Source of the DNA: Caulobacter sp. CCUG 60055
GTDB lineage: Bacteria > Pseudomonadota > Alphaproteobacteria > Caulobacterales > Caulobacteraceae
Assembly (NCBI RefSeq): GCF_022750545.1
Contig: NZ_PUIC01000005.1
Span: 335,581 to 399,580 of the forward strand
Length of the DNA: 64,000 nt
Direction: 5' to 3'
Positions 1 to 64,000 of the stretch are shown in pieces; the first letter of the stretch is position 1; each line of letters starts with the position of its first letter. The translations under genes and the position numbers were made by a program. The notes below the pieces were generated by a model. The model was not told the origin of the DNA. It was given only the letters and a program-made list of their open reading frames with translations, and ran no database searches.

Positions 1-116
1 GACCAATCCTTCCGCGGGGCCCAGGACGGCGGAGATCCGCCGCTTTCAATCGCCCCTGATTTGGAATCCTAGTCTGCTTCGCGCAGTTCGTAACCGCCTT
101 CACGTGGCGGGCGAGC

Positions 117-356
117 CTATTTCGCGGGTTCGTCCACAGACTGTGTTTTCAAGGCCGCGACCTCGGCGCGCAAGGCGGCGATCTCGGCTTTCAGGCCGTC
201 GAGCTCGTCGCGCCGCACCAGATCGAATTCGGCGACGGCGCGGTCGACCTGGGCGCGGAACGCGGCCTTGGCCTCCTCGCCGGCGGCCTGGGCCATGCCC
301 ATGGCGCTGGTCGTCAGCTTGGCGAACTCGTCGAGGAGCGGATTTTGCGTATGCAT
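117..356 (-). CDS. ubiK: UbiK/YqiC (BMFP) family accessory protein
   Basis: The 79-residue protein has the layout of the BMFP/YqiC family. An N-terminal amphipathic helix is followed by a C-terminal coiled coil (about residues 52-70) rich in Ala, Glu and Leu heptads (LDGLKAEIAALRAEVAALK). Family members such as Salmonella YqiC and E. coli UbiK form trimers at the membrane, and UbiK assists the ubiquinone-biosynthesis complex; the role here is inferred from family. The ATG is preceded by AAGGCGG on the minus strand. The gene diverges from lgt across a 144-bp spacer that must carry both promoters. Small size limits certainty, but length and coiled-coil register fit well. Confidence 0.8.
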   Translation of the reverse strand: MHTQNPLLDEFAKLTTSAMGMAQAAGEEAKAAFRAQVDRAVAEFDLVRRDELDGLKAEIAALRAEVAALKTQSVDEPAK

Positions 357-500
357 GCCCGCCTTATATGGGAAACCGGCCGCGAAAGCGAATAGGCGGC
401 GAAATCCCCGCCTCCCCGCGCCGCGCCCGGCCTGCTAAACCGCTTGTCGAACGACCGTCGGGACCGGCCTGGCCGCCCCTGCGCAGAAGGATCGTCCATC

Positions 501-1397
501 GTGGTGTTTCCGAATTTCGACCCCTATGTGCTGGGCCTGCACTACGGCGACTTCGGTCTGCGCTGGTATGCGCTGGCCTATATCGCCGGCATCCTGCTGG
601 GCTGGCGCTACGCCTCGGGACTGACGCGGAACGCCCGGCTGTGGGGAACGCGGACGCCGACGGCGACCCCGCCGCAGATCGACGACCTGATCCTGTGGAT
701 CACCCTGGGCGTCATCGGCGGCGGCCGGCTGGGCTACATCCTGTTCTACATGCTGACCCGCGCCGACCAGCGCGCCCTGATCGCCGAGCACCCGCTGGAG
801 CTGATCAAGGTCTGGCATGGCGGCATGAGCTTCCACGGCGGCCTGATCGGGGTGATGCTGGCCGTGGCGTTCTTCGCCCGCGCCAACAAGCTGGACCTCC
901 TGCGCGTGGGCGACCTGGTGGCGCCGGCCGTGCCCATCGGCCTGTTCTTCGGCCGGCTGGCCAACTTCATCAACGGCGAGCTGTGGGGGCGGGCCACCGA
1001 CGCGGCCTGGGGCGTGGTCTTCTGCAACCAGCGCATCATGGAGGCCAACGGCGGCTATTGCCCGGCCGGGGACGCGCCGCGCCATCCCAGCCAGCTCTAC
1101 GAGGCCCTGCTCGAGGGCGTGCTGCTGTTCCTGATCCTGCGCGTGGCCACCCACCGCCTGAAATGGCTGCAACGCCAGGGCGGGGTCAGCGGCCTGTTCC
1201 TGCTGTGCTACGGCCTGTTCCGCATCAGCCTGGAGAACGTGCGCGAACCCGACGCCGGGCTGAACCACCTGCCCCTCGGCCTGACCATGGGCATCCTGCT
1301 GTCGGTTCCGATGGTGGCCGGCGGCGCCTGGCTGGTCTGGCGCGCCGCGCGCGCCGCGCCGCCGGTCGAGGCCGCCGCGACGCCGCCGGCGGCATGA
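501..1397 (+). CDS. lgt: Prolipoprotein diacylglyceryl transferase Lgt
   Basis: Lgt transfers the diacylglyceryl group of phosphatidylglycerol to the lipobox cysteine of prolipoproteins in the inner membrane, the first step of lipoprotein maturation. The 298-residue protein has several hydrophobic helices, the conserved HGGMSFHGG stretch, and the Lgt signature GRLANFINGELWGR in its centre. A GTG at 501 is chosen as start because AGAAGG lies about 10 bases upstream and the encoded N-terminus (VFPNFDPYVLGL) is the usual family start; an in-frame TTG at 444 gives an unlikely charged extension. The last codons overlap midA (ATGA), so the genes are probably cotranscribed. Substrates in this window would include the lipoproteins at 5873 and 54047. 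Confidence 0.95.
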   Translation: MVFPNFDPYVLGLHYGDFGLRWYALAYIAGILLGWRYASGLTRNARLWGTRTPTATPPQIDDLILWITLGVIGGGRLGYILFYMLTRADQRALIAEHPLELIKVWHGGMSFHGGLIGVMLAVAFFARANKLDLLRVGDLVAPAVPIGLFFGRLANFINGELWGRATDAAWGVVFCNQRIMEANGGYCPAGDAPRHPSQLYEALLEGVLLFLILRVATHRLKWLQRQGGVSGLFLLCYGLFRISLENVREPDAGLNHLPLGLTMGILLSVPMVAGGAWLVWRAARAAPPVEAAATPPAA

Positions 1398-2473
1398 GCC
1401 TGAAGGACCGCCTCAAGGCCCAGATCGCCGCCGAAGGGCCGCTGACCGTCGCCCAGTACATGACCGCCTGCCTGCACGATCCGCAGGACGGCTACTACGC
1501 GGCCCGCCCGGCGCGAAGGCCCGTCCTCGGCGAGGACGGCGACTTCATCACCGCCCCCCTGGTCAGCCAGATGTTCGGCGAACTGATCGGCCTGTGGGCC
1601 GTCGAGGCCTGGAGCCGCCTGGGCCGGCCGGCGCGGTTCCGCCTGGTCGAGGCCGGGCCCGGCGACGGGACCCTGATGAGCGACCTGCTGCGCGCGGCCC
1701 GCCTCGCGCCCGACTTCCTGGCCGCCGCCGACCTGTGGCTGATCGAGACCTCGGCGCCGTTGCGCGCCCGCCAGGCCCAAGCCCTGGCCGGCCTCGCCCC
1801 GTCGCCCCGCTGGGCGGACGGCCTCGGCGAGGTTCCGGGCGGCGCGCCCCTGATCCTGGTCGCCAACGAATTGCTGGACTGCCTGCCGGTCCGCCAGTTC
1901 GTGCGCGACGCGGGCGGCTGGGCCGAGCGCATGGTCGGCCTCGGCCCCGACGGCGAGTTGGCCTTCGGCCTGCGCAAGGTTCCCGCACCCCGCATCGGGG
2001 CCGCCCCGCCCGTGGGCGCGGTGCTGGAGATCTCGGCGGCGCAGGCCGCCTTCGGCGCCGAGCTCGGGGCGCGGCTGGCCGCCGACGGCGGCGCGGCGCT
2101 GCTGATCGACTACGGCCGCGACCAGCCCGACGTCGGCGACACCCTGCAGGCCCTGCGCCGGCATCGGAAGGAATCGCCGCTGGCCTCGCCCGGTGAGGCG
2201 GACCTGACCGTCCACGCCGATTTCCCCGCCGTGCGGGCCGCCGCCGAGGCCGCCGGGGCGGCCAGCGCCATCCTCGCCCAGGCCGGGTTCCTGGAGCGGC
2301 TGGGCGTGCGCCAGCGGGCCGAGGCCCTGGCCCGCGCCCGCCCCGACCGCGCCGCGACCGTGGCGCGACAGCTTGCGCGGCTGACCGAGGCGGACCAGAT
2401 GGGGGTTCTGTTCAAGGTCGCGGCCTTCTGGTCGCCGCCCGCCGCCGTTCCGCCCGCCTTCGAGGACGTCTGA
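1394..2473 (+). CDS. Class I SAM-dependent methyltransferase, MidA/NDUFAF7 family
   Basis: This 359-residue protein belongs to the COG1565 family, whose eukaryotic member NDUFAF7 dimethylates an arginine of the complex I subunit NDUFS2. The typical N-terminal segment (LTVAQYMTACLHDPQDGYY) is followed by FITAPLVSQMFGELIG and the SAM-binding motif LVEAGPGDGTLMSDLLR; NELLDCLPVRQF is also family-typical. The ATG overlaps the lgt stop as ATGA, fixing the start, and the stop overlaps pgeF by one base. A role in complex I assembly is inferred from homologues; the bacterial function is less well established. Confidence 0.88.
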   Translation: MSLKDRLKAQIAAEGPLTVAQYMTACLHDPQDGYYAARPARRPVLGEDGDFITAPLVSQMFGELIGLWAVEAWSRLGRPARFRLVEAGPGDGTLMSDLLRAARLAPDFLAAADLWLIETSAPLRARQAQALAGLAPSPRWADGLGEVPGGAPLILVANELLDCLPVRQFVRDAGGWAERMVGLGPDGELAFGLRKVPAPRIGAAPPVGAVLEISAAQAAFGAELGARLAADGGAALLIDYGRDQPDVGDTLQALRRHRKESPLASPGEADLTVHADFPAVRAAAEAAGAASAILAQAGFLERLGVRQRAEALARARPDRAATVARQLARLTEADQMGVLFKVAAFWSPPAAVPPAFEDV

Positions 2474-3246
2474 TGGCCGAGCTTCCCGTTCTGCGATCCG
2501 CGCTGCTGGCCGACCTGCCCGGGGTGCGCCACGCCTTCTTCAGCCGCAAGGGCGGGGTGTCCAAGGGGATTTATGAAGGCCTCAACGTCGGGCGCGGCTC
2601 CAAGGACGACCCCCGCGACGTCGCCGAGAACCGCCGCCGCGCCGCGGCCCATTTCGGCGCCGAGCCGGGCGCGCTGCTGACCTGCCACCAGATCCATTCC
2701 ACCGTGGTGACGACCGCCGACGCGCCCTGGGGCGACGCCCGGCCCGAGGCGGACGGCGTGGCGACGACGACGCCGGGCCTGGTCTGCGGCGCCCTGGCCG
2801 CCGACTGCGCGCCGATCCTCTACGCCGACGCCGAGGCGCGGGTGGTGGCCGCCGTCCATTCCGGCTGGCGCGGCGCGCTCGGCGGCGTCCCCGGCGCGGC
2901 GGTCGAGACCATGATCGGCCTGGGCGCCGAACGCAGCCGCATCGTCGCCGTGGTCGGCCCCTGCATCGGCCCGGCCTCCTACGAGGTCGGGCTGGAGTTC
3001 CTCGACCGCTTCGAAGCCGAGGCGCCGGGCTCGGCGCGGTTCTTCCGGCCGGGCGCGGCCGGGGACAAGCGCCTGTTCGACCTGCCCGCCTTCGTGCTCC
3101 ACCGCCTGGCCGAGGCCGGCGTCGCCCGCGCCGAATGGATCGGCGCCGACACCTGCGCCGACGAGGACTTCTTCTCCAACCGCCGGGCGTTCAAGCGCGG
3201 CGAGGGCGACTACGGCCGCCTGCTGTCGGCGATCGCCCTGGCCTGA
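2473..3246 (+). CDS. pgeF: Peptidoglycan editing factor PgeF (laccase-domain, YfiH family)
   Basis: The 257-residue protein carries the YfiH/LACC1 fold marks: RHAFFSRKGGVS near the N-terminus, CHQIHSTVV, then ADCAPILYAD and AVHSGWRG, which supply the His/Cys zinc and catalytic site. Family members have been reported as purine nucleoside phosphorylases/adenosine deaminases, and E. coli PgeF removes misincorporated amino acids from peptidoglycan precursors; which activity dominates here cannot be told. The start codon overlaps the midA stop (TGATG), making it the third gene of the lgt-midA-pgeF unit. The order midA-pgeF is common in alphaproteobacteria. Confidence 0.9.
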   Translation: MAELPVLRSALLADLPGVRHAFFSRKGGVSKGIYEGLNVGRGSKDDPRDVAENRRRAAAHFGAEPGALLTCHQIHSTVVTTADAPWGDARPEADGVATTTPGLVCGALAADCAPILYADAEARVVAAVHSGWRGALGGVPGAAVETMIGLGAERSRIVAVVGPCIGPASYEVGLEFLDRFEAEAPGSARFFRPGAAGDKRLFDLPAFVLHRLAEAGVARAEWIGADTCADEDFFSNRRAFKRGEGDYGRLLSAIALA

Positions 3247-3305
3247 CGCCTTGCCGGCGGCGGCGATTTCGCGCAGACCGGGCGTGGGCGAACTGGAGGC
3301 GCAGG

Positions 3306-3908
3306 ATGGAAGCTCCCGAGGTCGAGGGTCACCACTCTCATCATCACACGGGACACCGGTGGGTCGACCTGCTGCTGGCCGGCTGCGCCATCCTGATCTC
3401 GGTGATCTCGCTGTTCCTCGGCATCCATCACGGCCATACGATGGAGAAGCTGGTCCAGGCCAACACCTGGCCCTATCTCGACTACGGCACCAGCAACGCC
3501 ACGCCGGACGGCGGGACCGACATCACCCTGCAATGGCACAACGCCGGGGTGGGGCCGGCGCGGGTCGAGACCTTCGAGGTGTTCTACAAGGACAAGGCCG
3601 TGGCCTCGCCGCGGGCCCTGTTGGACGCGTGCTGCCAACCCGCGGAGGGCGCCGGCAAGCCCCGCTTCATCACGTCGAGCCTGGGCGACATGGTCCTTCC
3701 GGCGCGGGAGACCACGCAGTTCCTGCGCATGCGGCCCGGCGATTCGTCCCCGGAGGTGATGCGCGCCTTCGACCAGGCCCGCGCCTCGATCGCCTCGCGC
3801 GTCTGCTACTGCTCGGTGTTCGACGAATGCTGGCTGCGCGACAGCCGCCAGCGCAAGCCCGAGGCGGTCAAGACCTGCCCCACGCCCGCGACGCCCTATC
3901 GCGACTGA
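3306..3908 (+). CDS. Hypothetical membrane-anchored protein with His-rich N-terminus
   Basis: I do not recognise the family. The 200-residue product starts with a cytoplasmic-looking histidine cluster (HHSHHHTGH, residues 9-17), then one transmembrane helix (about 19-40, LLLAGCAILISVISLFLGI), then a probably periplasmic domain with beta-rich content and cysteines in DACCQP, VCYCSVFDECW and KTCP that could form disulfides. The ATG has AGGCGCAGG just upstream. It lies 59 bases after pgeF on the same strand, so it may be the end of that operon. The His cluster suggests metal binding, but that is only inference from composition. Confidence 0.7.
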   Translation: MEAPEVEGHHSHHHTGHRWVDLLLAGCAILISVISLFLGIHHGHTMEKLVQANTWPYLDYGTSNATPDGGTDITLQWHNAGVGPARVETFEVFYKDKAVASPRALLDACCQPAEGAGKPRFITSSLGDMVLPARETTQFLRMRPGDSSPEVMRAFDQARASIASRVCYCSVFDECWLRDSRQRKPEAVKTCPTPATPYRD

Positions 3909-3983
3909 CCCCGTGCGGCGACTTTTCGCACCGCCGTATGATCAATCGAAACGAAATGGCTCTAGAAGCCTTTATCAGGCTGG

Positions 3984-4028
3984 TGCGCGTCGGCCGTCGA
4001 AACCGCTTCCCCTTTCGGCTGACGCGCA
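3984..4028 (+). promoter_or_regulatory. Stable hairpin in the prs leader
   Basis: TGCGCGTCGGCCG (3984-3996) can pair with the segment ending ACGCGCA (4013-4028), giving a long stem with a small bulge. An identical 8-base sequence CTAGAAGC flanks it at 3962-3969 and 4029-4036. It ends 44 bases before the prs start and has no T-run, so it looks more like a leader structure or processing site than a terminator. Confidence 0.4.
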
Positions 4029-4072
4029 CTAGAAGCTCGCGCGCATGACCCCCCAGGGAGTGTGACAGACCC

Positions 4073-5008
4073 ATGAAGCTGCTCGCCGGCAACTCCAACC
4101 GCACCCTGGCCGAGGCCATCTCGGACTATCTCGACAACCCGCTGACCCGCGCCCAGGTGCGCCGGTTCGCCGACAACGAGGTGTTCGTCACCATCGACGA
4201 GAACGTCCGGGGCGAAGACGTCTTCATCATCCAGTCGACCAGCTATCCGGCCAACGACAACCTGATGGAGCTCTTGATCTGCATCGACGCGCTCAAGCGC
4301 GCCTCGGGCAAGCGGATCACGGCGGTGATGCCCTATTTCGGCTACGCCCGTCAGGACCGCAAGACCGGCGGCCGCACGCCGATCTCGGCCAAGCTGGTGG
4401 CCAACCTGATCACCCGCGCCGGCGCCGACCGGGTGCTGACCATGGACCTGCACGCCGGCCAGATTCAGGGCTTCTTCGACATCCCCACCGACAATCTTCT
4501 GCCGACGCCGCTGATCGCCAACGACATCCGCAACCACTACGGCCAGGGCGAAGGGGTGATGATCGTCTCGCCCGACGTCGGCGGCGTGGTGCGCGCGCGG
4601 GCGCTGGCCAAGCGGATCGACGCCGACCTGGCCATCGTCGACAAGCGCCGCTCGGGCCCGGGCGAGAGCGAGGTCATGAACATCATCGGCGAGGTCAAGG
4701 GCCGCCGCTGCATCCTGTTCGACGACATCGTCGATTCGGCCGGCACCCTGTGCAACGCCGCCGCCGCCATCATGGACCAGGGCGCCGAGTCGGTTTCGGC
4801 CTATGTGACGCACGGCGTGCTGTCGGGCGCGGCCAGCGACCGGGTGACCAAGTCGGTGCTGCGCGAGCTGGTGGTCACCGATTCGATCGAGCCGGCCGAC
4901 CTCGTCCGCGGCTGCGAGAAGATCCGCGTGGTCAGCGTCGCGCCGCTGATCGGCGAGGCGATCCGGCGAATCGCCAACGAGGAATCGGTCTCCAAGCTGT
5001 TCGATTGA
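4073..5008 (+). CDS. prs: Ribose-phosphate pyrophosphokinase
   Basis: PRPP synthetase makes phosphoribosyl pyrophosphate from ribose 5-phosphate and ATP for purine, pyrimidine, His, Trp and NAD synthesis. The 311-residue length is typical of class I enzymes. Visible signatures are the N-terminal [25 protein letters not shown], the metal/ATP site [12 protein letters not shown], the KRR segment ([14 protein letters not shown]) and the PRPP loop [10 protein letters not shown]. The ATG is preceded by AGGGAG about 12 bases upstream. It stands alone behind a 164-bp leader containing the hairpin at 3984-4028. Confidence 0.97.
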
Positions 5009-5036
5009 CCTGGCCGGCGACGCGGGGCGCGGGCGG

Positions 5037-5744
5037 ATGACCCAGTTGATCCTCCTGCCCGGCCTGCTGAACGACGCCGAGCTGTGGCGCGACGAGATCG
5101 CCGCCCTGTCGCCCCTTGTCGATTGCCGTGTCGGCGACCTGACGCGGGGCGAGACCATGGCTGCCCTGGTCGACGACGTCCTCGCCGTGGCCGAGCCGAC
5201 CTTCGCCCTCGCCGGTTTCTCGTTCGGCGGCTATGTCGCCCTGCAGGTGCTGGCCCGCGCGCCGGAACGGGTGGAGCGCCTCGCCCTGATCGGCACGTCG
5301 GCCCACGCCGACGGTCCGGCGCGACAGGCCCAGAGGCGGGCCCTCGACCAGGCCGCCCGCCAACCCGGCCGCTTCACCGGCATCGGCGAGCGGATGCTGG
5401 CCAGCTATGTCGCCCCCGCCCGCCTGGGCGACCGCGAGCTGGCCGAGCGCGTGCAGGCCATGACCCGCCGGCTGGGCCGCGACGTCTTCCTGAGGCAGAA
5501 CGCCGTCGAGCGGCCGGACGGCGAGGCCGCGCTGCGGGCCTTCCCGCGCCCGGTGCTGATTCTCTGCGGCGAACACGACGTCATCCGCCCGCCCGCCGAG
5601 CACCGCGACATGGCCGGAATGGCGCCGGACGCCGAGCTGATCGTCGTCCCCGACGCCGGGCATCTGGTTCCGATGGAGCGCCCCCTCGACGTCGCCGAGG
5701 CCATGCGGCGCTGGCTTTCGCGGCCGCCCAGAGATTTTCCCTGA
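5037..5744 (+). CDS. Alpha/beta hydrolase
   Basis: The 235-residue protein is a single-domain alpha/beta hydrolase: the oxyanion-region LILLPGLLND at the N-terminus, nucleophile elbow GFSFGGY (Ser about 62), acid residue in ILCGEHDVIRPP, and catalytic His in DAGHLVPMERP near the C-terminus. Substrate cannot be deduced; relatives include carboxylesterases and lactonases. It starts 28 bases after prs on the same strand, with GCGGGCGG just upstream of the ATG, and could share its transcript. Confidence 0.85.
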   Translation: MTQLILLPGLLNDAELWRDEIAALSPLVDCRVGDLTRGETMAALVDDVLAVAEPTFALAGFSFGGYVALQVLARAPERVERLALIGTSAHADGPARQAQRRALDQAARQPGRFTGIGERMLASYVAPARLGDRELAERVQAMTRRLGRDVFLRQNAVERPDGEAALRAFPRPVLILCGEHDVIRPPAEHRDMAGMAPDAELIVVPDAGHLVPMERPLDVAEAMRRWLSRPPRDFP

Positions 5745-5872
5745 GGCGTCGCCGTAATGCGCGGCCGAACGGTGCGTTATGGTCAACACATGGTTAAGAT
5801 CGGCGCGGCCATAATCTCGACCACACCGCTTTATAGCTCTCCGCAAACTGTATCCTTGGGGGACACGCCGGC

Positions 5873-6928
5873 ATGAAATCCGCTCAGCGCGCCCGATATT
5901 CCGCGACCTTGGCGGCGATCTTCGCCGCCGGACTGGCCTTGGCCGCCTGTAATACGCCCGCGCCGCCGCCGCCTCCGCCGCCGCCTCCGGCCGCGCCGCC
6001 GCCCGTGGCCCTGACCTCGCGGGTCATCGAGGCCGCCGCCGCCTACAAGGCCTACATGGACAAGACCGCCAAGATCAGCCCCGACTTCAAGGACGGCGAT
6101 CAGGTGGCCCAGTCGGTGCGCGACGCCGCCGGCTACGAGACCGGCGGCCTGCAGAAGGGCGCGGCCGCCTACGCCGCCGTCGCGGCGTTGCAGGACGCCG
6201 GCTTCGTGGCCAACGTCCGCGTCTACGCCGTCGATCCCGCCCAGCGCCGCGACATGGTCGCCAAGATCATGGCCGACCCGACCTACGTTCTGGGCGTCAA
6301 GGGCGCGGACGCCGCCGCCGGCCTGGCCGTCGCCGCCCTGGACGACGCCGGCGCCAAGGTCGTGACCAGCGGCAAGGCGGTCAAGCAGGCCGCCTACAGC
6401 GTGCAGCACTCGGCCTGGTCCAAGGCCGACGTGCCGGGCCGGGACGCCCGCCTGGCCCTGGCCAAGAGCCTGTCGGGAACCATGCCGCCGGCGGCGGTGG
6501 ACGATTCGGCCAAGCTGCAGTCGGCCACCACGGGCGCGCCGAGCTCGCTGGGCCTGACCGGCGCGGCCTTGCCGCCGCCCTATACGCCGACCGTGGTGCG
6601 CGGCCTGGCGGTGGCCGCCATCGCCGCCCTGGGCGAGGCCACCGACGTCAACGCCGACAACCTGATGCTGCTGCTGGCCGACCCCGGCACCGAGCAGTGC
6701 CTGAGGATGGCCAAGCTGAACCTCTATCAGTGCCTGGCCGTGGCCCGGCCCCATTACGAGGACATCTTCTGCCTGGGCCAGCACGAGATGATCGACACCG
6801 GCCAGTGCATCGTGAAGGCGGCCGGGGCGCCCAAGCCGGTCGAGGCCGTAGCGCCGCCGCCGCCGGAGAAGCCCGTCCCGGCCAAGAAGCCGACCAAGAA
6901 GGCGGCGGCCAAGAAGAAAAAGAAGTAG
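5873..6928 (+). CDS. Proline-rich lipoprotein of unknown function
   Basis: The 351-residue product has a signal peptide with lipobox ALAAC (Cys26), followed by an uninterrupted poly-proline/alanine stretch (about 29-44), a helical Ala-rich body, and a C-terminal domain with cysteines in EQCLRMA, YQCLAVA, IFCLGQ and GQCIVK. It ends in a Pro/Lys tail with a run of five lysines. Lgt at 501 would lipidate it. The proline stretch may space the domain from the membrane, and the Lys tail may contact peptidoglycan or anionic polymers; both are inference. I do not recognise a named family. Confidence 0.8.
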   Translation: MKSAQRARYSATLAAIFAAGLALAACNTPAPPPPPPPPPAAPPPVALTSRVIEAAAAYKAYMDKTAKISPDFKDGDQVAQSVRDAAGYETGGLQKGAAAYAAVAALQDAGFVANVRVYAVDPAQRRDMVAKIMADPTYVLGVKGADAAAGLAVAALDDAGAKVVTSGKAVKQAAYSVQHSAWSKADVPGRDARLALAKSLSGTMPPAAVDDSAKLQSATTGAPSSLGLTGAALPPPYTPTVVRGLAVAAIAALGEATDVNADNLMLLLADPGTEQCLRMAKLNLYQCLAVARPHYEDIFCLGQHEMIDTGQCIVKAAGAPKPVEAVAPPPPEKPVPAKKPTKKAAAKKKKK

Positions 6929-6964
6929 CTTCGGCTCCTTACGAACGACACGGTCCGCTCCGCC

Positions 6965-6993
6965 TTGCATGGCGGGGCGGATGCGTGTATCTA
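6965..6993 (+). promoter_or_regulatory. Predicted sigma-70-type promoter for rplY
   Basis: TTGCAT (6965-6970) and TATCTA (6988-6993) are separated by 17 bases, which fits a housekeeping promoter. Transcription would begin near 7000, leaving a leader of about 60 bases before the rplY start. Confidence 0.5.
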
Positions 6994-7017
6994 GCCGCAC
7001 CCTATTCATCCGACCGA

Positions 7018-7049
7018 CGCCGCGCGGATTTGCGCGGCGGTTTCGTTTT
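7018..7049 (+). promoter_or_regulatory. Terminator-like hairpin in the rplY leader (possible attenuator)
   Basis: CGCCGCGC (7018-7025), loop GGATTT, and GCGCGGCG (7032-7039) form a perfect 8-bp GC stem followed by GTTTCGTTTT. It has the form of an intrinsic terminator, yet it lies downstream of the predicted rplY promoter and about 12 bases before the start codon. It could end read-through from the lipoprotein gene or act as an attenuator for rplY. Confidence 0.55.
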
Positions 7050-7061
7050 GAGAGCATGGCC

Positions 7062-7670
7062 ATGGCCGAGATCGTCCTTAACGTCGAAGTCCGCGAGCGC
7101 ACCGGCACCGGCGGCGCCCGTGAAACCCGCCGCGCCGGCCTCGTGCCCGGCGTCCTTTACGGCGGAGACCGCGACCCGGTCGCCGTGGCCGTGAAGTCCA
7201 ACGAGTTCCGAAAGGCGCTCTACACCGGCAAGCTGCTGGGCCACCTGGTGACCCTGAAGCACGGCGCCGAGACCCAGCCGGTCATCGCCAAGGCCATCGA
7301 CTTCCACCCGGTCACCGACGAGCCGTGGCACTTCGACCTGTACCGGGTCGACGAGCACCAGCAGGTCAAGATCGCGATCGTGGTCCACTTCAAGAACCAG
7401 GACGCCTCGCCAGGCCTGAAGCGTGGCGGCGCCCTGACCGTGGCCCTGCACGAAGTCGAAATCCTGGCCGCCGCCGACCAGATCCCGGAAGAACTGGTCG
7501 TCGACCTGACCGGCCTGGACATCGGCGCCCACATCAACGCCTCGGACATCAAGCTGCCCAAGGGCGTGACCCTGGCCGGCAAGGAAGACCTGGTCGTCGC
7601 CTCGATCACCGGCTCTTCGGCCCAGGCCGCAGAGGAAGCCGCGGCGGAAGCCGCCTCGGGCGAAGCCTGA
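7062..7670 (+). CDS. rplY: 50S ribosomal protein L25/Ctc
   Basis: L25 binds 5S rRNA in the large subunit. This 202-residue form is the long TL5/CTC type: an N-terminal L25 domain (residues 1-95, with ERTGTGGARETRRAGLVPGVLYGG and DFHPVTDEPWHFDLYRVD) plus a C-terminal beta domain ending in an acidic Ala/Glu tail. ATG at 7062 is chosen because the protein then begins MAEIVLNVEV, as in relatives, and GAGAG lies at a usable distance; ATG at 7056 is an alternative. Pth follows at 30 bases, the common rplY-pth order. Its leader carries a promoter and a terminator-like hairpin, suggesting autogenous control. Confidence 0.96.
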   Translation: MAEIVLNVEVRERTGTGGARETRRAGLVPGVLYGGDRDPVAVAVKSNEFRKALYTGKLLGHLVTLKHGAETQPVIAKAIDFHPVTDEPWHFDLYRVDEHQQVKIAIVVHFKNQDASPGLKRGGALTVALHEVEILAAADQIPEELVVDLTGLDIGAHINASDIKLPKGVTLAGKEDLVVASITGSSAQAAEEAAAEAASGEA

Positions 7671-7699
7671 TCCGCTTCAGCCTGTAACGGGCGCTGGCG

Positions 7700-8320
7700 A
7701 TGTTGATCCTGGCTGGTCTCGGCAATCCCGGGGCGAAGTACGAGAACAACCGCCACAACATCGGCTTCATGGCCGTCGACGAAATCGCGCGCCGGTGGAG
7801 GTTCTCCGCCGGCCGCAGTCGTTTTCAGAGCCTGACCGCCGAGGGGCAGATCGACACGCCCGAGGGCCCGGTGCGCGCCCTCCTGATGAAGCCCCAGACC
7901 TTCTACAACGAGACCGGCCGCGCGGTGGGCGAGGCCATGAAGTTCTTCAAGCTGACCCCGGCCGACGTGGTGATCTTCTACGACGAGATCGACATGGCCC
8001 CCGGACGGTTCCGCATGAAGACCGGCGGCGGGGCGGCCGGCAACAACGGCATCCGCTCGGTGACCAGCCAGATCGGGCCCGACTTCCGCCGCGCCCGCCT
8101 GGGCACCGGCCATCCGGGTCACAAGGACCGGGTGATGGGCCATGTGCTGTCGGATTTCCACAAGGTCGAGCGCCCCTGGGTCGAGGCCCTGACGCGGGCC
8201 TGCGCCGACGCCCTGCCCCTGCTCGCCGCCGGCGAGGACGAGCGCTATCAGGCCGAGGTCATGCGCCTGGCCCCCGCCGAGAAGATCGACCCGCGCAAGG
8301 CGGCGCGCGCCTCGGATTGA
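7700..8320 (+). CDS. pth: Peptidyl-tRNA hydrolase
   Basis: Pth releases tRNA from prematurely dropped peptidyl-tRNA. The 206-residue protein shows the family signatures ILAGLGNPGAKYENNRHNIGF with catalytic His, KPQTFYNETGRAV with the substrate-binding Asn, and DEIDMAPGRFRMKTGGGAAGNNGIRS (Asp/Asn sites), then RLGTGHPG. The GCGCTGGCG before the ATG is a weak ribosome site, but the start coincides with the conserved N-terminus. It sits directly behind rplY and is probably cotranscribed with it. Confidence 0.97.
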   Translation: MLILAGLGNPGAKYENNRHNIGFMAVDEIARRWRFSAGRSRFQSLTAEGQIDTPEGPVRALLMKPQTFYNETGRAVGEAMKFFKLTPADVVIFYDEIDMAPGRFRMKTGGGAAGNNGIRSVTSQIGPDFRRARLGTGHPGHKDRVMGHVLSDFHKVERPWVEALTRACADALPLLAAGEDERYQAEVMRLAPAEKIDPRKAARASD

Positions 8321-8374
8321 CCGGGCCGGCTCCCATATAGGATAGCTCTTGCCGGTACCTGCGAAGGCGTCCTG

Positions 8375-9127
8375 ATGTCCCTGCCCCTGCCCCTGCTGGG
8401 CCTGTCCCTGCTGTTCTCGATCCTGCTGTGCGTGCACGTGGTGCGCAGCGGCCGCGAGATGTACTGGCTGTTCATCATCCTGATGTTCCAGCCCCTGGGC
8501 GGACTGGTCTATCTGGTCGCCATCGTCATGCCGGAGATGATGCGCGGACCCGCGGCGCGGAAGATGGGCGAGGCCGCGCGCGACACCCTCGATCCCCAGC
8601 GCGAGTACCGCGAGGCCAGGCAGGCCTGCGACGACAGCCCCACCGTGCACAACCGCATGAAGCTGGCCGCCGCCGCCGCCGACCTCGGCCGCCACGACGA
8701 GGCCGAGGCGCTGTACCGCGAGGCGGCCCAGGGCGTGCACGCCGACGATCCGGCTCTGCTGACCGGCCGCGCGCGGGCGCTGGTCGAGCTGAACCGGCCG
8801 GCGGAGGCCCTGGCCTTGCTCGAACAACTGGACGGCTCGGGCGACGCCGCCCGGACGCCGCAGGCGACGCTGACCCGGGCGCGGGCCTACCAGGCCCTGG
8901 GACGCGTCGGCGAGGCCGACCGGGCCTATCAGGACGCCGTGGTCCGCTTCCACGGCCTGGAGGCCCTGGCCCGCCAGGCGGCCTTCCTGGCCGAGGCCGG
9001 CCGCAAGGGCGAGGCCCAGGCCGTGCTGGCCGACATCGACGGCCGCATCGCCAAGGCCAATCCGCATTTCCGCAAGGAAGGCCGCGCCTGGCGCGACTTC
9101 GCTGCGATGGCAGTGGCGGGGCGTTAG
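8375..9127 (+). CDS. TPR-repeat membrane protein
   Basis: The 250-residue protein begins with two hydrophobic segments (about 4-22 and 30-52) resembling the short membrane module of phospholipase D-like and PspA-linked proteins, followed by a soluble domain of TPR-type helix pairs from about residue 85 (ADLGRHDEAEALYREAA, LVELNRPAEALALLEQL, YQALGRVGEADRAYQDAV). Such proteins usually serve as membrane-tethered scaffolds. A short gap after pth suggests cotranscription. The stop lies one base from the convergent gene at 9129. Function unknown. Confidence 0.8.
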   Translation: MSLPLPLLGLSLLFSILLCVHVVRSGREMYWLFIILMFQPLGGLVYLVAIVMPEMMRGPAARKMGEAARDTLDPQREYREARQACDDSPTVHNRMKLAAAAADLGRHDEAEALYREAAQGVHADDPALLTGRARALVELNRPAEALALLEQLDGSGDAARTPQATLTRARAYQALGRVGEADRAYQDAVVRFHGLEALARQAAFLAEAGRKGEAQAVLADIDGRIAKANPHFRKEGRAWRDFAAMAVAGR

Positions 9128-9128
9128 T

Positions 9129-9929
9129 TCAGGACGCGCCCGGCAGGACGCAGCCCTTGGCTGCGGGCGCCTTCTGGCAAAATCGCCCCCGGGTCTCCTT
9201 GAAAATCTCCTTCCACTGATTGCGGAGGGCTGTTCCAACATCCCCCGCAACCTGCTTTTGCTGTCCCACAAGGTGTCGCCCAGTGGCTCCCTCGAAAAAG
9301 GCGAGCGCTGTGTCAAGTTCGTCTGGGGTAAATGTTCGCGCATAAACTTCTGCGGCGGTATCGATGAGCTTAGGCTTGTATTCCACGGCTATTTCCTGCG
9401 CCGCTTCGAACAGCGCTTTACGCTCGTCAGCCGTGAACGTGGAAGCTCGATCCTCCGCGTAGAGGCCGCCCAACACGCGCTCCTGATAGGCCTTCACCGC
9501 TGAATCCAGTCCCATGGCGAGAACCAGCCGACGGGCTTTGGCGACGATTTCTGGCGCGGATGGCGGCGGCGCCGGCCCATCCTTTGGGACGGAGAAACGC
9601 AGCGGTATGCGAACCTCGCTTTCTACTGGCTGCCCCTTCCTGAGCGCCGGGCGGAAGCGAAGCTGCGGAGTCAAGCTGAGCGCCGCCTCTCCGAAACCCA
9701 TTCCTTGGGGCTCCTCCGTCAGCACGCCGCAGGCCTTCAGGTTTCCCTCCACGGCGACGCGGCATTGGAGCTGGACATAGCCTGGCGTCTCGCTCTTAGC
9801 GGCAGCCTGCGGGTACACCCACATCATCTGTTCATCGGTCGGCTTCACGAGCCAATCCGGCTTCGTATCGATGTGAGCATCGGCCATAGTTGCGCCCATG
9901 GACGCGACGGCCAGAAATACGGTCAGCAT
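9129..9929 (-). CDS. Secreted TonB-C/DUF2059 two-domain protein
   Basis: The 266-residue product has a signal peptide (MLTVFLAVASMGATMADA), then a TonB C-terminal-like domain (about 30-125, with YVQLQCRVAVEGNLKACGVL and RFRPALRKGQPVESEVRIPLRF) and a DUF2059-like helical domain (about 140-250, EVYARTFTPDELDTALAFFEGATGRHL), ending with a Cys pair. Start at 9929 is chosen because AAGGGGGG lies directly upstream; an upstream in-frame extension lacks a signal sequence. The gene looks less GC-rich than its neighbours, hinting at recent acquisition. Proteins joining these domains are seen in Caulobacterales and Sphingomonadales, but their role is unknown. Confidence 0.82.
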   Translation of the reverse strand: MLTVFLAVASMGATMADAHIDTKPDWLVKPTDEQMMWVYPQAAAKSETPGYVQLQCRVAVEGNLKACGVLTEEPQGMGFGEAALSLTPQLRFRPALRKGQPVESEVRIPLRFSVPKDGPAPPPSAPEIVAKARRLVLAMGLDSAVKAYQERVLGGLYAEDRASTFTADERKALFEAAQEIAVEYKPKLIDTAAEVYARTFTPDELDTALAFFEGATGRHLVGQQKQVAGDVGTALRNQWKEIFKETRGRFCQKAPAAKGCVLPGAS

Positions 9930-10081
9930 GGCAGTCCCCCCTTCGCACAGACTCTCGCCATCGCTGCGCAGAAGATCAAGGCGCGCATGACGCGAGTTGG
10001 CCGCTATTCTGGTTCGCCATCGGGGTGCAGTCGTGCTAGGTCGCCCCGACCTGATCTCCACAACATTCGCATTCGAGACCC

Positions 10082-11182
10082 ATGGCCCTGAAAGTCGCCA
10101 TCGTCGGGCTGCCCAATGTCGGCAAGTCGACCCTGTTCAACGCCCTGACCCAGACGGCGGCCGCCCAGGCGGCGAACTATCCGTTCTGCACCATCGAGCC
10201 GAACGTCGGCGACGTGGCCGTGCCCGAGGCGCGGCTGGAGGCGCTGGCCAAGATCGCCGGCTCCAAGGAGATCATCCCGGCCCGGATCAACTTCGTCGAC
10301 GTCGCCGGCCTGGTGCGCGGCGCCTCCAAGGGCGAGGGCCTGGGCAACCAGTTCCTGGCCAACATCCGCGACTGCGACGCCGTGGCCTTCGTCGCCCGCT
10401 GCTTCGTCGACGACGACGTCACCCACGTCGAGGGCCGGGTCGATCCGCTGTCGGACCTGGAGATCATCGAGACCGAGCTGATGCTCGCCGACCTCGAGAG
10501 CCTGGAGAAGCGCGTCCCCAATCTCGAGAAACGCGCCCGCGCCGGCAGCGACAAGGAAAGCGCCAACACCCTGCGCTTGGTCAACCTGGCCCTGGAGCAG
10601 CTGCGCGAGGGCCGCCCCGCCCGCGCGGCGACGATCAGCAAGGAGGACGACAAGGGCTGGCGCATGCTGCAGTTGCTGACCGCCCTGCCGGCGCTCTATG
10701 TCTGCAACGTCGACGAGGGCTCGGCCGACAAGGGCAACGCCCTGTCCGACCTGGTCGCCGAGCGGGCGGCCAAGGACAAGGCCAGCGCCGTGGTCATCTC
10801 GGCCAAGATCGAAAGCGAGATCGCCCTTCTCGACGCCGGCGAGCGCGCCGAGTTCCTGGAGACCCTGGGCCTGGAGGAGCCGGGCCTGAACCGCCTGATC
10901 CACGAAGCCTACAAGCTGCTCGGCCTGCAGACCTATTTCACGGTCGGCCCCAAGGAAGCCCGCGCCTGGACCATCCATGTCGGCGACACCGCGCCCCAAG
11001 CGGCCGGCGTCATCCACACCGACTTCGAGAAGGGCTTCATCCGCGCCGAGACCATCCCCTACGCCGAATACATCCGCCTGAACGGCGAGGTCGGCGCCAA
11101 GGAGGCCGGCAAGATGCGGCTGGAGGGCAAGGAATACGTGGTGCAGGACGGCGACGTCATGCACTTCCGCTTCAACGCCTGA
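10082..11182 (+). CDS. ychF: Redox-regulated ATPase YchF (Obg family)
   Basis: YchF is a universally conserved ribosome-associated P-loop ATPase of the Obg group. The 366-residue protein has G1 GLPNVGKSTLFNALTQ, the switch region with NYPFCTIEPNVG, G3 DVAGLVRGASKGEGLGNQFL, and the C-terminal TGS domain (about 280-366, with FEKGFIRAETIPYAEYI). It has the YchF-type Asn-rich G4 region (YVCNVDE) rather than NKxD, consistent with ATP preference. The start is preceded by a weak ribosome site. It diverges from the TonB/DUF2059 gene over a 152-bp spacer. Confidence 0.96.
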   Translation: MALKVAIVGLPNVGKSTLFNALTQTAAAQAANYPFCTIEPNVGDVAVPEARLEALAKIAGSKEIIPARINFVDVAGLVRGASKGEGLGNQFLANIRDCDAVAFVARCFVDDDVTHVEGRVDPLSDLEIIETELMLADLESLEKRVPNLEKRARAGSDKESANTLRLVNLALEQLREGRPARAATISKEDDKGWRMLQLLTALPALYVCNVDEGSADKGNALSDLVAERAAKDKASAVVISAKIESEIALLDAGERAEFLETLGLEEPGLNRLIHEAYKLLGLQTYFTVGPKEARAWTIHVGDTAPQAAGVIHTDFEKGFIRAETIPYAEYIRLNGEVGAKEAGKMRLEGKEYVVQDGDVMHFRFNA

Positions 11183-11291
11183 GGCCGGCCGGAGAAATCC
11201 GGCCCGCGGCCGTCGCGACTCGGGGCGTCAAGTCTGGTTCTGGACGCCCCGTCGCCTATCTGCTGGTCTCCAACGCGACGGAGGATCCCGC

Positions 11292-11972
11292 GTGAGCGAC
11301 ACCATCGAACTGACCAGCCCCATCGACGGCTTTTCCTTCACCGCCCTGCACGCGCAGCCGACCGGCCCGCGCAAGGGCGGCGTCATCGTCATCCAGGAGA
11401 TCTTCGGCCTCGACCAGTACGTCCAGGCCGACGTCGACCGCTGGAGCGCCCTCGGTTTCGAGGTCGTCGCGCCGTCGATGTTCGACCGGCAGGAGCGCGG
11501 CTACGTCGCCGAGCATGACCCGGCCGGCTTCGAGACCGGCCGCAAGCACGTGTTCGCCAACGGCTTCGAGAACCCGATCGCCGACGTCCAGGCCTGCGTC
11601 GACTTCCTCAAGGCTCGCGGGCCGGTGTTCCTGGTCGGCTATTGCTACGGCGGGGCCATCACCTGGCTGGCGGCCAACAAGGTCGCCGGCCTGTCGGCGG
11701 CGGCGAGCTATTACGGCGGCATGGTCGCCCAGAACGCCAGCCTCACCCCGGCCTGCCCGGTCATCTGCCACTTCGGCCGCAAGGACCAGCACATCCCGGC
11801 CGACCAGACCAAGGCCGCCATCGAGGCCGCCCAGCCGAACGTGCCGGTCTATATCTACGAAGCCTCGGGCCACGGCTTCAACAACGACGGCCGGCCGGAC
11901 TCCGACCTGGAGGACGCCAAGCTGGCCCGCCGCCGCACCCTGGAGCTGTTCCAGGCCAACGGGGCGGGATGA
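11292..11972 (+). CDS. Dienelactone hydrolase family protein (first of tandem pair)
   Basis: The 226-residue protein has the dienelactone hydrolase layout: VIVIQEIFGLDQYVQ with the conserved Glu, nucleophile elbow GYCYGG (Cys), acid residue in HFGRKDQHIP and His in EASGHGFNND. The family hydrolyses dienelactone in chlorocatechol breakdown, but many members act on other esters. Translation starts at GTG with GGAGG upstream. Its stop overlaps the start of a paralogue, so the two form a tandem duplicate operon. Confidence 0.88.
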   Translation: MSDTIELTSPIDGFSFTALHAQPTGPRKGGVIVIQEIFGLDQYVQADVDRWSALGFEVVAPSMFDRQERGYVAEHDPAGFETGRKHVFANGFENPIADVQACVDFLKARGPVFLVGYCYGGAITWLAANKVAGLSAAASYYGGMVAQNASLTPACPVICHFGRKDQHIPADQTKAAIEAAQPNVPVYIYEASGHGFNNDGRPDSDLEDAKLARRRTLELFQANGAG

Positions 11973-12652
11973 TGGGCGAGCGGATCGCCCTGACCAACCC
12001 GGCGGACGGCTTCGCCTTCGGCGCCTATCACGCGCCGCCGGCCGAGGCCCGACGCGGGGGGCTGGTGATCCTGCACGCCATCTGGGGGGTGACGCCGCAC
12101 CTGCGGGCCCTGGCCGACGACATGGCCGGCGAGGGCTACGAGGTGCTGGTTCCCAGCCTGTCCGACCGGTTCGAACCCGGCTTCCCGGACAACGACGTCG
12201 ATCCCCCGCGCCTGCCCCGGCGCGAGGTCTGGGCCGAATCGGTCGGCTGGGGCGCCGGAACGCTCGGCGACGTGCAGACGGCCATCGACCATCTGGCCGG
12301 ACCGGTGTTCGTGATGGGCTTCTGCTTCGGCGGCACCACGGCTTGGCTGGCCGCCAGCCGATGCACGGGGATCGCGGCGACGGCCTGCTTCTACGGCGGC
12401 GCCATCGCCCGCTATGTCGATGAGACCCCGCGCTGCCCGACCATCCTGCACTTCGGCAAGACCGACCCGCTGATCCCGCCGGACGAGGTGGCGGCGATCA
12501 CCGCCGCCCACCCAGACATCCCGGCCTTCCTCTACGACGCCGGCCACGCCTTCGTCGCGCCCAACGCCTATCACGCCGACAGCGCCCGGCTGGCCATGCT
12601 GCGCACCCGGCAACTGTTCCAGCGCTCGGGCGGCGGCCGGGGCGAGGCCTGA
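11969..12652 (+). CDS. Dienelactone hydrolase family protein (second of tandem pair)
   Basis: This 227-residue paralogue of the preceding gene keeps the catalytic Cys (GFCFGG), Asp (HFGKTDPLIPP) and His (YDAGHAFVAP). The upstream conserved Glu segment reads ILHAIWGVTPH, so the usual QEIFG Glu is replaced by Ala, and the central region is more divergent. In characterised enzymes that Glu helps activate the Cys, so substrate range or activity probably differ. The ATG overlaps the previous stop (ATGA). A second ATG at 11972 is possible. Confidence 0.86.
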   Translation: MMGERIALTNPADGFAFGAYHAPPAEARRGGLVILHAIWGVTPHLRALADDMAGEGYEVLVPSLSDRFEPGFPDNDVDPPRLPRREVWAESVGWGAGTLGDVQTAIDHLAGPVFVMGFCFGGTTAWLAASRCTGIAATACFYGGAIARYVDETPRCPTILHFGKTDPLIPPDEVAAITAAHPDIPAFLYDAGHAFVAPNAYHADSARLAMLRTRQLFQRSGGGRGEA

Positions 12653-12677
12653 AACGACGCCGCCCCGGCGTTCCTCA

Positions 12678-13502
12678 TCAGCCCTTGATGAAGGCCAGCA
12701 GGTCCGGATTGATGACGTCGGCGTGCGTGGTGCACATGCCGTGCGGCAAGCCCGGATAGACCTTCAGCGTGCCGTGCTTGACCAGCTTGGCCGACAAAAG
12801 CGCGGAATCGGCGATCGGCACGATCTGGTCGTCGTCGCCGTGCAGGATCAGCACCGGCACGTCGATGGCCTTGAGGTCCTCGGTGAAGTCGGTTTCCGAA
12901 AACGCCTTGATGCACTCGTAGTGGGCGTTGGCCGCCCCCGTCATGCCCTGGCGCCACCAGTTGTCGATCACTCCCTCCGACACCTTCGCGCCGGGACGGT
13001 TGAAGCCGTAAAACGGTCCCGCCGGCACGTCGCGGAAGAACTGGGCCCGGTTGGCGGCCAGCGCCGCGCGGAAGCCGTCGAACAACTCGATCGGCAGGCC
13101 GCCGGGATTGGCCGGGGTCTTCAGCATGATCGGCGGCACCGCCCCGATCAGCACCGCCTTGGCGACCCGGCCCTTGCCGTGCCGGGCCACATAGCGCGCC
13201 ACTTCGCCGCCGCCGGTGGAATGGCCGATGTGCACGGCGTCCTTCAGGTCCAGGTGCGCCGCCAGCGCCGCCACGTCGGCGGCGTAGGTGTCCATCTCGT
13301 GGCCGGACGCGGTCTGGCTGGAGCGGCCATGGCCGCGGCGGTCATGGGCGATCACCCGATAGCCGTGCTGCAGGAAGAACAGCATCTGGGCGTCCCAGTC
13401 GTCGGACGACAGCGGCCAGCCGTGATGGAAGACGATGGGCTGGCCGGAGCCCCAGTCCTTGTAGAAGATTTCGGTTCCGTCCTTGGTCTTGATCAAAGGC
13501 AT
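12678..13502 (-). CDS. Alpha/beta hydrolase, cofactor-free haloperoxidase type
   Basis: The 274-residue protein matches non-heme chloroperoxidases/esterases: N-terminal [31 protein letters not shown] with the oxyanion site, [12 protein letters not shown], nucleophile GHSTGGGE, acid [10 protein letters not shown] and His in LPHGMCTTH. These enzymes can form peracids from carboxylic acids and peroxide but may act in vivo as esterases. It is convergent with the dienelactone hydrolase pair and stands alone on the minus strand. Confidence 0.9.
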
Positions 13503-13637
13503 GGGATGACCTCTCGTCGGGGCGGCGCGCCGCCGTGAACAGCGGAGACTGCGTCGCCGCGGGGAGGAGCCTCGGCTCCGACAACAAAGCGCGGCCGCGC
13601 AGAAGGTTCTTGCGGAAAGATTCGCACCAGGCGGCGG

Positions 13638-14507
<870 letters not shown>

Positions 14508-14541
14508 GCCGCCCTCCCCGCGCCTGCTTCGCGCCGCCAGC

Positions 14542-15420
14542 CTAGCTCCAGGCGCGTAGGAAGTCCGGCAGGCACGGCAGGAAATCGAGGGCGACGTGCA
14601 GCAGGACGACCAGGCCCAGGCTGCGCGTGCGGCTCCAGATCACGCCGAACAGCAGGCCGACGGGCGACAGGCCGGCGACCCCGAGGGCCATGGCCTGCAG
14701 CAGGCTGGCGCCCGGTCCGGCGTAACTCGCCTCCGGACGCAGATGCAAGCCCCAGGCGTGGCCCAGGCCGAACAGCAACGCCAGGAGGGCGGCCGCCCCC
14801 AGCGACGAGCCGAGCATGGCCTCCAGCCGCCCCTGCAGGCCGACACGGAACACGAACGCCTCGCCCAGGGCGACCGCCACGATCAGCCAGAGGAAGCAGG
14901 CCGGCGCGGCCCAGCCCAGGGTCGCCGCCGACGGGCGCAACGCGGCGACGCGGGCCAGGCTGGGCCCGGCGAACACCACGGCGGCGAGCAGGGCGGCGGC
15001 GGCGGCGATCAGGATCGCCCACGGTCCGAGCCGGCCCGCTCCGCGCGGCCCGCGCCATCGGCCGCCGACCGTGGCGACCAGAAGCGCCGGGGCCAGCCCG
15101 TAGGCGGCGATCCTGGCGGCGGTTCCGGCGACGGACCCGCCCGCCGTCCAGCCCGAGGCGACCAGCCCGTGGACGGTGAGGACCACGGCGGCGGCGGCCA
15201 GCAGCCGGCCGACCGGCCGCTCCGGCGACGACGGCGCGGCCGGCGCCAGCGCCCAGACCGCGGCGGAGGCCGCCAGGCCGGCCAGGCCGGTCAGAATGAA
15301 GGGAAACGCGGCGCCGGCCTCGGGCGCCTCAAGGAGAAACGCCGACGACGCCGCCCACAGGCCGGCGTAAATCATGACGCAGCCGGTCGTTACGCTTGAT
15401 GATCGAGCCGGATCGCCCAC
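14542..15420 (-). CDS. CPBP-type intramembrane metalloprotease-like protein
   Basis: The 292-residue, Ala/Leu-rich polytopic membrane protein contains the three CPBP (Rce1/Abi) motifs in order: GEAFVFR, FGLGHAW and HVALDF, near the C-terminus. Motif 1 normally reads EExxxR; here the second Glu is Ala, so proteolysis may be altered or lost. The GTG start at 15420 is preferred because GGGGAGGA lies just upstream; ATG at 15375 has no ribosome site. It diverges from the retropepsin-like gene at 15510 over about 90 bp. Relatives act in prenyl-protein processing or bacteriocin self-immunity; no specific role can be given. Confidence 0.78.
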   Translation of the reverse strand: MGDPARSSSVTTGCVMIYAGLWAASSAFLLEAPEAGAAFPFILTGLAGLAASAAVWALAPAAPSSPERPVGRLLAAAAVVLTVHGLVASGWTAGGSVAGTAARIAAYGLAPALLVATVGGRWRGPRGAGRLGPWAILIAAAAALLAAVVFAGPSLARVAALRPSAATLGWAAPACFLWLIVAVALGEAFVFRVGLQGRLEAMLGSSLGAAALLALLFGLGHAWGLHLRPEASYAGPGASLLQAMALGVAGLSPVGLLFGVIWSRTRSLGLVVLLHVALDFLPCLPDFLRAWS

Positions 15421-15509
15421 CTCGATCCTCCCCAATGTTCTGTACTATGACGACTTCGTCGGGCGGACACTGCCTCGACCAGCCGGCGTCGCCAAATGAG
15501 ACTTTGTTC

Positions 15510-16337
15510 ATGATCGGGCCCAGGCCTTTGGCGTGGCGAGCGATCGGGCGGTTCCTCCCCCTGGCGGCCGCCCTGGCCTCGCCGTCCGCGGCGGCTTCGG
15601 CGGAACTGGCCTGCCGGATGGAAGGCGCCGTTCTGCTCGTTCCCGCGCGGGTGGCCGGGGTGGCCGGCGAATACATCCTCGACGCCGGCGCGCCGCGGAC
15701 GCTGCTGCACGACACCCGCGCCCAGGGCGCCGGCCTGGACGTCGTCGCGCTGCGCGCGCCGGTCCGCGTCGGCGGCGTCGATCTGGGCGAAGCCGCCATC
15801 GCAGTGGTCGACCTGGACGCCCGCACCCGCCGCCTGCCGATCCCGGCGGCCGGCGTGATCGGGTCGGACGTCCTGTCGCGGCGGACAGTCGACATCCGTT
15901 TCTCGCCGTGCCGGGTCGCGTTTCTTCCCCCCGCCGGCCGCGCGGCGGCCAGGGGGCGGCGCCTGCCGATGCGGCTGATCGACGGCGCGCCGGCGGTCGA
16001 GGCCGCCGTCTCCGACGGCGCGACCAGCCGCCGGGGCTGGTTTCGCGTCGACACCGGATCGCCGCTAGCGGTCAGCCTGTCCGCCGACGGGGCCGTCGCC
16101 CTGGACGAGGCCAGCCGTCCCGTCGCGCCGGAAACCACGTCCCCTGACGCCGTCCGCCCGCGCCTGGGCCAGCTGCGGGCGCTGTCGGTGGGCGCGATGC
16201 TGATCGAGAACCCGCCAGCGGGGCTGGCCCAGGTTCAGGCCGGGCTGGCCGGGGCGCTGGGCGCGCCGGTGTGGATGACCGCCGGCCGTCTGCGGCTCGA
16301 CTACGCCCATGGCGATCTGATGCTCGGCCCGCCCTGA
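15510..16337 (+). CDS. Secreted retropepsin-like aspartic protease
   Basis: The 275-residue product has a cleavable signal peptide (through about residue 31) and two retropepsin-like half-domains: YILDAGAPRTLL and FRVDTGSPLAVSL. The second carries the canonical DTG, whereas the first has DAG, a substitution at the threonine that supports the catalytic aspartate. Bacterial single-chain members of this clan are mostly uncharacterised periplasmic proteases. ATG at 15510 is chosen because the signal peptide begins there. It diverges from the CPBP-type gene and converges with petC. Confidence 0.75.
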   Translation: MIGPRPLAWRAIGRFLPLAAALASPSAAASAELACRMEGAVLLVPARVAGVAGEYILDAGAPRTLLHDTRAQGAGLDVVALRAPVRVGGVDLGEAAIAVVDLDARTRRLPIPAAGVIGSDVLSRRTVDIRFSPCRVAFLPPAGRAAARGRRLPMRLIDGAPAVEAAVSDGATSRRGWFRVDTGSPLAVSLSADGAVALDEASRPVAPETTSPDAVRPRLGQLRALSVGAMLIENPPAGLAQVQAGLAGALGAPVWMTAGRLRLDYAHGDLMLGPP

Positions 16338-16350
16338 TCCCCGGCCAAGC

Positions 16351-16382
16351 AAAAGGCCCGCCGGATCGCTCCGGCGGGCCCT
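16351..16382 (-). terminator. Intrinsic terminator after petC (possibly bidirectional)
   Basis: GGCCCGCCGG (16355-16364) and CCGGCGGGCC (16371-16380) make a perfect 10-bp stem with a 6-base loop. On the minus strand it is followed by TTTT, so it terminates the pet operon; the stem may also stop the convergent plus-strand gene. Confidence 0.85.
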
Positions 16383-16412
16383 TGCATCGCGTCCGGCGCG
16401 AGCGCGTCCAGG

Positions 16413-17261
16413 TCAGTGCGACTGGTTGCGCCACACCCGGCGGTAGCTCGCATAGAGCAGACCGGCGAAGGCGATGAGATAGATCATCACCGCGAAGCCG
16501 ACCTGCTTGCGCTCGACCATCTTGGGCTCGGCCGCCCACATCAGGAACGCCGCGACGTCCTTGGCTTCCTGCTCGACGGTGGCCTTGGTGCCGTCGTCAT
16601 AGGTCACCTTGTCGGCGGTCAGGGGCGGAGGCATGGCGATGAAGCCGCCTTCCGGCGTCTTGTGCTTGTCGCCGCTCCAGTACGAGCCCAGGTCCCCCGA
16701 CATGTAGGGGTTGTAGTGCTGGGTCGGACCGGCCTTGAGCCCGGCGGGCGGCGCCTCGTAGCCGGTCAGGATCGAGTAGATGTAGGCCGGGCCGCCTTCG
16801 CGGGCCTTGGCCATCACCGACAGGTCCGGCGGCGCGGCGCCGCCGTTGCCGGCCGCCGCGGCGGCGGTGTTGGCGTAGGGCGAGGGGAAGTGGTCGGCCG
16901 CGGTGGCCGGACGCTTCACCGGATCGCCGGTCTCGGAATCGATGTCGTCGACCTGATAGTCCTTGGCGAGCGCCTTAACGTACGGGCTCTCGTTCGGGTT
17001 CTTGTACTTGGGGTCGTAGAACGGTCCGCCCGGCTGGGCCAGGTTGCGGAAGCTGACCAGGTTCATCGAGTGACAGGTCGCGCAGACCTCGCGATAGACC
17101 TTGTAGCCCCGCTGGAGCTGGGCCTGGTCGAACTTGCCGAACGGGCCTTCGAAGCTCCAGTGGACGTCCTTCGGCTCCTTGTGGGTGGTCGCCGCCTGAG
17201 CCGAGGCCCCCGCCAGCGCCAAGCCGAGCGCGGCTGCGAGAACGATACCTTTGCGCAGCAT
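16413..17261 (-). CDS. petC: Ubiquinol-cytochrome c reductase cytochrome c1 subunit
   Basis: Cytochrome c1 passes electrons from the Rieske protein to soluble cytochrome c. The 282-residue protein has a signal peptide (through ASAQA, about residue 23), the covalent heme site VCATCHSMN, the PPDLSVMAKARE region, an axial-Met segment IAMPPPL, and a C-terminal membrane anchor (about 253-273, VMIYLIAFAGLLYASYRRV). It is the last gene of petABC, 6 bases after petB, and is followed by the terminator at 16351. Confidence 0.97.
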   Translation of the reverse strand: MLRKGIVLAAALGLALAGASAQAATTHKEPKDVHWSFEGPFGKFDQAQLQRGYKVYREVCATCHSMNLVSFRNLAQPGGPFYDPKYKNPNESPYVKALAKDYQVDDIDSETGDPVKRPATAADHFPSPYANTAAAAAGNGGAAPPDLSVMAKAREGGPAYIYSILTGYEAPPAGLKAGPTQHYNPYMSGDLGSYWSGDKHKTPEGGFIAMPPPLTADKVTYDDGTKATVEQEAKDVAAFLMWAAEPKMVERKQVGFAVMIYLIAFAGLLYASYRRVWRNQSH

Positions 17262-17267
17262 CGGGGC

Positions 17268-18551
17268 TCAGTCCTTCTTGGAGTGGTCGCCGGCGAGCAC
17301 GGGCGACGAGATGGATTCGGGAACCGGCAGCGGCTTCTCGCGCAGACCCAGGACCGGCAGGATCACCAGGAAGTAGGCGAAGTAGTAGAAGGTCGCGATC
17401 CGGGACAGCCACACGAAGTTCAGGCCGATCGGACCGGCGTCGGTCTCGCCCACCTTGATGACCATGTCGTCCGGCAGGTTGCCGCCGCACCAGCCCAGGA
17501 CCAGGCAGGCCGCCAGGAAGATGAAGAAGAACAGCCGGGCGGTCGGACGGTAGCGCATCGAGCGCACCTTGGACGTATCGAGCCAGGGCAGGATGAACAG
17601 CATGCCGATGGCGCCGAACATCAGCAGCACGCCGCCGAGCTTGTCCGGCACCGCGCGCAGGATGGCGTAGAACGGCAGGAAGTACCATTCAGGCACGATG
17701 TGCGCCGGCGTCACCAGCGGGTTGGCCGGGATGTAGTTGTCGGCGTGGCCCATGGCGTTCGGGTTGAAGAACACGAAGGCCGCGAACAGGATCAGGAACA
17801 GCACCATGCCGAACCCGTCCTTGACGGTGGCGTAGGGCGTGAACGGCACCGTGTCGGCCTTGGACTTGGGATCGACGCCGGTGGGGTTGTTCTGGCCGGT
17901 GACGTGCAGGGCCCAGATGTGCAGCACCACGACGCCGGCGATCATGAACGGCAGCAGATAGTGCAGCGAGAAGAAGCGGTTCAGGGTCGGGTTGTCGACC
18001 GCGAAGCCGCCCCACAGCCAGGTGGTGATGGCGTCGCCGACCACCGGGAAGGCGCCCAGCAGGTTGGTGATGACGACCGCGCCGTGGAACGACATCTGGC
18101 CCCAGGGCAGCACGTAGCCCATGAAGGCGGTGGCCATCATCAGCAGGTAGATGACGCAGCCCAGGATCCACAGCACCTCGCGCGGGGCCTTGTACGAGCC
18201 GTAGTACAGGCCGCGGAAGATGTGGATGTACACCGCCAGCAGGAACATCGAGGCGCCGTTGGCGTGCAGGTAGCGGATCAGCCAACCGTAGTTGACGTCG
18301 CGCATGATGCTTTCGACGCTGGCGAAGGCGTGGCCGGCGCTGGGGTCGTAGTGCATGGCCAGCACCACGCCCGAGACGATCTGCAGGCCCAGGCACAGCG
18401 ACAGGATGCCGCCGAAGGTCCACCAGTAGTTCAGGTTCCGGGGCGTCGGGTAGTCGACGAAGCTGTCATAGCCCAGCCGGACGATCGGCAGGCGGGTGTC
18501 CAGCCAGCGGGTGAAAGCCGTTTTCGGCTCGTAGGTCGAATGTCCGCTCAT
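17268..18551 (-). CDS. petB: Cytochrome b subunit of the bc1 complex
   Basis: The 427-residue multi-helix protein carries the two b hemes and the quinol sites of complex III. Visible family marks include [21 protein letters not shown]-type helix A content, the heme-ligating His in [11 protein letters not shown] and the [18 protein letters not shown] region, [14 protein letters not shown], and the Qo-site motif [13 protein letters not shown]. It lies between petA (8 bases) and petC (6 bases) on the minus strand. The length is typical for the alphaproteobacterial cytochrome b. Confidence 0.98.
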
Positions 18552-18559
18552 GGGTCCTA

Positions 18560-19114
18560 TCAGCCGATCTTGACCTTGGTGTCGGAAAGGAACGCGTAGT
18601 CAGGCATCACCAGGTTCTTGGGCGCCGGACCTTTGCGGATGCGGCCGGCGGTGTCGTAGACCGAGCCGTGGCACGGGCAGAACCAGCCGCCGTAGTCGCC
18701 GCCGCCGAAGGTGGGCACGCAGCCGAGGTGGGTGCAGGTGCCGACCAGGATCAGCCATTGCGCCTTGCCGGGCTTGTGACGCTCGGCGTCGGTCTGCGGG
18801 TCGCGCATCTCGGCGTGGTCGTCCTTGACCGCCGCGGCGATTTCCTTGGCCGTGCGGTTGCGCACGAACACCGGCTTGCCCCGCCACTTGACCACGACCT
18901 GCTGGCCCTCGGCCACCTTGGTCAGGTCGAACTCGATCGACGCCAGGGCCAGGGTGTCGGCGGCCGGGTTCATCTGGTCGATGAACGGCCAGGCGATTCC
19001 GACGCCAGCCCCGGCCGCGGCCGCGACCGCAGCGATGTGGATGAAGTCGCGCCGGCTCGGATCGTCGGCCACGTGCCCGTCGCCGGGTTTGGTTTCCACC
19101 ACGGTGTCAGCCAC
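18560..19114 (-). CDS. petA: Rieske iron-sulfur subunit of the bc1 complex
   Basis: The 184-residue protein has an N-terminal Tat-like membrane anchor (RRDF followed by helix 24-44), and the 2Fe-2S ligand boxes CTHLGC (127-132) and CPCHGS (146-151). The anchor retains a twin Arg ([10 protein letters not shown]), as Rieske proteins are exported by Tat. GTG at 19114 is chosen: GAAGGG is about 8 bases upstream, and the product then has the usual size, whereas an earlier in-frame start adds 27 residues of unlike composition. It is the first gene of petABC, divergent from trmL. Confidence 0.95.
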
Positions 19115-19236
19115 CTTGAGCACCCTTCGATATCGAACGCCGTCGCTTGCGTTCGGAAAGCTTCCATGCGGGCCCGACCGGACCCCCGTCCCCATTCCGT
19201 CTGCGACACATGGCGGGCCTTGAACAGCGGCTCAGG

Positions 19237-19257
19237 GTTGCAGCAGAACGCCGCAAC
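19237..19257. promoter_or_regulatory. Imperfect palindrome in the petA/trmL divergent spacer
   Basis: GTTGC and GCAAC arms, each extended inward by a GC pair after one unpaired base, give a 21-bp dyad centred in the 201-bp spacer. It could be an operator for either gene; no regulator is identified. Confidence 0.3.
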
Positions 19258-19315
19258 AGTTTACCGCCTGAGTCGTCGTCAGCCCGCCGACGTGCCGTGG
19301 AATGGACCGCTTAGA

Positions 19316-19774
19316 ATGCGTGTGGCGCTTTTTCAACCGGACATTCCGCAAAATGTCGGAGCGGCCATCCGTCTGGCCGCCTGTCTGGCCGTCCCGCTGG
19401 ACGTCATCGAGCCCTGCGCGTTTCCGCTTTCCGACAAATCCGTGCGCCGCGCGGCGATGGATTACGCAGCGTCGGCCGAGGTTTCGCGGCACGATTCCTG
19501 GGCGGCGTTCCTGGCCGCGCCGGCCCGCGCCGAGGGCCGGCTGCTGCTGTTCTCGACCCGGGCGGCCGAACCGTTCCAGCACTTCGCCTACGCCCCCGGC
19601 GACACCCTGCTGTTCGGCAGCGAGAGCGCCGGCGTCCCCGAGGCGGCGCACGCGGCCGCCGACCATCGCCTGTTCATCCCCCTGGCCCCCGGGGCGCGGT
19701 CCCTGAACGTGATCACGGCCGCCGCCATGGCCCTGGCCGAGGGGCTGCGTCAGACAAATGCTTTTCCCACATAA
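19316..19774 (+). CDS. trmL: tRNA (cytidine(34)-2'-O)-methyltransferase
   Basis: TrmL methylates the wobble base of some leucine tRNAs. The 152-residue protein is a minimal SPOUT enzyme: N-terminal VALFQPDIPQNVGAAIRLAAC, then DYAASAEVSRHDSW, and the trefoil-knot SAM site LLFGSESAGVPE and PLAPGARSLNVITAAAMAL. The start ATG is chosen because it opens the conserved MRVALFQPDIP. It diverges from petA and is followed 49 bases later by hemF. Confidence 0.95.
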   Translation: MRVALFQPDIPQNVGAAIRLAACLAVPLDVIEPCAFPLSDKSVRRAAMDYAASAEVSRHDSWAAFLAAPARAEGRLLLFSTRAAEPFQHFAYAPGDTLLFGSESAGVPEAAHAAADHRLFIPLAPGARSLNVITAAAMALAEGLRQTNAFPT

Positions 19775-19823
19775 ATTGTAGGGCTATAGAGCCCTCACGA
19801 TCAATCCGAATGAGCGACGCCCC

Positions 19824-20696
19824 ATGACCGAATCCGCCCTGCTCGACGCGCGCAAGGCCCAGGCCCGCGCCTGGTTCGAATCCCTGCGCGACCGGATCAT
19901 GGCCGCCTTCGAGGCGCTGGAGGACGCCGCGCCGGCCGCGCTCTACGGCCCGACGCCCGGCCGGTTCGACAGGAAGCCCTGGACGCGCGAAGCCGGCGGC
20001 GGCGGCGTGATGGGCATGATGCACGGCCGCTTCTTCGAGAAGGTCGGGGTGCACGTCTCGACCGTGCACGGGACCTTCCCCCCCGACATGGCCAAGACCG
20101 TCCCCGGCGCCGCCGAGGACCCGCGCTTCTTCGCCACCGGGATCAGCCTGATCGCCCACATGGCCAATCCGCGCGTGCCGGCCGTGCATATGAACACCCG
20201 CTTCATCGCCACCACGAAGAGCTGGTTCGGCGGCGGCGGCGACCTGACCCCCCTGCTGGCCGACCAGCGCCGGCAGGACGCCCCCGACGCGGCGGTCTTC
20301 CACGCGGCGTTCAAGCGCGCCTGCGACGCCCACGACCCGGCCTGGCACCCGAAATACAAGGCCTGGTGCGACGAGTACTTCTTCCTGCCGCATCGCAACG
20401 AGCCGCGCGGCGTCGGCGGCATCTTCTACGACCACCACGACAGCGGCGACTGGGACCGCGACTTCGCCTTCACCCGCGACGTCGGCGAGGCCTTCCTGGA
20501 GGTCTATCCCAAGATCGCCCGCCATCGCATGGACGAGCCCTGGACCCCGGCCGAGCGCGAGGAGCAGTTGGTCCAGCGCGGCCGCTACGTCGAGTTCAAC
20601 CTGCTCTACGACCGCGGCACCACCTTCGGCCTGAAGACCGGCGGCAACGTCGAATCGATCCTCAGCTCGATGCCGCCCGTGGTGAAGTGGCCGTAG
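19824..20696 (+). CDS. hemF: Oxygen-dependent coproporphyrinogen III oxidase
   Basis: HemF decarboxylates coproporphyrinogen III to protoporphyrinogen IX using oxygen. The 290-residue protein has the family signatures [22 protein letters not shown] in outline, [22 protein letters not shown] in outline, [27 protein letters not shown] in outline, and [16 protein letters not shown] with its conserved Arg. Length is typical. Placement beside the cytochrome bc1 operon fits a shared need for heme. Confidence 0.97.
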
Positions 20697-20713
20697 GCTT
20701 CCACCCCGCTACC

Positions 20714-20816
20714 TCATCCCGGCCGCAGCGCCCGAAGGGCGCGGAGCGCCGGGACCCAAGCTAAGCCTCAGCCGCCGCATGGATCCCGGCTCGCCCCTGC
20801 GGGGTGTCCGGGATGA
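20714..20816. repeat. Composite palindromic repeat (REP/MITE-like)
   Basis: Four related arms occur in alternating orientation: TCATCCCGG at 20714, CCGGGA about 36 bases later, TCCCGG after a short spacer, and CCGGGATGA ending at 20816. They form two adjacent hairpins, each with its own inner stem (GCGCCC/GGGCGC in the first, CCCC/GGGG in the second), and the outermost arms can pair across the whole element. Similar units are dispersed in many alphaproteobacterial genomes. Only one copy is visible here. It sits just behind hemF. Confidence 0.75.
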
Positions 20817-20890
20817 CGGCGCACAGTGGCGGTAAGGTCGGGCCAGCCGACATCCGCCGAAGCGGACGGCCCCCGGTCTGAGAAGGGTGG

Positions 20891-21277
20891 CTAGCGGCCC
20901 TTGGCCGATGAACTGTTCGCCAGCCTTGCGATAGTCATGTTGTACGTCGACGCATAACCCTCCGCGACTGACCGAAGCTCTTGGCAACCTTCAGTCGTGG
21001 TGTCGCTCGTTTCGGTCAGCATGACGTGAGGTAACAGGCTAACTAAGTCCTCGCTCACGCCGGGGACCGTACCAACATATCCGCCCAGCATAACTAAGTG
21101 ATTGTCGCCGCGCGCGTGCGCCGCTTCGGCGTCCGCAGTTGCATCTGCAGCTTTTAGCCTTTCAAGGCTCGGGCAACCGCGTGCTCTCCCGCGCTGAGAG
21201 GACAGATCGACGACGTACGCCCCAGCCGCCAGCAGCACTATGCCCAGCAATGCCGTAGTTGCGATCCGCTTCATCAT
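20891..21277 (-). CDS. Small hypothetical secreted or membrane-anchored protein
   Basis: The 128-residue product begins with a short positive N-terminus and a hydrophobic helix (about 6-24, ATTALLGIVLLAAGAYVV), either a signal anchor or an uncleaved signal. The rest is soluble with cysteines in RGCPSLER and EGCQELRS that may pair. No family is recognised. Codon choice is visibly less G/C-biased than in hemF or the neighbouring methyltransferase, and it is next to the palindromic repeat at 20714, both hinting at an acquired or fast-evolving gene. The start is the first of two adjacent ATG codons; the second (21274) is also possible. Confidence 0.6.
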   Translation of the reverse strand: MMKRIATTALLGIVLLAAGAYVVDLSSQRGRARGCPSLERLKAADATADAEAAHARGDNHLVMLGGYVGTVPGVSEDLVSLLPHVMLTETSDTTTEGCQELRSVAEGYASTYNMTIARLANSSSAKGR

Positions 21278-21357
21278 GGCCTCCGCCAGGGGTCGTAAAG
21301 CCGCGTCAGCCGCTTGATTGCTTGCATCGTCGCAGGCCTCGACCAGACGGAACGGCC

Positions 21358-22029
21358 TCAGGCCTGCTTCACCCAGGCGATGACGAAGCCGTCGTGGCCC
21401 TTGCTTCCCACCGTCTGCACGGCGGTGCCCTCGACGCGGGGTTCGGCGGCCAGCATGTCCATCAGCCGGCGCACGCCCAGGACGGCCGGATCGGCGGTCC
21501 CGGCCTCGATCACCCGGCCGGCGCGGACGACGTTGTCGACCACGATCACCGAGCCGGGCCGCGACAGCCTGAGCGCCCAGGCGAAATAGTCGGCGTTGCT
21601 CTGCTTGTCCGCGTCGATGAAGGCGAGGTCGAACGGCCCCACGCCCTCGGCGGCGAGCTTGGGCAAGGTCTCCAGCGCCGGCCCGAGCCGCAGGTCGATC
21701 AGGTCGGACAGGCCGGCCCGCTCGAAATTGGCGCGCGCCACCTCGGCGTTGCGCGGATCGATCTCCAGGGTGGTCAGGCGGCCGCCCGGCGCCAGGGCCC
21801 GGGCCAGCCAGATGGCGCTGTAGCCGCCCAGCGCGCCGATCTCGAGGATGCGCCTCGCGCCGACCATGCGGGCCAGCAGATGCAGGAGCTTGCCCTGGTT
21901 CGGCGCGACGTCGATCGCCGGCAGGCCCGCCGCCCGCGCCGCCGCGAGCGCCCCGTCCAGCGCCGGGTCAGCGGGAACCAGACGGTCGATCAGATAGCCG
22001 TCGATCGCCGTCCATTGCGCCTGGGTCAT
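21358..22029 (-). CDS. Class I SAM-dependent O-methyltransferase
   Basis: The 223-residue protein matches the caffeoyl-CoA/catechol O-methyltransferase group: the SAM motif RRILEIGALGGYSAIWLARAL, the acidic LTTLEIDPRNAEVARANF, the metal-binding region FDLAFIDADKQSNADYFAWAL, and GSVIVVDNVVRAGRV. Such enzymes are divalent-metal dependent and methylate catechol-like hydroxyls; the substrate is unknown. It lies 31 bases downstream of the cca start-side cluster on the same strand, so it may be transcribed with it. Confidence 0.9.
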   Translation of the reverse strand: MTQAQWTAIDGYLIDRLVPADPALDGALAAARAAGLPAIDVAPNQGKLLHLLARMVGARRILEIGALGGYSAIWLARALAPGGRLTTLEIDPRNAEVARANFERAGLSDLIDLRLGPALETLPKLAAEGVGPFDLAFIDADKQSNADYFAWALRLSRPGSVIVVDNVVRAGRVIEAGTADPAVLGVRRLMDMLAAEPRVEGTAVQTVGSKGHDGFVIAWVKQA

Positions 22030-22060
22030 CGCCGCCTGCTCCTTCGCCGGTGAGTCGCCG

Positions 22061-23335
22061 CTAGTAGGCCATGCCCTGGGCCACGGCCTTGAGCCGTTCG
22101 ATGGCCGAGAACTTGTCGTCGATGAAGTCGTGGTCGATCCACCAGGCCTCGACCTCGCGCAGCACCTCGCCGACCATCGGCCCGCGCGGCACCCCGGCCT
22201 TGACCACGTCCTCGCCGTTCAGCGGGAAGGCCGGCGGGGCCCAGGTCGCGCCGACCGCCAGCAGGCCGCGCCATTGCGGCGTGGTCGCCGGGCGGTCCGA
22301 GGCGGCCCAGGCCAAGCGCACCCGGTCGGCGAAGGCCTCGGCGCCCAGGCGATAGACCAGCCGCCGCGCCTCGCGCGGGCTGGCCCACGAGACGATGCGC
22401 GGATCGGTCCCCAGGGCCGCCGTCAGCCGGTCGCGCTGGGCGTTGGACAGGCGCAGCCGCTCGGCCGCGCGCAACGCCGCCGCCGGATCGTCCGGCAGCA
22501 GGGCGGCCAGGCGCAGCAGGGCGTCGTTCTCGAACAGCTGGTCGGTCTGGACCTCGACCAACCGCTCCAGGCGGGCCGTCCCGACGGCTTCGGGCAGGAT
22601 CTCGGCCAGCACGCCGGTCTGGGCCATCAGGCGGACCGTCGGGCGCGGATCGTCAGCGGCCAGCAGCTTGAGCAGCTCCTTGGCCGTCCGCTCGGCCGAG
22701 ACCGCCGGCAGCAGGCCCTTGAGGCGGGCGCAGGCGGCCAGCGCCCCGGCGTCCGGCTCGCCCCGCCCGTACCAGGCGGTGAAGCGGAAGAAGCGCAGGA
22801 TGCGCAGGTGGTCCTCGCGGATGCGGGTCTCGGCGTCGCCGACGAACACGATCCGCCCGGCCAGGGCGTCGTCGATCCCGCAGCCGACCGGGTCGAACAC
22901 CGTCCCGCCGGCGTCGGCGTAGAGGGCGTTCAGCCTGAAGTCGCGCCGCGCCGCGTCCTCGCTCCAGTCTTCGGTGAAGGCCACCACCGCCCGGCGGCCG
23001 TCGGTCTCGATGTCGCGGCGCAGGGTGGTGATCTCGAACGGCCGCCCGCCGGAGACGGCGGTGACGGTGCCGTGCTCGACCCCGGTGGGAACCGCCTTGA
23101 GCCCCGCCGCCTCGATGGCGGCGATCACCGCCTCGGGCCGCAGGACGGTGGCGATGTCGACGTCGTCGACCGGCCTGCGCATCAGGGCGTTGCGCACGCA
23201 GCCCCCGACGAAGCGCGCGCAGTCCGGCCCGCCGGCGGCCTCCAGCGCGGCCATCACCGCCCGGGTCTCCGGCGCGGTCAGCCAGGGCTGCGCGCCGACG
23301 CCTGCGGCCTCATCCTTCGCGGCGACCATTCCCAT
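22061..23335 (-). CDS. cca: CCA tRNA nucleotidyltransferase
   Basis: The enzyme adds or repairs the 3'-CCA of tRNAs. The 424-residue class II protein has the nucleotidyltransferase motif FVGGCVRNALMRRPVDDVDIA with its DxD pair, followed by GTVTAV, the conserved EDxxRRDFxxNAL-type motif (EDAARRDFRLNALYAD) and REDHLRILRFFRF. No HD phosphohydrolase domain is evident, as in other alphaproteobacterial forms. It is the last gene of a minus-strand cluster DUF1285-CoA pyrophosphatase-DUF6111-cca, 3 bases behind DUF6111. Confidence 0.95.
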   Translation of the reverse strand: MGMVAAKDEAAGVGAQPWLTAPETRAVMAALEAAGGPDCARFVGGCVRNALMRRPVDDVDIATVLRPEAVIAAIEAAGLKAVPTGVEHGTVTAVSGGRPFEITTLRRDIETDGRRAVVAFTEDWSEDAARRDFRLNALYADAGGTVFDPVGCGIDDALAGRIVFVGDAETRIREDHLRILRFFRFTAWYGRGEPDAGALAACARLKGLLPAVSAERTAKELLKLLAADDPRPTVRLMAQTGVLAEILPEAVGTARLERLVEVQTDQLFENDALLRLAALLPDDPAAALRAAERLRLSNAQRDRLTAALGTDPRIVSWASPREARRLVYRLGAEAFADRVRLAWAASDRPATTPQWRGLLAVGATWAPPAFPLNGEDVVKAGVPRGPMVGEVLREVEAWWIDHDFIDDKFSAIERLKAVAQGMAY

Positions 23336-23338
23336 TCC

Positions 23339-23602
23339 TCACCTCTTGTCGAACCGGCCCGGGACGATCCTGCCGTCGCCGGACGCTTCCGCGGGCACAT
23401 AGACCTTGGCCCGGTTGTCGTCATGAAACACCGCCCCGGCCATCAGGGACAGGGCGAACAGCGCCGCCGCGATCGCCGCCAGCCAGGCCCAGGGCGTCGC
23501 CCCCATCGGCCGGCCCGAGCGCCGCGCGATCTCGCGCCAGACGAACCAGACCACGAACGGCAGGGCCAGCAGCACCAGCCGCGACAGGACGATCCTAAGC
23601 AA
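23339..23602 (-). CDS. DUF6111-like small membrane protein
   Basis: The 87-residue product has two hydrophobic helices (about 5-22 and 37-58) and the typical FVVWFVWREIARR and GAVFHDD segments of DUF6111 proteins, whose function is unknown. TTG at 23602 is preferred as start: it overlaps the upstream stop by 8 bases (TTGCTTAG), GGGGAAG lies just upstream, and the product then begins with the membrane helix; a longer reading from 23626 adds eight residues of poor fit. Position inside the cca cluster suggests translational coupling. Confidence 0.75.
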   Translation of the reverse strand: MLRIVLSRLVLLALPFVVWFVWREIARRSGRPMGATPWAWLAAIAAALFALSLMAGAVFHDDNRAKVYVPAEASGDGRIVPGRFDKR

Positions 23603-24242
23603 CCGCTTCCCCGTACAGCCGCTCATAGAGGCCGCGCAGCATCCCCGCCGTCGCGCCCCAGATGAACCACTGCTCGTAGGGCATGGCGTAGAAGTAGCGC
23701 CGCCCGCCGCCCGGCGTCTCGCGCGACTGGCGCTGGTGGTTGGCCGGGTTCATCAGGAACTCGAACGGGGCCTCGAAGACGTCGGCGACCTCGTCGGGAT
23801 TGGCCTTGAGCGTGAAGCCGGGCTCGATCCAGCCGACCACCGGCGTGACATAGAAGCCGGTGACCGTCTGGTAGCCGCTGAGCAGGCCCAGCGGACGCGC
23901 GAAGCTCGACTCCAGGCCGATCTCCTCCCAGGCCTCGCGCAGCGCGGTCTCGACCGGCGTCTCGCCGGGGTCGCAACCGCCGCCGGGAAAGGCGATCTGG
24001 CCGGTGTGGCTGCGCAGGGCGTCCGAGCGCCGGGTCAGGATGACGTTGAGCCCATGCTCGCGCTCGACCAGCGGGACCAGCACCGCCGCCGCCCGCAGCG
24101 AAGCCAGCTCGCCCCGGCGCAACTCGGGATTGAGGTCGTAGTCCGAATGCGCGGCGGCGCGCCCCGGATGGTGGGCGTCCAGCGGGTCGAGCCGGCCGGC
24201 GATCCAGTCGCGCAGCTCGCCGGGCGGGGCGTCCGGGCTCAT
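23595..24242 (-). CDS. CoA pyrophosphatase (Nudix hydrolase)
   Basis: The 215-residue protein has the CoA-Nudix form: RSDALRSHTGQIAFPGGG followed by the Nudix box CDPGETPVETALREAWEEIGL, and the following loop with GYQTVTGFYVTPVVGWI. Such enzymes cleave CoA and its derivatives to 3',5'-ADP and phosphopantetheine. It overlaps DUF1285 upstream by 4 bases and DUF6111 downstream. The order matches the common alphaproteobacterial cluster. Confidence 0.93.
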   Translation of the reverse strand: MSPDAPPGELRDWIAGRLDPLDAHHPGRAAAHSDYDLNPELRRGELASLRAAAVLVPLVEREHGLNVILTRRSDALRSHTGQIAFPGGGCDPGETPVETALREAWEEIGLESSFARPLGLLSGYQTVTGFYVTPVVGWIEPGFTLKANPDEVADVFEAPFEFLMNPANHQRQSRETPGGGRRYFYAMPYEQWFIWGATAGMLRGLYERLYGEAVA

Positions 24243-24817
24243 GGCCGCGCCGCCTCGGCCGGGCCGATGGGGAACCAGGCGCCGTTGGAGGCGACGCCCA
24301 GCCGCCCGGCGTCGGCCGCGCCGGGGGCGGCCATCTCCACCAGCTCGTAGAACACCGGCCGGGCGATGCGCGCCTCCAGCCCCCGCCGCACGTGCACATA
24401 GGGGCGGGGCTCGCCGGTGACGGGGTCCTCCTCGACGCGGATGGGGTTTTCCGGCCCGGCCTCGACCTCGTCGCCGACATTGGTGACGAAACGCAGGGCC
24501 TCGCCCACACGGTCGACGCGGACGGCGACGAACGGCGCGTCCTCGACGACGATGCGCATCTTCTCAACCGGCGTGACCAAATGGAAACCGTCGGGGTCCT
24601 TGCGCAGCACGGTGGAGAACAGCCGCACCAGGGCCTCGCGGCCGATCGGCGTCCCCTCGTGCACCCACGCGCCGTCGCGGCGGATGACGATGTCGATTTC
24701 GCCGCAATGGGCGGGATTCCACAGGTGGACGGGCGGCGGCCCGCGCCCCGGAGCCTGGGCGCGGGCCGCCGAGGCCACGGCGTCGAGGCCGGTTTTGGAC
24801 TCAAGGTCTGTCATCAT
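24239..24817 (-). CDS. DUF1285 family protein
   Basis: The 192-residue protein matches the conserved alphaproteobacterial DUF1285 family: PPVHLWNPAHCGEIDIVIRRDGAWVHEGTPIGREALVRLFSTVLRKD in outline, VTPVEKMRIVVEDAPFVAV and the C-terminal ISRPVFYELVE-like segment (IARPVFYELVEMA). No enzymatic motif is evident and the function is unknown. The start is the first of two adjacent ATG codons (24817, 24814). It is the first gene of the cluster that ends in cca; the 116-bp spacer upstream should hold the promoter. Confidence 0.88.
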   Translation of the reverse strand: MMTDLESKTGLDAVASAARAQAPGRGPPPVHLWNPAHCGEIDIVIRRDGAWVHEGTPIGREALVRLFSTVLRKDPDGFHLVTPVEKMRIVVEDAPFVAVRVDRVGEALRFVTNVGDEVEAGPENPIRVEEDPVTGEPRPYVHVRRGLEARIARPVFYELVEMAAPGAADAGRLGVASNGAWFPIGPAEAARP

Positions 24818-24933
24818 CGACAATCTAGGTCGCGCACGGCGCGAGGCAAATCCCGCGCGCCGATCCGGCAGGCCATTTTCAACGCCGCCCGCCCCGGTTC
24901 CGATACGCGCCGCCCTCCGGGACGCCGTCGGCG

Positions 24934-25482
24934 CTAGGGCGCGACCACCGCGCCGGCGAAGGTCCCGGCGTCGGCCGCCAGGGGATGGATCAGCACCCGG
25001 CGCGGGTCGACCGGGCCGGGCAGCACGATCGAGCCCGGCGCCGTGGCCTGGAAACCGAAGCGTTCGAAATAGGGCGGGTCGCCGACCAGCAGCACCGCCC
25101 GCTCGCCCGCCGCCTTGGCCGCCTCGCAGCCGCGCGCCACCAGGGCGCCGCCGACGCCGTACTTGCGCATCTCGGCCTCGACCGCCAGCGGCCCCAGGAA
25201 GATGGCCGGCGCCGCGCCGATGCGGATGCTCCACTGCCGGACCGAGCCGACCAGCCGCCCGTCCGGCGCCCAGGCGCAGAACGACAGGTCGGGACGGAAG
25301 GCCGCCATCTCGCGCACGCGCTCGGACGACTTGACGAAGCGGCCCGGCCCGAAGGCGTGGTCGAGCAGCGCCTCGATGGCGTCGGAATCCTCCGGGCGCT
25401 CGGGGGCGAGCGTCGGATAGGGCGAGGTGTCGGCGGAAATGGAGAAGGTCATGGGCTCGATGCGGGATAGGACGAAAGCCAT
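24934..25482 (-). CDS. GNAT family N-acetyltransferase
   Basis: The 182-residue protein has a single GNAT domain with the acetyl-CoA loop LAVEAEMRKYGVGGALVARG (R/Q-x-x-G-x-G/A type), then GERAVLLVGDPPYFERFGF, characteristic of the COG3153 subgroup. Substrate unknown. ATG at 25482 gives the full reading; ATG at 25452 (MTFSISADTS) is a reasonable alternative. It is divergent from the MFS gene at 25740. Confidence 0.85.
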   Translation of the reverse strand: MAFVLSRIEPMTFSISADTSPYPTLAPERPEDSDAIEALLDHAFGPGRFVKSSERVREMAAFRPDLSFCAWAPDGRLVGSVRQWSIRIGAAPAIFLGPLAVEAEMRKYGVGGALVARGCEAAKAAGERAVLLVGDPPYFERFGFQATAPGSIVLPGPVDPRRVLIHPLAADAGTFAGAVVAP

Positions 25483-25739
25483 AGTCCCGGATCGTGAAGC
25501 ACGGGCGACAGTCGCCGCCGTGAGGTCCGGGCGCGGTTCAGGCGCGGAAGCGGCTCCGCGCTAGGCTCGTTCGTCGCAGGCGTCGCATCGACCCGCAGCT
25601 CCATCCCATCAGGAAGCGGCGCACATAGGGCCCGTGCGTCGCCCCGTCAATGAAAGATGCATGAAGATCGCCCGCGCCGCCGCGCGCGGCCCCCGCCGGC
25701 CCTTGCCGCACAAGGCGGTCCGCGCCAAGTTCGCCGCCG

Positions 25740-27002
25740 ATGCCAGACGAGCCGTCTTCCCCGCCCCCCACCGACGGCGCCGAGGCCGCCGCCCTGCTGC
25801 GCCAGCGCGATTTCATGCTGTTCTGGGGCGCGCGCTTCACCAACGCCCTGGCCGTGCAGATCCAGGCCGTGGCCATCGGCTGGCAGGTCTACGACATCGC
25901 CCGGCGCGCCGCCTCGATCGAGAAGGCGGCCTTCATCGTCGGGATGATCGGCCTGGCGCAGTTCCTGCCGCTGTTCGCCCTGACCCTGAACGCCGGCGAG
26001 GCCGCCGACCGCCACGACCGGCGGCGCATCATGACCGTCGCCCTCGCGGTCGAGGTGGTCTGCGCCGGCCTCCTGGCCTGGCTGGCCTGGAACGGCCATC
26101 CGCGGCTATGGCCCATTTTCGCCATCGCCGTGGTCTTCGGGGCCGGGCGGGCCTTCTTCTCGCCGGCCAGCGGGGCGCTGGGGCCGATGCTGGTCCCCCG
26201 CCAGCTGTTGCCGCGCGCCATCGCCTGGAACTCGCTGGCCTGGCAGAGCGCCTCGATCGCCGGCCCGGCCCTGGGCGGCGTGCTGGTGGCGATCTCGCCC
26301 GCCCTGGCCTACGGCGCGGCCCTTGGCCTGTTCCTGGTCGGCGCGACCCTGCTGCTGCTGATCCGGGCCGACGCCAGGCCGACGCCCCAGCCGGGCTCGC
26401 GCGGGGCCCTGATCAAGGAGGGCCTGGTCTATGTCTGGACCAACAAGATCGTCTTCGGCGCCATCTCGCTCGACCTGTTCGCCGTCCTGCTCGGCGGCGC
26501 CAGGGCGCTGTTCCCGGTGTTCGCCCGCGACGTGCTGCACGTCGACGCCCAGGGGTTCGGGCTGCTCAGCGCCTCGCCCGCCGTCGGCGCGGCGGCCATC
26601 GCCGTCTTCCTGGCCAGCCGGCCGATCCGGCGCCACGCCGGCCTGACCATGTTCGCGGGCGTGGCGGTGTTCGGCGCGGCCACCGTGGTCTTCGGCCTGT
26701 CGAGGTCCCTGCCGCTGTCCTGCCTGACCCTGGCCGTCCTGGGCGGGGCCGACATGCTCAGCGTCTATGTCCGCCAGACCCTGGTGCAGATCGTCACCCC
26801 CGACGCCATGCGCGGCCGGGTGTCGGCGGTGTCGGGCCTGTTCATCGGCGCCTCCAACGAACTCGGCGAGTTCGAGAGCGGCGTAGCGGCGCGTTTCCTC
26901 GGCCCCGTGGGCGCGGCGGTGTTCGGCGGGGTCGGGGCGATGATCGTCACCGGCGTCTGGGCCAGGCTGTTCCCCGCCCTGCGCAGGGCCGACCGCCTCT
27001 AG
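25740..27002 (+). CDS. MFS transporter, EntS-like exporter type
   Basis: The 420-residue protein has about 12 hydrophobic helices and the MFS loop motif with DRHDRRRIM between helices 2 and 3, a QIQAVAIGWQVYDI first helix and SLAWQSASIAGPALGGVL, resembling enterobactin-exporter-like (MFS_3) proteins. The substrate is unknown; siderophore or drug export is only a family guess. The start follows a 257-bp spacer shared with the divergent GNAT gene. Confidence 0.87.
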   Translation: MPDEPSSPPPTDGAEAAALLRQRDFMLFWGARFTNALAVQIQAVAIGWQVYDIARRAASIEKAAFIVGMIGLAQFLPLFALTLNAGEAADRHDRRRIMTVALAVEVVCAGLLAWLAWNGHPRLWPIFAIAVVFGAGRAFFSPASGALGPMLVPRQLLPRAIAWNSLAWQSASIAGPALGGVLVAISPALAYGAALGLFLVGATLLLLIRADARPTPQPGSRGALIKEGLVYVWTNKIVFGAISLDLFAVLLGGARALFPVFARDVLHVDAQGFGLLSASPAVGAAAIAVFLASRPIRRHAGLTMFAGVAVFGAATVVFGLSRSLPLSCLTLAVLGGADMLSVYVRQTLVQIVTPDAMRGRVSAVSGLFIGASNELGEFESGVAARFLGPVGAAVFGGVGAMIVTGVWARLFPALRRADRL

Positions 27003-27079
27003 CCGCAGGCGCGCGCCTCTTGCCTGACCTTGCGTAGGCCTTCTAGCGTTCGCGCCGAGGTCTGTAAGGGAGACGCGCC

Positions 27080-27997
27080 ATGGGCGTTCTGAGCGGTAAG
27101 GTGGTGCTGGTCACCGGCGGCGCCGGCGGCATCGGCAAGGAGTGCGCCCTGTTGGCGGCGCGCGAAGGCGCCAAGGTGGTGGTCAACGACCTGGGCGGCT
27201 CGGTCGGCGGCGGCGATGCGGGCGACGCCGGCCCGGCCGAAAAGACCGCCGCCGAGATCCGCGCCGCCGGCGGCGAGGCGGCGTCGAACTCCGAGAGCGT
27301 CACCAGCATGGCCTCGGTCAAGGGCATGGTCGAACAGGCGCTCGACACCTTCGGCGGCCTGCACGCCATCATCAATCCGGCCGGCATCCTGCGCGACGGC
27401 ATGTTCCACAAGATGGCCGACGCCGACTGGGACGCGGTGATCGAGGTCCACCTGCGCGGCGCCTACAACGTCTCCCGCGCCGCCGTCGAACACTTCCGCG
27501 ACCAGCAGGAAGGCAGCTTCGTCCACTTCACCTCGACCAGCGGCCTGATCGGCAACATCGGCCAGGCCAACTACGCCGCCGCCAAGCTGGGGGTGATGGG
27601 CCTGTCGCGCATCCTGGCCATGGAGGGCGCGATCAAGAACGTGCGCTCGAACATCATCGCCCCGTTCGCCTGGACGCGGATGATCGCCACCATCCCGGTC
27701 AAGGACGAGGCCTCGGCCCAGCGCGTCGAGCGGATGAAGAACGCCATGCGCGCCGATCAGGTGGCCCAGTTGGCCGTCGCCCTGGCCAGCCCGGAGGCCA
27801 AGGACGTCACCGGCCAGATCTTCGCCGTGCGCGGCAACGAGGTGATCCTGTTCGACCAGCCGCGCCCGGTGCGCTCGATGGCCAAGGTCGAGGGCTGGTC
27901 GCCGCGCTCGCTGCTCGACGTCGCCCTGCCGGCGATGAAGAACAGCTTCTTCGACGCCGGCGCCACCGCCAGCGTATTCCCCTACGACCCGGTCTGA
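27080..27997 (+). CDS. SDR oxidoreductase, MFE-2/17-beta-HSD4 type
   Basis: The 305-residue NAD(P)-dependent dehydrogenase has the cofactor loop TGGAGGIGKECAL, the VVNDLGGSVGGG segment typical of the (3R)-hydroxyacyl-CoA dehydrogenase part of multifunctional enzyme 2, the NPAG variant of the NNAG motif, and catalytic Ser/Tyr/Lys in TSTSGLIGNIGQANYAAAK. Oxidation of hydroxyacyl-CoA in beta-oxidation is plausible. GGGAGA precedes the ATG. The 3' end overlaps the convergent GNAT gene by 16 bases. Confidence 0.9.
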   Translation: MGVLSGKVVLVTGGAGGIGKECALLAAREGAKVVVNDLGGSVGGGDAGDAGPAEKTAAEIRAAGGEAASNSESVTSMASVKGMVEQALDTFGGLHAIINPAGILRDGMFHKMADADWDAVIEVHLRGAYNVSRAAVEHFRDQQEGSFVHFTSTSGLIGNIGQANYAAAKLGVMGLSRILAMEGAIKNVRSNIIAPFAWTRMIATIPVKDEASAQRVERMKNAMRADQVAQLAVALASPEAKDVTGQIFAVRGNEVILFDQPRPVRSMAKVEGWSPRSLLDVALPAMKNSFFDAGATASVFPYDPV

Positions 27998-28608
27998 CCG
28001 GCCCAGCGCGCGAGGAAGTCCTCGCGCGCGACCTCCCAGTACAGCGAACGGCGAACGGTCCCGTCGGGCCGGACGGCGTCGCGCTCGCCCATGCGCGCGA
28101 AGCCGGCGGCGTCGATCAGCTTGGCCGAGCGGACGTTGTCGAGCGCCGCCGTCAGGCACATCAGCCGCACGCCCAGGGCCTGGAAGATCCAGCCGAAGGT
28201 GTGCAGCGCCCCCGCCCCGCCCGAGCCGCCGCCCTGGCGGTCGGCCCGCAGCGCCCCGCCCAGCTCCGCAGCCGACAGCTGCGGCCAGACGGTGATCTTG
28301 GAATAGCCGGTCGCCACGCCTTCCGCGTCGAAGGTGAAGATCAGCAGCCCTTCGCCGGCCGCGCGCGCCCGCATCCCCTCGGCGATCCAGGCGGCGACGC
28401 TGTCGCGGGTGAACGGCCGGGGCAGGTCGTAGATCGGGTCGGACACCGCCGGGTCGGCGAGCAGGCCCAGCACCGCCTCGACATGCTCCGGCGCCGCCAG
28501 GGCCCGCCCTGGCCCCAGGGTCAGCGGATCGGCGGCGCGGACCCGCGCGCGGATCGCCTCGGCCTCGTCCGGGCCGACGTCGAGGACGGTCTTCGGCGGC
28601 GCGCTCAC
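27982..28608 (-). CDS. GNAT family acetyltransferase, RimJ/RimL-like
   Basis: The 208-residue protein has the RimJ/RimL arrangement: LTLGPGRALAAPEHVEAVLGLL, central YSKITVWPQ, and the C-terminal CLTAALDNVRSAKLIDAAGFARMGE pattern (N-x-x-S-x-x-L-x-x-x-G-F). In this family it usually acetylates N-terminal amines or small amines. GTG at 28608 overlaps the upstream GNAT stop (GTGA). Its end overlaps the convergent SDR by 16 bases. Confidence 0.85.
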   Translation of the reverse strand: MSAPPKTVLDVGPDEAEAIRARVRAADPLTLGPGRALAAPEHVEAVLGLLADPAVSDPIYDLPRPFTRDSVAAWIAEGMRARAAGEGLLIFTFDAEGVATGYSKITVWPQLSAAELGGALRADRQGGGSGGAGALHTFGWIFQALGVRLMCLTAALDNVRSAKLIDAAGFARMGERDAVRPDGTVRRSLYWEVAREDFLARWAGQTGS

Positions 28609-29087
28609 GCCGCCTCCGCCAGCCGCTCGAGCGCCTCGCCGGTCATCCGCCGGGTGATCCAGTCGTCGAGGCTGGCCGCGCCGAGGCTGTCGTAGAAGGC
28701 GATGGACGGGGCGTTCCAGTCGAGCACCGCCCATTCCAGTCGCGCCAGGCCCTCGTCCCGGCAACGGCGGGCCAGGCGCGCGAGCAGCGCCTTGCCGGCC
28801 CCCGCGCCCCGCGCCTCCGGCCGCACATAGAGGTCTTCCAGATAGACGCCGTGGCGGCCCCGGAAGGTGGAGAAGTTGTAGAACCACACGGCGAAACCCA
28901 CCGGCCGGCCGTCGAGCTCGGCGATGTCGCAGAAGGCGCGCGGCCGCTCGCCGAACAGCGCCGCCTCGACGTCGGCCCGCGTGGCGGCGACCTCGTGCAG
29001 CAGCTTTTCGTATTCGGCCAGGTCGCGGATGAAGCCGAGGATCAGGTCGGCGTCGGCGGGAACGGCGGGACGGACGGTCACGGTCAT
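28605..29087 (-). CDS. GNAT family acetyltransferase, diamine-acetyltransferase-like
   Basis: The 160-residue protein resembles spermidine/diamine acetyltransferases: VRPAVPADADLILGFIRDLAEYEKL at the N-terminus, YNFSTFRGRHGVYLEDLYVRPEARGAGAGKALLARLA in outline (acetyl-CoA loop RGAGAGK), and EWAVLDWNAPSIAFYDSLGA. An amine or thialysine substrate is likely from the family. It is translationally coupled to the following GNAT gene by a 4-base overlap. Confidence 0.9.
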   Translation of the reverse strand: MTVTVRPAVPADADLILGFIRDLAEYEKLLHEVAATRADVEAALFGERPRAFCDIAELDGRPVGFAVWFYNFSTFRGRHGVYLEDLYVRPEARGAGAGKALLARLARRCRDEGLARLEWAVLDWNAPSIAFYDSLGAASLDDWITRRMTGEALERLAEAA

Positions 29088-29108
29088 GGGCTTGCAGGCT
29101 CGCGCCGA

Positions 29109-29963
<855 letters not shown>

Positions 29964-30035
29964 GACATTTTCCTCCGGCGGCCCCGACCAGGCGTGACAC
30001 TATCGCCTTCCGCCAATGTCCTAGAGGAGCAGACC

Positions 30036-30314
30036 ATGCTCAAGCGCTATGTCATCGAGCGCGACATCCCTGGCGTCGACAAACTGAGCCGCGACGAACT
30101 GCGCGGCGCGGCGGCGACGTCCTGCGACGCCCTGTCCAGGCTGGGCCCCAAGGTGCAGTGGGTCGAGTCCTTCGTCGCGCCGGACAAGACCTTCTGCATC
30201 TACCTGGCCGAGGACGAGGCGGCGATCCGCGAGCACGCCCGCCTCAGCGGCTTTCCGGCCACCCGCATCACCGAGGTGACGACGGTGATCGATCCGACCA
30301 CCGCCAACGCCTGA
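30036..30314 (+). CDS. DUF4242 family small protein
   Basis: The 92-residue protein matches the ferredoxin-like DUF4242 family: KRYVIERDIPGVDKLSRDELR, VQWVESFVAPDKTFCIYLAEDEAAIREHARLSGFPATRITEV. Some relatives (SCO4226-like) bind nickel, but the residues are not obvious here. AGAGGAG precedes the ATG. It stands alone between two minus-strand SDR genes; its stop is one base from the next. Confidence 0.85.
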   Translation: MLKRYVIERDIPGVDKLSRDELRGAAATSCDALSRLGPKVQWVESFVAPDKTFCIYLAEDEAAIREHARLSGFPATRITEVTTVIDPTTANA

Positions 30315-30315
30315 C

Positions 30316-31281
30316 CTAGCCGGCGCCGGTGGTCTCCACCGACAGGGCCCACAGCCGGTCGGCGGCGGCGGCGTCCAGGGCGTAGGGCAGCACGCCGCGC
30401 CAGGGCGTCTCCTTGCTCCACGGCTCGGCCTGGGCGCAGTCCTCCAGATAGAGGCCGCCGACGTCCTCGAGCTCGTCGCCGACGGCGGCCCAGACGCTGG
30501 TCGAGGCGCCCTGCTCGGGGGTCTTGAAGCCGTCGCGCACCTTGCCGGCGGCGTCGATCCAGCCCATGGCGATCTGCTCTTCCATCGTCATGTGGCGCTG
30601 CAGCGGCGTCATGATGCCGCCCGGCATGACGGCGTTGGCGCGCACGCCCTTGTCCTTGAAGCGGGCGTCGAAGCCGACGGCGAACAGGGCGTTGGCGGTC
30701 TTGGCCTGGCCGTAGGCCTCCCACTTGTCGTAGGGCCGGGCGCGGAAATGCGGGTCGTCGAAGTTCACCGGCGAGCGGCGATGGCCGATCGAGGACAGCG
30801 ACACCAGCCGCGACGGCCGGCGCGCCTCCTCGGCCCCGTCGACCAGCACCCGGGCCAGCAAAGCCCCCAGCAGGAAGTGGCCGAAATGGTTGGTGCCGAT
30901 CTGCATCTCCAGGCCATCGCCCGTATAGGCCAGGGGGCAGGCCATGACGCCGGCGTTGTTGATCAGCAGGTGCAGCGGCTCGCCGCCCCAGCCCGTCGCG
31001 AAGGCCCGCACCGAGGCGAGATCGGCCAGGTCGAGCATGCGCCAGTCGGCCGGCGCCTTGGCGGTCTTGTTGATGTCGGCCACGGCGGCCTGCGCCAGGT
31101 CGGGCTTGCGCGCGGCGATCGTCACGCGGGCGCCGGCCTCGGCCAGGGCCCGGGCGGTCTCGATCCCGATGCCGGTGGCCGCGCCGGTGACCACCGCGCG
31201 GCGGCCGGTCAGGTCGCGGCCGGCGACGACGTCGCGCGCGGGGGTGTATGCGCCGAAGCGCGAAGTGATGCGGTCGGTCAT
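30316..31281 (-). CDS. SDR oxidoreductase, retinol-dehydrogenase-like
   Basis: The 321-residue protein has the extended SDR form of retinol dehydrogenase/WWOX relatives: RRAVVTGAATGIGIETARALAEAGA, NNAGVMACPL, SLSSIGHRRSPVNFDD and YDKWEAYGQAKTANALFA with catalytic Tyr/Lys. ATG at 31281 is chosen because GGAG is about 8 bases upstream. It is divergent from the retropepsin-like gene at 31428. The third SDR in this stretch, it probably acts on a hydrophobic alcohol or ketone. Confidence 0.88.
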   Translation of the reverse strand: MTDRITSRFGAYTPARDVVAGRDLTGRRAVVTGAATGIGIETARALAEAGARVTIAARKPDLAQAAVADINKTAKAPADWRMLDLADLASVRAFATGWGGEPLHLLINNAGVMACPLAYTGDGLEMQIGTNHFGHFLLGALLARVLVDGAEEARRPSRLVSLSSIGHRRSPVNFDDPHFRARPYDKWEAYGQAKTANALFAVGFDARFKDKGVRANAVMPGGIMTPLQRHMTMEEQIAMGWIDAAGKVRDGFKTPEQGASTSVWAAVGDELEDVGGLYLEDCAQAEPWSKETPWRGVLPYALDAAAADRLWALSVETTGAG

Positions 31282-31427
31282 GTTCGTCTCCATCCCTGCC
31301 GCCAGCATAAGCGCCCCCGGCGGCTCGGCCAGCCCTGCGACGGAATCGCGCATCCCCGTCGTTGGAGGCTTCGCCGGCGCCTCCACGCAGGCCCCTCGAA
31401 GCAGCCCCCGAACAGGATCGCCACCGA

Positions 31428-32453
31428 ATGCGCCTCGCCGTCCCGGCCGCCCTGAGCTTCGCCGTCGCCGCCATGGCCGCGCCCCCGATCGCCGCCGCGA
31501 CGCCGGCGGCCGAACGCATCGAGATCCCCATCAAGCTGGTCGAGCAGGCCGACCACAACCTGCGCTTCAGCATACCGATCACGGTCGGCGGCGCGCCGGT
31601 GGAGGCCATGCTCGACACCGGCTCGGGCGGGCTTCGCCTGCTGGCCGGCGCGGTTCCCGACGGCGCGGTCGCGCCGACCGGCCGGCGCAGCGTCGCCACC
31701 TACGGCAGCGGCGTCAGGCTGATCGGCGAGGCGGCCAGGGCCAGCATCGGCGTCGGGCCGGCCACGGTCGAGCTGCCGGTCGAGATGACCCGCAAGATCG
31801 AGTGCGTCTCCGAGAAGCCGCGGTGCCCGGCCTCGAAGGTCGAGCCCGAACGCTACCGCATCGGCGGCGACGCCCGGCGCGGCGAGGGCTTCGCCGCCAT
31901 CCTCGGCATCGGGTTGCGCCCGGCCGACACGCCCAACCCGCTGGCCCACATCGGCGACGGCCGCTGGATCGTCGAGCTGCCCCGCCCGGGCTCGGCCGCG
32001 CCGGGCAGGCTCGTCCTCAATCCGACCGAGGCCGAGCAAAAGGGCTTCATCCTCCATCAGCTTCCCGCCGCCGCGCGGCGCGACGCGGTGGGCGGACCGG
32101 CCTGGCGCGACAACCAGGTCCCGGCCTGCGTGCTGAACCTCGACGCCGGAACCTCGGAATGCGCCCCGGCCATGCTGGACACCGGCGCCCTGGGCTTTCG
32201 CTTCGCCCGCCGGGAGGACCCCAAGCCGGCCTGGCCGGCCGGGGTCCGCGCCGCCATCGCCTTCAAGCTCGACGGCGACCGCCAGATCGAGGACCGGTTC
32301 ACCACCAACAGCCGGCCGGGCACGCGCGTGCGCTACGCCCGTCCGACCACCGACGACTTCGCCGAGGGGCTGAACGCCGGCTTCTATCCCTACTTCGCCT
32401 TCGACGTGCTCTACGACGCCAAGAGCGGCCAGATCGGCCTGCGGCCGCGCTGA
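31428..32453 (+). CDS. Secreted retropepsin-like aspartic protease with two DTG motifs
   Basis: The 341-residue product has a signal peptide (through about residue 22) and two aspartic-protease half-domains with intact motifs, VEAMLDTGSGGLRLL and PAMLDTGALGFRFA, separated by about 180 residues. Four cysteines around ECVSEKPRCP and VPACVLNLDAGTSEC suggest disulfides. A single-chain two-domain pepsin-like layout is rare in bacteria. The ATG has AACAGGA about 9 bases upstream. Target unknown. Confidence 0.8.
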   Translation: MRLAVPAALSFAVAAMAAPPIAAATPAAERIEIPIKLVEQADHNLRFSIPITVGGAPVEAMLDTGSGGLRLLAGAVPDGAVAPTGRRSVATYGSGVRLIGEAARASIGVGPATVELPVEMTRKIECVSEKPRCPASKVEPERYRIGGDARRGEGFAAILGIGLRPADTPNPLAHIGDGRWIVELPRPGSAAPGRLVLNPTEAEQKGFILHQLPAAARRDAVGGPAWRDNQVPACVLNLDAGTSECAPAMLDTGALGFRFARREDPKPAWPAGVRAAIAFKLDGDRQIEDRFTTNSRPGTRVRYARPTTDDFAEGLNAGFYPYFAFDVLYDAKSGQIGLRPR

Positions 32454-32459
32454 GCCGCC

Positions 32460-33242
32460 TCAGGCGATCTTGGAGAAGTCCGGCGCGCGGCGCTGGGTGA
32501 AGGCGGCGAAGGCCTCGGCCGCCTCGGCGCTCCGCAGGCGCTCGGCGAAATGGGCGCCCTCGACGTCCATCAGGGCGGCGATCCGCTCGGCGTCGCGCAT
32601 CAGCGACTTGGTGATCCGCAGCGCCCCGGCCGGCTTTTGCGCCAAGGCGCGGGCGGCGGCCAGGGCGGCGGGGCGCACCTCGGCCCGGGGCAGGGCCTTG
32701 TTGGCGAGGCCGACCGCCGCCGCCTCGGCGCCGGTCAGCGCCTCGCCGAGGGCGAACATGGCGTAGGCCCGCGCATGGCCGATCCGCGCCGGCAGCAGCA
32801 GGCTGGAGGCCGCCTCCGGCACCAGGGCCAGGTTGACGAACGGCGTGGTCAGCCGGACGTCCTCCGCCGCATAGACCAGGTCGCAGTGCAGCAGCATGGT
32901 CACGCCCACCCCGACCGCCAGGCCGTCCACCGCCGCCACCAGCGGCGTCTGCGCCCGGGCCAGGGCCTTGAGGAAGCGGGTGACGTTGCGCTCGCCCATG
33001 CTGCGGTCGGTGTCGCCGCCGGCGTTCTGGGCGGCGAAATCCATCAGGTCGTTGCCGGCGGTGAAGGCGTCGCCCTCGCCCTGGAACAGCACCGCCCGCA
33101 CGGCCGGGTCGCGCTCGGCGTTCTCCAGGCTGTCGGCCAGCACGCCGTACATGGCGTCGGTGATGGCGTTCTTCTTGTCCGGCCGGTTGAAGGTCAGGAT
33201 CAGCACGCCCTCTTCCTGGGCGACGACGACATGATCGGTCAC
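32460..33242 (-). CDS. Enoyl-CoA hydratase/isomerase family protein
   Basis: The 260-residue crotonase-fold protein has LILTFNRPDKKNAITDAMY, the oxyanion segment FTAGNDLMDFAAQ, and AAVDGLAVGVGVTMLLHCDLVYAAEDVRLTTPFVNLALVPEAASSLLLPARIG in outline. The AGNDL.DF pattern resembles delta3-delta2-enoyl-CoA isomerases and PaaG-type enzymes more than classic hydratases. It follows the MarR gene by 3 bases on the same strand, so it forms a two-gene operon under the palindromes at 33703. Confidence 0.9.
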   Translation of the reverse strand: MTDHVVVAQEEGVLILTFNRPDKKNAITDAMYGVLADSLENAERDPAVRAVLFQGEGDAFTAGNDLMDFAAQNAGGDTDRSMGERNVTRFLKALARAQTPLVAAVDGLAVGVGVTMLLHCDLVYAAEDVRLTTPFVNLALVPEAASSLLLPARIGHARAYAMFALGEALTGAEAAAVGLANKALPRAEVRPAALAAARALAQKPAGALRITKSLMRDAERIAALMDVEGAHFAERLRSAEAAEAFAAFTQRRAPDFSKIA

Positions 33243-33245
33243 GAC

Positions 33246-33686
33246 TTACTCTCCTCTCGGGAACTTGGCCGCCAGGCCCTTCAGCCAGCGCGACACCACG
33301 GCCAGATCGGCCTCGCTGAAATCCTCGGCCAGGCGCCGGTTGAGCGCCTCCACCCCCGCCCGCGTCCGCGCCAGGGCCTCGCGCCCCCGGTCGGTCAGCC
33401 ACAGCCGCTGCGCGCGGCCGTCGGCCGCGTCGGGGCGCCGCTCGACCAGGCCGGCCCGCTCCATGCGGTCGACCAGGCCGGTCATGGCCGAGGGGGCGAT
33501 GTCCACCGCCTCGGCCGCCTCGCCGATCAGGGCGCCGTCGGACCCGGCCAGCACGAACAGGACGCCCGACTGCGCCGCCGTCAGCCCGCCGTCGCGCGCC
33601 ATCTCGGCCTCGACCCAACGCTGGACGCGCCGTTGGCCGGAGGCGAGCAGGAAATACAGGCGGCGATCCTCGATCGGGGCGGACAT
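33246..33686 (-). CDS. MarR family transcriptional regulator
   Basis: The 146-residue protein has the MarR winged helix: GGLTAAQSGVLFVLAGSDGALIGEAAEAVDIAPSAMTGLVDRMERAGLVERRPDAADGRAQRLWLT in outline with the DxRxxR wing motif. The DNA upstream holds two identical-format palindromes (33703 and 33727), so it probably represses its own operon with the enoyl-CoA hydratase gene. The ligand may be an acyl-CoA or an aromatic acid, as in many MarR regulators; this is inference. Confidence 0.9.
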   Translation of the reverse strand: MSAPIEDRRLYFLLASGQRRVQRWVEAEMARDGGLTAAQSGVLFVLAGSDGALIGEAAEAVDIAPSAMTGLVDRMERAGLVERRPDAADGRAQRLWLTDRGREALARTRAGVEALNRRLAEDFSEADLAVVSRWLKGLAAKFPRGE

Positions 33687-33702
33687 GCGGCCGAGGATAT
33701 AG

Positions 33703-33738
33703 TTCGCGCGCGAAACATCAAGACGCTTCGCATGCGAA
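33703..33738 (-). promoter_or_regulatory. Twin palindromic operators TTCGCN2GCGAA
   Basis: TTCGCGCGCGAA (33703-33714) and TTCGCATGCGAA (33727-33738) are both perfect 12-bp palindromes of one design, with starts 24 bases apart, so they lie on nearly the same face of the helix. They are directly upstream of the MarR start (33686) and are the likely autorepression sites. A near-copy, TTCACATGCGAA, occurs at 34933. Confidence 0.7.
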
Positions 33739-33757
33739 ATATCTCGGCGGCGGCACT

Positions 33758-34393
33758 TCACGTCAATGGCGGCTGGAAACCTGGATCGGCCTTGGCCATG
33801 GCGCGCTGGAAGGCGGGTCGCCCGCCGATGCGCGCCAGATAGGCGCCGATGTTCGGATGGCCGGCGAGGTCGCGCGGCGCGAAGACGCGCATGGTGGTCA
33901 AGGGGAAGACGGCCATGATGTCGGCCGCCGTGAACGCCTCGCCGGCCAGATAGGGCGCATCGCCCAGCCTGGCCTCGATCTGGTCGTAGGCGCGGTCCAG
34001 ACGGGCCCGCAGCGTGGCGAAGACCTCGCCGCCGCCCTCGACCCGCCGGCCGATCGAGTCGATCAACGCCGCCGGCATCAGCGAGCCGTTCGCGAAATGG
34101 AACCAGAACAGGTAGTCGGTCCACGACGGATCGCCCGGCCGGACCTTCAGCCGCCCCTGGCCGTAGGTCTCGATGACGTACTCGACGATGGCGGCGGATT
34201 CGCCCAGCACCAGACCGCCGTCGACGACGACCGGCGCCGTGCCGAAGGGGGTCAGCGCCCGATAGGCCGCCGGCGCGAGCCGCGTCCGCGGATCGCGCTC
34301 GTACCGGACCAGTTCGTAGGGGACGCCCAGTTCCTCGCACAGCCAGACGATGCGGTCGGACTGCGACACGCCCAGATGGTGGACGACGAGCAT
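33758..34393 (-). CDS. Glutathione S-transferase
   Basis: The 211-residue protein has the two-domain GST fold: N-terminal thioredoxin-like part with HHLGVSQSDRIVWLCEELGVPYEL, TPFGTAPVVVDGGLVLGESAAIVEYV (cis-Pro and the glutathione-binding ES), and the helical C-terminal domain with APYLAGEAFTAADI. ATG at 34393 is favoured by AAGGAG about 9 bases upstream. It is divergent from a MarR regulator with inverted repeats between, so a detoxification gene controlled by its neighbour is likely. Confidence 0.92.
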   Translation of the reverse strand: MLVVHHLGVSQSDRIVWLCEELGVPYELVRYERDPRTRLAPAAYRALTPFGTAPVVVDGGLVLGESAAIVEYVIETYGQGRLKVRPGDPSWTDYLFWFHFANGSLMPAALIDSIGRRVEGGGEVFATLRARLDRAYDQIEARLGDAPYLAGEAFTAADIMAVFPLTTMRVFAPRDLAGHPNIGAYLARIGGRPAFQRAMAKADPGFQPPLT

Positions 34394-34436
34394 GGCCGTT
34401 GCTCCTTGACCTCGATGGCGGGATTGACGATGCGTA

Positions 34437-34472
34437 TCAGGCTCCTGACATCTAATATCAGGTCCTTGATAT
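34437..34472. promoter_or_regulatory. Inverted repeats in the GST/MarR divergent spacer
   Basis: TCAGGCTCCTGA (34437-34448) has 5-bp arms, and ATATCA with TGATAT (34455-34472) has 6-bp arms; both share the TATCAGG/TCAGG half. They are the natural operator candidates for the MarR protein encoded from 34471. The second overlaps its start codon. Confidence 0.6.
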
Positions 34473-34911
34473 GTCAAACGCCGCCGACCCGCCCCCGATC
34501 CAGTTCGGCTACCTGCTGAAACGGGCCCAGCACGCGTTCAGGACGCGGATCGACGACGCGTTGCGCCCCCTGGGCCTGACGGCGCCGCAATACGCCGTCC
34601 TGTCCGCCGTCGACGCGATCGCCGGCGTCTCCAACGCCGAACTGGCGCGCGCCGCCTTCGTCACGCCGCAGGCGATGCAGGGCGTCCTGGCCAATCTGGA
34701 GCGCGACGGCCTATTGAAGCGCACCGCCCACCCCGATCACGGGCGCATCCTGCGCAACGAACTGACCGCCGAAGGACGCCAGGCCCTCGGCCAGGCCCGC
34801 CTGCACGTGCAGGACATCGAAGGCCTGCTCTCGCAGGCGGTCGGCCAGGAGAACGCCGCCCTGTTCGCCGAAGCGCTGGCCCGCTGCGCCGACGCGCTGA
34901 CGCCCGCCTGA
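34471..34911 (+). CDS. MarR family transcriptional regulator
   Basis: The 146-residue winged-helix protein has LKRAQHAFRTRIDDALRPLGLTAPQYAVLSAVDAIAGVSNAELARAAFVTPQAMQGVLANLERDGLLKR in outline, followed by HPDHGRILRNELTAEGR with an altered DxR wing. The ATG has no ribosome site and lies inside an operator-like inverted repeat, so a leaderless transcript is possible. It probably controls the divergent glutathione S-transferase gene. Confidence 0.9.
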   Translation: MSNAADPPPIQFGYLLKRAQHAFRTRIDDALRPLGLTAPQYAVLSAVDAIAGVSNAELARAAFVTPQAMQGVLANLERDGLLKRTAHPDHGRILRNELTAEGRQALGQARLHVQDIEGLLSQAVGQENAALFAEALARCADALTPA

Positions 34912-34932
34912 TGAAGCCAATGCGGCGCATGC

Positions 34933-34944
34933 TTCACATGCGAA
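34933..34944. promoter_or_regulatory. Near-copy of the TTCGCN2GCGAA operator
   Basis: TTCACATGCGAA matches TTCGCATGCGAA at 11 of 12 positions. It lies 131 bases before the predicted start of the acetyltransferase at 35075 and could place that gene under the regulator encoded at 33246. Confidence 0.35.
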
Positions 34945-35074
34945 CTGGATAGCCGCCGCCCTTCGGATGCGGGCGCTTAAAATGTCTGTGGAGGATGGCT
35001 TGCGGCCGTTCCGCTTCATCGCCGGCCCTTCTATTCCAGACGGACCGATGGCGGACCGGAAGGGCGGGCGGCGG

Positions 35075-35635
35075 ATGTCAGGCGAGCGCAGCGTCAAGAT
35101 CATTCCCGTGCGCACGCCGGAGTCGAAACAGTTCGTCGCCGACGTCGAAAGGGCCATGGCCATCACGCCGGTCCTGAACCGCCTGACCTACGCCGACACG
35201 GACGAGGTGCGGTCGCTGTTCGAGGAACTGGCCGGCCACAAGGTGGGCGAACACTTTCGCCTGGTCCCGCCGTTCTACACCGACTGCGGCAGGAACATCC
35301 GCGTCGGCGCCCGCGTCTTCATCAACCAGAACTGCACCTTCTACGCCCTGGCCGAGATCGTCATAGGCGACGACGTGCTGATCGGCCCCAATGTCAGCCT
35401 GATCACCTCCGAGCACCCGGTCGCGCCGTCGCAGCGCCGGGCCCATCTGCTCGGACGGCCGATCACCGTCGAGAACGGGGTGTGGATCGCGGCGGGCGTC
35501 ACCGTCATCGGCGGCGTGACCATCGGCGAGAACTCGGTGGTGGCCGCGGGCTCGGTGGTCACGCGCGACGTTCCCGCCAACACCCTGGTCGGCGGCGCCC
35601 CGGCGCGGGTCATCCGGTCGATCGCCGGCGAATAG
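35075..35635 (+). CDS. Sugar O-acetyltransferase, LacA/maltose-acetyltransferase type
   Basis: The 186-residue protein has the N-terminal Mac domain (ITPVLNRLTYADTDEVRSLFEELAG) and the left-handed beta-helix hexapeptides (IRVGARVFINQNCTF, IVIGDDVLIGPNVSLIT, GVWIAAGVTVIGGVTIGENSVVAAGSVVTRD), with catalytic His in LITSEHPV. ATG at 35075 gives the typical length; in-frame starts at 35048 and 34967 would add unrelated sequence. Acetyl acceptor unknown. Confidence 0.88.
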   Translation: MSGERSVKIIPVRTPESKQFVADVERAMAITPVLNRLTYADTDEVRSLFEELAGHKVGEHFRLVPPFYTDCGRNIRVGARVFINQNCTFYALAEIVIGDDVLIGPNVSLITSEHPVAPSQRRAHLLGRPITVENGVWIAAGVTVIGGVTIGENSVVAAGSVVTRDVPANTLVGGAPARVIRSIAGE

Positions 35636-35671
35636 GGCCCATCCGCGACGCGGAGGCGGGCCCGCCCCCGC

Positions 35672-36736
35672 TCAGGCCGCGCGGTACCAGGCGACGCCGT
35701 CGGCGTCGGTCTCGGCCACGGCGGCGCCGCGCCCGATCAGGCAGTTGAGGTGAGCCAGGGCCTCGCCCGTGGCCATGCCCAAGAGGTCCGGGCCGATCTT
35801 GCGGGCGAACAGCGAGCCGAACACGTCCACCGCCCGCTTGGGCTCGGCCAGCGACTTGAGCAGGCGCTCCAGGCCGCGTTCGTGGCCGCGAGCCAGGTGG
35901 TCGAGGCGCGCGTGCAGACCACGGAACGGCTCGTTGTGGGCCGGCAGCACCAGGACGTCGTCGGGCACCTCGCGCTTGACCTTGGCCAACGAGTTCAGCC
36001 AGTCGGTCAAGGGATCGCCGTCCGGCTCGGTGGGGAACACCGAGACGTTGGACGAAATCTTGGGCAGCACCTGATCGCCCGAGATCAGCAGCTTGAGGTC
36101 CGGACAGTAGAGGCAGGCGTGCTCGGGCGAATGGCCCGAACCGACCACCACGCGCCAGTCGTGGGCCCCGATGCGCACCAGGTCGCCGTCCGACAGGCGG
36201 TGATAGCTGTCGGGCAGAGCGTAGAGCCCCTTGCCGAAGCCGCCGAAGCGGGCGCGGTAGTTCTCGATCGCCTCCTCGTCCCAGCCGGCGCGCTGATAGA
36301 AGCGCACGCCGTCCTCGGGCGCCTCGCGGCCGGTGTCGGCGGCCAGCATGCGGCAGGTGACGTATTCGAGCCGGCTGATCCACAGGCGGCAATCGAATTT
36401 GCGGGTGATCCACCCGGCCATGCCGATGTGGTCGGGGTGCATGTGGGTGACGAAGACGCGGCTGACCGGGCGGCCCTGCATCGGACCGGCGAAAGCCTGG
36501 CGCCAGGCCCCGGCGGTCTCGCGGGTCTGCACGCCGGTGTCGACCACAGCCCAGCCGTCGCCGTCCTCGACGGCCCACAGGTTGATGTGCGACAGCGCGA
36601 AGGGCAGCGGCATGCGCAGCCACAGGACGCCGGGCGCCACCTCTATGGTCTGGCCGGGCCCTGGAACGGTGTCGAACGGATAGACCAGCTGCGGCCGACG
36701 CTCGCCCGTTTCGCCGTCTTCAAGCCCGTCGCTCAC
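35672..36736 (-). CDS. MBL-fold metallo-hydrolase
   Basis: The 354-residue protein has the metallo-beta-lactamase fold: NLWAVEDGDGWAVVDTGVQT, the metal motif THMHPDHIGMAGW, VVVGSGHSPEHACLY and ISGDQVLPK. A C-terminal helical domain (about 270-354) resembles that of lactonase/thioesterase-like MBL proteins. GTG at 36736 is chosen because GGGAGA is about 8 bases upstream. Substrate unknown. It is divergent from the cysteine-repeat gene at 36911. Confidence 0.9.
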   Translation of the reverse strand: MSDGLEDGETGERRPQLVYPFDTVPGPGQTIEVAPGVLWLRMPLPFALSHINLWAVEDGDGWAVVDTGVQTRETAGAWRQAFAGPMQGRPVSRVFVTHMHPDHIGMAGWITRKFDCRLWISRLEYVTCRMLAADTGREAPEDGVRFYQRAGWDEEAIENYRARFGGFGKGLYALPDSYHRLSDGDLVRIGAHDWRVVVGSGHSPEHACLYCPDLKLLISGDQVLPKISSNVSVFPTEPDGDPLTDWLNSLAKVKREVPDDVLVLPAHNEPFRGLHARLDHLARGHERGLERLLKSLAEPKRAVDVFGSLFARKIGPDLLGMATGEALAHLNCLIGRGAAVAETDADGVAWYRAA

Positions 36737-36845
36737 GGCTGGTTCTCCCTGAGGCCGGCCGCCGTCCGTCCTCGGCCGCCCTGCCGGCATAAGGCGTCCT
36801 CGGCGAAAGACAAGGCCTCACGCGGCGGAACGGCGGCGGACGCGC

Positions 36846-36874
36846 TTGACCCCCGGGGCGGCGGGGCGTTTAAA
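36846..36874 (+). promoter_or_regulatory. Predicted promoter for the cysteine-repeat gene
   Basis: TTGACC (36846-36851), a 17-base GC-rich spacer and TTTAAA (36869-36874) match a housekeeping promoter. The -10 is centred on a 13-base palindrome GCGTTTAAAACGC that might serve as an operator. The transcript would begin about 30 bases before the start codon. Confidence 0.55.
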
Positions 36875-36910
36875 ACGCGCCACGGAAGGATTCACCCAGG
36901 AGAATTTCCC

Positions 36911-38251
36911 ATGAGGCCAATCGGAATCGGTCTTGCGGTCGCCTTGATCGCCGCGGCCGCCATTCCGGCGTCCCTGTCGCTGGCCGCCAAGTCGTCTGGC
37001 GGCGGCGTCTCGGACCAGCAGCACAAGCAGGGCATGGAGGCCGCGCCGGCGCTGATCCAGGCCGCCAGCCTGCCCTGCACCCTGTCGGACGCCCGCTTCA
37101 TCGGCCAGGGCAAGACCAAGGAAGGCGACAAGGAAGTCGTCAGCAAGTTCGTCGAAGTGGCCTGCTCGGAAGGCCCCGGCTACGTGTTCGCGGCCAAGGA
37201 CGGGGCCACGCCGGACGTCTATGACTGCCTGGCCACCTCGGGCAAGGACGCCAGCGGCAAGGACAACACCCTCAAGTGCGCCCTGCCCGCCAACGCCAAC
37301 CCCAGCGCCGGGCTGCAGTCGGGCATCACCAAGGCCGGCAACCCCTGCCAGGTGGCCGACGCCAAGTACATCGGCCAGAACAAGACCGCCGCCTTCTATG
37401 AGGCCAAGTGCTCCAGCGGCACCGGCGTCGTCGTGCTGCAGAACCTGCCCCGCACCGCCGCCGCGCCGGAAGTGCTGAGCTGCCTGGCCTGGGAAGGCAT
37501 GGGCAAGACCTGCGAGCTGACCACCCATGACGCCAACCTGGCCCCGGCCAAGGCCCTGGCCGGCAAGGCCAACGCCTCTTGCCAGGTCAAGGACCAGCGC
37601 TACGTCCTGACCAGCAAGGCCGGCGACGACTATTACGAGTTCTCCTGCGCCGACAATTCCGGCTTCATGGTCCAGGCCAACAACAAGGGCGAGTTCGTCA
37701 AGACCATCCCCTGCGCCCAGGCCGACTTCGTCAACGGCGGCTGCACCCTGACCAACGCCCGCCAGGCCCAGACCGCCCAGGCCTCGCTCTACACCAAGCT
37801 GGCCAAGAAGGCCGGCTATGACTGCGAGGTGTCCAAGTACGCTGTGTTCCCGTCGGCCCCGCCGCAAAGCGAGGCGGTCGAGCTGTCCTGCGGCAACCGG
37901 GCGGACGGCGCCGTCGGCATCTTCTACGCCGACCACGCCAGCATCTACGACTGCGCCATGTCGCAGCTCGAAGGCTACCGCTGCTCGTTCACCAAGCAGG
38001 ACGCGGCCTATCCCAAGCTGACCACCCAGCTGAAGGCCAAGGGCAAGAACACCTGCACGGTGTCCAACGCCCGCGCCATCGGCACCGCCGCCAACGGCGA
38101 AGGCTATCTGGAAGTGGCGTGCTCGGACGGCCTGCCCGGCTGGGTGCTGGTCTATCCGAAGGGCGCGGCCGACGCCAAGGAAGTGCTGGCCTGCAACCAG
38201 GCGTCCGGCATCGGCGGCGGCTGCAAGCTGCCCGGCAACACCAAGGGCTGA
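36911..38251 (+). CDS. Secreted five-repeat, four-cysteine protein of unknown function
   Basis: The 446-residue product has a signal peptide (through about residue 26) and five tandem repeats with exactly four cysteines each: Cys 56/85/106/123, 146/167/191/201, 224/246/268/278, 305/327/348/358 and 382/404/428/438. Within repeats 2-5 the spacings are about 22, 22 and 10 residues, with a shared pattern C-x-V-x-x-x-x-Y/A ... E-x-x-C ... C ... C-x-L/F. Short charged helices link the repeats. The even cysteine count suggests two disulfides per repeat in the periplasm or outside the cell. AGGAG precedes the ATG, a promoter lies at 36846 and a strong terminator at 38279, so it is a single-gene unit. 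I know no named domain for it. Confidence 0.85.
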   Translation: MRPIGIGLAVALIAAAAIPASLSLAAKSSGGGVSDQQHKQGMEAAPALIQAASLPCTLSDARFIGQGKTKEGDKEVVSKFVEVACSEGPGYVFAAKDGATPDVYDCLATSGKDASGKDNTLKCALPANANPSAGLQSGITKAGNPCQVADAKYIGQNKTAAFYEAKCSSGTGVVVLQNLPRTAAAPEVLSCLAWEGMGKTCELTTHDANLAPAKALAGKANASCQVKDQRYVLTSKAGDDYYEFSCADNSGFMVQANNKGEFVKTIPCAQADFVNGGCTLTNARQAQTAQASLYTKLAKKAGYDCEVSKYAVFPSAPPQSEAVELSCGNRADGAVGIFYADHASIYDCAMSQLEGYRCSFTKQDAAYPKLTTQLKAKGKNTCTVSNARAIGTAANGEGYLEVACSDGLPGWVLVYPKGAADAKEVLACNQASGIGGGCKLPGNTKG

Positions 38252-38278
38252 TCCGATCGGCCCCGACTGACCGACGAG

Positions 38279-38308
38279 GCCCCGCCGGAGCGATCCGGCG
38301 GGGCTTTT
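38279..38308 (+). terminator. Intrinsic terminator after the cysteine-repeat gene
   Basis: GCCCCGCCGGA, tetraloop GCGA, and TCCGGCGGGGC form a perfect 11-bp stem followed by TTTT. It lies 28 bases after the stop codon. Confidence 0.92.
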
Positions 38309-38399
38309 CGTCGGCGTCCCACCTTACCGCTAATTCACTTGCCCGAGGTCGCCGGGAGGGGCGTGCTGGACGGGTCGGGAGATCGAGGGGCGAGCGGCC

Positions 38400-39716
38400 A
38401 TGGGCGTCAGGTTCGGCATATGGGCGGCGACGACCGCGGCCATGATGGCGGCGACCGCCGCATCGGCCGCGCCTTCAGCCCCGGCGGCGACGGCCCAGAC
38501 CCCGCGCGCCGTGGTCGACCGCGTCGCCAGGCTGATCGAGGACGACTACGTGCACCCCGACCAGGCCCGGCGGATCGCCGCGGACCTGCGTCAGGCCGCC
38601 AAGGCCGGCGCGTTCGACAAGCTGACCGACAACGGCGACCTGGCCACCGCCCTGACCGCCCGGCTCAAGCCGATCGACGCCCACTTCAACGTCGCCTGGC
38701 GGCCCCCGGAACCGGCGGCGCAGGAGCCGCCCCGGCCCATGATGGGGGGCCCGTCCCTGGAGCGCCGCCGCGGCTACGGCTTCCGGCGCGTCGAAATCCT
38801 CCCGGGGAACATCGGCTATGTCGACCTGCGGATGTTCGCCGATTTCGAGAAGGCCGACGCGCCGGCCAAGCGCGCCGCCGACGCCGCTATGGCCCAGGTC
38901 GCCGACACCGACGCCGTGATCATCGACCTGAGGGACAACGGCGGCGGCGCGCCGAACATGGTCGGCTATCTGGTCAGCTGGTTCACGCCGCCCGGCGCCG
39001 ACATCTACAACACCTTCCACGAGCGCGCCGGCGCCGGCGTCGAGATCTCCAAGGAGACGCCGCCGCTGGACAATCCCGGCCCCCGGCGGCTGACGGTCCC
39101 GCTCTACGTCCTGGTCAGCGCCCGCACCGGATCGGCGGCGGAAAGCTTCGCCTACACCCTGCAGACCGCCCGTCGGGCCACGATCGTCGGCGAGACCAGC
39201 GCCGGCGCCGCCAATCCGGGCCAGCCCTACGACGCCGGCGGCGGCTTCTCGGTGTTCATCTCGTCGGGCGAGCCGATCAACCCGATCACCAAGACCAACT
39301 GGGAGCGCGTCGGCGTGCGTCCGGACGTCGCCGCGCCGTCGGCGCAGGCGCTGGACCGGGCGCAGGCCCTGGCGCTCGAGGCCGTGCTCAAGACGGCGCC
39401 GGCCGACGAGACCGCCGATGCGCGCTGGGCCCTGGAGGCCCTGCGGGCCAAGGCCCGGCCGCCGACCGGGCTGGCGCTGGGCGACTATGTCGGCGCCTTC
39501 CCGCCGCTTAGCCTGACCACCGAGGACGGCAAGCTGCTCCTGCACAATGGCCGCCGCCCCGTCCTGACCCTGGCGCCCCTCGGCGTGGACGCCTTCACCG
39601 TCGAGGGCGAGCCGACCCGGCGGTTGACGTTCGCCCGCGACGGCCAGGGCCGCGTCGTCGCCGCGAAGCTGGAGACCTCGGACGGTTCGGTCAGCCGCTT
39701 CAAGCGCGGCGACTGA
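38400..39716 (+). CDS. S41 family peptidase (C-terminal processing type), secreted
   Basis: The 438-residue protein has a signal peptide (through about residue 24), an N-terminal S41 helical domain (about 35-95), and the tail-specific protease core with IIDLRDNGGG and catalytic Ser in SARTGSAAESFAYTL. The C-terminal 80 residues form a beta-rich extension. No PDZ domain is evident, so it resembles the IRBP-like branch rather than CtpA. The preceding spacer has the terminator at 38279. Convergent with the TPP enzyme gene, 5 bases apart. Confidence 0.9.
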   Translation: MGVRFGIWAATTAAMMAATAASAAPSAPAATAQTPRAVVDRVARLIEDDYVHPDQARRIAADLRQAAKAGAFDKLTDNGDLATALTARLKPIDAHFNVAWRPPEPAAQEPPRPMMGGPSLERRRGYGFRRVEILPGNIGYVDLRMFADFEKADAPAKRAADAAMAQVADTDAVIIDLRDNGGGAPNMVGYLVSWFTPPGADIYNTFHERAGAGVEISKETPPLDNPGPRRLTVPLYVLVSARTGSAAESFAYTLQTARRATIVGETSAGAANPGQPYDAGGGFSVFISSGEPINPITKTNWERVGVRPDVAAPSAQALDRAQALALEAVLKTAPADETADARWALEALRAKARPPTGLALGDYVGAFPPLSLTTEDGKLLLHNGRRPVLTLAPLGVDAFTVEGEPTRRLTFARDGQGRVVAAKLETSDGSVSRFKRGD

Positions 39717-39721
39717 ACCGC

Positions 39722-41263
39722 CTAGCGGATGGCCGCCTCGATGAAGCGCGGCCCCGGGGTCGACATCGCCCGGGCCATGGCCTGATCGAAGCTTTCGGCG
39801 CTGACGCAGCGTTCGGCCGGCAGGCCGAGGCCGCCCGCCACCTGCACCCAGTCGATGCGCGGGTCGCCGAGATCGAGCAGGGTCCTGGCCGCCGGCCCGG
39901 CGTTGCCGGCGCCGGTGCGGGCCAGCTCGATGTTGAGGATGCGATAGGCGTGGTTGGCGAACACCACCACCGTCACGTCGAGGTTCTCCCGCGCCAGGCT
40001 CCACAGGCCCTGCACCGTGTACATGGCCGCGCCGTCGCCGTTGAGCGACAGCACCTTGCGGTCCGGGCAGGCCACCGCCGCGCCGAGGGCGAGGGGAACA
40101 CCCTGGCCGATGGCGCCGCCGGTCAGGGCCAGCCAGTCGTGCGGCCGCGCCGCCTTGGTCTGCATGAAAATCGGCAGGCCGGCCGTGACCGCGTCGTCCG
40201 AGATGATCGCGCCCTCGGGCATGTGGCGGGCGATGGAGGCGCCGATGGCGTAGGGGTTGAGCTCGCCGGTCGGCGCGTCCGGCAGGTCGAGATCGACGAC
40301 CGGGATCGCCTCGGGCGCGCCCAGCGCGTCGGCCAGGGCCGCCAGCGCGCCCGCCGCGTCCTGGGCCTTGTCGGCCAGGTCCAGGGTCCGGCAACCGTCG
40401 GGAACCAACACGCTCGGCTTGTCGGGATAAGCGAAGAAGGCCACCGGAACGCTGGTCCCGACCAGCACCATCAGGTCCGCGCCGGCCAGGTCCATCATGG
40501 CCTGCTCGCCGAAATACATCATGCGGTCGGGCGAGAAGCGCCCGGCCCCGCGCGGCTGGCGGGCGATGAAGGTGTCGTTGAGCACCCGCACCCCGGCGGC
40601 GGACAGGCGGCCGGCGGCCTTGAGCCCCTGTTCGGTGACGGCCGGATTGCCCAGCAGGACCACCGGCTTGGCCGCGGCGCGCACCGCCCTGGCGGCGGCC
40701 TCGATCGCAGCGGCGGCGGGCATGGCGCGGGTCGGCGGCGCGATCCTCGGCCCCTTCACCGTGGTCGGCGACCAGGCGCTGTCGGCCGGCAGGATCAGCG
40801 AGGCGCAGCCGCCCGGCGGGCCGTAGCTGGCGGCCACCGCCTCGGCCGCCAGGGGGCCGACCGCGTCGGCGCTGTCGGCCGACTTGACCCAGTTCGAGTT
40901 GGGCTTCGCCCAGCCGGCGACGTCCGAGGTCAGGGGCGCGTCGTACTGACGGTGATAGGTGGCGTGGTCGCCGATGACGTTGACCACCGGCGTGCCGGCC
41001 CGGCGGGCGTTGTGCAGGTTGGCCCCGCCGTTGGCGTAGCCGGGCCCCAGGTGCAGCAACGTCGCCGCCGGCTTGCCGGCCATGCGCCCGTAGCCGTCGG
41101 CCGCGCCGGTGGCGACGCCCTCGAACAGGCACAGCACCGGGCGCACGCGCGGCTCGCGGTCGAGGGCGACCACGAACTGCATCTCGCTGGTGCCGGGATT
41201 GGCGAAACAGGCCTCGACGCCGTTGTCGGCCAGGGTCTCGATGAGCGCGTCGGCGCCGTTCAT
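39722..41263 (-). CDS. TPP-dependent enzyme, acetolactate synthase/benzoylformate decarboxylase-like
   Basis: The 513-residue protein has the three-domain layout of TPP decarboxylases: the Pyr domain with EACFANPGTSEM (catalytic Glu in the GTSE region), a central domain with VVLLGNPAVTEQG, and the PP domain with NGDGAAMYTVQGLWSLARENL and the NHAYRILN diphosphate segment. It is shorter than typical acetolactate synthases and closer in size to benzoylformate decarboxylase. It follows the feruloyl-CoA-synthase-like gene by 46 bases on the same strand, suggesting a joint role in aromatic acid metabolism; the substrate is not predicted. Confidence 0.85.
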   Translation of the reverse strand: MNGADALIETLADNGVEACFANPGTSEMQFVVALDREPRVRPVLCLFEGVATGAADGYGRMAGKPAATLLHLGPGYANGGANLHNARRAGTPVVNVIGDHATYHRQYDAPLTSDVAGWAKPNSNWVKSADSADAVGPLAAEAVAASYGPPGGCASLILPADSAWSPTTVKGPRIAPPTRAMPAAAAIEAAARAVRAAAKPVVLLGNPAVTEQGLKAAGRLSAAGVRVLNDTFIARQPRGAGRFSPDRMMYFGEQAMMDLAGADLMVLVGTSVPVAFFAYPDKPSVLVPDGCRTLDLADKAQDAAGALAALADALGAPEAIPVVDLDLPDAPTGELNPYAIGASIARHMPEGAIISDDAVTAGLPIFMQTKAARPHDWLALTGGAIGQGVPLALGAAVACPDRKVLSLNGDGAAMYTVQGLWSLARENLDVTVVVFANHAYRILNIELARTGAGNAGPAARTLLDLGDPRIDWVQVAGGLGLPAERCVSAESFDQAMARAMSTPGPRFIEAAIR

Positions 41264-41309
41264 GGGCGAACCTCGTCCGTCTGGGGAAAGCTTAAATTGG
41301 CGGCGCGGG

Positions 41310-43106
41310 CTAAAAGACCAGCACCTCGGGATCGGGGGTGGAAGCGAACAGCCGCTCGACCTCGGCGGCGCGGCGTTCGCGGGTCAGGGCCTGGTTGATG
41401 TAGCCCTTGTCGGTGATCTCGCCGGCGTCGGGATCGGGCGCGCCGTCGAGGATCAGGGCGCGGGCCACGCGGCCGCCGGGGCTCGACGCGGCGGCGTTGA
41501 AGCCGGCCAGCCCCGCCGTCACGGCGGCCCTCGCCGCCGCGTCGCCCAGCCGCTCGCAGAACGGCGCGTTGAGGAACAGCAGCAGGCCGACGCCTTCGCG
41601 GCCCTCGCCGCAGACCACCGCGTCGGCGACCGCGCCGCCGATCGCCGACACCGCCGCCGTGCGCAGCGCCCCGGCCGCGACGAACGAGCCCGAGGCCAGC
41701 TTGAAATTCTCGACCAGCCGGCCGTCGAACACCAGGCCAGCCTCGGGCCGGTCGGGTTCGGCCAGCCGGGCGGCGTCGCCCAGGCGATAGAAGCCCTCCT
41801 CGTCGAAGGCGGCGGCCGACGCCTCGGCGGCGTTCAGATAGCCCGGCGAGACCTGCGGCCCCTTCACGCGGATCTCGAACTTGGCCCCGTCGGGGGCCAG
41901 CTTCACCGCCGTGCCCGGCACCGGCAGGCCGATCATGCCGGTGCGCTCGTTGACCCAGTGGATGTTGCAGGCGGTGGGGCCGGTCTCGGTGGAGCCGTAG
42001 CCGGTGGCGAAGGTGATCTTCTCGCCGACCGTGCGCAGGGCCACGGCCTGCACCCGGTCGCAGACGCTCTGGGGCATGGCCGCGCCGCCGTACTGCAGCA
42101 CCCGCACCCGGGCGAAGAAGGTCCGCGCCAGGGCCTCGTCGCGCTCCAGCTCGCCGGCGAACAGGCTCCAGCCGGCCGGGACCATGTTGTGATAGGTCGG
42201 CGAGACCTCGTGCAGGTTGCGCACCGTCTCGCCGAACCGCTGGGGGGTCGGCTGGCCGGCGTCGATATGCAGGTCGCCGCCGCGATGCAGCACCATGTGC
42301 AGGATGGCGTTGGCGCCCAGGCTGTGGCTCCACGGCGCGGCGTTGACCACCGCCGGCGGGTCGGGATCGTCGAAACAGGCGGCGATCTGCGCCGCGTTCA
42401 GCGCCATGTTGCGGTGGGTGCAGATCACCGCCTTGGGCCGGCCCGTCGAGCCGGAAGTCAGCAGCAGCTTGGCCGCGTCCTCGGGCCGGGCGAGGTTTTC
42501 GACCGCCGCCGCGCGCAGCAGTCGGCCGAAGGCGACGTGGCCGGGGCCGGGATTGCGGCTGGCGACCACCGGCAGCCCGGCCAGGGCCGGCAGGGCCAGC
42601 GCCCCGGCGAAGGCCTCGGCGTCATCGACATAGACGCAGCGCGGCCCGATCAGGCCGACGGCGTGGTTCAGCCGGGCGGGATCGGCCCCCGACAGGCCAT
42701 ACTGCGGCGAGACCGGAGCGGCCGCCGCGCCGATCCGCATGGCGGCGTAGCTGATCAGCGCGTGGTCGATGCCGTTGCGCGCCAGGATCAGCAGGGCGTC
42801 GCCGCGCCCGAGCCCCAGCTCGCGCAGGCCGCCGGCCAGGGCCGCCGCCATTCCATGCGCCTCGCCGAAGCCGACGCGCCGCCAGCCCTGGCCGGCGCGC
42901 TCGGCCAGCCACGACCGGGCGGGAGCGACGGCGGCCCAATGGTCGAGGGCGGCGTTGGCGGTCTGGAAACGGTCGTCGTAAGCGGTCGGATTGGTCAGGA
43001 CCAGCGTCCCGTCGCCGCGGCGTTCGACCTCCAGCCGACGCGGCGCGTAGCGGGGATCGCGGAACCGCGTCCCTATCCCGCCCTGGGCCAGCGAGCCGTC
43101 TTCCAT
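41310..43106 (-). CDS. AMP-dependent ligase, feruloyl-CoA synthase-like
   Basis: The 598-residue adenylate-forming enzyme has the P-loop LLLTSGSTGRPKAVICTH, FATGYGSTETGPT, and late motifs GDAARL and EITDKGYINQ with the catalytic Lys. The sequence after the P-loop and the C-terminal domain resemble feruloyl-CoA synthases, which activate hydroxycinnamates. ATG at 43106 is chosen because GGAG lies about 6 bases upstream. It precedes a TPP enzyme, and no vanillin dehydrogenase or feruloyl-CoA hydratase is adjacent, so the true acid is uncertain. Confidence 0.85.
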   Translation of the reverse strand: MEDGSLAQGGIGTRFRDPRYAPRRLEVERRGDGTLVLTNPTAYDDRFQTANAALDHWAAVAPARSWLAERAGQGWRRVGFGEAHGMAAALAGGLRELGLGRGDALLILARNGIDHALISYAAMRIGAAAAPVSPQYGLSGADPARLNHAVGLIGPRCVYVDDAEAFAGALALPALAGLPVVASRNPGPGHVAFGRLLRAAAVENLARPEDAAKLLLTSGSTGRPKAVICTHRNMALNAAQIAACFDDPDPPAVVNAAPWSHSLGANAILHMVLHRGGDLHIDAGQPTPQRFGETVRNLHEVSPTYHNMVPAGWSLFAGELERDEALARTFFARVRVLQYGGAAMPQSVCDRVQAVALRTVGEKITFATGYGSTETGPTACNIHWVNERTGMIGLPVPGTAVKLAPDGAKFEIRVKGPQVSPGYLNAAEASAAAFDEEGFYRLGDAARLAEPDRPEAGLVFDGRLVENFKLASGSFVAAGALRTAAVSAIGGAVADAVVCGEGREGVGLLLFLNAPFCERLGDAAARAAVTAGLAGFNAAASSPGGRVARALILDGAPDPDAGEITDKGYINQALTRERRAAEVERLFASTPDPEVLVF

Positions 43107-43243
43107 GCGATCTCCGCCGCGTTGCGCTTCCCCGCCGAATCGGTAGCCCGCCCCGCCGGCGATGGGAAGGGTCAGCCGGCCGGCCGCGCCGGCTTTCGCG
43201 CCAGGAACCGGGCCTCGGGCCGGTCCGCCGCCGGCCGCCGCCC

Positions 43244-43277
43244 AAAAAGAAGCGCGACGCCGTGACCGGCGCCGCGC
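43244..43277 (-). terminator. Intrinsic terminator after the dihydroorotase-like gene
   Basis: On the minus strand GCGCGGCGCCG, loop GTCA and CGGCGTCGCGC make an 11-bp stem with one G-T pair, followed by TTCTTTTT. It lies about 80 bases past the dihydroorotase stop and separates it from the ligase/TPP operon. Confidence 0.85.
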
Positions 43278-43358
43278 GCGAGTGTCTTGGCCGCGGGTAG
43301 GTGCGGCGCACCCATTAAACGCCTGGAATCGGAAATCCGTCGCCAGCGTCAAAAAGCC

Positions 43359-44696
43359 TCACGCTTCCGGCAGGGTCTCCAGGAAGCGGGCCGGCTCGCC
43401 GGTTCCCTCGGCGACGATCTCGTCGTCGCGCATCACCACCCGGCCGCGGATGATGGTGGCCGTCGGCCAGCCCTTGGCCTCGAAGCCGTCGAACGGCGTC
43501 CAGCCCGAACGAGTGGCCATCCAGTCGTGGGTGATCGTCCGCCGGGCCTTGAGGTCGACGATGGTCAGGTCGGCGTCGAACCCCTCGGCGAGGCGGCCCT
43601 TGCCGGCCAGGCCGAACACGCGGTTGGCGCCGTGGCTGGTCAGGTCGACGAACCGCTCCAGGCTCAGCCGCCCCTCGGCGACGTGGGTCAGCATGACCGG
43701 CACCAGGGTCTGCACTCCCGGCATGCCCGACGGCGAGGCCGGATAGGGCCGGGCCTTCTCCTCGCGGGTGTGCGGCGCGTGGTCGGAGCCGAGCACGTCG
43801 GCCACCCCCATCTCGATCGCCCGCCACAGCCCCGGCTGGTGGCTGGCGTCGCGGATCGGCGGGTTCATCTGGGCGAAGCCCTTGAGCCGCTCATAGGCCT
43901 CAGGCCCGGTCAGGGTCAGGTGCTGCGGCGTCAGCTCGACGCTGGCCACGTCCTTGTTGCGGGCCAGGAACTCGATCTCCTGGGCGGTGGTGACGTGCAG
44001 GACATGGATGCGCTTGCCGGTCTTGCGCGCCAGGCGCACCAGCCGCTCGGTCGACTGGATGGCCGACTGGGCGTCGCGCACCTCCGGGTGGCTGGTCCAG
44101 TCGCCGATGCGGGCCAGGGGGCGGCGCTCGGCCAGGCGATATTCGTCCTCGGAATGGAAGGCGGCCCGCCGCTTGATGCTGCGCAGCACCGCCTCGACGC
44201 CCTCGTCGTCGGCGACCAGCAGGGTGCCGGTCGAGGCCCCCATGAACACCTTGACGCCGCAGCAGCCCGGCAGGCGCTCCAGGTCGCCCAGGAAGGCGGC
44301 GTTCTCGTGCGTGCCGCCGACATAGAAGGCGTGGTCGCAGTGCATCCGCCCCTTGGCCCGCGCCAGCTTGTCGGCCAGGGCGTCGGCGTCGGTGGTGGTC
44401 GGCTCGGTGTTGGGCATCTCGAACACGGCGACGACGCCGCCGAGCACCGCGCCGCGGCTGCCGCTCTCGAGGTCTTCCTTCCACTCCAGGCCCGGCTCGC
44501 GGAAATGGACCTGGCTGTCGATGACGCCGGGCAGCACGGTCAGGCCGGCCGCGTCGAACACCTCGCCCGCCGAGGCCTGGGACAGGTCGCCGACGGCGGC
44601 GATCTTGCCGGCGCGCACGCCGACGTCGGCGAGGCCGCGTCCGGCGTGGTTGACCACCTCGCCCCCGCGCACGATCAGGTCGAAGGTCTCAGGCAT
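43359..44696 (-). CDS. Dihydroorotase-like amidohydrolase
   Basis: The 445-residue amidohydrolase has the cyclic-amidase layout: DSQVHFREPGLEWKEDLESG, the carboxylysine region GVKVFMGASTG, HVLHVTTAQE, and SDHAPHTREEK. In most dihydroorotases the first motif reads DxHxH; here the first His is Gln (DSQVH), a feature of an alphaproteobacterial subgroup usually annotated as dihydroorotase. Pyrimidine synthesis is possible but other amide substrates cannot be excluded. It overlaps the glycosyltransferase upstream by 8 bases. Confidence 0.85.
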   Translation of the reverse strand: MPETFDLIVRGGEVVNHAGRGLADVGVRAGKIAAVGDLSQASAGEVFDAAGLTVLPGVIDSQVHFREPGLEWKEDLESGSRGAVLGGVVAVFEMPNTEPTTTDADALADKLARAKGRMHCDHAFYVGGTHENAAFLGDLERLPGCCGVKVFMGASTGTLLVADDEGVEAVLRSIKRRAAFHSEDEYRLAERRPLARIGDWTSHPEVRDAQSAIQSTERLVRLARKTGKRIHVLHVTTAQEIEFLARNKDVASVELTPQHLTLTGPEAYERLKGFAQMNPPIRDASHQPGLWRAIEMGVADVLGSDHAPHTREEKARPYPASPSGMPGVQTLVPVMLTHVAEGRLSLERFVDLTSHGANRVFGLAGKGRLAEGFDADLTIVDLKARRTITHDWMATRSGWTPFDGFEAKGWPTATIIRGRVVMRDDEIVAEGTGEPARFLETLPEA

Positions 44697-45675
44697 CGGG
44701 AAACTCGCTTTCGGTGTCGGCGTAGAGCTTCTTGGCCGCGCGGATCACCGATTCCACCGGCAGGTCGAGCATATGGCAGATCGGCTGCGAAAGGTCGGGA
44801 TCGACCCTGCGGATGGCGTCGAGGTCGCGCGGGCCGCGCAGGGCCATGGTGTGGCGGCCCCAGGGTCCGTAGAGCCGTTCGTCCGAGGGGCCGAACAGCC
44901 CCAGGGTCGGCGCCCCGGCGGCGGCGGCCAGATGCATCAGGCCGCTGTCGTTGCCGATGAACATCCGCACGTGCTTGAGGCAGGCGAAGGCGGTGAGCAG
45001 GTCGATCTGGCCGGTGAGGTCGATCCACCGCTCGCGCGGGATCGACTTGCGCAGCGGCTCGGCGGCGCGCCAGTCGTCGGGACCGCCGAGGATCAGCAGC
45101 CGTCCCGTCGGCATCGGCCCGTTCGGTCCCAGGAGCTCGATGGCCGCGCGGGCGAAACGGTCGGTGGGCCAGGTCTTGCCGATCCAGTTGGCGGCCGGCC
45201 CGACCGCCAGTATCGGCCCCTGCCCGGCCAGCAGCTCCTGGGCGCGGGCCTCGGTCTCGGCGCCGACATGGAGATACGGGGCCGGCGGGTCGCCGTCGAT
45301 CTGCAGCACGCGGGCGGCCTCGACCACCTTGTGCACCGGCTCGCCGAAGCCACGGCGATGCACGGCCCGCCGGCGACGGCGCAGGAAGCGGCTGATCGCC
45401 GAGCCGCGCAGGTCGACCACCAGCCCCCAGCGGCGGCGGCGCACGCGGTTCCACAGGCGGAACCAGTGGCGGTCGCCCTTCTCCTTGCGCATGACGATCA
45501 GGTCGTCGAGGTTGGGCATCTCGCGGAACAGCGGCGCGGCGACCGGGCCGGCGACGATGGTGAAGCGGGCGTTGGGGATCTCGTCGGACAGCCGCTTGAC
45601 GAGGCCCGACGACAGCACCGCGTCGCCGATACGCGTGGCGGTGATGAATAGAATCGGAAAACCTGGGCCGGTCAT
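44689..45675 (-). CDS. Glycosyltransferase family 9 (heptosyltransferase-like)
   Basis: The 328-residue protein has the GT9 fold: ILFITATRIGDAVLSSGLVKRL at the N-terminus, GLVVDLRGS, GPAANWIGKTWPTDRF in the donor-binding domain, and FIGNDSGLMHLAAAAGAPTLGLFGPSDERLYGP in outline. ADP-heptose LPS heptosyltransferases share these marks, but the acceptor is unknown. ATG at 45675 has GAAGG just upstream. Divergent from ygfZ and overlapping the amidohydrolase gene downstream. Confidence 0.92.
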   Translation of the reverse strand: MTGPGFPILFITATRIGDAVLSSGLVKRLSDEIPNARFTIVAGPVAAPLFREMPNLDDLIVMRKEKGDRHWFRLWNRVRRRRWGLVVDLRGSAISRFLRRRRRAVHRRGFGEPVHKVVEAARVLQIDGDPPAPYLHVGAETEARAQELLAGQGPILAVGPAANWIGKTWPTDRFARAAIELLGPNGPMPTGRLLILGGPDDWRAAEPLRKSIPRERWIDLTGQIDLLTAFACLKHVRMFIGNDSGLMHLAAAAGAPTLGLFGPSDERLYGPWGRHTMALRGPRDLDAIRRVDPDLSQPICHMLDLPVESVIRAAKKLYADTESEFPDA

Positions 45676-45736
45676 CCGTCCTTCTATAGAGCCGACGGCC
45701 CTGGCGCTCCAGCGGCGGCGGCGCCACATGGGGAGC

Positions 45737-46558
45737 ATGAGCGCTTCGCCCTTCTTCGCAGCCCTGCCCAGCCGGGCGCTGATCTCGGTGGCCGGCCCCG
45801 ACTGGCGGGATTTCCTGCACAACCTGCTGACCAACGACGTCGCCGCCTTGAAGGCGGGCGAGGTCCGCTTCGCCGCCTTGCTGACGCCGCAGGGCCGGCT
45901 GCTGTTCGACCTGTTCGTGATCGGCCGCGAGGACGGCTGCTGGCTCGACTGCCAGGCCGAGCGGCGGGCGGCGCTGATCCAGAGGCTGTCGATCTATCGC
46001 CTGCGGGCCAAGGTCGAGATCGCCGCCGACGAAGCCGGCGTCGGCGTGCTGTTCGGCGACGCGGCCCTGGCGCCGCGCCCCGGCTGGAGCCCCGATCCGC
46101 GCCTGCCGGCCCTGGGCCTGCGCGGCTACGGCCAGCCGGCCCCCGCCGACGCCCGGCCGGCGGACGAGGCCGACTACGAGACCCTGCGCCTGGCGCTGGG
46201 CGCGCCGGGCCCTGGCGACTGGGGCGAGGACCGCGCCTATCCCATCGAGGCCGATTTCGACCTGTTGGGCGGCATCGACTTCCACAAGGGCTGCTTCATC
46301 GGCCAGGAGACCACCTCGCGCATGAAGCGGCGCGGCGTGGTCAAGAGCCGCATGGCCCCGATCGCCTTCGACGGGCCGCCGCCGCCGCCGGGGACCGAGA
46401 TCCTGGCCGGCGAGCTGCGGGCGGGCGAGGTGCTGTCGGGCGTCGAGGGCCGGGCCATGGCGCTGCTGCGGCTGGACCGCGTGGCCGGCGCCGCGCTGAC
46501 CGCCGACGGCCGGCCGGTGCGGATGGAACGGCCGGCCTGGTTTCCCGCCGACGCTTGA
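45737..46558 (+). CDS. ygfZ: Folate-binding protein YgfZ
   Basis: YgfZ (IBA57-like) assists iron-sulfur cluster repair or assembly with tetrahydrofolate. The 273-residue protein has the GcvT-like domain: ALISVAGPDWRDFLHNLLTNDV, LTPQGRLLFDLFV, the family signature KGCFIGQETTSRMKRRG with its conserved Cys, and a C-terminal barrel. ATG at 45737 opens MSASPFFAALPSRAL; ATG at 45728 is an alternative. It diverges from the glycosyltransferase gene across 61 bases. Confidence 0.93.
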   Translation: MSASPFFAALPSRALISVAGPDWRDFLHNLLTNDVAALKAGEVRFAALLTPQGRLLFDLFVIGREDGCWLDCQAERRAALIQRLSIYRLRAKVEIAADEAGVGVLFGDAALAPRPGWSPDPRLPALGLRGYGQPAPADARPADEADYETLRLALGAPGPGDWGEDRAYPIEADFDLLGGIDFHKGCFIGQETTSRMKRRGVVKSRMAPIAFDGPPPPPGTEILAGELRAGEVLSGVEGRAMALLRLDRVAGAALTADGRPVRMERPAWFPADA

Positions 46559-46640
46559 CGCTTCGGCTGCGCGGCGCTCCCATGGCGGCGGATCGCCCGG
46601 CGCAAGACCGGGCCGCAATGCTCCATGGGGGACCCCTGCG

Positions 46641-48479
46641 ATGAAAACCAAGCTGCTGGCGGCCTCGGCCGTCGTGGCGATGCTGGCCGCCGGCGGCTTC
46701 GCCGCGCACGCCGCCGCCAAGGCTCCGGCGAAACCCGCCGCCCACGCCGCGCCCACGGCCGCCGAGGCCAAGGCCTTCGTCGCCCGCGCCGAGGAGGCGC
46801 TGGCCAAGGAAAGCGAATACGCCAGCCGCGCCCAATGGGTGCAGAACACCTACATCACCGACGACACCAACTGGCTGACCGCGAAGGCCAACGCCGAGGC
46901 CACCGACCTGTCGGTGCGCTACGCCAAGGAGGCCGCCCGCTTCAACGGCGTCAAGGTCGACGCCGTCACCCGCCGCAAGCTCGAGCTGCTCAAGGGCGGG
47001 CTGGTAATGCCCGCGCCGGGCCGCCCGGGCGCCAGCCAGGAGCTCGCCGACATCCAGGCCCGGCTCGACACCGCCTATTCGACCGGCAAGGTGACCATCG
47101 ACGGCAAGACCATGGGGCTCGACGATCTCGACGACGCCCTGCGCACCGAGCGCGACCCGGCCAAGATCAAGGCGATGTGGGACGGCTGGCACGCCGTGGC
47201 CAAGCCGATGAAGGGCGACTACGCCAAGCTGACCGCCCTGGCCAACCAGGGCTCGCGCGAGCTGGGCTACCCGGACACCGGGGCGCTCTGGCGATCCTGG
47301 TACGACATGCCGCCGGACGATTTCGGCAGGGAGACCGACCGGCTGTGGGCCCAGGTCGAGCCGTTCTACAAGAACCTGCACTGCTACGTGCGCGCCCGGC
47401 TGAACGACAAGTACGGCGACGCCGTCCAGCCGCGAAAGGGGCCGATCCGCGCCGACCTCCTGGGCAACATGTGGGCCCAGGAATGGGGCAACATCTACGA
47501 CATCGTCGCGCCCAAGGCCGGGGCCGGCCTGAACTACGACCTGACCAAGCAGTTGGTCGACCACGGCTACGACCCGGTGAAGATGGTCAAGACCGGCGAG
47601 GGCTTCTACACCTCGCTGGGCTTCTCGCCCCTGCCCGACACCTTCTGGAAGCGCTCGCAGATCACCCGCCCGCGCGACCGCGAGGTGGTCTGCCACGCCT
47701 CGGCCTGGGACATCGACAACAAGCAGGACCTGCGCATCAAGATGTGCACGCGGGTCAACGCCGACGACTTCTTCACCGTCCACCACGAGCTGGGCCACAA
47801 CTTCTATCAGCGCGCCTACGCCGACCAGCCGTTCCTGTTCAAGAACGGGGCGAACGACGGCTTCCACGAAGCCATCGGCGACTTCGTCGGCATGAACGCC
47901 CTGACGCCGACCTACCTCAAGCAGATCGGCCTGATCGACACGGTTCCCGGCGCCGAGGCCGACATCCCGCTGCTGCTCAAGCGGGCGCTGGACAAGGTGG
48001 CGTTCCTGCCCTGGGGCCTCCTGGTCGACAAGTGGCGCTGGGAGGTGTTCTCGGGCCGGGTGACGCCGGAACAGTACAACAAGGCCTGGTGGGACCTGCG
48101 GCTGAAGTACCAGGGCGTGACCCCGCCGGACGAGCGGCCGGCCGACGCCTTCGACCCCGGCGCCAAGTTCCACGTCGCCGACTCGACGCCGTACATGCGC
48201 TACTTCCTGGCCGACATCTACCAGTACCAGTTCTACCGCGCCGCCTGCCGCCAGGCCGGCTGGAACGGACCCCTGAACCGCTGCTCGGTCTATGGCGACA
48301 AGGAAGTCGGCCAGCGCTTCCAGGCCATGCTGGAGCTCGGCCAATCCAAGCCCTGGCCCGAGGCGCTGAAGACCTTCACCGGCGAGGACCGCCTCGATGC
48401 GAGCGCGATCACCGAATACTACAAGGCGCTCAACGACTGGCTGACCCAGCAGAACAAGGGCGAGGCGTGCGGCTGGTGA
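46641..48479 (+). CDS. M2 family peptidyl-dipeptidase (ACE-like), secreted
   Basis: The 612-residue protein has a signal peptide (through about residue 25) and a helical zinc-metallopeptidase body. The zinc motif HELGH spans 382-386, with the third ligand Glu410 in FHEAIGD, and substrate-region residues PFLFKNGAND follow the ACE pattern. Bacterial ACE homologues remove C-terminal dipeptides in the periplasm. The ATG has GGGGGA about 9 bases upstream. It is monocistronic, with a hairpin after the stop at 48507. Confidence 0.93.
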   Translation: MKTKLLAASAVVAMLAAGGFAAHAAAKAPAKPAAHAAPTAAEAKAFVARAEEALAKESEYASRAQWVQNTYITDDTNWLTAKANAEATDLSVRYAKEAARFNGVKVDAVTRRKLELLKGGLVMPAPGRPGASQELADIQARLDTAYSTGKVTIDGKTMGLDDLDDALRTERDPAKIKAMWDGWHAVAKPMKGDYAKLTALANQGSRELGYPDTGALWRSWYDMPPDDFGRETDRLWAQVEPFYKNLHCYVRARLNDKYGDAVQPRKGPIRADLLGNMWAQEWGNIYDIVAPKAGAGLNYDLTKQLVDHGYDPVKMVKTGEGFYTSLGFSPLPDTFWKRSQITRPRDREVVCHASAWDIDNKQDLRIKMCTRVNADDFFTVHHELGHNFYQRAYADQPFLFKNGANDGFHEAIGDFVGMNALTPTYLKQIGLIDTVPGAEADIPLLLKRALDKVAFLPWGLLVDKWRWEVFSGRVTPEQYNKAWWDLRLKYQGVTPPDERPADAFDPGAKFHVADSTPYMRYFLADIYQYQFYRAACRQAGWNGPLNRCSVYGDKEVGQRFQAMLELGQSKPWPEALKTFTGEDRLDASAITEYYKALNDWLTQQNKGEACGW

Positions 48480-48506
48480 CCGGCCGGCCGGCTTCCTGAC
48501 CGCGGC

Positions 48507-48536
48507 GGCGCGGGGCCCGACGGCGGGCTCCGCGCC
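48507..48536 (+). other. Strong hairpin after the M2 peptidase gene
   Basis: GGCGCGGGGCCCG (48507-48519), loop ACGG, and CGGGCTCCGCGCC (48524-48536) form a 13-bp stem with one G-T pair. No T-run follows, so it is either an atypical terminator or an RNA-stabilising structure. Confidence 0.5.
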
Positions 48537-48652
48537 GGACCGCCGCCGCAGATTCAAGCGGCGTTAACCGACTTTGCTGGGCGTTCGTTTACCGCGTGCG
48601 CCGCATGCTGCCGAGGCTTGGGGAAGGTCCGCCCATAATTCGGCGAGGATGC

Positions 48653-50302
48653 ATGGCTTGCGCGTCTAAAGAAAAGACGGGCCGGAATCGGCTTTGGAAC
48701 GGCGCGCGCGCCTTCGCCCGCGATCGCAGCGGCGCGGCGGCGGCGATATTCGCCATCGCCATGCCGCTGGTGGCGGTGCTGGCCCTCGGCGCCGTCGACT
48801 ACAGCCGCGCCTCGTCCGCCCGGCAAAGCCTGCAGGATTCGCTGGACTCGGCCGCCCTGGCGGTCGCCCGCTCGACCCTGACCGACGCGACCCAGATGAA
48901 CACCCTGGGCGTCTCCATCCTGCGCTCGCAGCTCAACGCCAACGGCGGCATGACCCTGGTCTCGTCGCCGCAGAACTTCGTGGCGAGCAACAACACCATC
49001 GTCGCCGACGCCTCGGCGACCATCCAGCCGGTGCTGACCTCGCTGTTCGGGGCCACCATCACCCTCGCGGCCCACTCCGAAGTGGTGCGCTCGATCAACA
49101 AGATCGAAGTGGCCATGGTGCTCGACAACACCGGCTCGATGGCCGACACCCTGGGCTCGGGCACCAAGATGACCGCCCTGAAGTCGGCGGCGTCCTCGTT
49201 GGTCGACATCCTGTCGGCGGCGGCCCAGCGCGCGTCGGACCCCAACTCGGTCAAGATCGCCGTCGTGCCGTTCTCGATGACCGTCAGGGTCGCCCCGTCG
49301 AACAAGAGCTCGGGCTGGATCACCGGCGTGCAGCCGGCGGCCTACGGCGCGGACCTGTTCACCCAGGCGAACACCGACCGGTTCGCGCTGCTGGCCAAGA
49401 TGGGGCTGACCTGGGCCGGTTGCGTCGAAAGCCGGCCGGCGCCCTATGACGTCCAGGACACCGGCTCGAGCCCGAGCGTTCCGGCGACGATGTTCGTGCC
49501 CTACTTCGCGCCCGACGAGCCCGACAACAACAAGATCTCCAACGGCTGGGGCTACTATTATTCCTTCACCAACAACTACATCACCAACGACCTGACCGGC
49601 ACGACCTGGCAGGCGCGTCAGGGCAACGCGAACAAATACGGCACGTCCAACTGGTCCGGCTTCTCGCGCACCGACAACGGCACGGGCTCGAAGGGCCCGA
49701 ACAAGGGCTGCTCGATGGCCGCCATGCAGCCGCTGCTCACCGTCAACACCGCCGCCAACGCCACGGCGGTCAAGAACCAGCTGAACAACATGCAGCCGAA
49801 CGGCAACACCAACATCGCCATGGGCGCGATGTGGGGCTGGCACATGCTGTCGCCGACGCCGCCGTTCACGCCCGCCTCGCCCTATTCGGCCGGCGCGCTC
49901 TACACCACCGACAAGCTGTCCAAGGTGATGATCCTGCTCACCGACGGCGACAACACCAACGACACCTACAACAACCCGGAAAACTCGATCTACACCGGGG
50001 TCGGCTACATGTGGCAGAAGCGTCTGCTGGACGCCAGCTTGACGCCGCTGGACGAGACCTCGTCGTCCGATGACCGCATGCTGGCCATCGACTCGCGCGA
50101 GGCGCTGGTCTGCACCAACATGAAGGCCAAGGGCATCATCATCTACACCATCGGGGTGGGCGTCTCCGACCACTCGCGCAGCGGGCTGAGCGCCTGCGCC
50201 TCGTCGCCCGACAAGTATTTCGACGTCACGGACTCGGCGCAGCTGAGCTCGGTGTTCAGCACCATCGCCGGCCAGATCAACAACCTGCGCATCTCGAAAT
50301 AG
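48653..50302 (+). CDS. TadG-like pilus assembly protein with vWA domain
   Basis: The 549-residue protein has one N-terminal membrane helix (about 28-48, AAAIFAIAMPLVAVLALGAV) with the TadE/G-type sequence DRSGAAAAIFAIA, then a Tad region and a von Willebrand A domain whose MIDAS reads DNTGSM (158-163) with LLTDGDN later. This matches TadG-like proteins of Flp pili or related surface structures. ATG at 48653 has GAGG upstream; in-frame 48596 would add 19 residues. No other tad genes lie nearby. Convergent with the histidine kinase gene, 7 bases apart. Confidence 0.88.
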   Translation: MACASKEKTGRNRLWNGARAFARDRSGAAAAIFAIAMPLVAVLALGAVDYSRASSARQSLQDSLDSAALAVARSTLTDATQMNTLGVSILRSQLNANGGMTLVSSPQNFVASNNTIVADASATIQPVLTSLFGATITLAAHSEVVRSINKIEVAMVLDNTGSMADTLGSGTKMTALKSAASSLVDILSAAAQRASDPNSVKIAVVPFSMTVRVAPSNKSSGWITGVQPAAYGADLFTQANTDRFALLAKMGLTWAGCVESRPAPYDVQDTGSSPSVPATMFVPYFAPDEPDNNKISNGWGYYYSFTNNYITNDLTGTTWQARQGNANKYGTSNWSGFSRTDNGTGSKGPNKGCSMAAMQPLLTVNTAANATAVKNQLNNMQPNGNTNIAMGAMWGWHMLSPTPPFTPASPYSAGALYTTDKLSKVMILLTDGDNTNDTYNNPENSIYTGVGYMWQKRLLDASLTPLDETSSSDDRMLAIDSREALVCTNMKAKGIIIYTIGVGVSDHSRSGLSACASSPDKYFDVTDSAQLSSVFSTIAGQINNLRISK

Positions 50303-50309
50303 GCCGCCG

Positions 50310-52772
<2,463 letters not shown>

Positions 52773-52849
52773 GAGGATCGCTCGTCCAAGTCTGTGGCGA
52801 GCACCCTGGAGCGGCGTCCTTAATTTTGCGTACGCGTGAGAGACCGGCG

Positions 52850-53788
52850 TTAGATCAATTTGATCTCGCGCAGGCGCTCCTGGAGGAAGTCCTCGGCGGT
52901 GATCGGGACCGGATAACGGTCGGGGCGGTCCGGCCCGATGCAGGACGGCAGGGTGCGGATCAGATATTCAGGCTCGAAATGCAGGAAGAACGGCGTCGAA
53001 TAGCGCGAGACGCCGCGCCGCTCGGGCGGCGGATTGACCACGCGGTGGCTGGTCGAGGGCAGGACATGGTTGGTCAGCCGCTGCAGCATGTCGCCGATGT
53101 TGCAGACCAGCGAGCCGGGCGGCGGATTGATCGGCAGCCATTCGCCTTCGCGCGTCATCACCTCCAGGCCGCCCTCCTCGGCGCCCAGCAGCAGGGTGAT
53201 GACGTTGATGTCCTCGTGCGCGCCGGCGCGGACGTGGCCGCCGGCGTCGGCGGGCGTCGGCGGATAGTGCAGCAGGCGCAGCACGCTGTTGCCCAGCCGC
53301 ACGGGGTCGTCGAAGAAGCCGACGTCGAGGCCCAGATAGCGGGCGATGGCCCGCAGGACCCGCACGCCCATGGCGTCGAGGGCGCCGTAGAGGCCGCCCA
53401 CCGCCGGATGGAACCCCGCGACCTCGGCCGGCCAGACGTTGTCGGGCATGTAGCGGCGATAGCCGTGGCCTGGCGGCAGGTCGCGGCCGACGTGCCAGAA
53501 TTCCTTGAGGTCCGACAGCTGGGCGCCCTTGGCGGTCTCGACGCCGAAGGCGGTGTAGCCCCGCGCGCCGCCGGCCCCGGCCAGGATGTACCGGCGCTTG
53601 ACCTCCTCGGGCAGGGCGAAGAAGGCCTTGGTCGCCGCCGCCGCGTCGTCGACCGCTCCCTGGGGCAGGTCGTGGTCGGCGATCACCGCGAAGCCGTAGC
53701 GCGCGAACGACGCGCCGAGGGCCTCGGCGAAGCCGTCGAAGTCCCGGTCGTACAGGGCGTAGGAAACGGGTTCGATGGCGGCGGGCAC
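52850..53788 (-). CDS. Isopenicillin N synthase-type 2OG-Fe(II) oxygenase
   Basis: The 312-residue protein has the N-terminal DIOX region (GFAVIADHDLPQGAVDDA) and the iron-binding jelly roll: HEDINVITLLLG supplies His/Asp, STSHRVVNPP the distal His, and RYSTPFFLHF the 2-oxoglutarate-binding Arg/Ser. Family members hydroxylate or cyclise varied small molecules; the substrate is unknown. It is divergent from the OmpA-type lipoprotein gene across a 258-bp spacer in which I see no clear promoter. Confidence 0.9.
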   Translation of the reverse strand: MPAAIEPVSYALYDRDFDGFAEALGASFARYGFAVIADHDLPQGAVDDAAAATKAFFALPEEVKRRYILAGAGGARGYTAFGVETAKGAQLSDLKEFWHVGRDLPPGHGYRRYMPDNVWPAEVAGFHPAVGGLYGALDAMGVRVLRAIARYLGLDVGFFDDPVRLGNSVLRLLHYPPTPADAGGHVRAGAHEDINVITLLLGAEEGGLEVMTREGEWLPINPPPGSLVCNIGDMLQRLTNHVLPSTSHRVVNPPPERRGVSRYSTPFFLHFEPEYLIRTLPSCIGPDRPDRYPVPITAEDFLQERLREIKLI

Positions 53789-54046
53789 GGGCGGGCTCCT
53801 GCGGACGGCGGCGAAGGGGTCGATGTTCTACACGCTCCGGCCCCGCAGGCGAAGGCCGCCGGGCCCGGCAAGATTCCGCAGGCCGCGCCCGAAGGCCGCC
53901 CCGGCGGGCCAGGACGCCGGGAGCGGCCGCCGGCCGGCCGGCGCAGACGCGGCGAAGTGCAGCGCGCGGACGGCCCAAAGCCTCGACTTCGCGGAACCGG
54001 CGCGCGCGGCCCGCGTTAGGGCGTCGACACCTGAGAGGACTCCGTC

Positions 54047-54718
54047 ATGCTCAAGAAGATCGCCGTCAGCATCAGCCTGTGCGGGGCCATGGCCCTGGCC
54101 GCCTGCGAAACCACCGACCCGAACACCGGCCAGGTGGTGCGCAGCAACGCGCGGACCGGCGTCCTCGCCGGGGCGCTGGGCGGGGCCGCCCTCGGCGCGC
54201 TGACCAACACCCACAGCGGCAACCAGGCCGCCAAGAACGCCCTGCTCGGGGCCGGCATCGGGGCCCTGGCCGGCGGCCTCGTCGGCAACTACATGGACAA
54301 GCAGCAGGCCCAGCTGCGCCAGCAACTGGCCGGCAGCGGCGTCGACGTGCAGCGGCAAGGCGACAACATCGTCCTGAACATGCCGGGCGACATCACCTTC
54401 GACACCAACCAGGCCGACATTTCGTCGCGGTTCTATCCGACGCTGGACCAGGTGGCGCAGACGCTGTCGAGCTATCCGCAGACCTATGTCGACGTGGTCG
54501 GCTTCACCGATTCGACCGGCTCGGACGCGCTGAACCAGGGACTGTCCGAACGACGCGCCCAGTCGGTCGCCGCCTATCTGCAAAGCCACGGCGTGGTTCA
54601 GCAGCGCATCACCGTCACCGGCATGGGCAAGCGCAACCCGATCGCCACCAACGCCACCCCCGACGGCCGCGCCAAGAACCGCCGCGTCCAGATCGTGCTG
54701 ACGCCGGTCACGGCCTGA
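54047..54718 (+). CDS. OmpA family lipoprotein with glycine zipper
   Basis: The 223-residue lipoprotein has a signal with lipobox LAAC (Cys20), two Gly/Ala zipper helices (about 36-53 and 67-84), and a C-terminal OmpA-like peptidoglycan-binding domain (about 110-220) with ITFDTNQADISSRFYPTLD and the VVGFTDSTGSD.LNQGLSERRAQSVAAYL pattern. It links the outer membrane to the wall, like YiaD/Pal relatives. GAGAGGA precedes the ATG. Lgt at 501 would process it. A weak hairpin follows at 54738. Confidence 0.93.
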   Translation: MLKKIAVSISLCGAMALAACETTDPNTGQVVRSNARTGVLAGALGGAALGALTNTHSGNQAAKNALLGAGIGALAGGLVGNYMDKQQAQLRQQLAGSGVDVQRQGDNIVLNMPGDITFDTNQADISSRFYPTLDQVAQTLSSYPQTYVDVVGFTDSTGSDALNQGLSERRAQSVAAYLQSHGVVQQRITVTGMGKRNPIATNATPDGRAKNRRVQIVLTPVTA

Positions 54719-54737
54719 CCGGCCTCTGCGTCCCGGC

Positions 54738-54760
54738 GCCCGGCTTCCCGGGGGCCGGGC
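54738..54760. terminator. GC hairpin between convergent genes
   Basis: GCCCGGC (54738-54744) pairs with GCCGGGC (54754-54760) around a 9-base loop. It lies in the 43-bp gap between the OmpA lipoprotein and kef genes. No T-run follows, so termination is only possible. Confidence 0.4.
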
Positions 54761-54761
54761 C

Positions 54762-56663
54762 TCAGACGCGCTCGATCTCGGCCTGCTCGCGCAGCTCGTC
54801 GTCCAGGCTCGAGGTGTCCCAGGCGTCGTCCACCGTGTCGGGCCGCATGCGCTGCAGGTCGGCCTGCAACAGGCGGTCCATGGTCTGGGCGGCGTCGCGC
54901 GAGGCCAGGATGTAGTTCTCCTCCTGCCCCCAGATCGGGGCCAGCTCGGCGAACGTCCGCCGGTCGTGCCGCCGGAACAGGTTGGCGGCGCGATGGGCGC
55001 GGTGGCTGCGGAAGCCCATCAGCTTGAGCGCCTTCTGGCCGAGGAACAGCGCCCCCTCGAAGGTCTCGCGCTCGACCACGTCGGCGCCGTTGCGCAAGAG
55101 GTCGTAGGCGTGCCGCCGGTCCCAGGCCCGGGCCAGGATCTTCAGGTGCGGGAAGGCCTCCCGCGCCTTCTCGGCCAGCTCCACCGTCTTCTCGCGGTCG
55201 TCCAGGGCGATGACCAGCAGCTTGGCCGTCTCGGCGCCGGCGCTGCGCAGCAGGTCGATGCGGGTGGCGTCGCCATAGTGCACCGGCCGGCCGAAGCGAC
55301 GCAGCAGGTCGATCTGCTCGATGTCGGAATCCAGCACCGCCGTCTGGAAGCCGTTGGCGGTCAGCAACCGTCCGACCACCTGGCCGAACCGGCCGAAGCC
55401 GGCGATGACCACGTCGGGCGGGCCCTCGTCGAAGGGGGTGTCCTCCGGCTCGACGCTGGGCATGGCCGCGTCGAGGGCGGTGGCGATCCGCTCGTAGGCC
55501 AGCATGGCCAGCGGCGTCAGCGCCATCGAAAGGGCGACGGCGGCGGTGAGCAGAGCCGCCAGCTCGGCGCCGATGACGCCGGCGCCCACGGTGAAGGTGA
55601 GCAGCACGAAGGCGAACTCGCCGCCCTGGGCCAGGGCGGTGGCCACGGCCGCCGCCGGCCGGCTCGACGCGCCGGCCAGCCGGGCCAGGCCGAACATCAC
55701 CAGGAACTTCAGCGTCATCAGGCCCAGCACCACGCCGACCAGCTGCAGCGGCCGGTGGGCGACCAGGCCGAAGTCGATCCCGGCGCCGACGGTGATGAAG
55801 AACAGGCCGAGCAGCAGGCCGCGGAACGGCTCGATGTCGGTCTCCAGCTCGCGGCGGAACTCGCTCTCGGCCAGCACCACCCCGGCCAGGAAGGCGCCCA
55901 GGGCGGGCGACAGGCCGACCAGCTCCATCAGCACGGCCACGGCGACCACCAGCAGCAGGGCCGAGGCGGTGAAGATCTCGCGCAGGCGGGCGGCGGCGAT
56001 GAAGCGGAACACCGGCCGCACCAGATAGCGCCCGCCGCCGACCACCACCGCCACCGCGCCGAGGACGGCGACGGTCTGCAGCCAGGCCGGCAGGGCGGCG
56101 ATCAGGCTGTGCGACTGGGCGGCGGAGGCCGAGGCGTGCGCCGCCCCGCCGTCGGCCGACAGCAGCGGCAGAAGGGCGAACAGCGGGATGACCGAGAGGT
56201 CCTGCAGCAGCAGCACCCCGAACGCGGCGCGGCCGACCGGCCCGCTGCGCAACCCCTTCTCGTCGAGGGTCTGGAGCACGATGGCCGTCGACGACATGGC
56301 CAGGACCAGACCGACCGCCAGGGCCTGGCGCCAGTCGAGGCCCAGCGCCATGCTGGCCCCCGCCACGGTGACGGCGGTGGCCGCCACCTGGGCGCCGCCG
56401 AGGCCGAAGATGGCCCCGCGCATGCTCCAAAGGAGCGCCGGCCGCACCTCCAGCCCGATCAGGAACAGCAGGATGACCACGCCGAACTCGGCGAAGCTCA
56501 TCACATCCTTCTGGTCGCCGACCAAGTTTAGCGCCCAGGGGCCGATCACCGCCCCGGCGATCAGATAGCCCAGCACCGAGCCCAGGCCGAGGCGCTTGGC
56601 CACCGGCACCGAGACCACGCTGGCGGCGAGGTAGACCAGGGCCTGGATCAGGATCGCGCTCAC
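54762..56663 (-). CDS. Monovalent cation:proton antiporter, KefB/KefC type
   Basis: The 633-residue protein is a CPA2 antiporter: about 12 hydrophobic helices (LGLGSVLGYLIAGAVIGPWAL, FLIGLEVRPALLW, LSPALGAFLAGVVLAESEFR), then an RCK/TrkA-N domain from about residue 400 (VVIAGFGRFGQVVGRLL, AVLDSDIEQIDLLRRFGRPVHYGDATR in outline). Kef systems release potassium when glutathione conjugates bind the RCK domain. It follows a KefF/G-like flavoprotein gene by 3 bases, the usual ancillary subunit. Possible physiological link to the GST at 33758, though distant. Confidence 0.93.
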   Translation of the reverse strand: MSAILIQALVYLAASVVSVPVAKRLGLGSVLGYLIAGAVIGPWALNLVGDQKDVMSFAEFGVVILLFLIGLEVRPALLWSMRGAIFGLGGAQVAATAVTVAGASMALGLDWRQALAVGLVLAMSSTAIVLQTLDEKGLRSGPVGRAAFGVLLLQDLSVIPLFALLPLLSADGGAAHASASAAQSHSLIAALPAWLQTVAVLGAVAVVVGGGRYLVRPVFRFIAAARLREIFTASALLLVVAVAVLMELVGLSPALGAFLAGVVLAESEFRRELETDIEPFRGLLLGLFFITVGAGIDFGLVAHRPLQLVGVVLGLMTLKFLVMFGLARLAGASSRPAAAVATALAQGGEFAFVLLTFTVGAGVIGAELAALLTAAVALSMALTPLAMLAYERIATALDAAMPSVEPEDTPFDEGPPDVVIAGFGRFGQVVGRLLTANGFQTAVLDSDIEQIDLLRRFGRPVHYGDATRIDLLRSAGAETAKLLVIALDDREKTVELAEKAREAFPHLKILARAWDRRHAYDLLRNGADVVERETFEGALFLGQKALKLMGFRSHRAHRAANLFRRHDRRTFAELAPIWGQEENYILASRDAAQTMDRLLQADLQRMRPDTVDDAWDTSSLDDELREQAEIERV

Positions 56664-56666
56664 CGA

Positions 56667-57245
56667 TCAGGCCTCCATCTTGGCGAGGTCGGACGCCCCG
56701 ATCAGCCGTTCGATGCGCGAGCGGTAGCGGGCGGCCTCGATCTTGAGGGCGTCCTCGTCCTTGATCGCGGCGGCGTGCACCACGAACGGGCGCATCCATT
56801 TCATGCCGCACAGATAGGCGGTCTGCTCCAGCGGGCGCAGGAACTCGTCGATGGTGAAGTTGTTGGAGCCTTCCGGCCGGTAGGCCCCCGCCCCGCCGCC
56901 GGTGGTGCAGGCCACGAACAGCCGCTTGCCGACCAGGGCCTTGCCCTCCTTGCCGTAGGCGAAGCCATGCAGCCAGACGAGGTCGAGCCACTCCTTGAGC
57001 AGCGAGGGCACCGAATACCAGTAGAGCGGGAACTGCAGGGCGATCACGTCGTGGTCGACCAGCTTCTTCTGCTCGGCGTCCACGTCGACCATGAAGTCCG
57101 GATAGAGCTCGTAAAGGTCGTCGAAGGTCACGCCGGCGCAGACCTTGGCGGCCTTGAGCAGGGCGCGGTTGGCGCGCGAACGCTCCAGGGCCGGGTGGGC
57201 GAGCACCAGCAGCAGATTGCGGTTGGACGGAGCATGCGTGGTCAT
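56667..57245 (-). CDS. NAD(P)H-dependent flavoprotein, KefF/KefG-like
   Basis: The 192-residue protein has the flavodoxin-like quinone-reductase fold: LLLVLAHPALERSRANRALL, FDDLYELYPDFMVDVDAEQ, HDVIALQFPLYWYSVPSLLKEWLDLVWLHGFAYG in outline, and TTGGGAGAYRPEG. KefF and KefG bind Kef antiporters as activating partners. Its adjacency to the antiporter gene, 3 bases apart, strongly supports this. The upstream 399-bp region carries a palindrome at 57398. Confidence 0.92.
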   Translation of the reverse strand: MTTHAPSNRNLLLVLAHPALERSRANRALLKAAKVCAGVTFDDLYELYPDFMVDVDAEQKKLVDHDVIALQFPLYWYSVPSLLKEWLDLVWLHGFAYGKEGKALVGKRLFVACTTGGGAGAYRPEGSNNFTIDEFLRPLEQTAYLCGMKWMRPFVVHAAAIKDEDALKIEAARYRSRIERLIGASDLAKMEA

Positions 57246-57644
57246 AGAAGCGTCCCTGTCGCGTGCGTTTCACCCGGGCGGCCGCCGTTCCGCCTAGAAG
57301 ATGGTTCATTGAAGCCGCCGGCCCCGGCGTCCGTCGTCACGATCCAGCCCAGGCGGCGACGCGCCGGACCTTCGCACGATTTGTGAAGAACACGATATTC
57401 AACAGCAGTTGAAATAAGGGGGCGGGCGGCGCTAGGAGGAGTACGAGCGCGCCCCTGACGGACGCGCCCCCGGCGGCGGACCGGATCGCATTCCGCCTGG
57501 CGTCGTCCGTATCAGGTGGGTGCGCCCGCCGTGGATGGAAAGGGCGCCACGCAAGAGAAGTTCGGGCGCGACCGCCGACGGACTGGACCTCCAGCCGCGG
57601 CCGCGTCAGCAATGCGCGTCGAAGCGCCAACCTGGGGAGATCCG
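57246..57644. other. 399-bp spacer without a recognised gene
   Basis: This spacer separates the divergent kefF-like and scoA genes. It contains an AT-richer core (about 57376-57416) with the palindrome at 57398-57413, a possible plus-strand promoter TTCGCA (57371-57376) with 17 bases to GATATT (57394-57399), and an SD-like AGGAGGAG without a following start codon. The 3' part lies in frame with scoA but has no convincing ribosome site, so I read it as non-coding. Confidence 0.5.
57398..57413. promoter_or_regulatory. Palindrome TTCAAC-AGCA-GTTGAA in the kef/sco spacer
   Basis: Perfect 6-bp arms around a 4-base centre, overlapping the end of a possible -10 element (GATATT). It has the form of a TetR- or MarR-type operator. 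The regulator is not encoded beside it. Confidence 0.45.
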
Positions 57645-58355
57645 ATGGCCAGTAAAGTTCAGACGGACGCGACGGCGGCGCTCGCCGGGCTGTTGTTCGA
57701 CGGCATGACCATCATGGCCGGCGGCTTCGGCCTGTGCGGCATTCCGGAAAACCTGATCGCGGCCATCCGCGAGAGCGGGGTGAAGGACCTGACCGTGGTC
57801 TCCAACAACTGCGGCGTCGACGACTTCGGCCTCGGGATCCTGCTGGCCGGCGGCCAGATCAAGAAGATGATCTCGTCCTATGTCGGCGAGAACAAGCTGT
57901 TCGAGCAGCTCTACCTGTCGGGCGAACTGGAGCTGGAGTTCAATCCGCAGGGCACCCTGGCCGAGCGCATCCGCGCCGGCGGCGCCGGCATCCCGGCCTT
58001 CTTCACCAAGACCGGCGTCGGCACCCTGGTCGCCGAGGGCAAGGACGTGCGCGAGTTCGACGGCGAGCTCTACGTCATGGAGCGCGGCCTGACCGCCGAC
58101 CTCGCCATCGTCAAGGCCTGGAAGGGCGACGCCGAGGGCAACCTCGTCTATCGGAAGACGGCGCGGAACTTCAATCCGATGATGGCCACGGCCGGCAAGG
58201 TGACGGTGGCCGAGGTCGAGGAGCTGGTCGGGATCGGCGAGCTGGACCACGACGCCATCCACACCCCCGGAATCTTCGTGAACCGCATCCTCAAGGGCGC
58301 GGTGTTCGAAAAGCGCATCGAGCGCGTCACCACCCGCCAGAAGGACGCCGCGTAA
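57645..58355 (+). CDS. scoA: 3-oxoacid CoA-transferase subunit A
   Basis: The 236-residue alpha subunit transfers CoA from succinyl-CoA to 3-oxoacids. It has [20 protein letters not shown], the CoA-binding region [19 protein letters not shown] and [23 protein letters not shown] in outline. ATG at 57645 is supported by GGGGAGA about 5 bases upstream. Its stop overlaps the B subunit start (TAATG). The pair allows use of ketone-body-type acids. Confidence 0.95.
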
Positions 58356-58996
58356 TGGCCTGGACCCGTGACGACATGGCCGCCCGCGCGGCCAAGGAGC
58401 TGCAGGACGGCTTCTATGTGAACCTCGGCATCGGCATCCCGACCCTGGTGGCCAACTACATCCCCGAGGGCGTGCACGTGACGCTGCAGAGCGAGAACGG
58501 CATGCTGGGCATGGGGCCCTTCCCCTATGAGGGCGAGGCCGACCCCGACCTGATCAACGCCGGCAAGCAGACCATCACCGAACTGCCGCAGTCGAGCTAC
58601 TTCAGCAGCGCCGACAGCTTCGCCATGATCCGCGGCGGCCATATCAACCTGTCGATCCTCGGCGGGATGCAGGTGTCGGAAGCCGGCGACCTGGCCAACT
58701 GGATGGTGCCCGGCAAGATGGTCAAGGGCATGGGCGGGGCCATGGACCTGGTGGCCGGCGTCAAGCGCGTGGTGGTGGTCATGGACCATTGCGAGAAGTC
58801 GGGCGCGCCCAAGCTGCTCAAGCAATGCACCCTGCCCCTGACCGGCGCCGGCGTGGTCGACCTGCTGATCACCGAGCTCGGCGTGTTCGAGATCGACCGC
58901 AAGGGCGGCGGCGTGACGCTCAAGGAACTGGCCCCCGGCGTCACGGTCGACGAGGTCAAGGCCAAGACCGAGGCGGCCTTCACGGTCGCCGTCTGA
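58355..58996 (+). CDS. scoB: 3-oxoacid CoA-transferase subunit B
   Basis: The 213-residue beta subunit carries the catalytic Glu in [14 protein letters not shown], preceded by [17 protein letters not shown], and followed by [40 protein letters not shown] in outline. Its start overlaps the scoA stop, ensuring coupled translation. An acyl-CoA ligase gene follows on the same strand after about 120 bases. Confidence 0.95.
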
Positions 58997-59118
58997 GCCT
59001 GGGACTGTAAATCGGAGGGGAGGACGCGGCGGCCTCTTCCCCTCCGGAGCCGGCTCGTTCAAACGTCTATTTCAACGCCGCGCAAGACGGCGACGCCGTG
59101 ACCCAGGAAGCCCGCCGC

Positions 59119-60585
59119 ATGACCGACCAAGCCCCCGTCCCGCAGTCCTTCGCCGCCCGCATCAAGGAGCTGGCCGCCGAAAAGCCCGACGCGCCGGCGG
59201 TGAGCTGCGAGAACGACAGCCTGACCTGGGGCGCGCTGCACCGGCGCACCAACCGCATCGCCCGCGCCCTGGCCAAGCTGGGCGTCAGGCACGGCGACCT
59301 CGTCACCATCGGCCTGCCCAACGGCGTCGGGTTCATCGAGGCGGCCTTCGCCTGCTGGAAGCTGGGGGCGACGCCGCAGCCCATCTCCTGGCGGCTGCCG
59401 GCGGCCGAACTGCGCGAGGTGGTCGAACTGGCCGCCTCGCCGGTGGTGATCGCCCGCGCCGACATCGTCGTCGACCGGTCCCGGGTCGACATCGACGGCC
59501 TGCTGGCCCTCAGCGACGACGAGGCGGACCTGCCCGACGCCGTCTCGCCGTCCTGGAAGGCCCCGACCTCGGGCGGATCGACCGGCAAGCCCAAGCTGAT
59601 CCTGTCGGGCGCGCCCAGCGTGGTGGCCGCCGCGGCCGGCGGTCTGTGGCGGCTGGACGCCGACACCGTGGCGCTGATGCCGGGACCGCTCTATCACAAC
59701 GGCCCGTTCGGCTCGGCGATCGCCGCCATGCTGGCCGGCGGCCACCTGGTGCTGACCCCGAGGTTCGACGCCGAGGCGACCCTGGCCGCCGTGGCGCGCC
59801 ACAAGGCGACCTGGCTCTATCTGGTGCCGACGATGATGAGCCGCATCTGGCGACTGCCGGAGGAGACGCGCGCCGGTTACGACGTCTCGTCCCTGCGCAC
59901 GGTGTGGCATCTGGCCGCGCCCTGCCCGCCCTGGCTGAAGGAAGCCTGGATCGGCTGGCTGGGCGGCGAGGTGATCATGGAGCTCTACGCCGGCACCGAG
60001 GCCCAGGCCATCACCGTGATCAGCGGGACCGAATGGCTGACCCATCGCGGCTCGGTGGGCCGGGTGGCGGCCGGCCAGATGAAGATCGTCAAGGCCGACG
60101 GCTCCGAAGCCGGTCCCGACGAGGTCGGCGAGATCTACATGAAGCCCGCCGACGGCGCGCCGGCCACCTACCACTATCGCGGCGCCGACGCCCGCGCCCT
60201 GACCGAGGGTTGGGAGTCGCTGGGCGACATCGGCCGATTCGACGCCGAAGGGTTCCTCTACCTCGCCGACCGGCGCACCGACATGATCCTGGTCGGCGGC
60301 TCCAACGTCTATCCGGCCGAGGTCGAGGCGGCGATCGACGAGCACCCGCTGGTGCAGTCGAGCTGCGTCATCGGCCTGCCCGACGAGGACCTGGGCGCCC
60401 GGGTCCACGCCATCGTCCAGCCCCGTCCGGGACTCGACATCGGCGACCTGATGCGCCATCTCGAAGGTCGGCTGGTCAGCTACAAGCGGCCGAGAAGCGT
60501 CGAACTGATCGACCAGCCCCTGCGCGACGAGGCCGGCAAGGTGCGGCGTTCCCAACTGCGCGAGGCGCGACTCGCCCAGGCTTGA
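59119..60585 (+). CDS. AMP-dependent acyl-CoA ligase
   Basis: The 488-residue adenylate-forming enzyme has the P-loop TSGGSTGKPKLIL, a ELYAGTEAQAIT motif in place of the usual YGxTE, GDIGRFDAEGFLYLADRRTDMI, and the C-terminal GKVRRSQLREA with catalytic Lys. The P-loop and central sequence resemble BaiB-like bile-acid/steroid CoA ligases. ATG at 59119 has AGGAAG about 8 bases upstream; GTG at 59098 is possible. Placed behind scoAB, it may supply acyl-CoAs. Confidence 0.87.
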   Translation: MTDQAPVPQSFAARIKELAAEKPDAPAVSCENDSLTWGALHRRTNRIARALAKLGVRHGDLVTIGLPNGVGFIEAAFACWKLGATPQPISWRLPAAELREVVELAASPVVIARADIVVDRSRVDIDGLLALSDDEADLPDAVSPSWKAPTSGGSTGKPKLILSGAPSVVAAAAGGLWRLDADTVALMPGPLYHNGPFGSAIAAMLAGGHLVLTPRFDAEATLAAVARHKATWLYLVPTMMSRIWRLPEETRAGYDVSSLRTVWHLAAPCPPWLKEAWIGWLGGEVIMELYAGTEAQAITVISGTEWLTHRGSVGRVAAGQMKIVKADGSEAGPDEVGEIYMKPADGAPATYHYRGADARALTEGWESLGDIGRFDAEGFLYLADRRTDMILVGGSNVYPAEVEAAIDEHPLVQSSCVIGLPDEDLGARVHAIVQPRPGLDIGDLMRHLEGRLVSYKRPRSVELIDQPLRDEAGKVRRSQLREARLAQA

Positions 60586-60651
60586 GGACGTCGGTCGGAG
60601 GCGTGATTGTCACACGTCCGTGACCACAAGGTCGCGTTTCCTGCCAAGGCC

Positions 60652-60714
60652 TTAACGGCGCCCGTTCGCACGGCGCGTCATCAACAGGTTCTTAACGAAA
60701 AAGTCCGGTTAACG
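60652..60714 (+). promoter_or_regulatory. Three TTAACG elements before nrdA
   Basis: TTAACG occurs at 60652, 60692 and 60709. In Caulobacter TTAA half-sites can be bound by CtrA, but the spacing does not match the canonical pair. Function unproven. Confidence 0.25.
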
Positions 60715-60749
60715 ACACATCGACCCGTTGACGGTCCATCAACCCTATG

Positions 60750-60796
60750 GCCCCATATATCGGGCTGTTGGGGTTCCACCCCACAAGATGTAGAGC
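60750..60796 (+). promoter_or_regulatory. Pair of NrdR-box-like sites upstream of nrdA
   Basis: GCCCCATATATCGGGC (60750-60765) and CCACAAGATGTAGAGC (60781-60796) both fit the 16-bp NrdR consensus aCwAtATaTwgtG in the key positions, with starts exactly 31 bases apart, the usual three-turn spacing of NrdR box pairs. They end 59 bases before the nrdA start, which places them in or near its promoter. Confidence 0.65.
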
Positions 60797-60854
60797 TTGC
60801 GGCGGCGGGGAGGGGCCCTGTCGCCGAGCCGTAACCGTATGGGTGAGTAGGGTC

Positions 60855-62723
60855 ATGATGGGCAGTGAAGCGACGAAACCAGTCTCCTCAGAGGCCGCGT
60901 TCGCCAAGACCCGTCCCGGCGAGCGGCCGCAGCTCCAGCTGGTGCGCAAGGTCGAGGTCGACCGCGCGCGCGACGCCCTGATCACCGAATTCGGCAAGCG
61001 GACGCTGGAGGATCGCTACCTCCTGCCCGGCGAGTCGTACCAGGACATGTTCGCCCGCGTGGCCACCGCCTACGCCGACGACGCCGACCACGCCCAGCGC
61101 ATCTACGACTACATCTCCAAGCTCTGGTTCATGCCGGCCACGCCGGTGCTGTCGAACGGCGGCGCCGATCGCGGCCTGCCGATCAGCTGCTTCCTGAACG
61201 CCGTCTCCGATTCGCTGGAAGGCATCGTCGGCGTCTGGAACGAGAACGTCTGGCTGGCCTCCAACGGCGGCGGCATCGGCACCTATTGGGGCGGGGTCCG
61301 CTCCATCGGCGAGAAGGTCAAGGGCCAGGGCCAGACCAGCGGCATCATCCCCTTCATCCGTGTGATGGACAGCCTGACCCTGGCCATCAGCCAGGGCAGC
61401 CTGCGCCGGGGCTCGGCGGCGGTCTATCTGGACATCCACCACCCCGAAATCGAAGAGTTCCTCGAAATCCGCAAGCCGTCGGGAGACTTCAACCGCAAGT
61501 CCCTCAACCTGCACCACGGCATCTCGATCACCGACGCGTTCATGGAGGCCGTGCGCGACGGCAAGCCGTTCGGCCTGCTCTCGCCCAAGACCGGCGAAGT
61601 GGTGCGCAACGTCGACGCCCGCGGCCTGTGGCAGAAGATCCTCGAGATCCGCCTGCAGACCGGCGAGCCCTACCTGATCTTCGAGGGCACGGTGAACCGC
61701 GCCCTGCCCCAGCACCAGCGCGAGCTCGGCCTCAAGGTCAAGCAGTCGAACCTGTGCTCGGAGATCATGCTGCCGACCGGCAAGGACCACCTGGGCCGCG
61801 AGCGCACCGCCGTCTGCTGCCTGTCCTCGGTCAACGCCGAGAAGTTCCTGGAATGGCGCGACCATCCGACCTTCGTCGAAGACGTCATGCGCTTCCTCGA
61901 CAACGTGCTGCAGGACTTCATCGACCGCGCGCCCGACGCCATGGGCCCGGCCAAGTACGCCGCCACGCGCGAGCGTTCGGTGGGCCTGGGCCTGATGGGC
62001 TTCCACTCGTTCCTGCAAAGCCAGAACGTGCCCTTCGAGAGCGCCCTGGCCAAGTCGTGGAACATGCGGCTGTTCAAGCACCTGCGCCGCGAGGCCGACA
62101 AGGCCAGCCGCACCCTGGCCGAAGAGCGCGGCGCCTGCCCCGACGCCGAGGAGCGCGGCGTGATGGAGCGGTTCTCGCACAAGCTGGCCATCGCCCCGAC
62201 CGCCTCGATCTCGATCATCTGCGGCGGCACCAGCGCCGGCATCGAGCCGATCCCGGCCAACATCTACACGCACAAGACCCTGTCGGGCTCTTTCGCGGTC
62301 AAGAATCCCTACCTGGAAGGTCTTCTCGAAGAAAAGGCCCGCAACACCGATGCGGTCTGGGCCTCGATCCTGGAAAACGAAGGATCGGTCCAGCACCTGG
62401 ACTTCCTCAGCCAGGACGAGAAGGACATCTACAAGACCGCCTTCGAACTGGATCAGCGTTGGGTGGTCGAGCTGGCCGCCGACCGGACGCCCGAGATCTG
62501 CCAGTCGCAGTCCCTCAACGTCTTCCTGCCCGGCGACGTCGACAAATGGGACCTGCACATGCTGCACTATTCTGCGTGGGAGCGCGGCGTGAAGTCGCTC
62601 TACTACCTGCGTTCGAAGTCGGTGCAGCGGGCGGCCTTCGCCGGCGGCGAAGGCGCGGTCACGACTTCCGAGGCGCTGGAGACGCCCCGCACGGACTACG
62701 AGGAATGCCTCGCCTGCCAGTAA
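60855..62723 (+). CDS. nrdA: Class I ribonucleoside-diphosphate reductase alpha subunit
   Basis: NrdA reduces ribonucleotides to deoxyribonucleotides using a radical from NrdB. The 622-residue protein has FMPATPVLSNGG, the redox Cys in LPISCFLNAVSD, active-site NLCSE, LGLMGFHSFLQ, APTASIS and SLNVFLPGDV, ending with the redox pair CLAC at the extreme C-terminus. No N-terminal ATP-cone is evident, so overall allosteric control may be lacking or reside elsewhere. No nrdB gene lies downstream. The first of two adjacent ATG codons is used; GAGTAGGG precedes it. Two NrdR-like boxes lie upstream. Confidence 0.95.
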   Translation: MMGSEATKPVSSEAAFAKTRPGERPQLQLVRKVEVDRARDALITEFGKRTLEDRYLLPGESYQDMFARVATAYADDADHAQRIYDYISKLWFMPATPVLSNGGADRGLPISCFLNAVSDSLEGIVGVWNENVWLASNGGGIGTYWGGVRSIGEKVKGQGQTSGIIPFIRVMDSLTLAISQGSLRRGSAAVYLDIHHPEIEEFLEIRKPSGDFNRKSLNLHHGISITDAFMEAVRDGKPFGLLSPKTGEVVRNVDARGLWQKILEIRLQTGEPYLIFEGTVNRALPQHQRELGLKVKQSNLCSEIMLPTGKDHLGRERTAVCCLSSVNAEKFLEWRDHPTFVEDVMRFLDNVLQDFIDRAPDAMGPAKYAATRERSVGLGLMGFHSFLQSQNVPFESALAKSWNMRLFKHLRREADKASRTLAEERGACPDAEERGVMERFSHKLAIAPTASISIICGGTSAGIEPIPANIYTHKTLSGSFAVKNPYLEGLLEEKARNTDAVWASILENEGSVQHLDFLSQDEKDIYKTAFELDQRWVVELAADRTPEICQSQSLNVFLPGDVDKWDLHMLHYSAWERGVKSLYYLRSKSVQRAAFAGGEGAVTTSEALETPRTDYEECLACQ

Positions 62724-62751
62724 CAGAGCCTGTTGCGATTTAACTTTAGAG

Positions 62752-62781
62752 CGGCGCTTTTTTGTAAAGGCGCCGTTTTTT
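62752..62781 (+). terminator. Intrinsic terminator after nrdA
   Basis: CGGCGC (62752-62757) and GCGCCG (62770-62775) pair across a T/A-rich loop that can extend the stem, and TTTTTT follows at once. It lies 29 bases past the nrdA stop. Confidence 0.88.
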
Positions 62782-62891
62782 GTTATTTACATCGGAACGA
62801 CCAGCCTCATTAATCTGTTACAAGCACGTAATAAGTGTCGCGAAGAAAGCTTTTCGATAAGCACTAGCGATCAGGGGTGAGGGACCGGCCG

Positions 62892-63923
62892 ATGGACCGG
62901 AGGTTGGGAGTGGTTGTGGCGACCTGCACGGCCGTGGCCTCCATGGGCCAAGCCGGGCAAGCCTGCGCCCACCCGTCCTCCAAGGCGGCGAAAGCCGCGC
63001 TGGCCCGGGCCGCCTTCGTCGATCCGGCCGCCGCCACGCCCGCGGCCCCCAGCCTCAAGCTGAACAGCGGCGGACAGTTCTCCGCCCGCGCCGACGACGG
63101 CGCAGGCTTCGCCCCCGCCTATTCCGCAACGACCCTGGGCGTGCGCGACGAACGCGTCAGCGCCGCCGTAGGCGGGCCGTTCGCCTTCCCCGCCTACACC
63201 GGCACGACGCTCGACCCGATCCGGCTGTCGCAGACCGACCGGCTGATCGACGGGTCGGGCCTGGCGCGCTGGCGCACCAACGAGGTGACGCTGGGCGACG
63301 GCTCCGACGGCGCGGTCGATTCCCTGCGCATGTCGGTCGGCGGCGTGGCCCGGGGCGCGGGCGGCCTGGTGCTGGCCCGGCCGGACAGCCTGCTCGATCC
63401 CGACGCCGAGGCCTTCGACGTCACCTACACCCGCGGCTGGCCTTCGGCCTTGAAGTTCAAGACCGGCGACTACGCCCTCGACGTCTCGCCGCACGCCGGC
63501 GTCGGCATGTCCAACGCCGGCGGCTCGGCCGAGGCCGGGGCGATGATCCAGTTCGGCCAGGACGTCGACAGCCGCGTGCGCGAACGGCTGAACGGCCTCG
63601 GGATCAAGACGGTCGACGGGTCCAGCTTCGGCAATCGCGGGCGCTGGTACCTGTTCGCCGCCGCCAGCGGCCGGGCCGTCGGCCTGAACATGCTGCGCGA
63701 CAGCCAGGGCGACTTCCGCCGGGCCAACTGGTCCACCGATCCGGCCAGCGCCCTGATCGGTGACGCCCAGGCGGGCGTGGGCTGGCGCAAGGGCGCGATG
63801 CAGGCCTCGTTCGGCTATCTGCACCGCGAGATCAAACCCAGCAGCTCGGCCAGCCTGAAGGGCATGGACAACCGCGACGACGACATGGTCGCCTTCTCGC
63901 TGTCGTTCAAACCGCGCCGCTGA
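62892..63923 (+). CDS. Secreted, probable outer-membrane beta-barrel protein
   Basis: The 343-residue product has a signal peptide (VVATCTAVASMGQAGQACA). The C-terminal half has alternating-polarity strands and segments (RAVGLNMLRDSQGDFRRANWS, LIGDAQAGVGWRKGAMQASFGYLHRE) weakly reminiscent of LpxR-type lipid A deacylases (DUF2219), and ends in a strand terminating FSLSFKPRR. The LpxR catalytic residues are not confirmed by eye, so the name is tentative. ATG at 62892 has GAGGGA upstream; GTG at 62877 is possible. It is preceded by an AT-rich 168-bp spacer with the nrdA terminator. Confidence 0.75.
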   Translation: MDRRLGVVVATCTAVASMGQAGQACAHPSSKAAKAALARAAFVDPAAATPAAPSLKLNSGGQFSARADDGAGFAPAYSATTLGVRDERVSAAVGGPFAFPAYTGTTLDPIRLSQTDRLIDGSGLARWRTNEVTLGDGSDGAVDSLRMSVGGVARGAGGLVLARPDSLLDPDAEAFDVTYTRGWPSALKFKTGDYALDVSPHAGVGMSNAGGSAEAGAMIQFGQDVDSRVRERLNGLGIKTVDGSSFGNRGRWYLFAAASGRAVGLNMLRDSQGDFRRANWSTDPASALIGDAQAGVGWRKGAMQASFGYLHREIKPSSSASLKGMDNRDDDMVAFSLSFKPRR

Positions 63924-64000
63924 CGGCCGGCCCGGCGCCGCCTTGCAGGCGGTCGCGCCAGTCGATCATCATCTAGTCGATCACGCACTCCGCCAGGCCG

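Follow-up and report, generated by a model that had tools for sequence, protein, structure and literature searches.

The closest described systems are tandem proteins of the PepSY family (PF03413), whose usual setting is exported or extracytoplasmic. YpeB, which carries tandem PepSY domains at its C-terminus (PDB 5boi), has been proposed to keep the lytic enzyme SleB inactive (PMC13393411), and UipA is a tandem PepSY protein that binds uranium (PMC8963506). The protein analysed here is encoded in a window of 64,000 nucleotides from Caulobacter sp. CCUG 60055 (the whole stretch of DNA examined, to which all positions refer) and has a signal peptide that is kept in its orthologs, consistent with the usual PepSY setting. 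Like YpeB, it is predicted to consist of extracytoplasmic tandem small units, each of a helix and an antiparallel sheet. Unlike in YpeB, its repeats have four invariant cysteines each, a feature that is no hallmark of PepSY, and sequence similarity to PepSY is absent.

It was found that the repeats form an uncatalogued domain family that is core and exclusive to the Caulobacteraceae among the genomes searched and is probably disulfide-locked. A literature search returned nothing on point for this protein or the Caulobacter copy, and only other genes for PepSY in Caulobacter; the protein seems to belong to the core envelope of the Caulobacteraceae and to have escaped study. The protein occurs in nearly every Caulobacteraceae genome and has 20 fixed cysteines and a conserved promoter to itself, but neither the domain libraries searched nor the other bacteria sampled contain it. 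This combination of distribution and conservation strongly commends it as a candidate for an envelope function that defines the lineage. We tentatively propose that the domain family was born in the Caulobacteraceae ancestor and is needed for its envelope or cell cycle, with an unstudied core copy in Caulobacter. As Caulobacter is a classic and major model organism, the function would be testable by simple deletion.

Modules, fixed cysteines, distribution, promoter and predicted fold were each found by computation. The best explanation for them, to which we give a probability of about 45 %, is an oxidatively folded periplasmic binding scaffold of five disulfide-locked modules with its own transcription unit. 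The gene product would be a Sec-exported protein of 44 kDa without lipidation, built from five tandem modules, each a helix on a four-stranded antiparallel sheet in a cystatin-like arrangement, locked by two intramodule disulfides. Oxidative folding in the periplasm would most likely give a rigid modular rod, and this rod may bind proteins as a scaffold without enzymatic activity; it could hold or inhibit an envelope enzyme, for instance, as has been proposed for tandem PepSY proteins such as YpeB.

The gene lies on the forward strand at 36911–38251 (ATG at 36911, stop codon ending at 38251) and encodes 446 amino acids, in which 20 cysteines were read. Residues 1 to about 26 (36911–36988, forward strand; beginning MRP, with a hydrophobic core and an SLA/LAA site) form a predicted Sec signal peptide without a lipobox cysteine. 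A signal peptide was found in the full-length members and in homologs with a complete N-terminus, and reading the 446-residue protein revealed neither a lipobox nor a membrane anchor. The mature protein has a pI of 7.4 against a family median of 8.0 and is not acidic. In close pairs, dN/dS ranged from 0.07 to 0.45, indicating purifying selection on the gene. The reading frame is also open upstream, giving an 833-residue frame (35750–38251) that overlaps the opposite-strand metallo-beta-lactamase-fold gene; this extended frame was rejected as a longer protein and taken as a high-GC artefact.

The five repeats occupy, on the forward strand, 37013–37294 (repeat 1, residues 35–128; C56, C85, C106 and C123), 37295–37519 (repeat 2, residues 129–203; C146, C167, C191 and C201), 37520–37753 (repeat 3, residues 204–281; C224, C246, C268 and C278), 37754–37993 (repeat 4, the most diverged of the five, residues 282–361; C305, C327, C348 and C358) and 37994–38248 (repeat 5, residues 362–446; C382, C404, C428 and C438). 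The preliminary description had proposed five tandem repeats of four cysteines each, spaced by about 22/22/10 residues in repeats 2–5, and both proposals were upheld. When one profile per repeat position was built, hhalign gave probabilities of 87–99.4 % for all ten repeat pairs, and a one-repeat profile run against the whole 4.09-Mb genome hit exactly five places, all in this gene (E 1.7e-21 to 2.3e-15). The C1–C2/C2–C3/C3–C4 spacings were 29/21/17, 21/24/10, 22/22/10, 22/21/10 and 22/24/10 in repeats 1 to 5, so that repeats 2–5 fall within 21–22/21–24/10. With the per-position profiles, orthologous repeats of the same position scored about 94–103 bits against 5–45 for other positions, which suggests that the five-repeat array is old and that each position has kept its identity.

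Exactly 20 cysteines were counted in 68 of 70 orthologs and 21 in the remaining two, and an alignment of 28 sequences showed all 20 to be invariant or almost so. Judged from these sequences, the conservation of the cysteine count is far beyond chance. Every aligned repeat also has an invariant glutamate at the third position ahead of C2, in a motif like Y-E-V-A-C (E82, E164, E243, E324 and E401, on strand 2 of the model).

The preliminary description had also suggested that the gene has its own promoter and a very strong terminator and may therefore be well expressed. The claim that it has its own promoter was supported by a phylogenetic footprint: the element TTGACC, 17 nt, TTTAAA (36846–36874, forward strand) recurs in 53 of 68 upstream regions (window and orthologs) against a shuffle mean of 0.3, although these regions come from related loci and so represent a footprint rather than 53 independent events. 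The ortholog form is TTGACC (or TTGCCC), 16 to 18 nt (mostly 17) and a CTTATG/TTTAAG-type hexamer, with TTGACC-N17-CTTATG in many orthologs, and going by these motifs the promoter would be of a housekeeping type. A candidate ribosome-binding site, AGGAGA, lies at 36898–36903 (forward strand), and CCAGGAG recurs in most orthologs. Downstream, RNA folding placed a putative terminator hairpin at 38271–38314 (forward strand) with a 12-bp GC-rich stem and a 7-bp extension. As had been described, this hairpin is strong (−40.6 kcal/mol, z −6.4, with 0 of 200 shuffles equally stable), but it is followed by four U only. Generic sigma-70 promoter and terminator scans called neither the promoter nor the hairpin because their consensus rules are stricter.

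Two reverse-strand genes flank the repeat gene: a divergent metallo-beta-lactamase-fold hydrolase gene (PF00753, 35672–36790) and a convergent thiamine-pyrophosphate enzyme gene (PF02776/PF02775, 39722–41263), both outside the unit. These were detected in 59 and 48 of 75 loci respectively, and some of the loci without a detected metallo-beta-lactamase-fold neighbour end early at a contig edge. The divergent and convergent orientation of the flanking genes indicates that the repeat gene is a single-gene transcription unit; the conserved neighbours are metabolic, unrelated to it and point to no partner. An S41 peptidase gene (PF03572, 38400–39716) separates the repeat gene from the conserved gene for the thiamine-pyrophosphate enzyme. 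Because the 75 related loci all lack such a gene, it was rejected as a partner of the repeat protein and appears to be an insertion in this lineage.

To determine the distribution of the repeats, genomes were searched at the family, order, class and phylum levels. Repeats were present in 381 of 390 Caulobacteraceae genomes, in all 22 genera and in 309 of the 311 good genomes, defined by completeness of 90 % or more and contamination of 5 % or less; the two exceptions are assemblies of 210 and 590 contigs. The order-level search matched 51 of 249 genomes, every one from the Caulobacteraceae, leaving 0 of 198 among the other Caulobacterales. Outside the Caulobacteraceae, there were likewise no matches in the class sample (0/286) or the phylum sample (0/387), and the plasmid collection gave no match to the repeat protein. 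The preliminary assignment to the Caulobacterales is narrowed to the Caulobacteraceae, as none of the 198 other genomes of the order had the repeats. A contig search with the single protein as query gave zero matches; it worked with an eight-sequence alignment, and the 28-sequence alignment was too diverse for scanning. The named loci came from Caulobacter, Phenylobacterium and MAGs labelled Caulobacteraceae or with a higher rank. The protein is a Caulobacteraceae-specific signature protein, near-universal inside the family and absent from the genomes sampled outside it.

Near-universality within, and restriction to, a single family would also be expected of a structural part of the Caulobacteraceae envelope or surface, such as a periplasmic lattice, an outer-surface layer or a stalk-related structure, in which the disulfide rod self-associates and has no client. 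The repetitive, cysteine-rich protein, the conserved promoter and the lack of a partner gene at the locus are all consistent with such a role. However, five modules are only the usual form of the domain family, and both repeat number (1 to 5) and copy number differ by lineage, a poor fit to a lattice; the sequence also lacks a visible lipobox or membrane anchor. Several Caulobacteraceae genera make no stalk, which argues against a stalk-related function in particular. Of the two roles raised in the preliminary description, a disulfide-rich extracytoplasmic binder or a structural protein, the structural one seems rather doubtful, and the binding scaffold is preferred.

Searches for known domains, in which a confident match would have spoken against the preliminary description, agreed with its statement that no named domain fits, as no confident match was found in Pfam, NCBIfam, PHROGs or PDB sequences. 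For the 446-residue protein, Pfam gave 0 matches at E<=10, and NCBIfam, PHROGs and PDB sequences gave 0 matches each. Pfam searches with the protein, with 34 repeats and with 54 orthologs gave no match to PepSY, and there was no catalytic-domain match for the protein (Pfam, NCBIfam) or the repeats. Several weak candidates were set aside: PepSY_2 (PF13670) was dropped as a single sub-threshold match among 31 relatives, and PDB profile matches to Nore1 (E 0.12) and to viral spike proteins (E above 0.7) looked like chance.

The fold of the protein was predicted with AlphaFold2 from 54 sequences. The full-length model had a pLDDT of 88.9 and a pTM of 0.66, the latter leaving the arrangement of the modules relative to each other uncertain. 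In the model, each repeat consists of a helix and four antiparallel strands, mostly with an additional short helix, and one repeat folded alone gave the same order of helix and strands (pLDDT 77). In the first hairpin, C1, immediately ahead of strand 1, faces C2, with which strand 2 ends; C3 follows directly after strand 4, and C4 comes about 10 residues on (17 in repeat 1), past a short terminal helix. Equivalent cysteine places across repeats, set beforehand as the test of the modular description, were found in all five repeats. From the strand order of the model we infer that the disulfides would be C1–C2, joining strands 1 and 2, and C3–C4, linking the last part of strand 4 with the short terminal helix, both within the module. 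The genome also encodes a DsbB (E 1.4e-31), indicating that periplasmic disulfide formation is available.

Comparison with known structures gave weak scores (Z 4–6), and Z below 8 can reflect merely a common arrangement rather than kinship. Neither the full model nor one repeat strongly matched a solved fold, which does not exclude any solved fold, and the best Foldseek match of one repeat had E 0.2. The single-repeat structural list was headed by 5eql_A (Z 5.8), which, going by its title, is perhaps a cystatin-based binder. PepSY family members UipA (7ath) and YpmB (2gu3), extracytoplasmic proteins with a similar order of secondary structure, scored Z 4.8 each. Matches to alpha plus antiparallel-sheet units of BLIP-like and Bacteroides periplasmic proteins (4fr9, 3u1w, 3elg and 4dsd) included the BLIP-like protein 4fr9 at Z 3.9 against the single repeat; this group had Foldseek E values of 0.2 or worse for one repeat and no sequence link. 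The adhiron 9r5y_C, the N-terminal domains of DsbG (2h0g) and copper amine oxidase (2cwu), and NTF2 (1ask) scored Z 3.7–4.5, too low for kinship, and have unrelated functions and no sequence link to the repeat. We take the structural matches of the repeat (PepSY, BLIP-like, adhiron, DsbG, copper amine oxidase and NTF2-like) to share a cystatin-like helix on a curled antiparallel sheet. On the basis of the model, the repeat would be classed as such a cystatin-like arrangement, with kinship unsupported by the scores.

The top Foldseek rows of the full model were beta-propeller lectins and WD40 proteins, which have tandem four-stranded antiparallel blades; the repeat protein differs in having a helix between sheets. 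TM-scores were 0.12–0.21 (about 0.15) with an rmsd of mostly 15–19 Å, and by VIA the propeller matches reached Z 4–5, mostly over single blades. These rows were attributed to the tandem arrangement of four-stranded sheets and taken no further.

Many of the cystatin-like domains that the fold resembles, among them extracytoplasmic PepSY and BLIP-like ones, are binding modules; this resemblance supports the binding role, which is favoured by analogy of form. The repeat protein may work like a tandem PepSY or BLIP protein, and membership of either group is not supported by sequence. A more specific proposal is that it is a tandem PepSY/BLIP-type inhibitor of a protease or other enzyme, a true PepSY homolog diverged past sequence detection. 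The whole model is most similar to YpeB (Z 5.3, rmsd 2.5, 58 residues), the top 13 of the single-repeat list include UipA, YpmB and YpeB, a BLIP-like protein is also listed, and 10 of 54 orthologs gave weak matches to protease-inhibitor family I69 (best E 0.007). Against this, PepSY profile matches are absent, hhalign against 26 Caulobacterales PepSY domains gave a probability of 0.4 %, like reversed controls, and NTF2-like, copper-amine-oxidase and DsbG N-terminal domains score equally, with Z below 8 throughout. Homology to PepSY is therefore unlikely, and a binding scaffold of similar form is preferred. A ligand- or metal-binding periplasmic protein resembling UipA, with the invariant strand-2 glutamate of each repeat in the site, is improbable: the mature protein lacks an acidic character, a structural role may also account for the glutamate, and the conserved neighbours showed no genes for transporters or metals.

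Further homologs were gathered by a repeat-profile search of other Caulobacteraceae and had one repeat (L132, L212), two (L206, L207), three (L131, L134, L135, L208–L210, L213) or four, the last with 16 repeat cysteines rather than 20 (L027, L029 and L133, from genera g15 and g16). The repeat regions of homologs with 1, 2, 3, 4 and 5 repeats had about 4n cysteines; only 7 could be counted in the two-repeat copy L207, whose first repeat was incompletely aligned. This proportionality indicates that the repeat is a true module and argues for two closed disulfides per module. The series of 1 to 5 modules offers a natural case of growth and shrinkage in disulfide-locked repeat proteins. The best-matching three-repeat protein (L131) scored as repeats 1, 2 and 3 in order, other divergent repeats being less clearly assigned, and no fusion to a known domain was seen among the paralog copies. 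In some genomes of genus g22, which is probably Caulobacter, the contig with the five-repeat gene also carries a second, two-repeat member (L206, L207) about 21–30 kb away. One genus g3 genome has three consecutive three-repeat genes (L208), a local tandem amplification.
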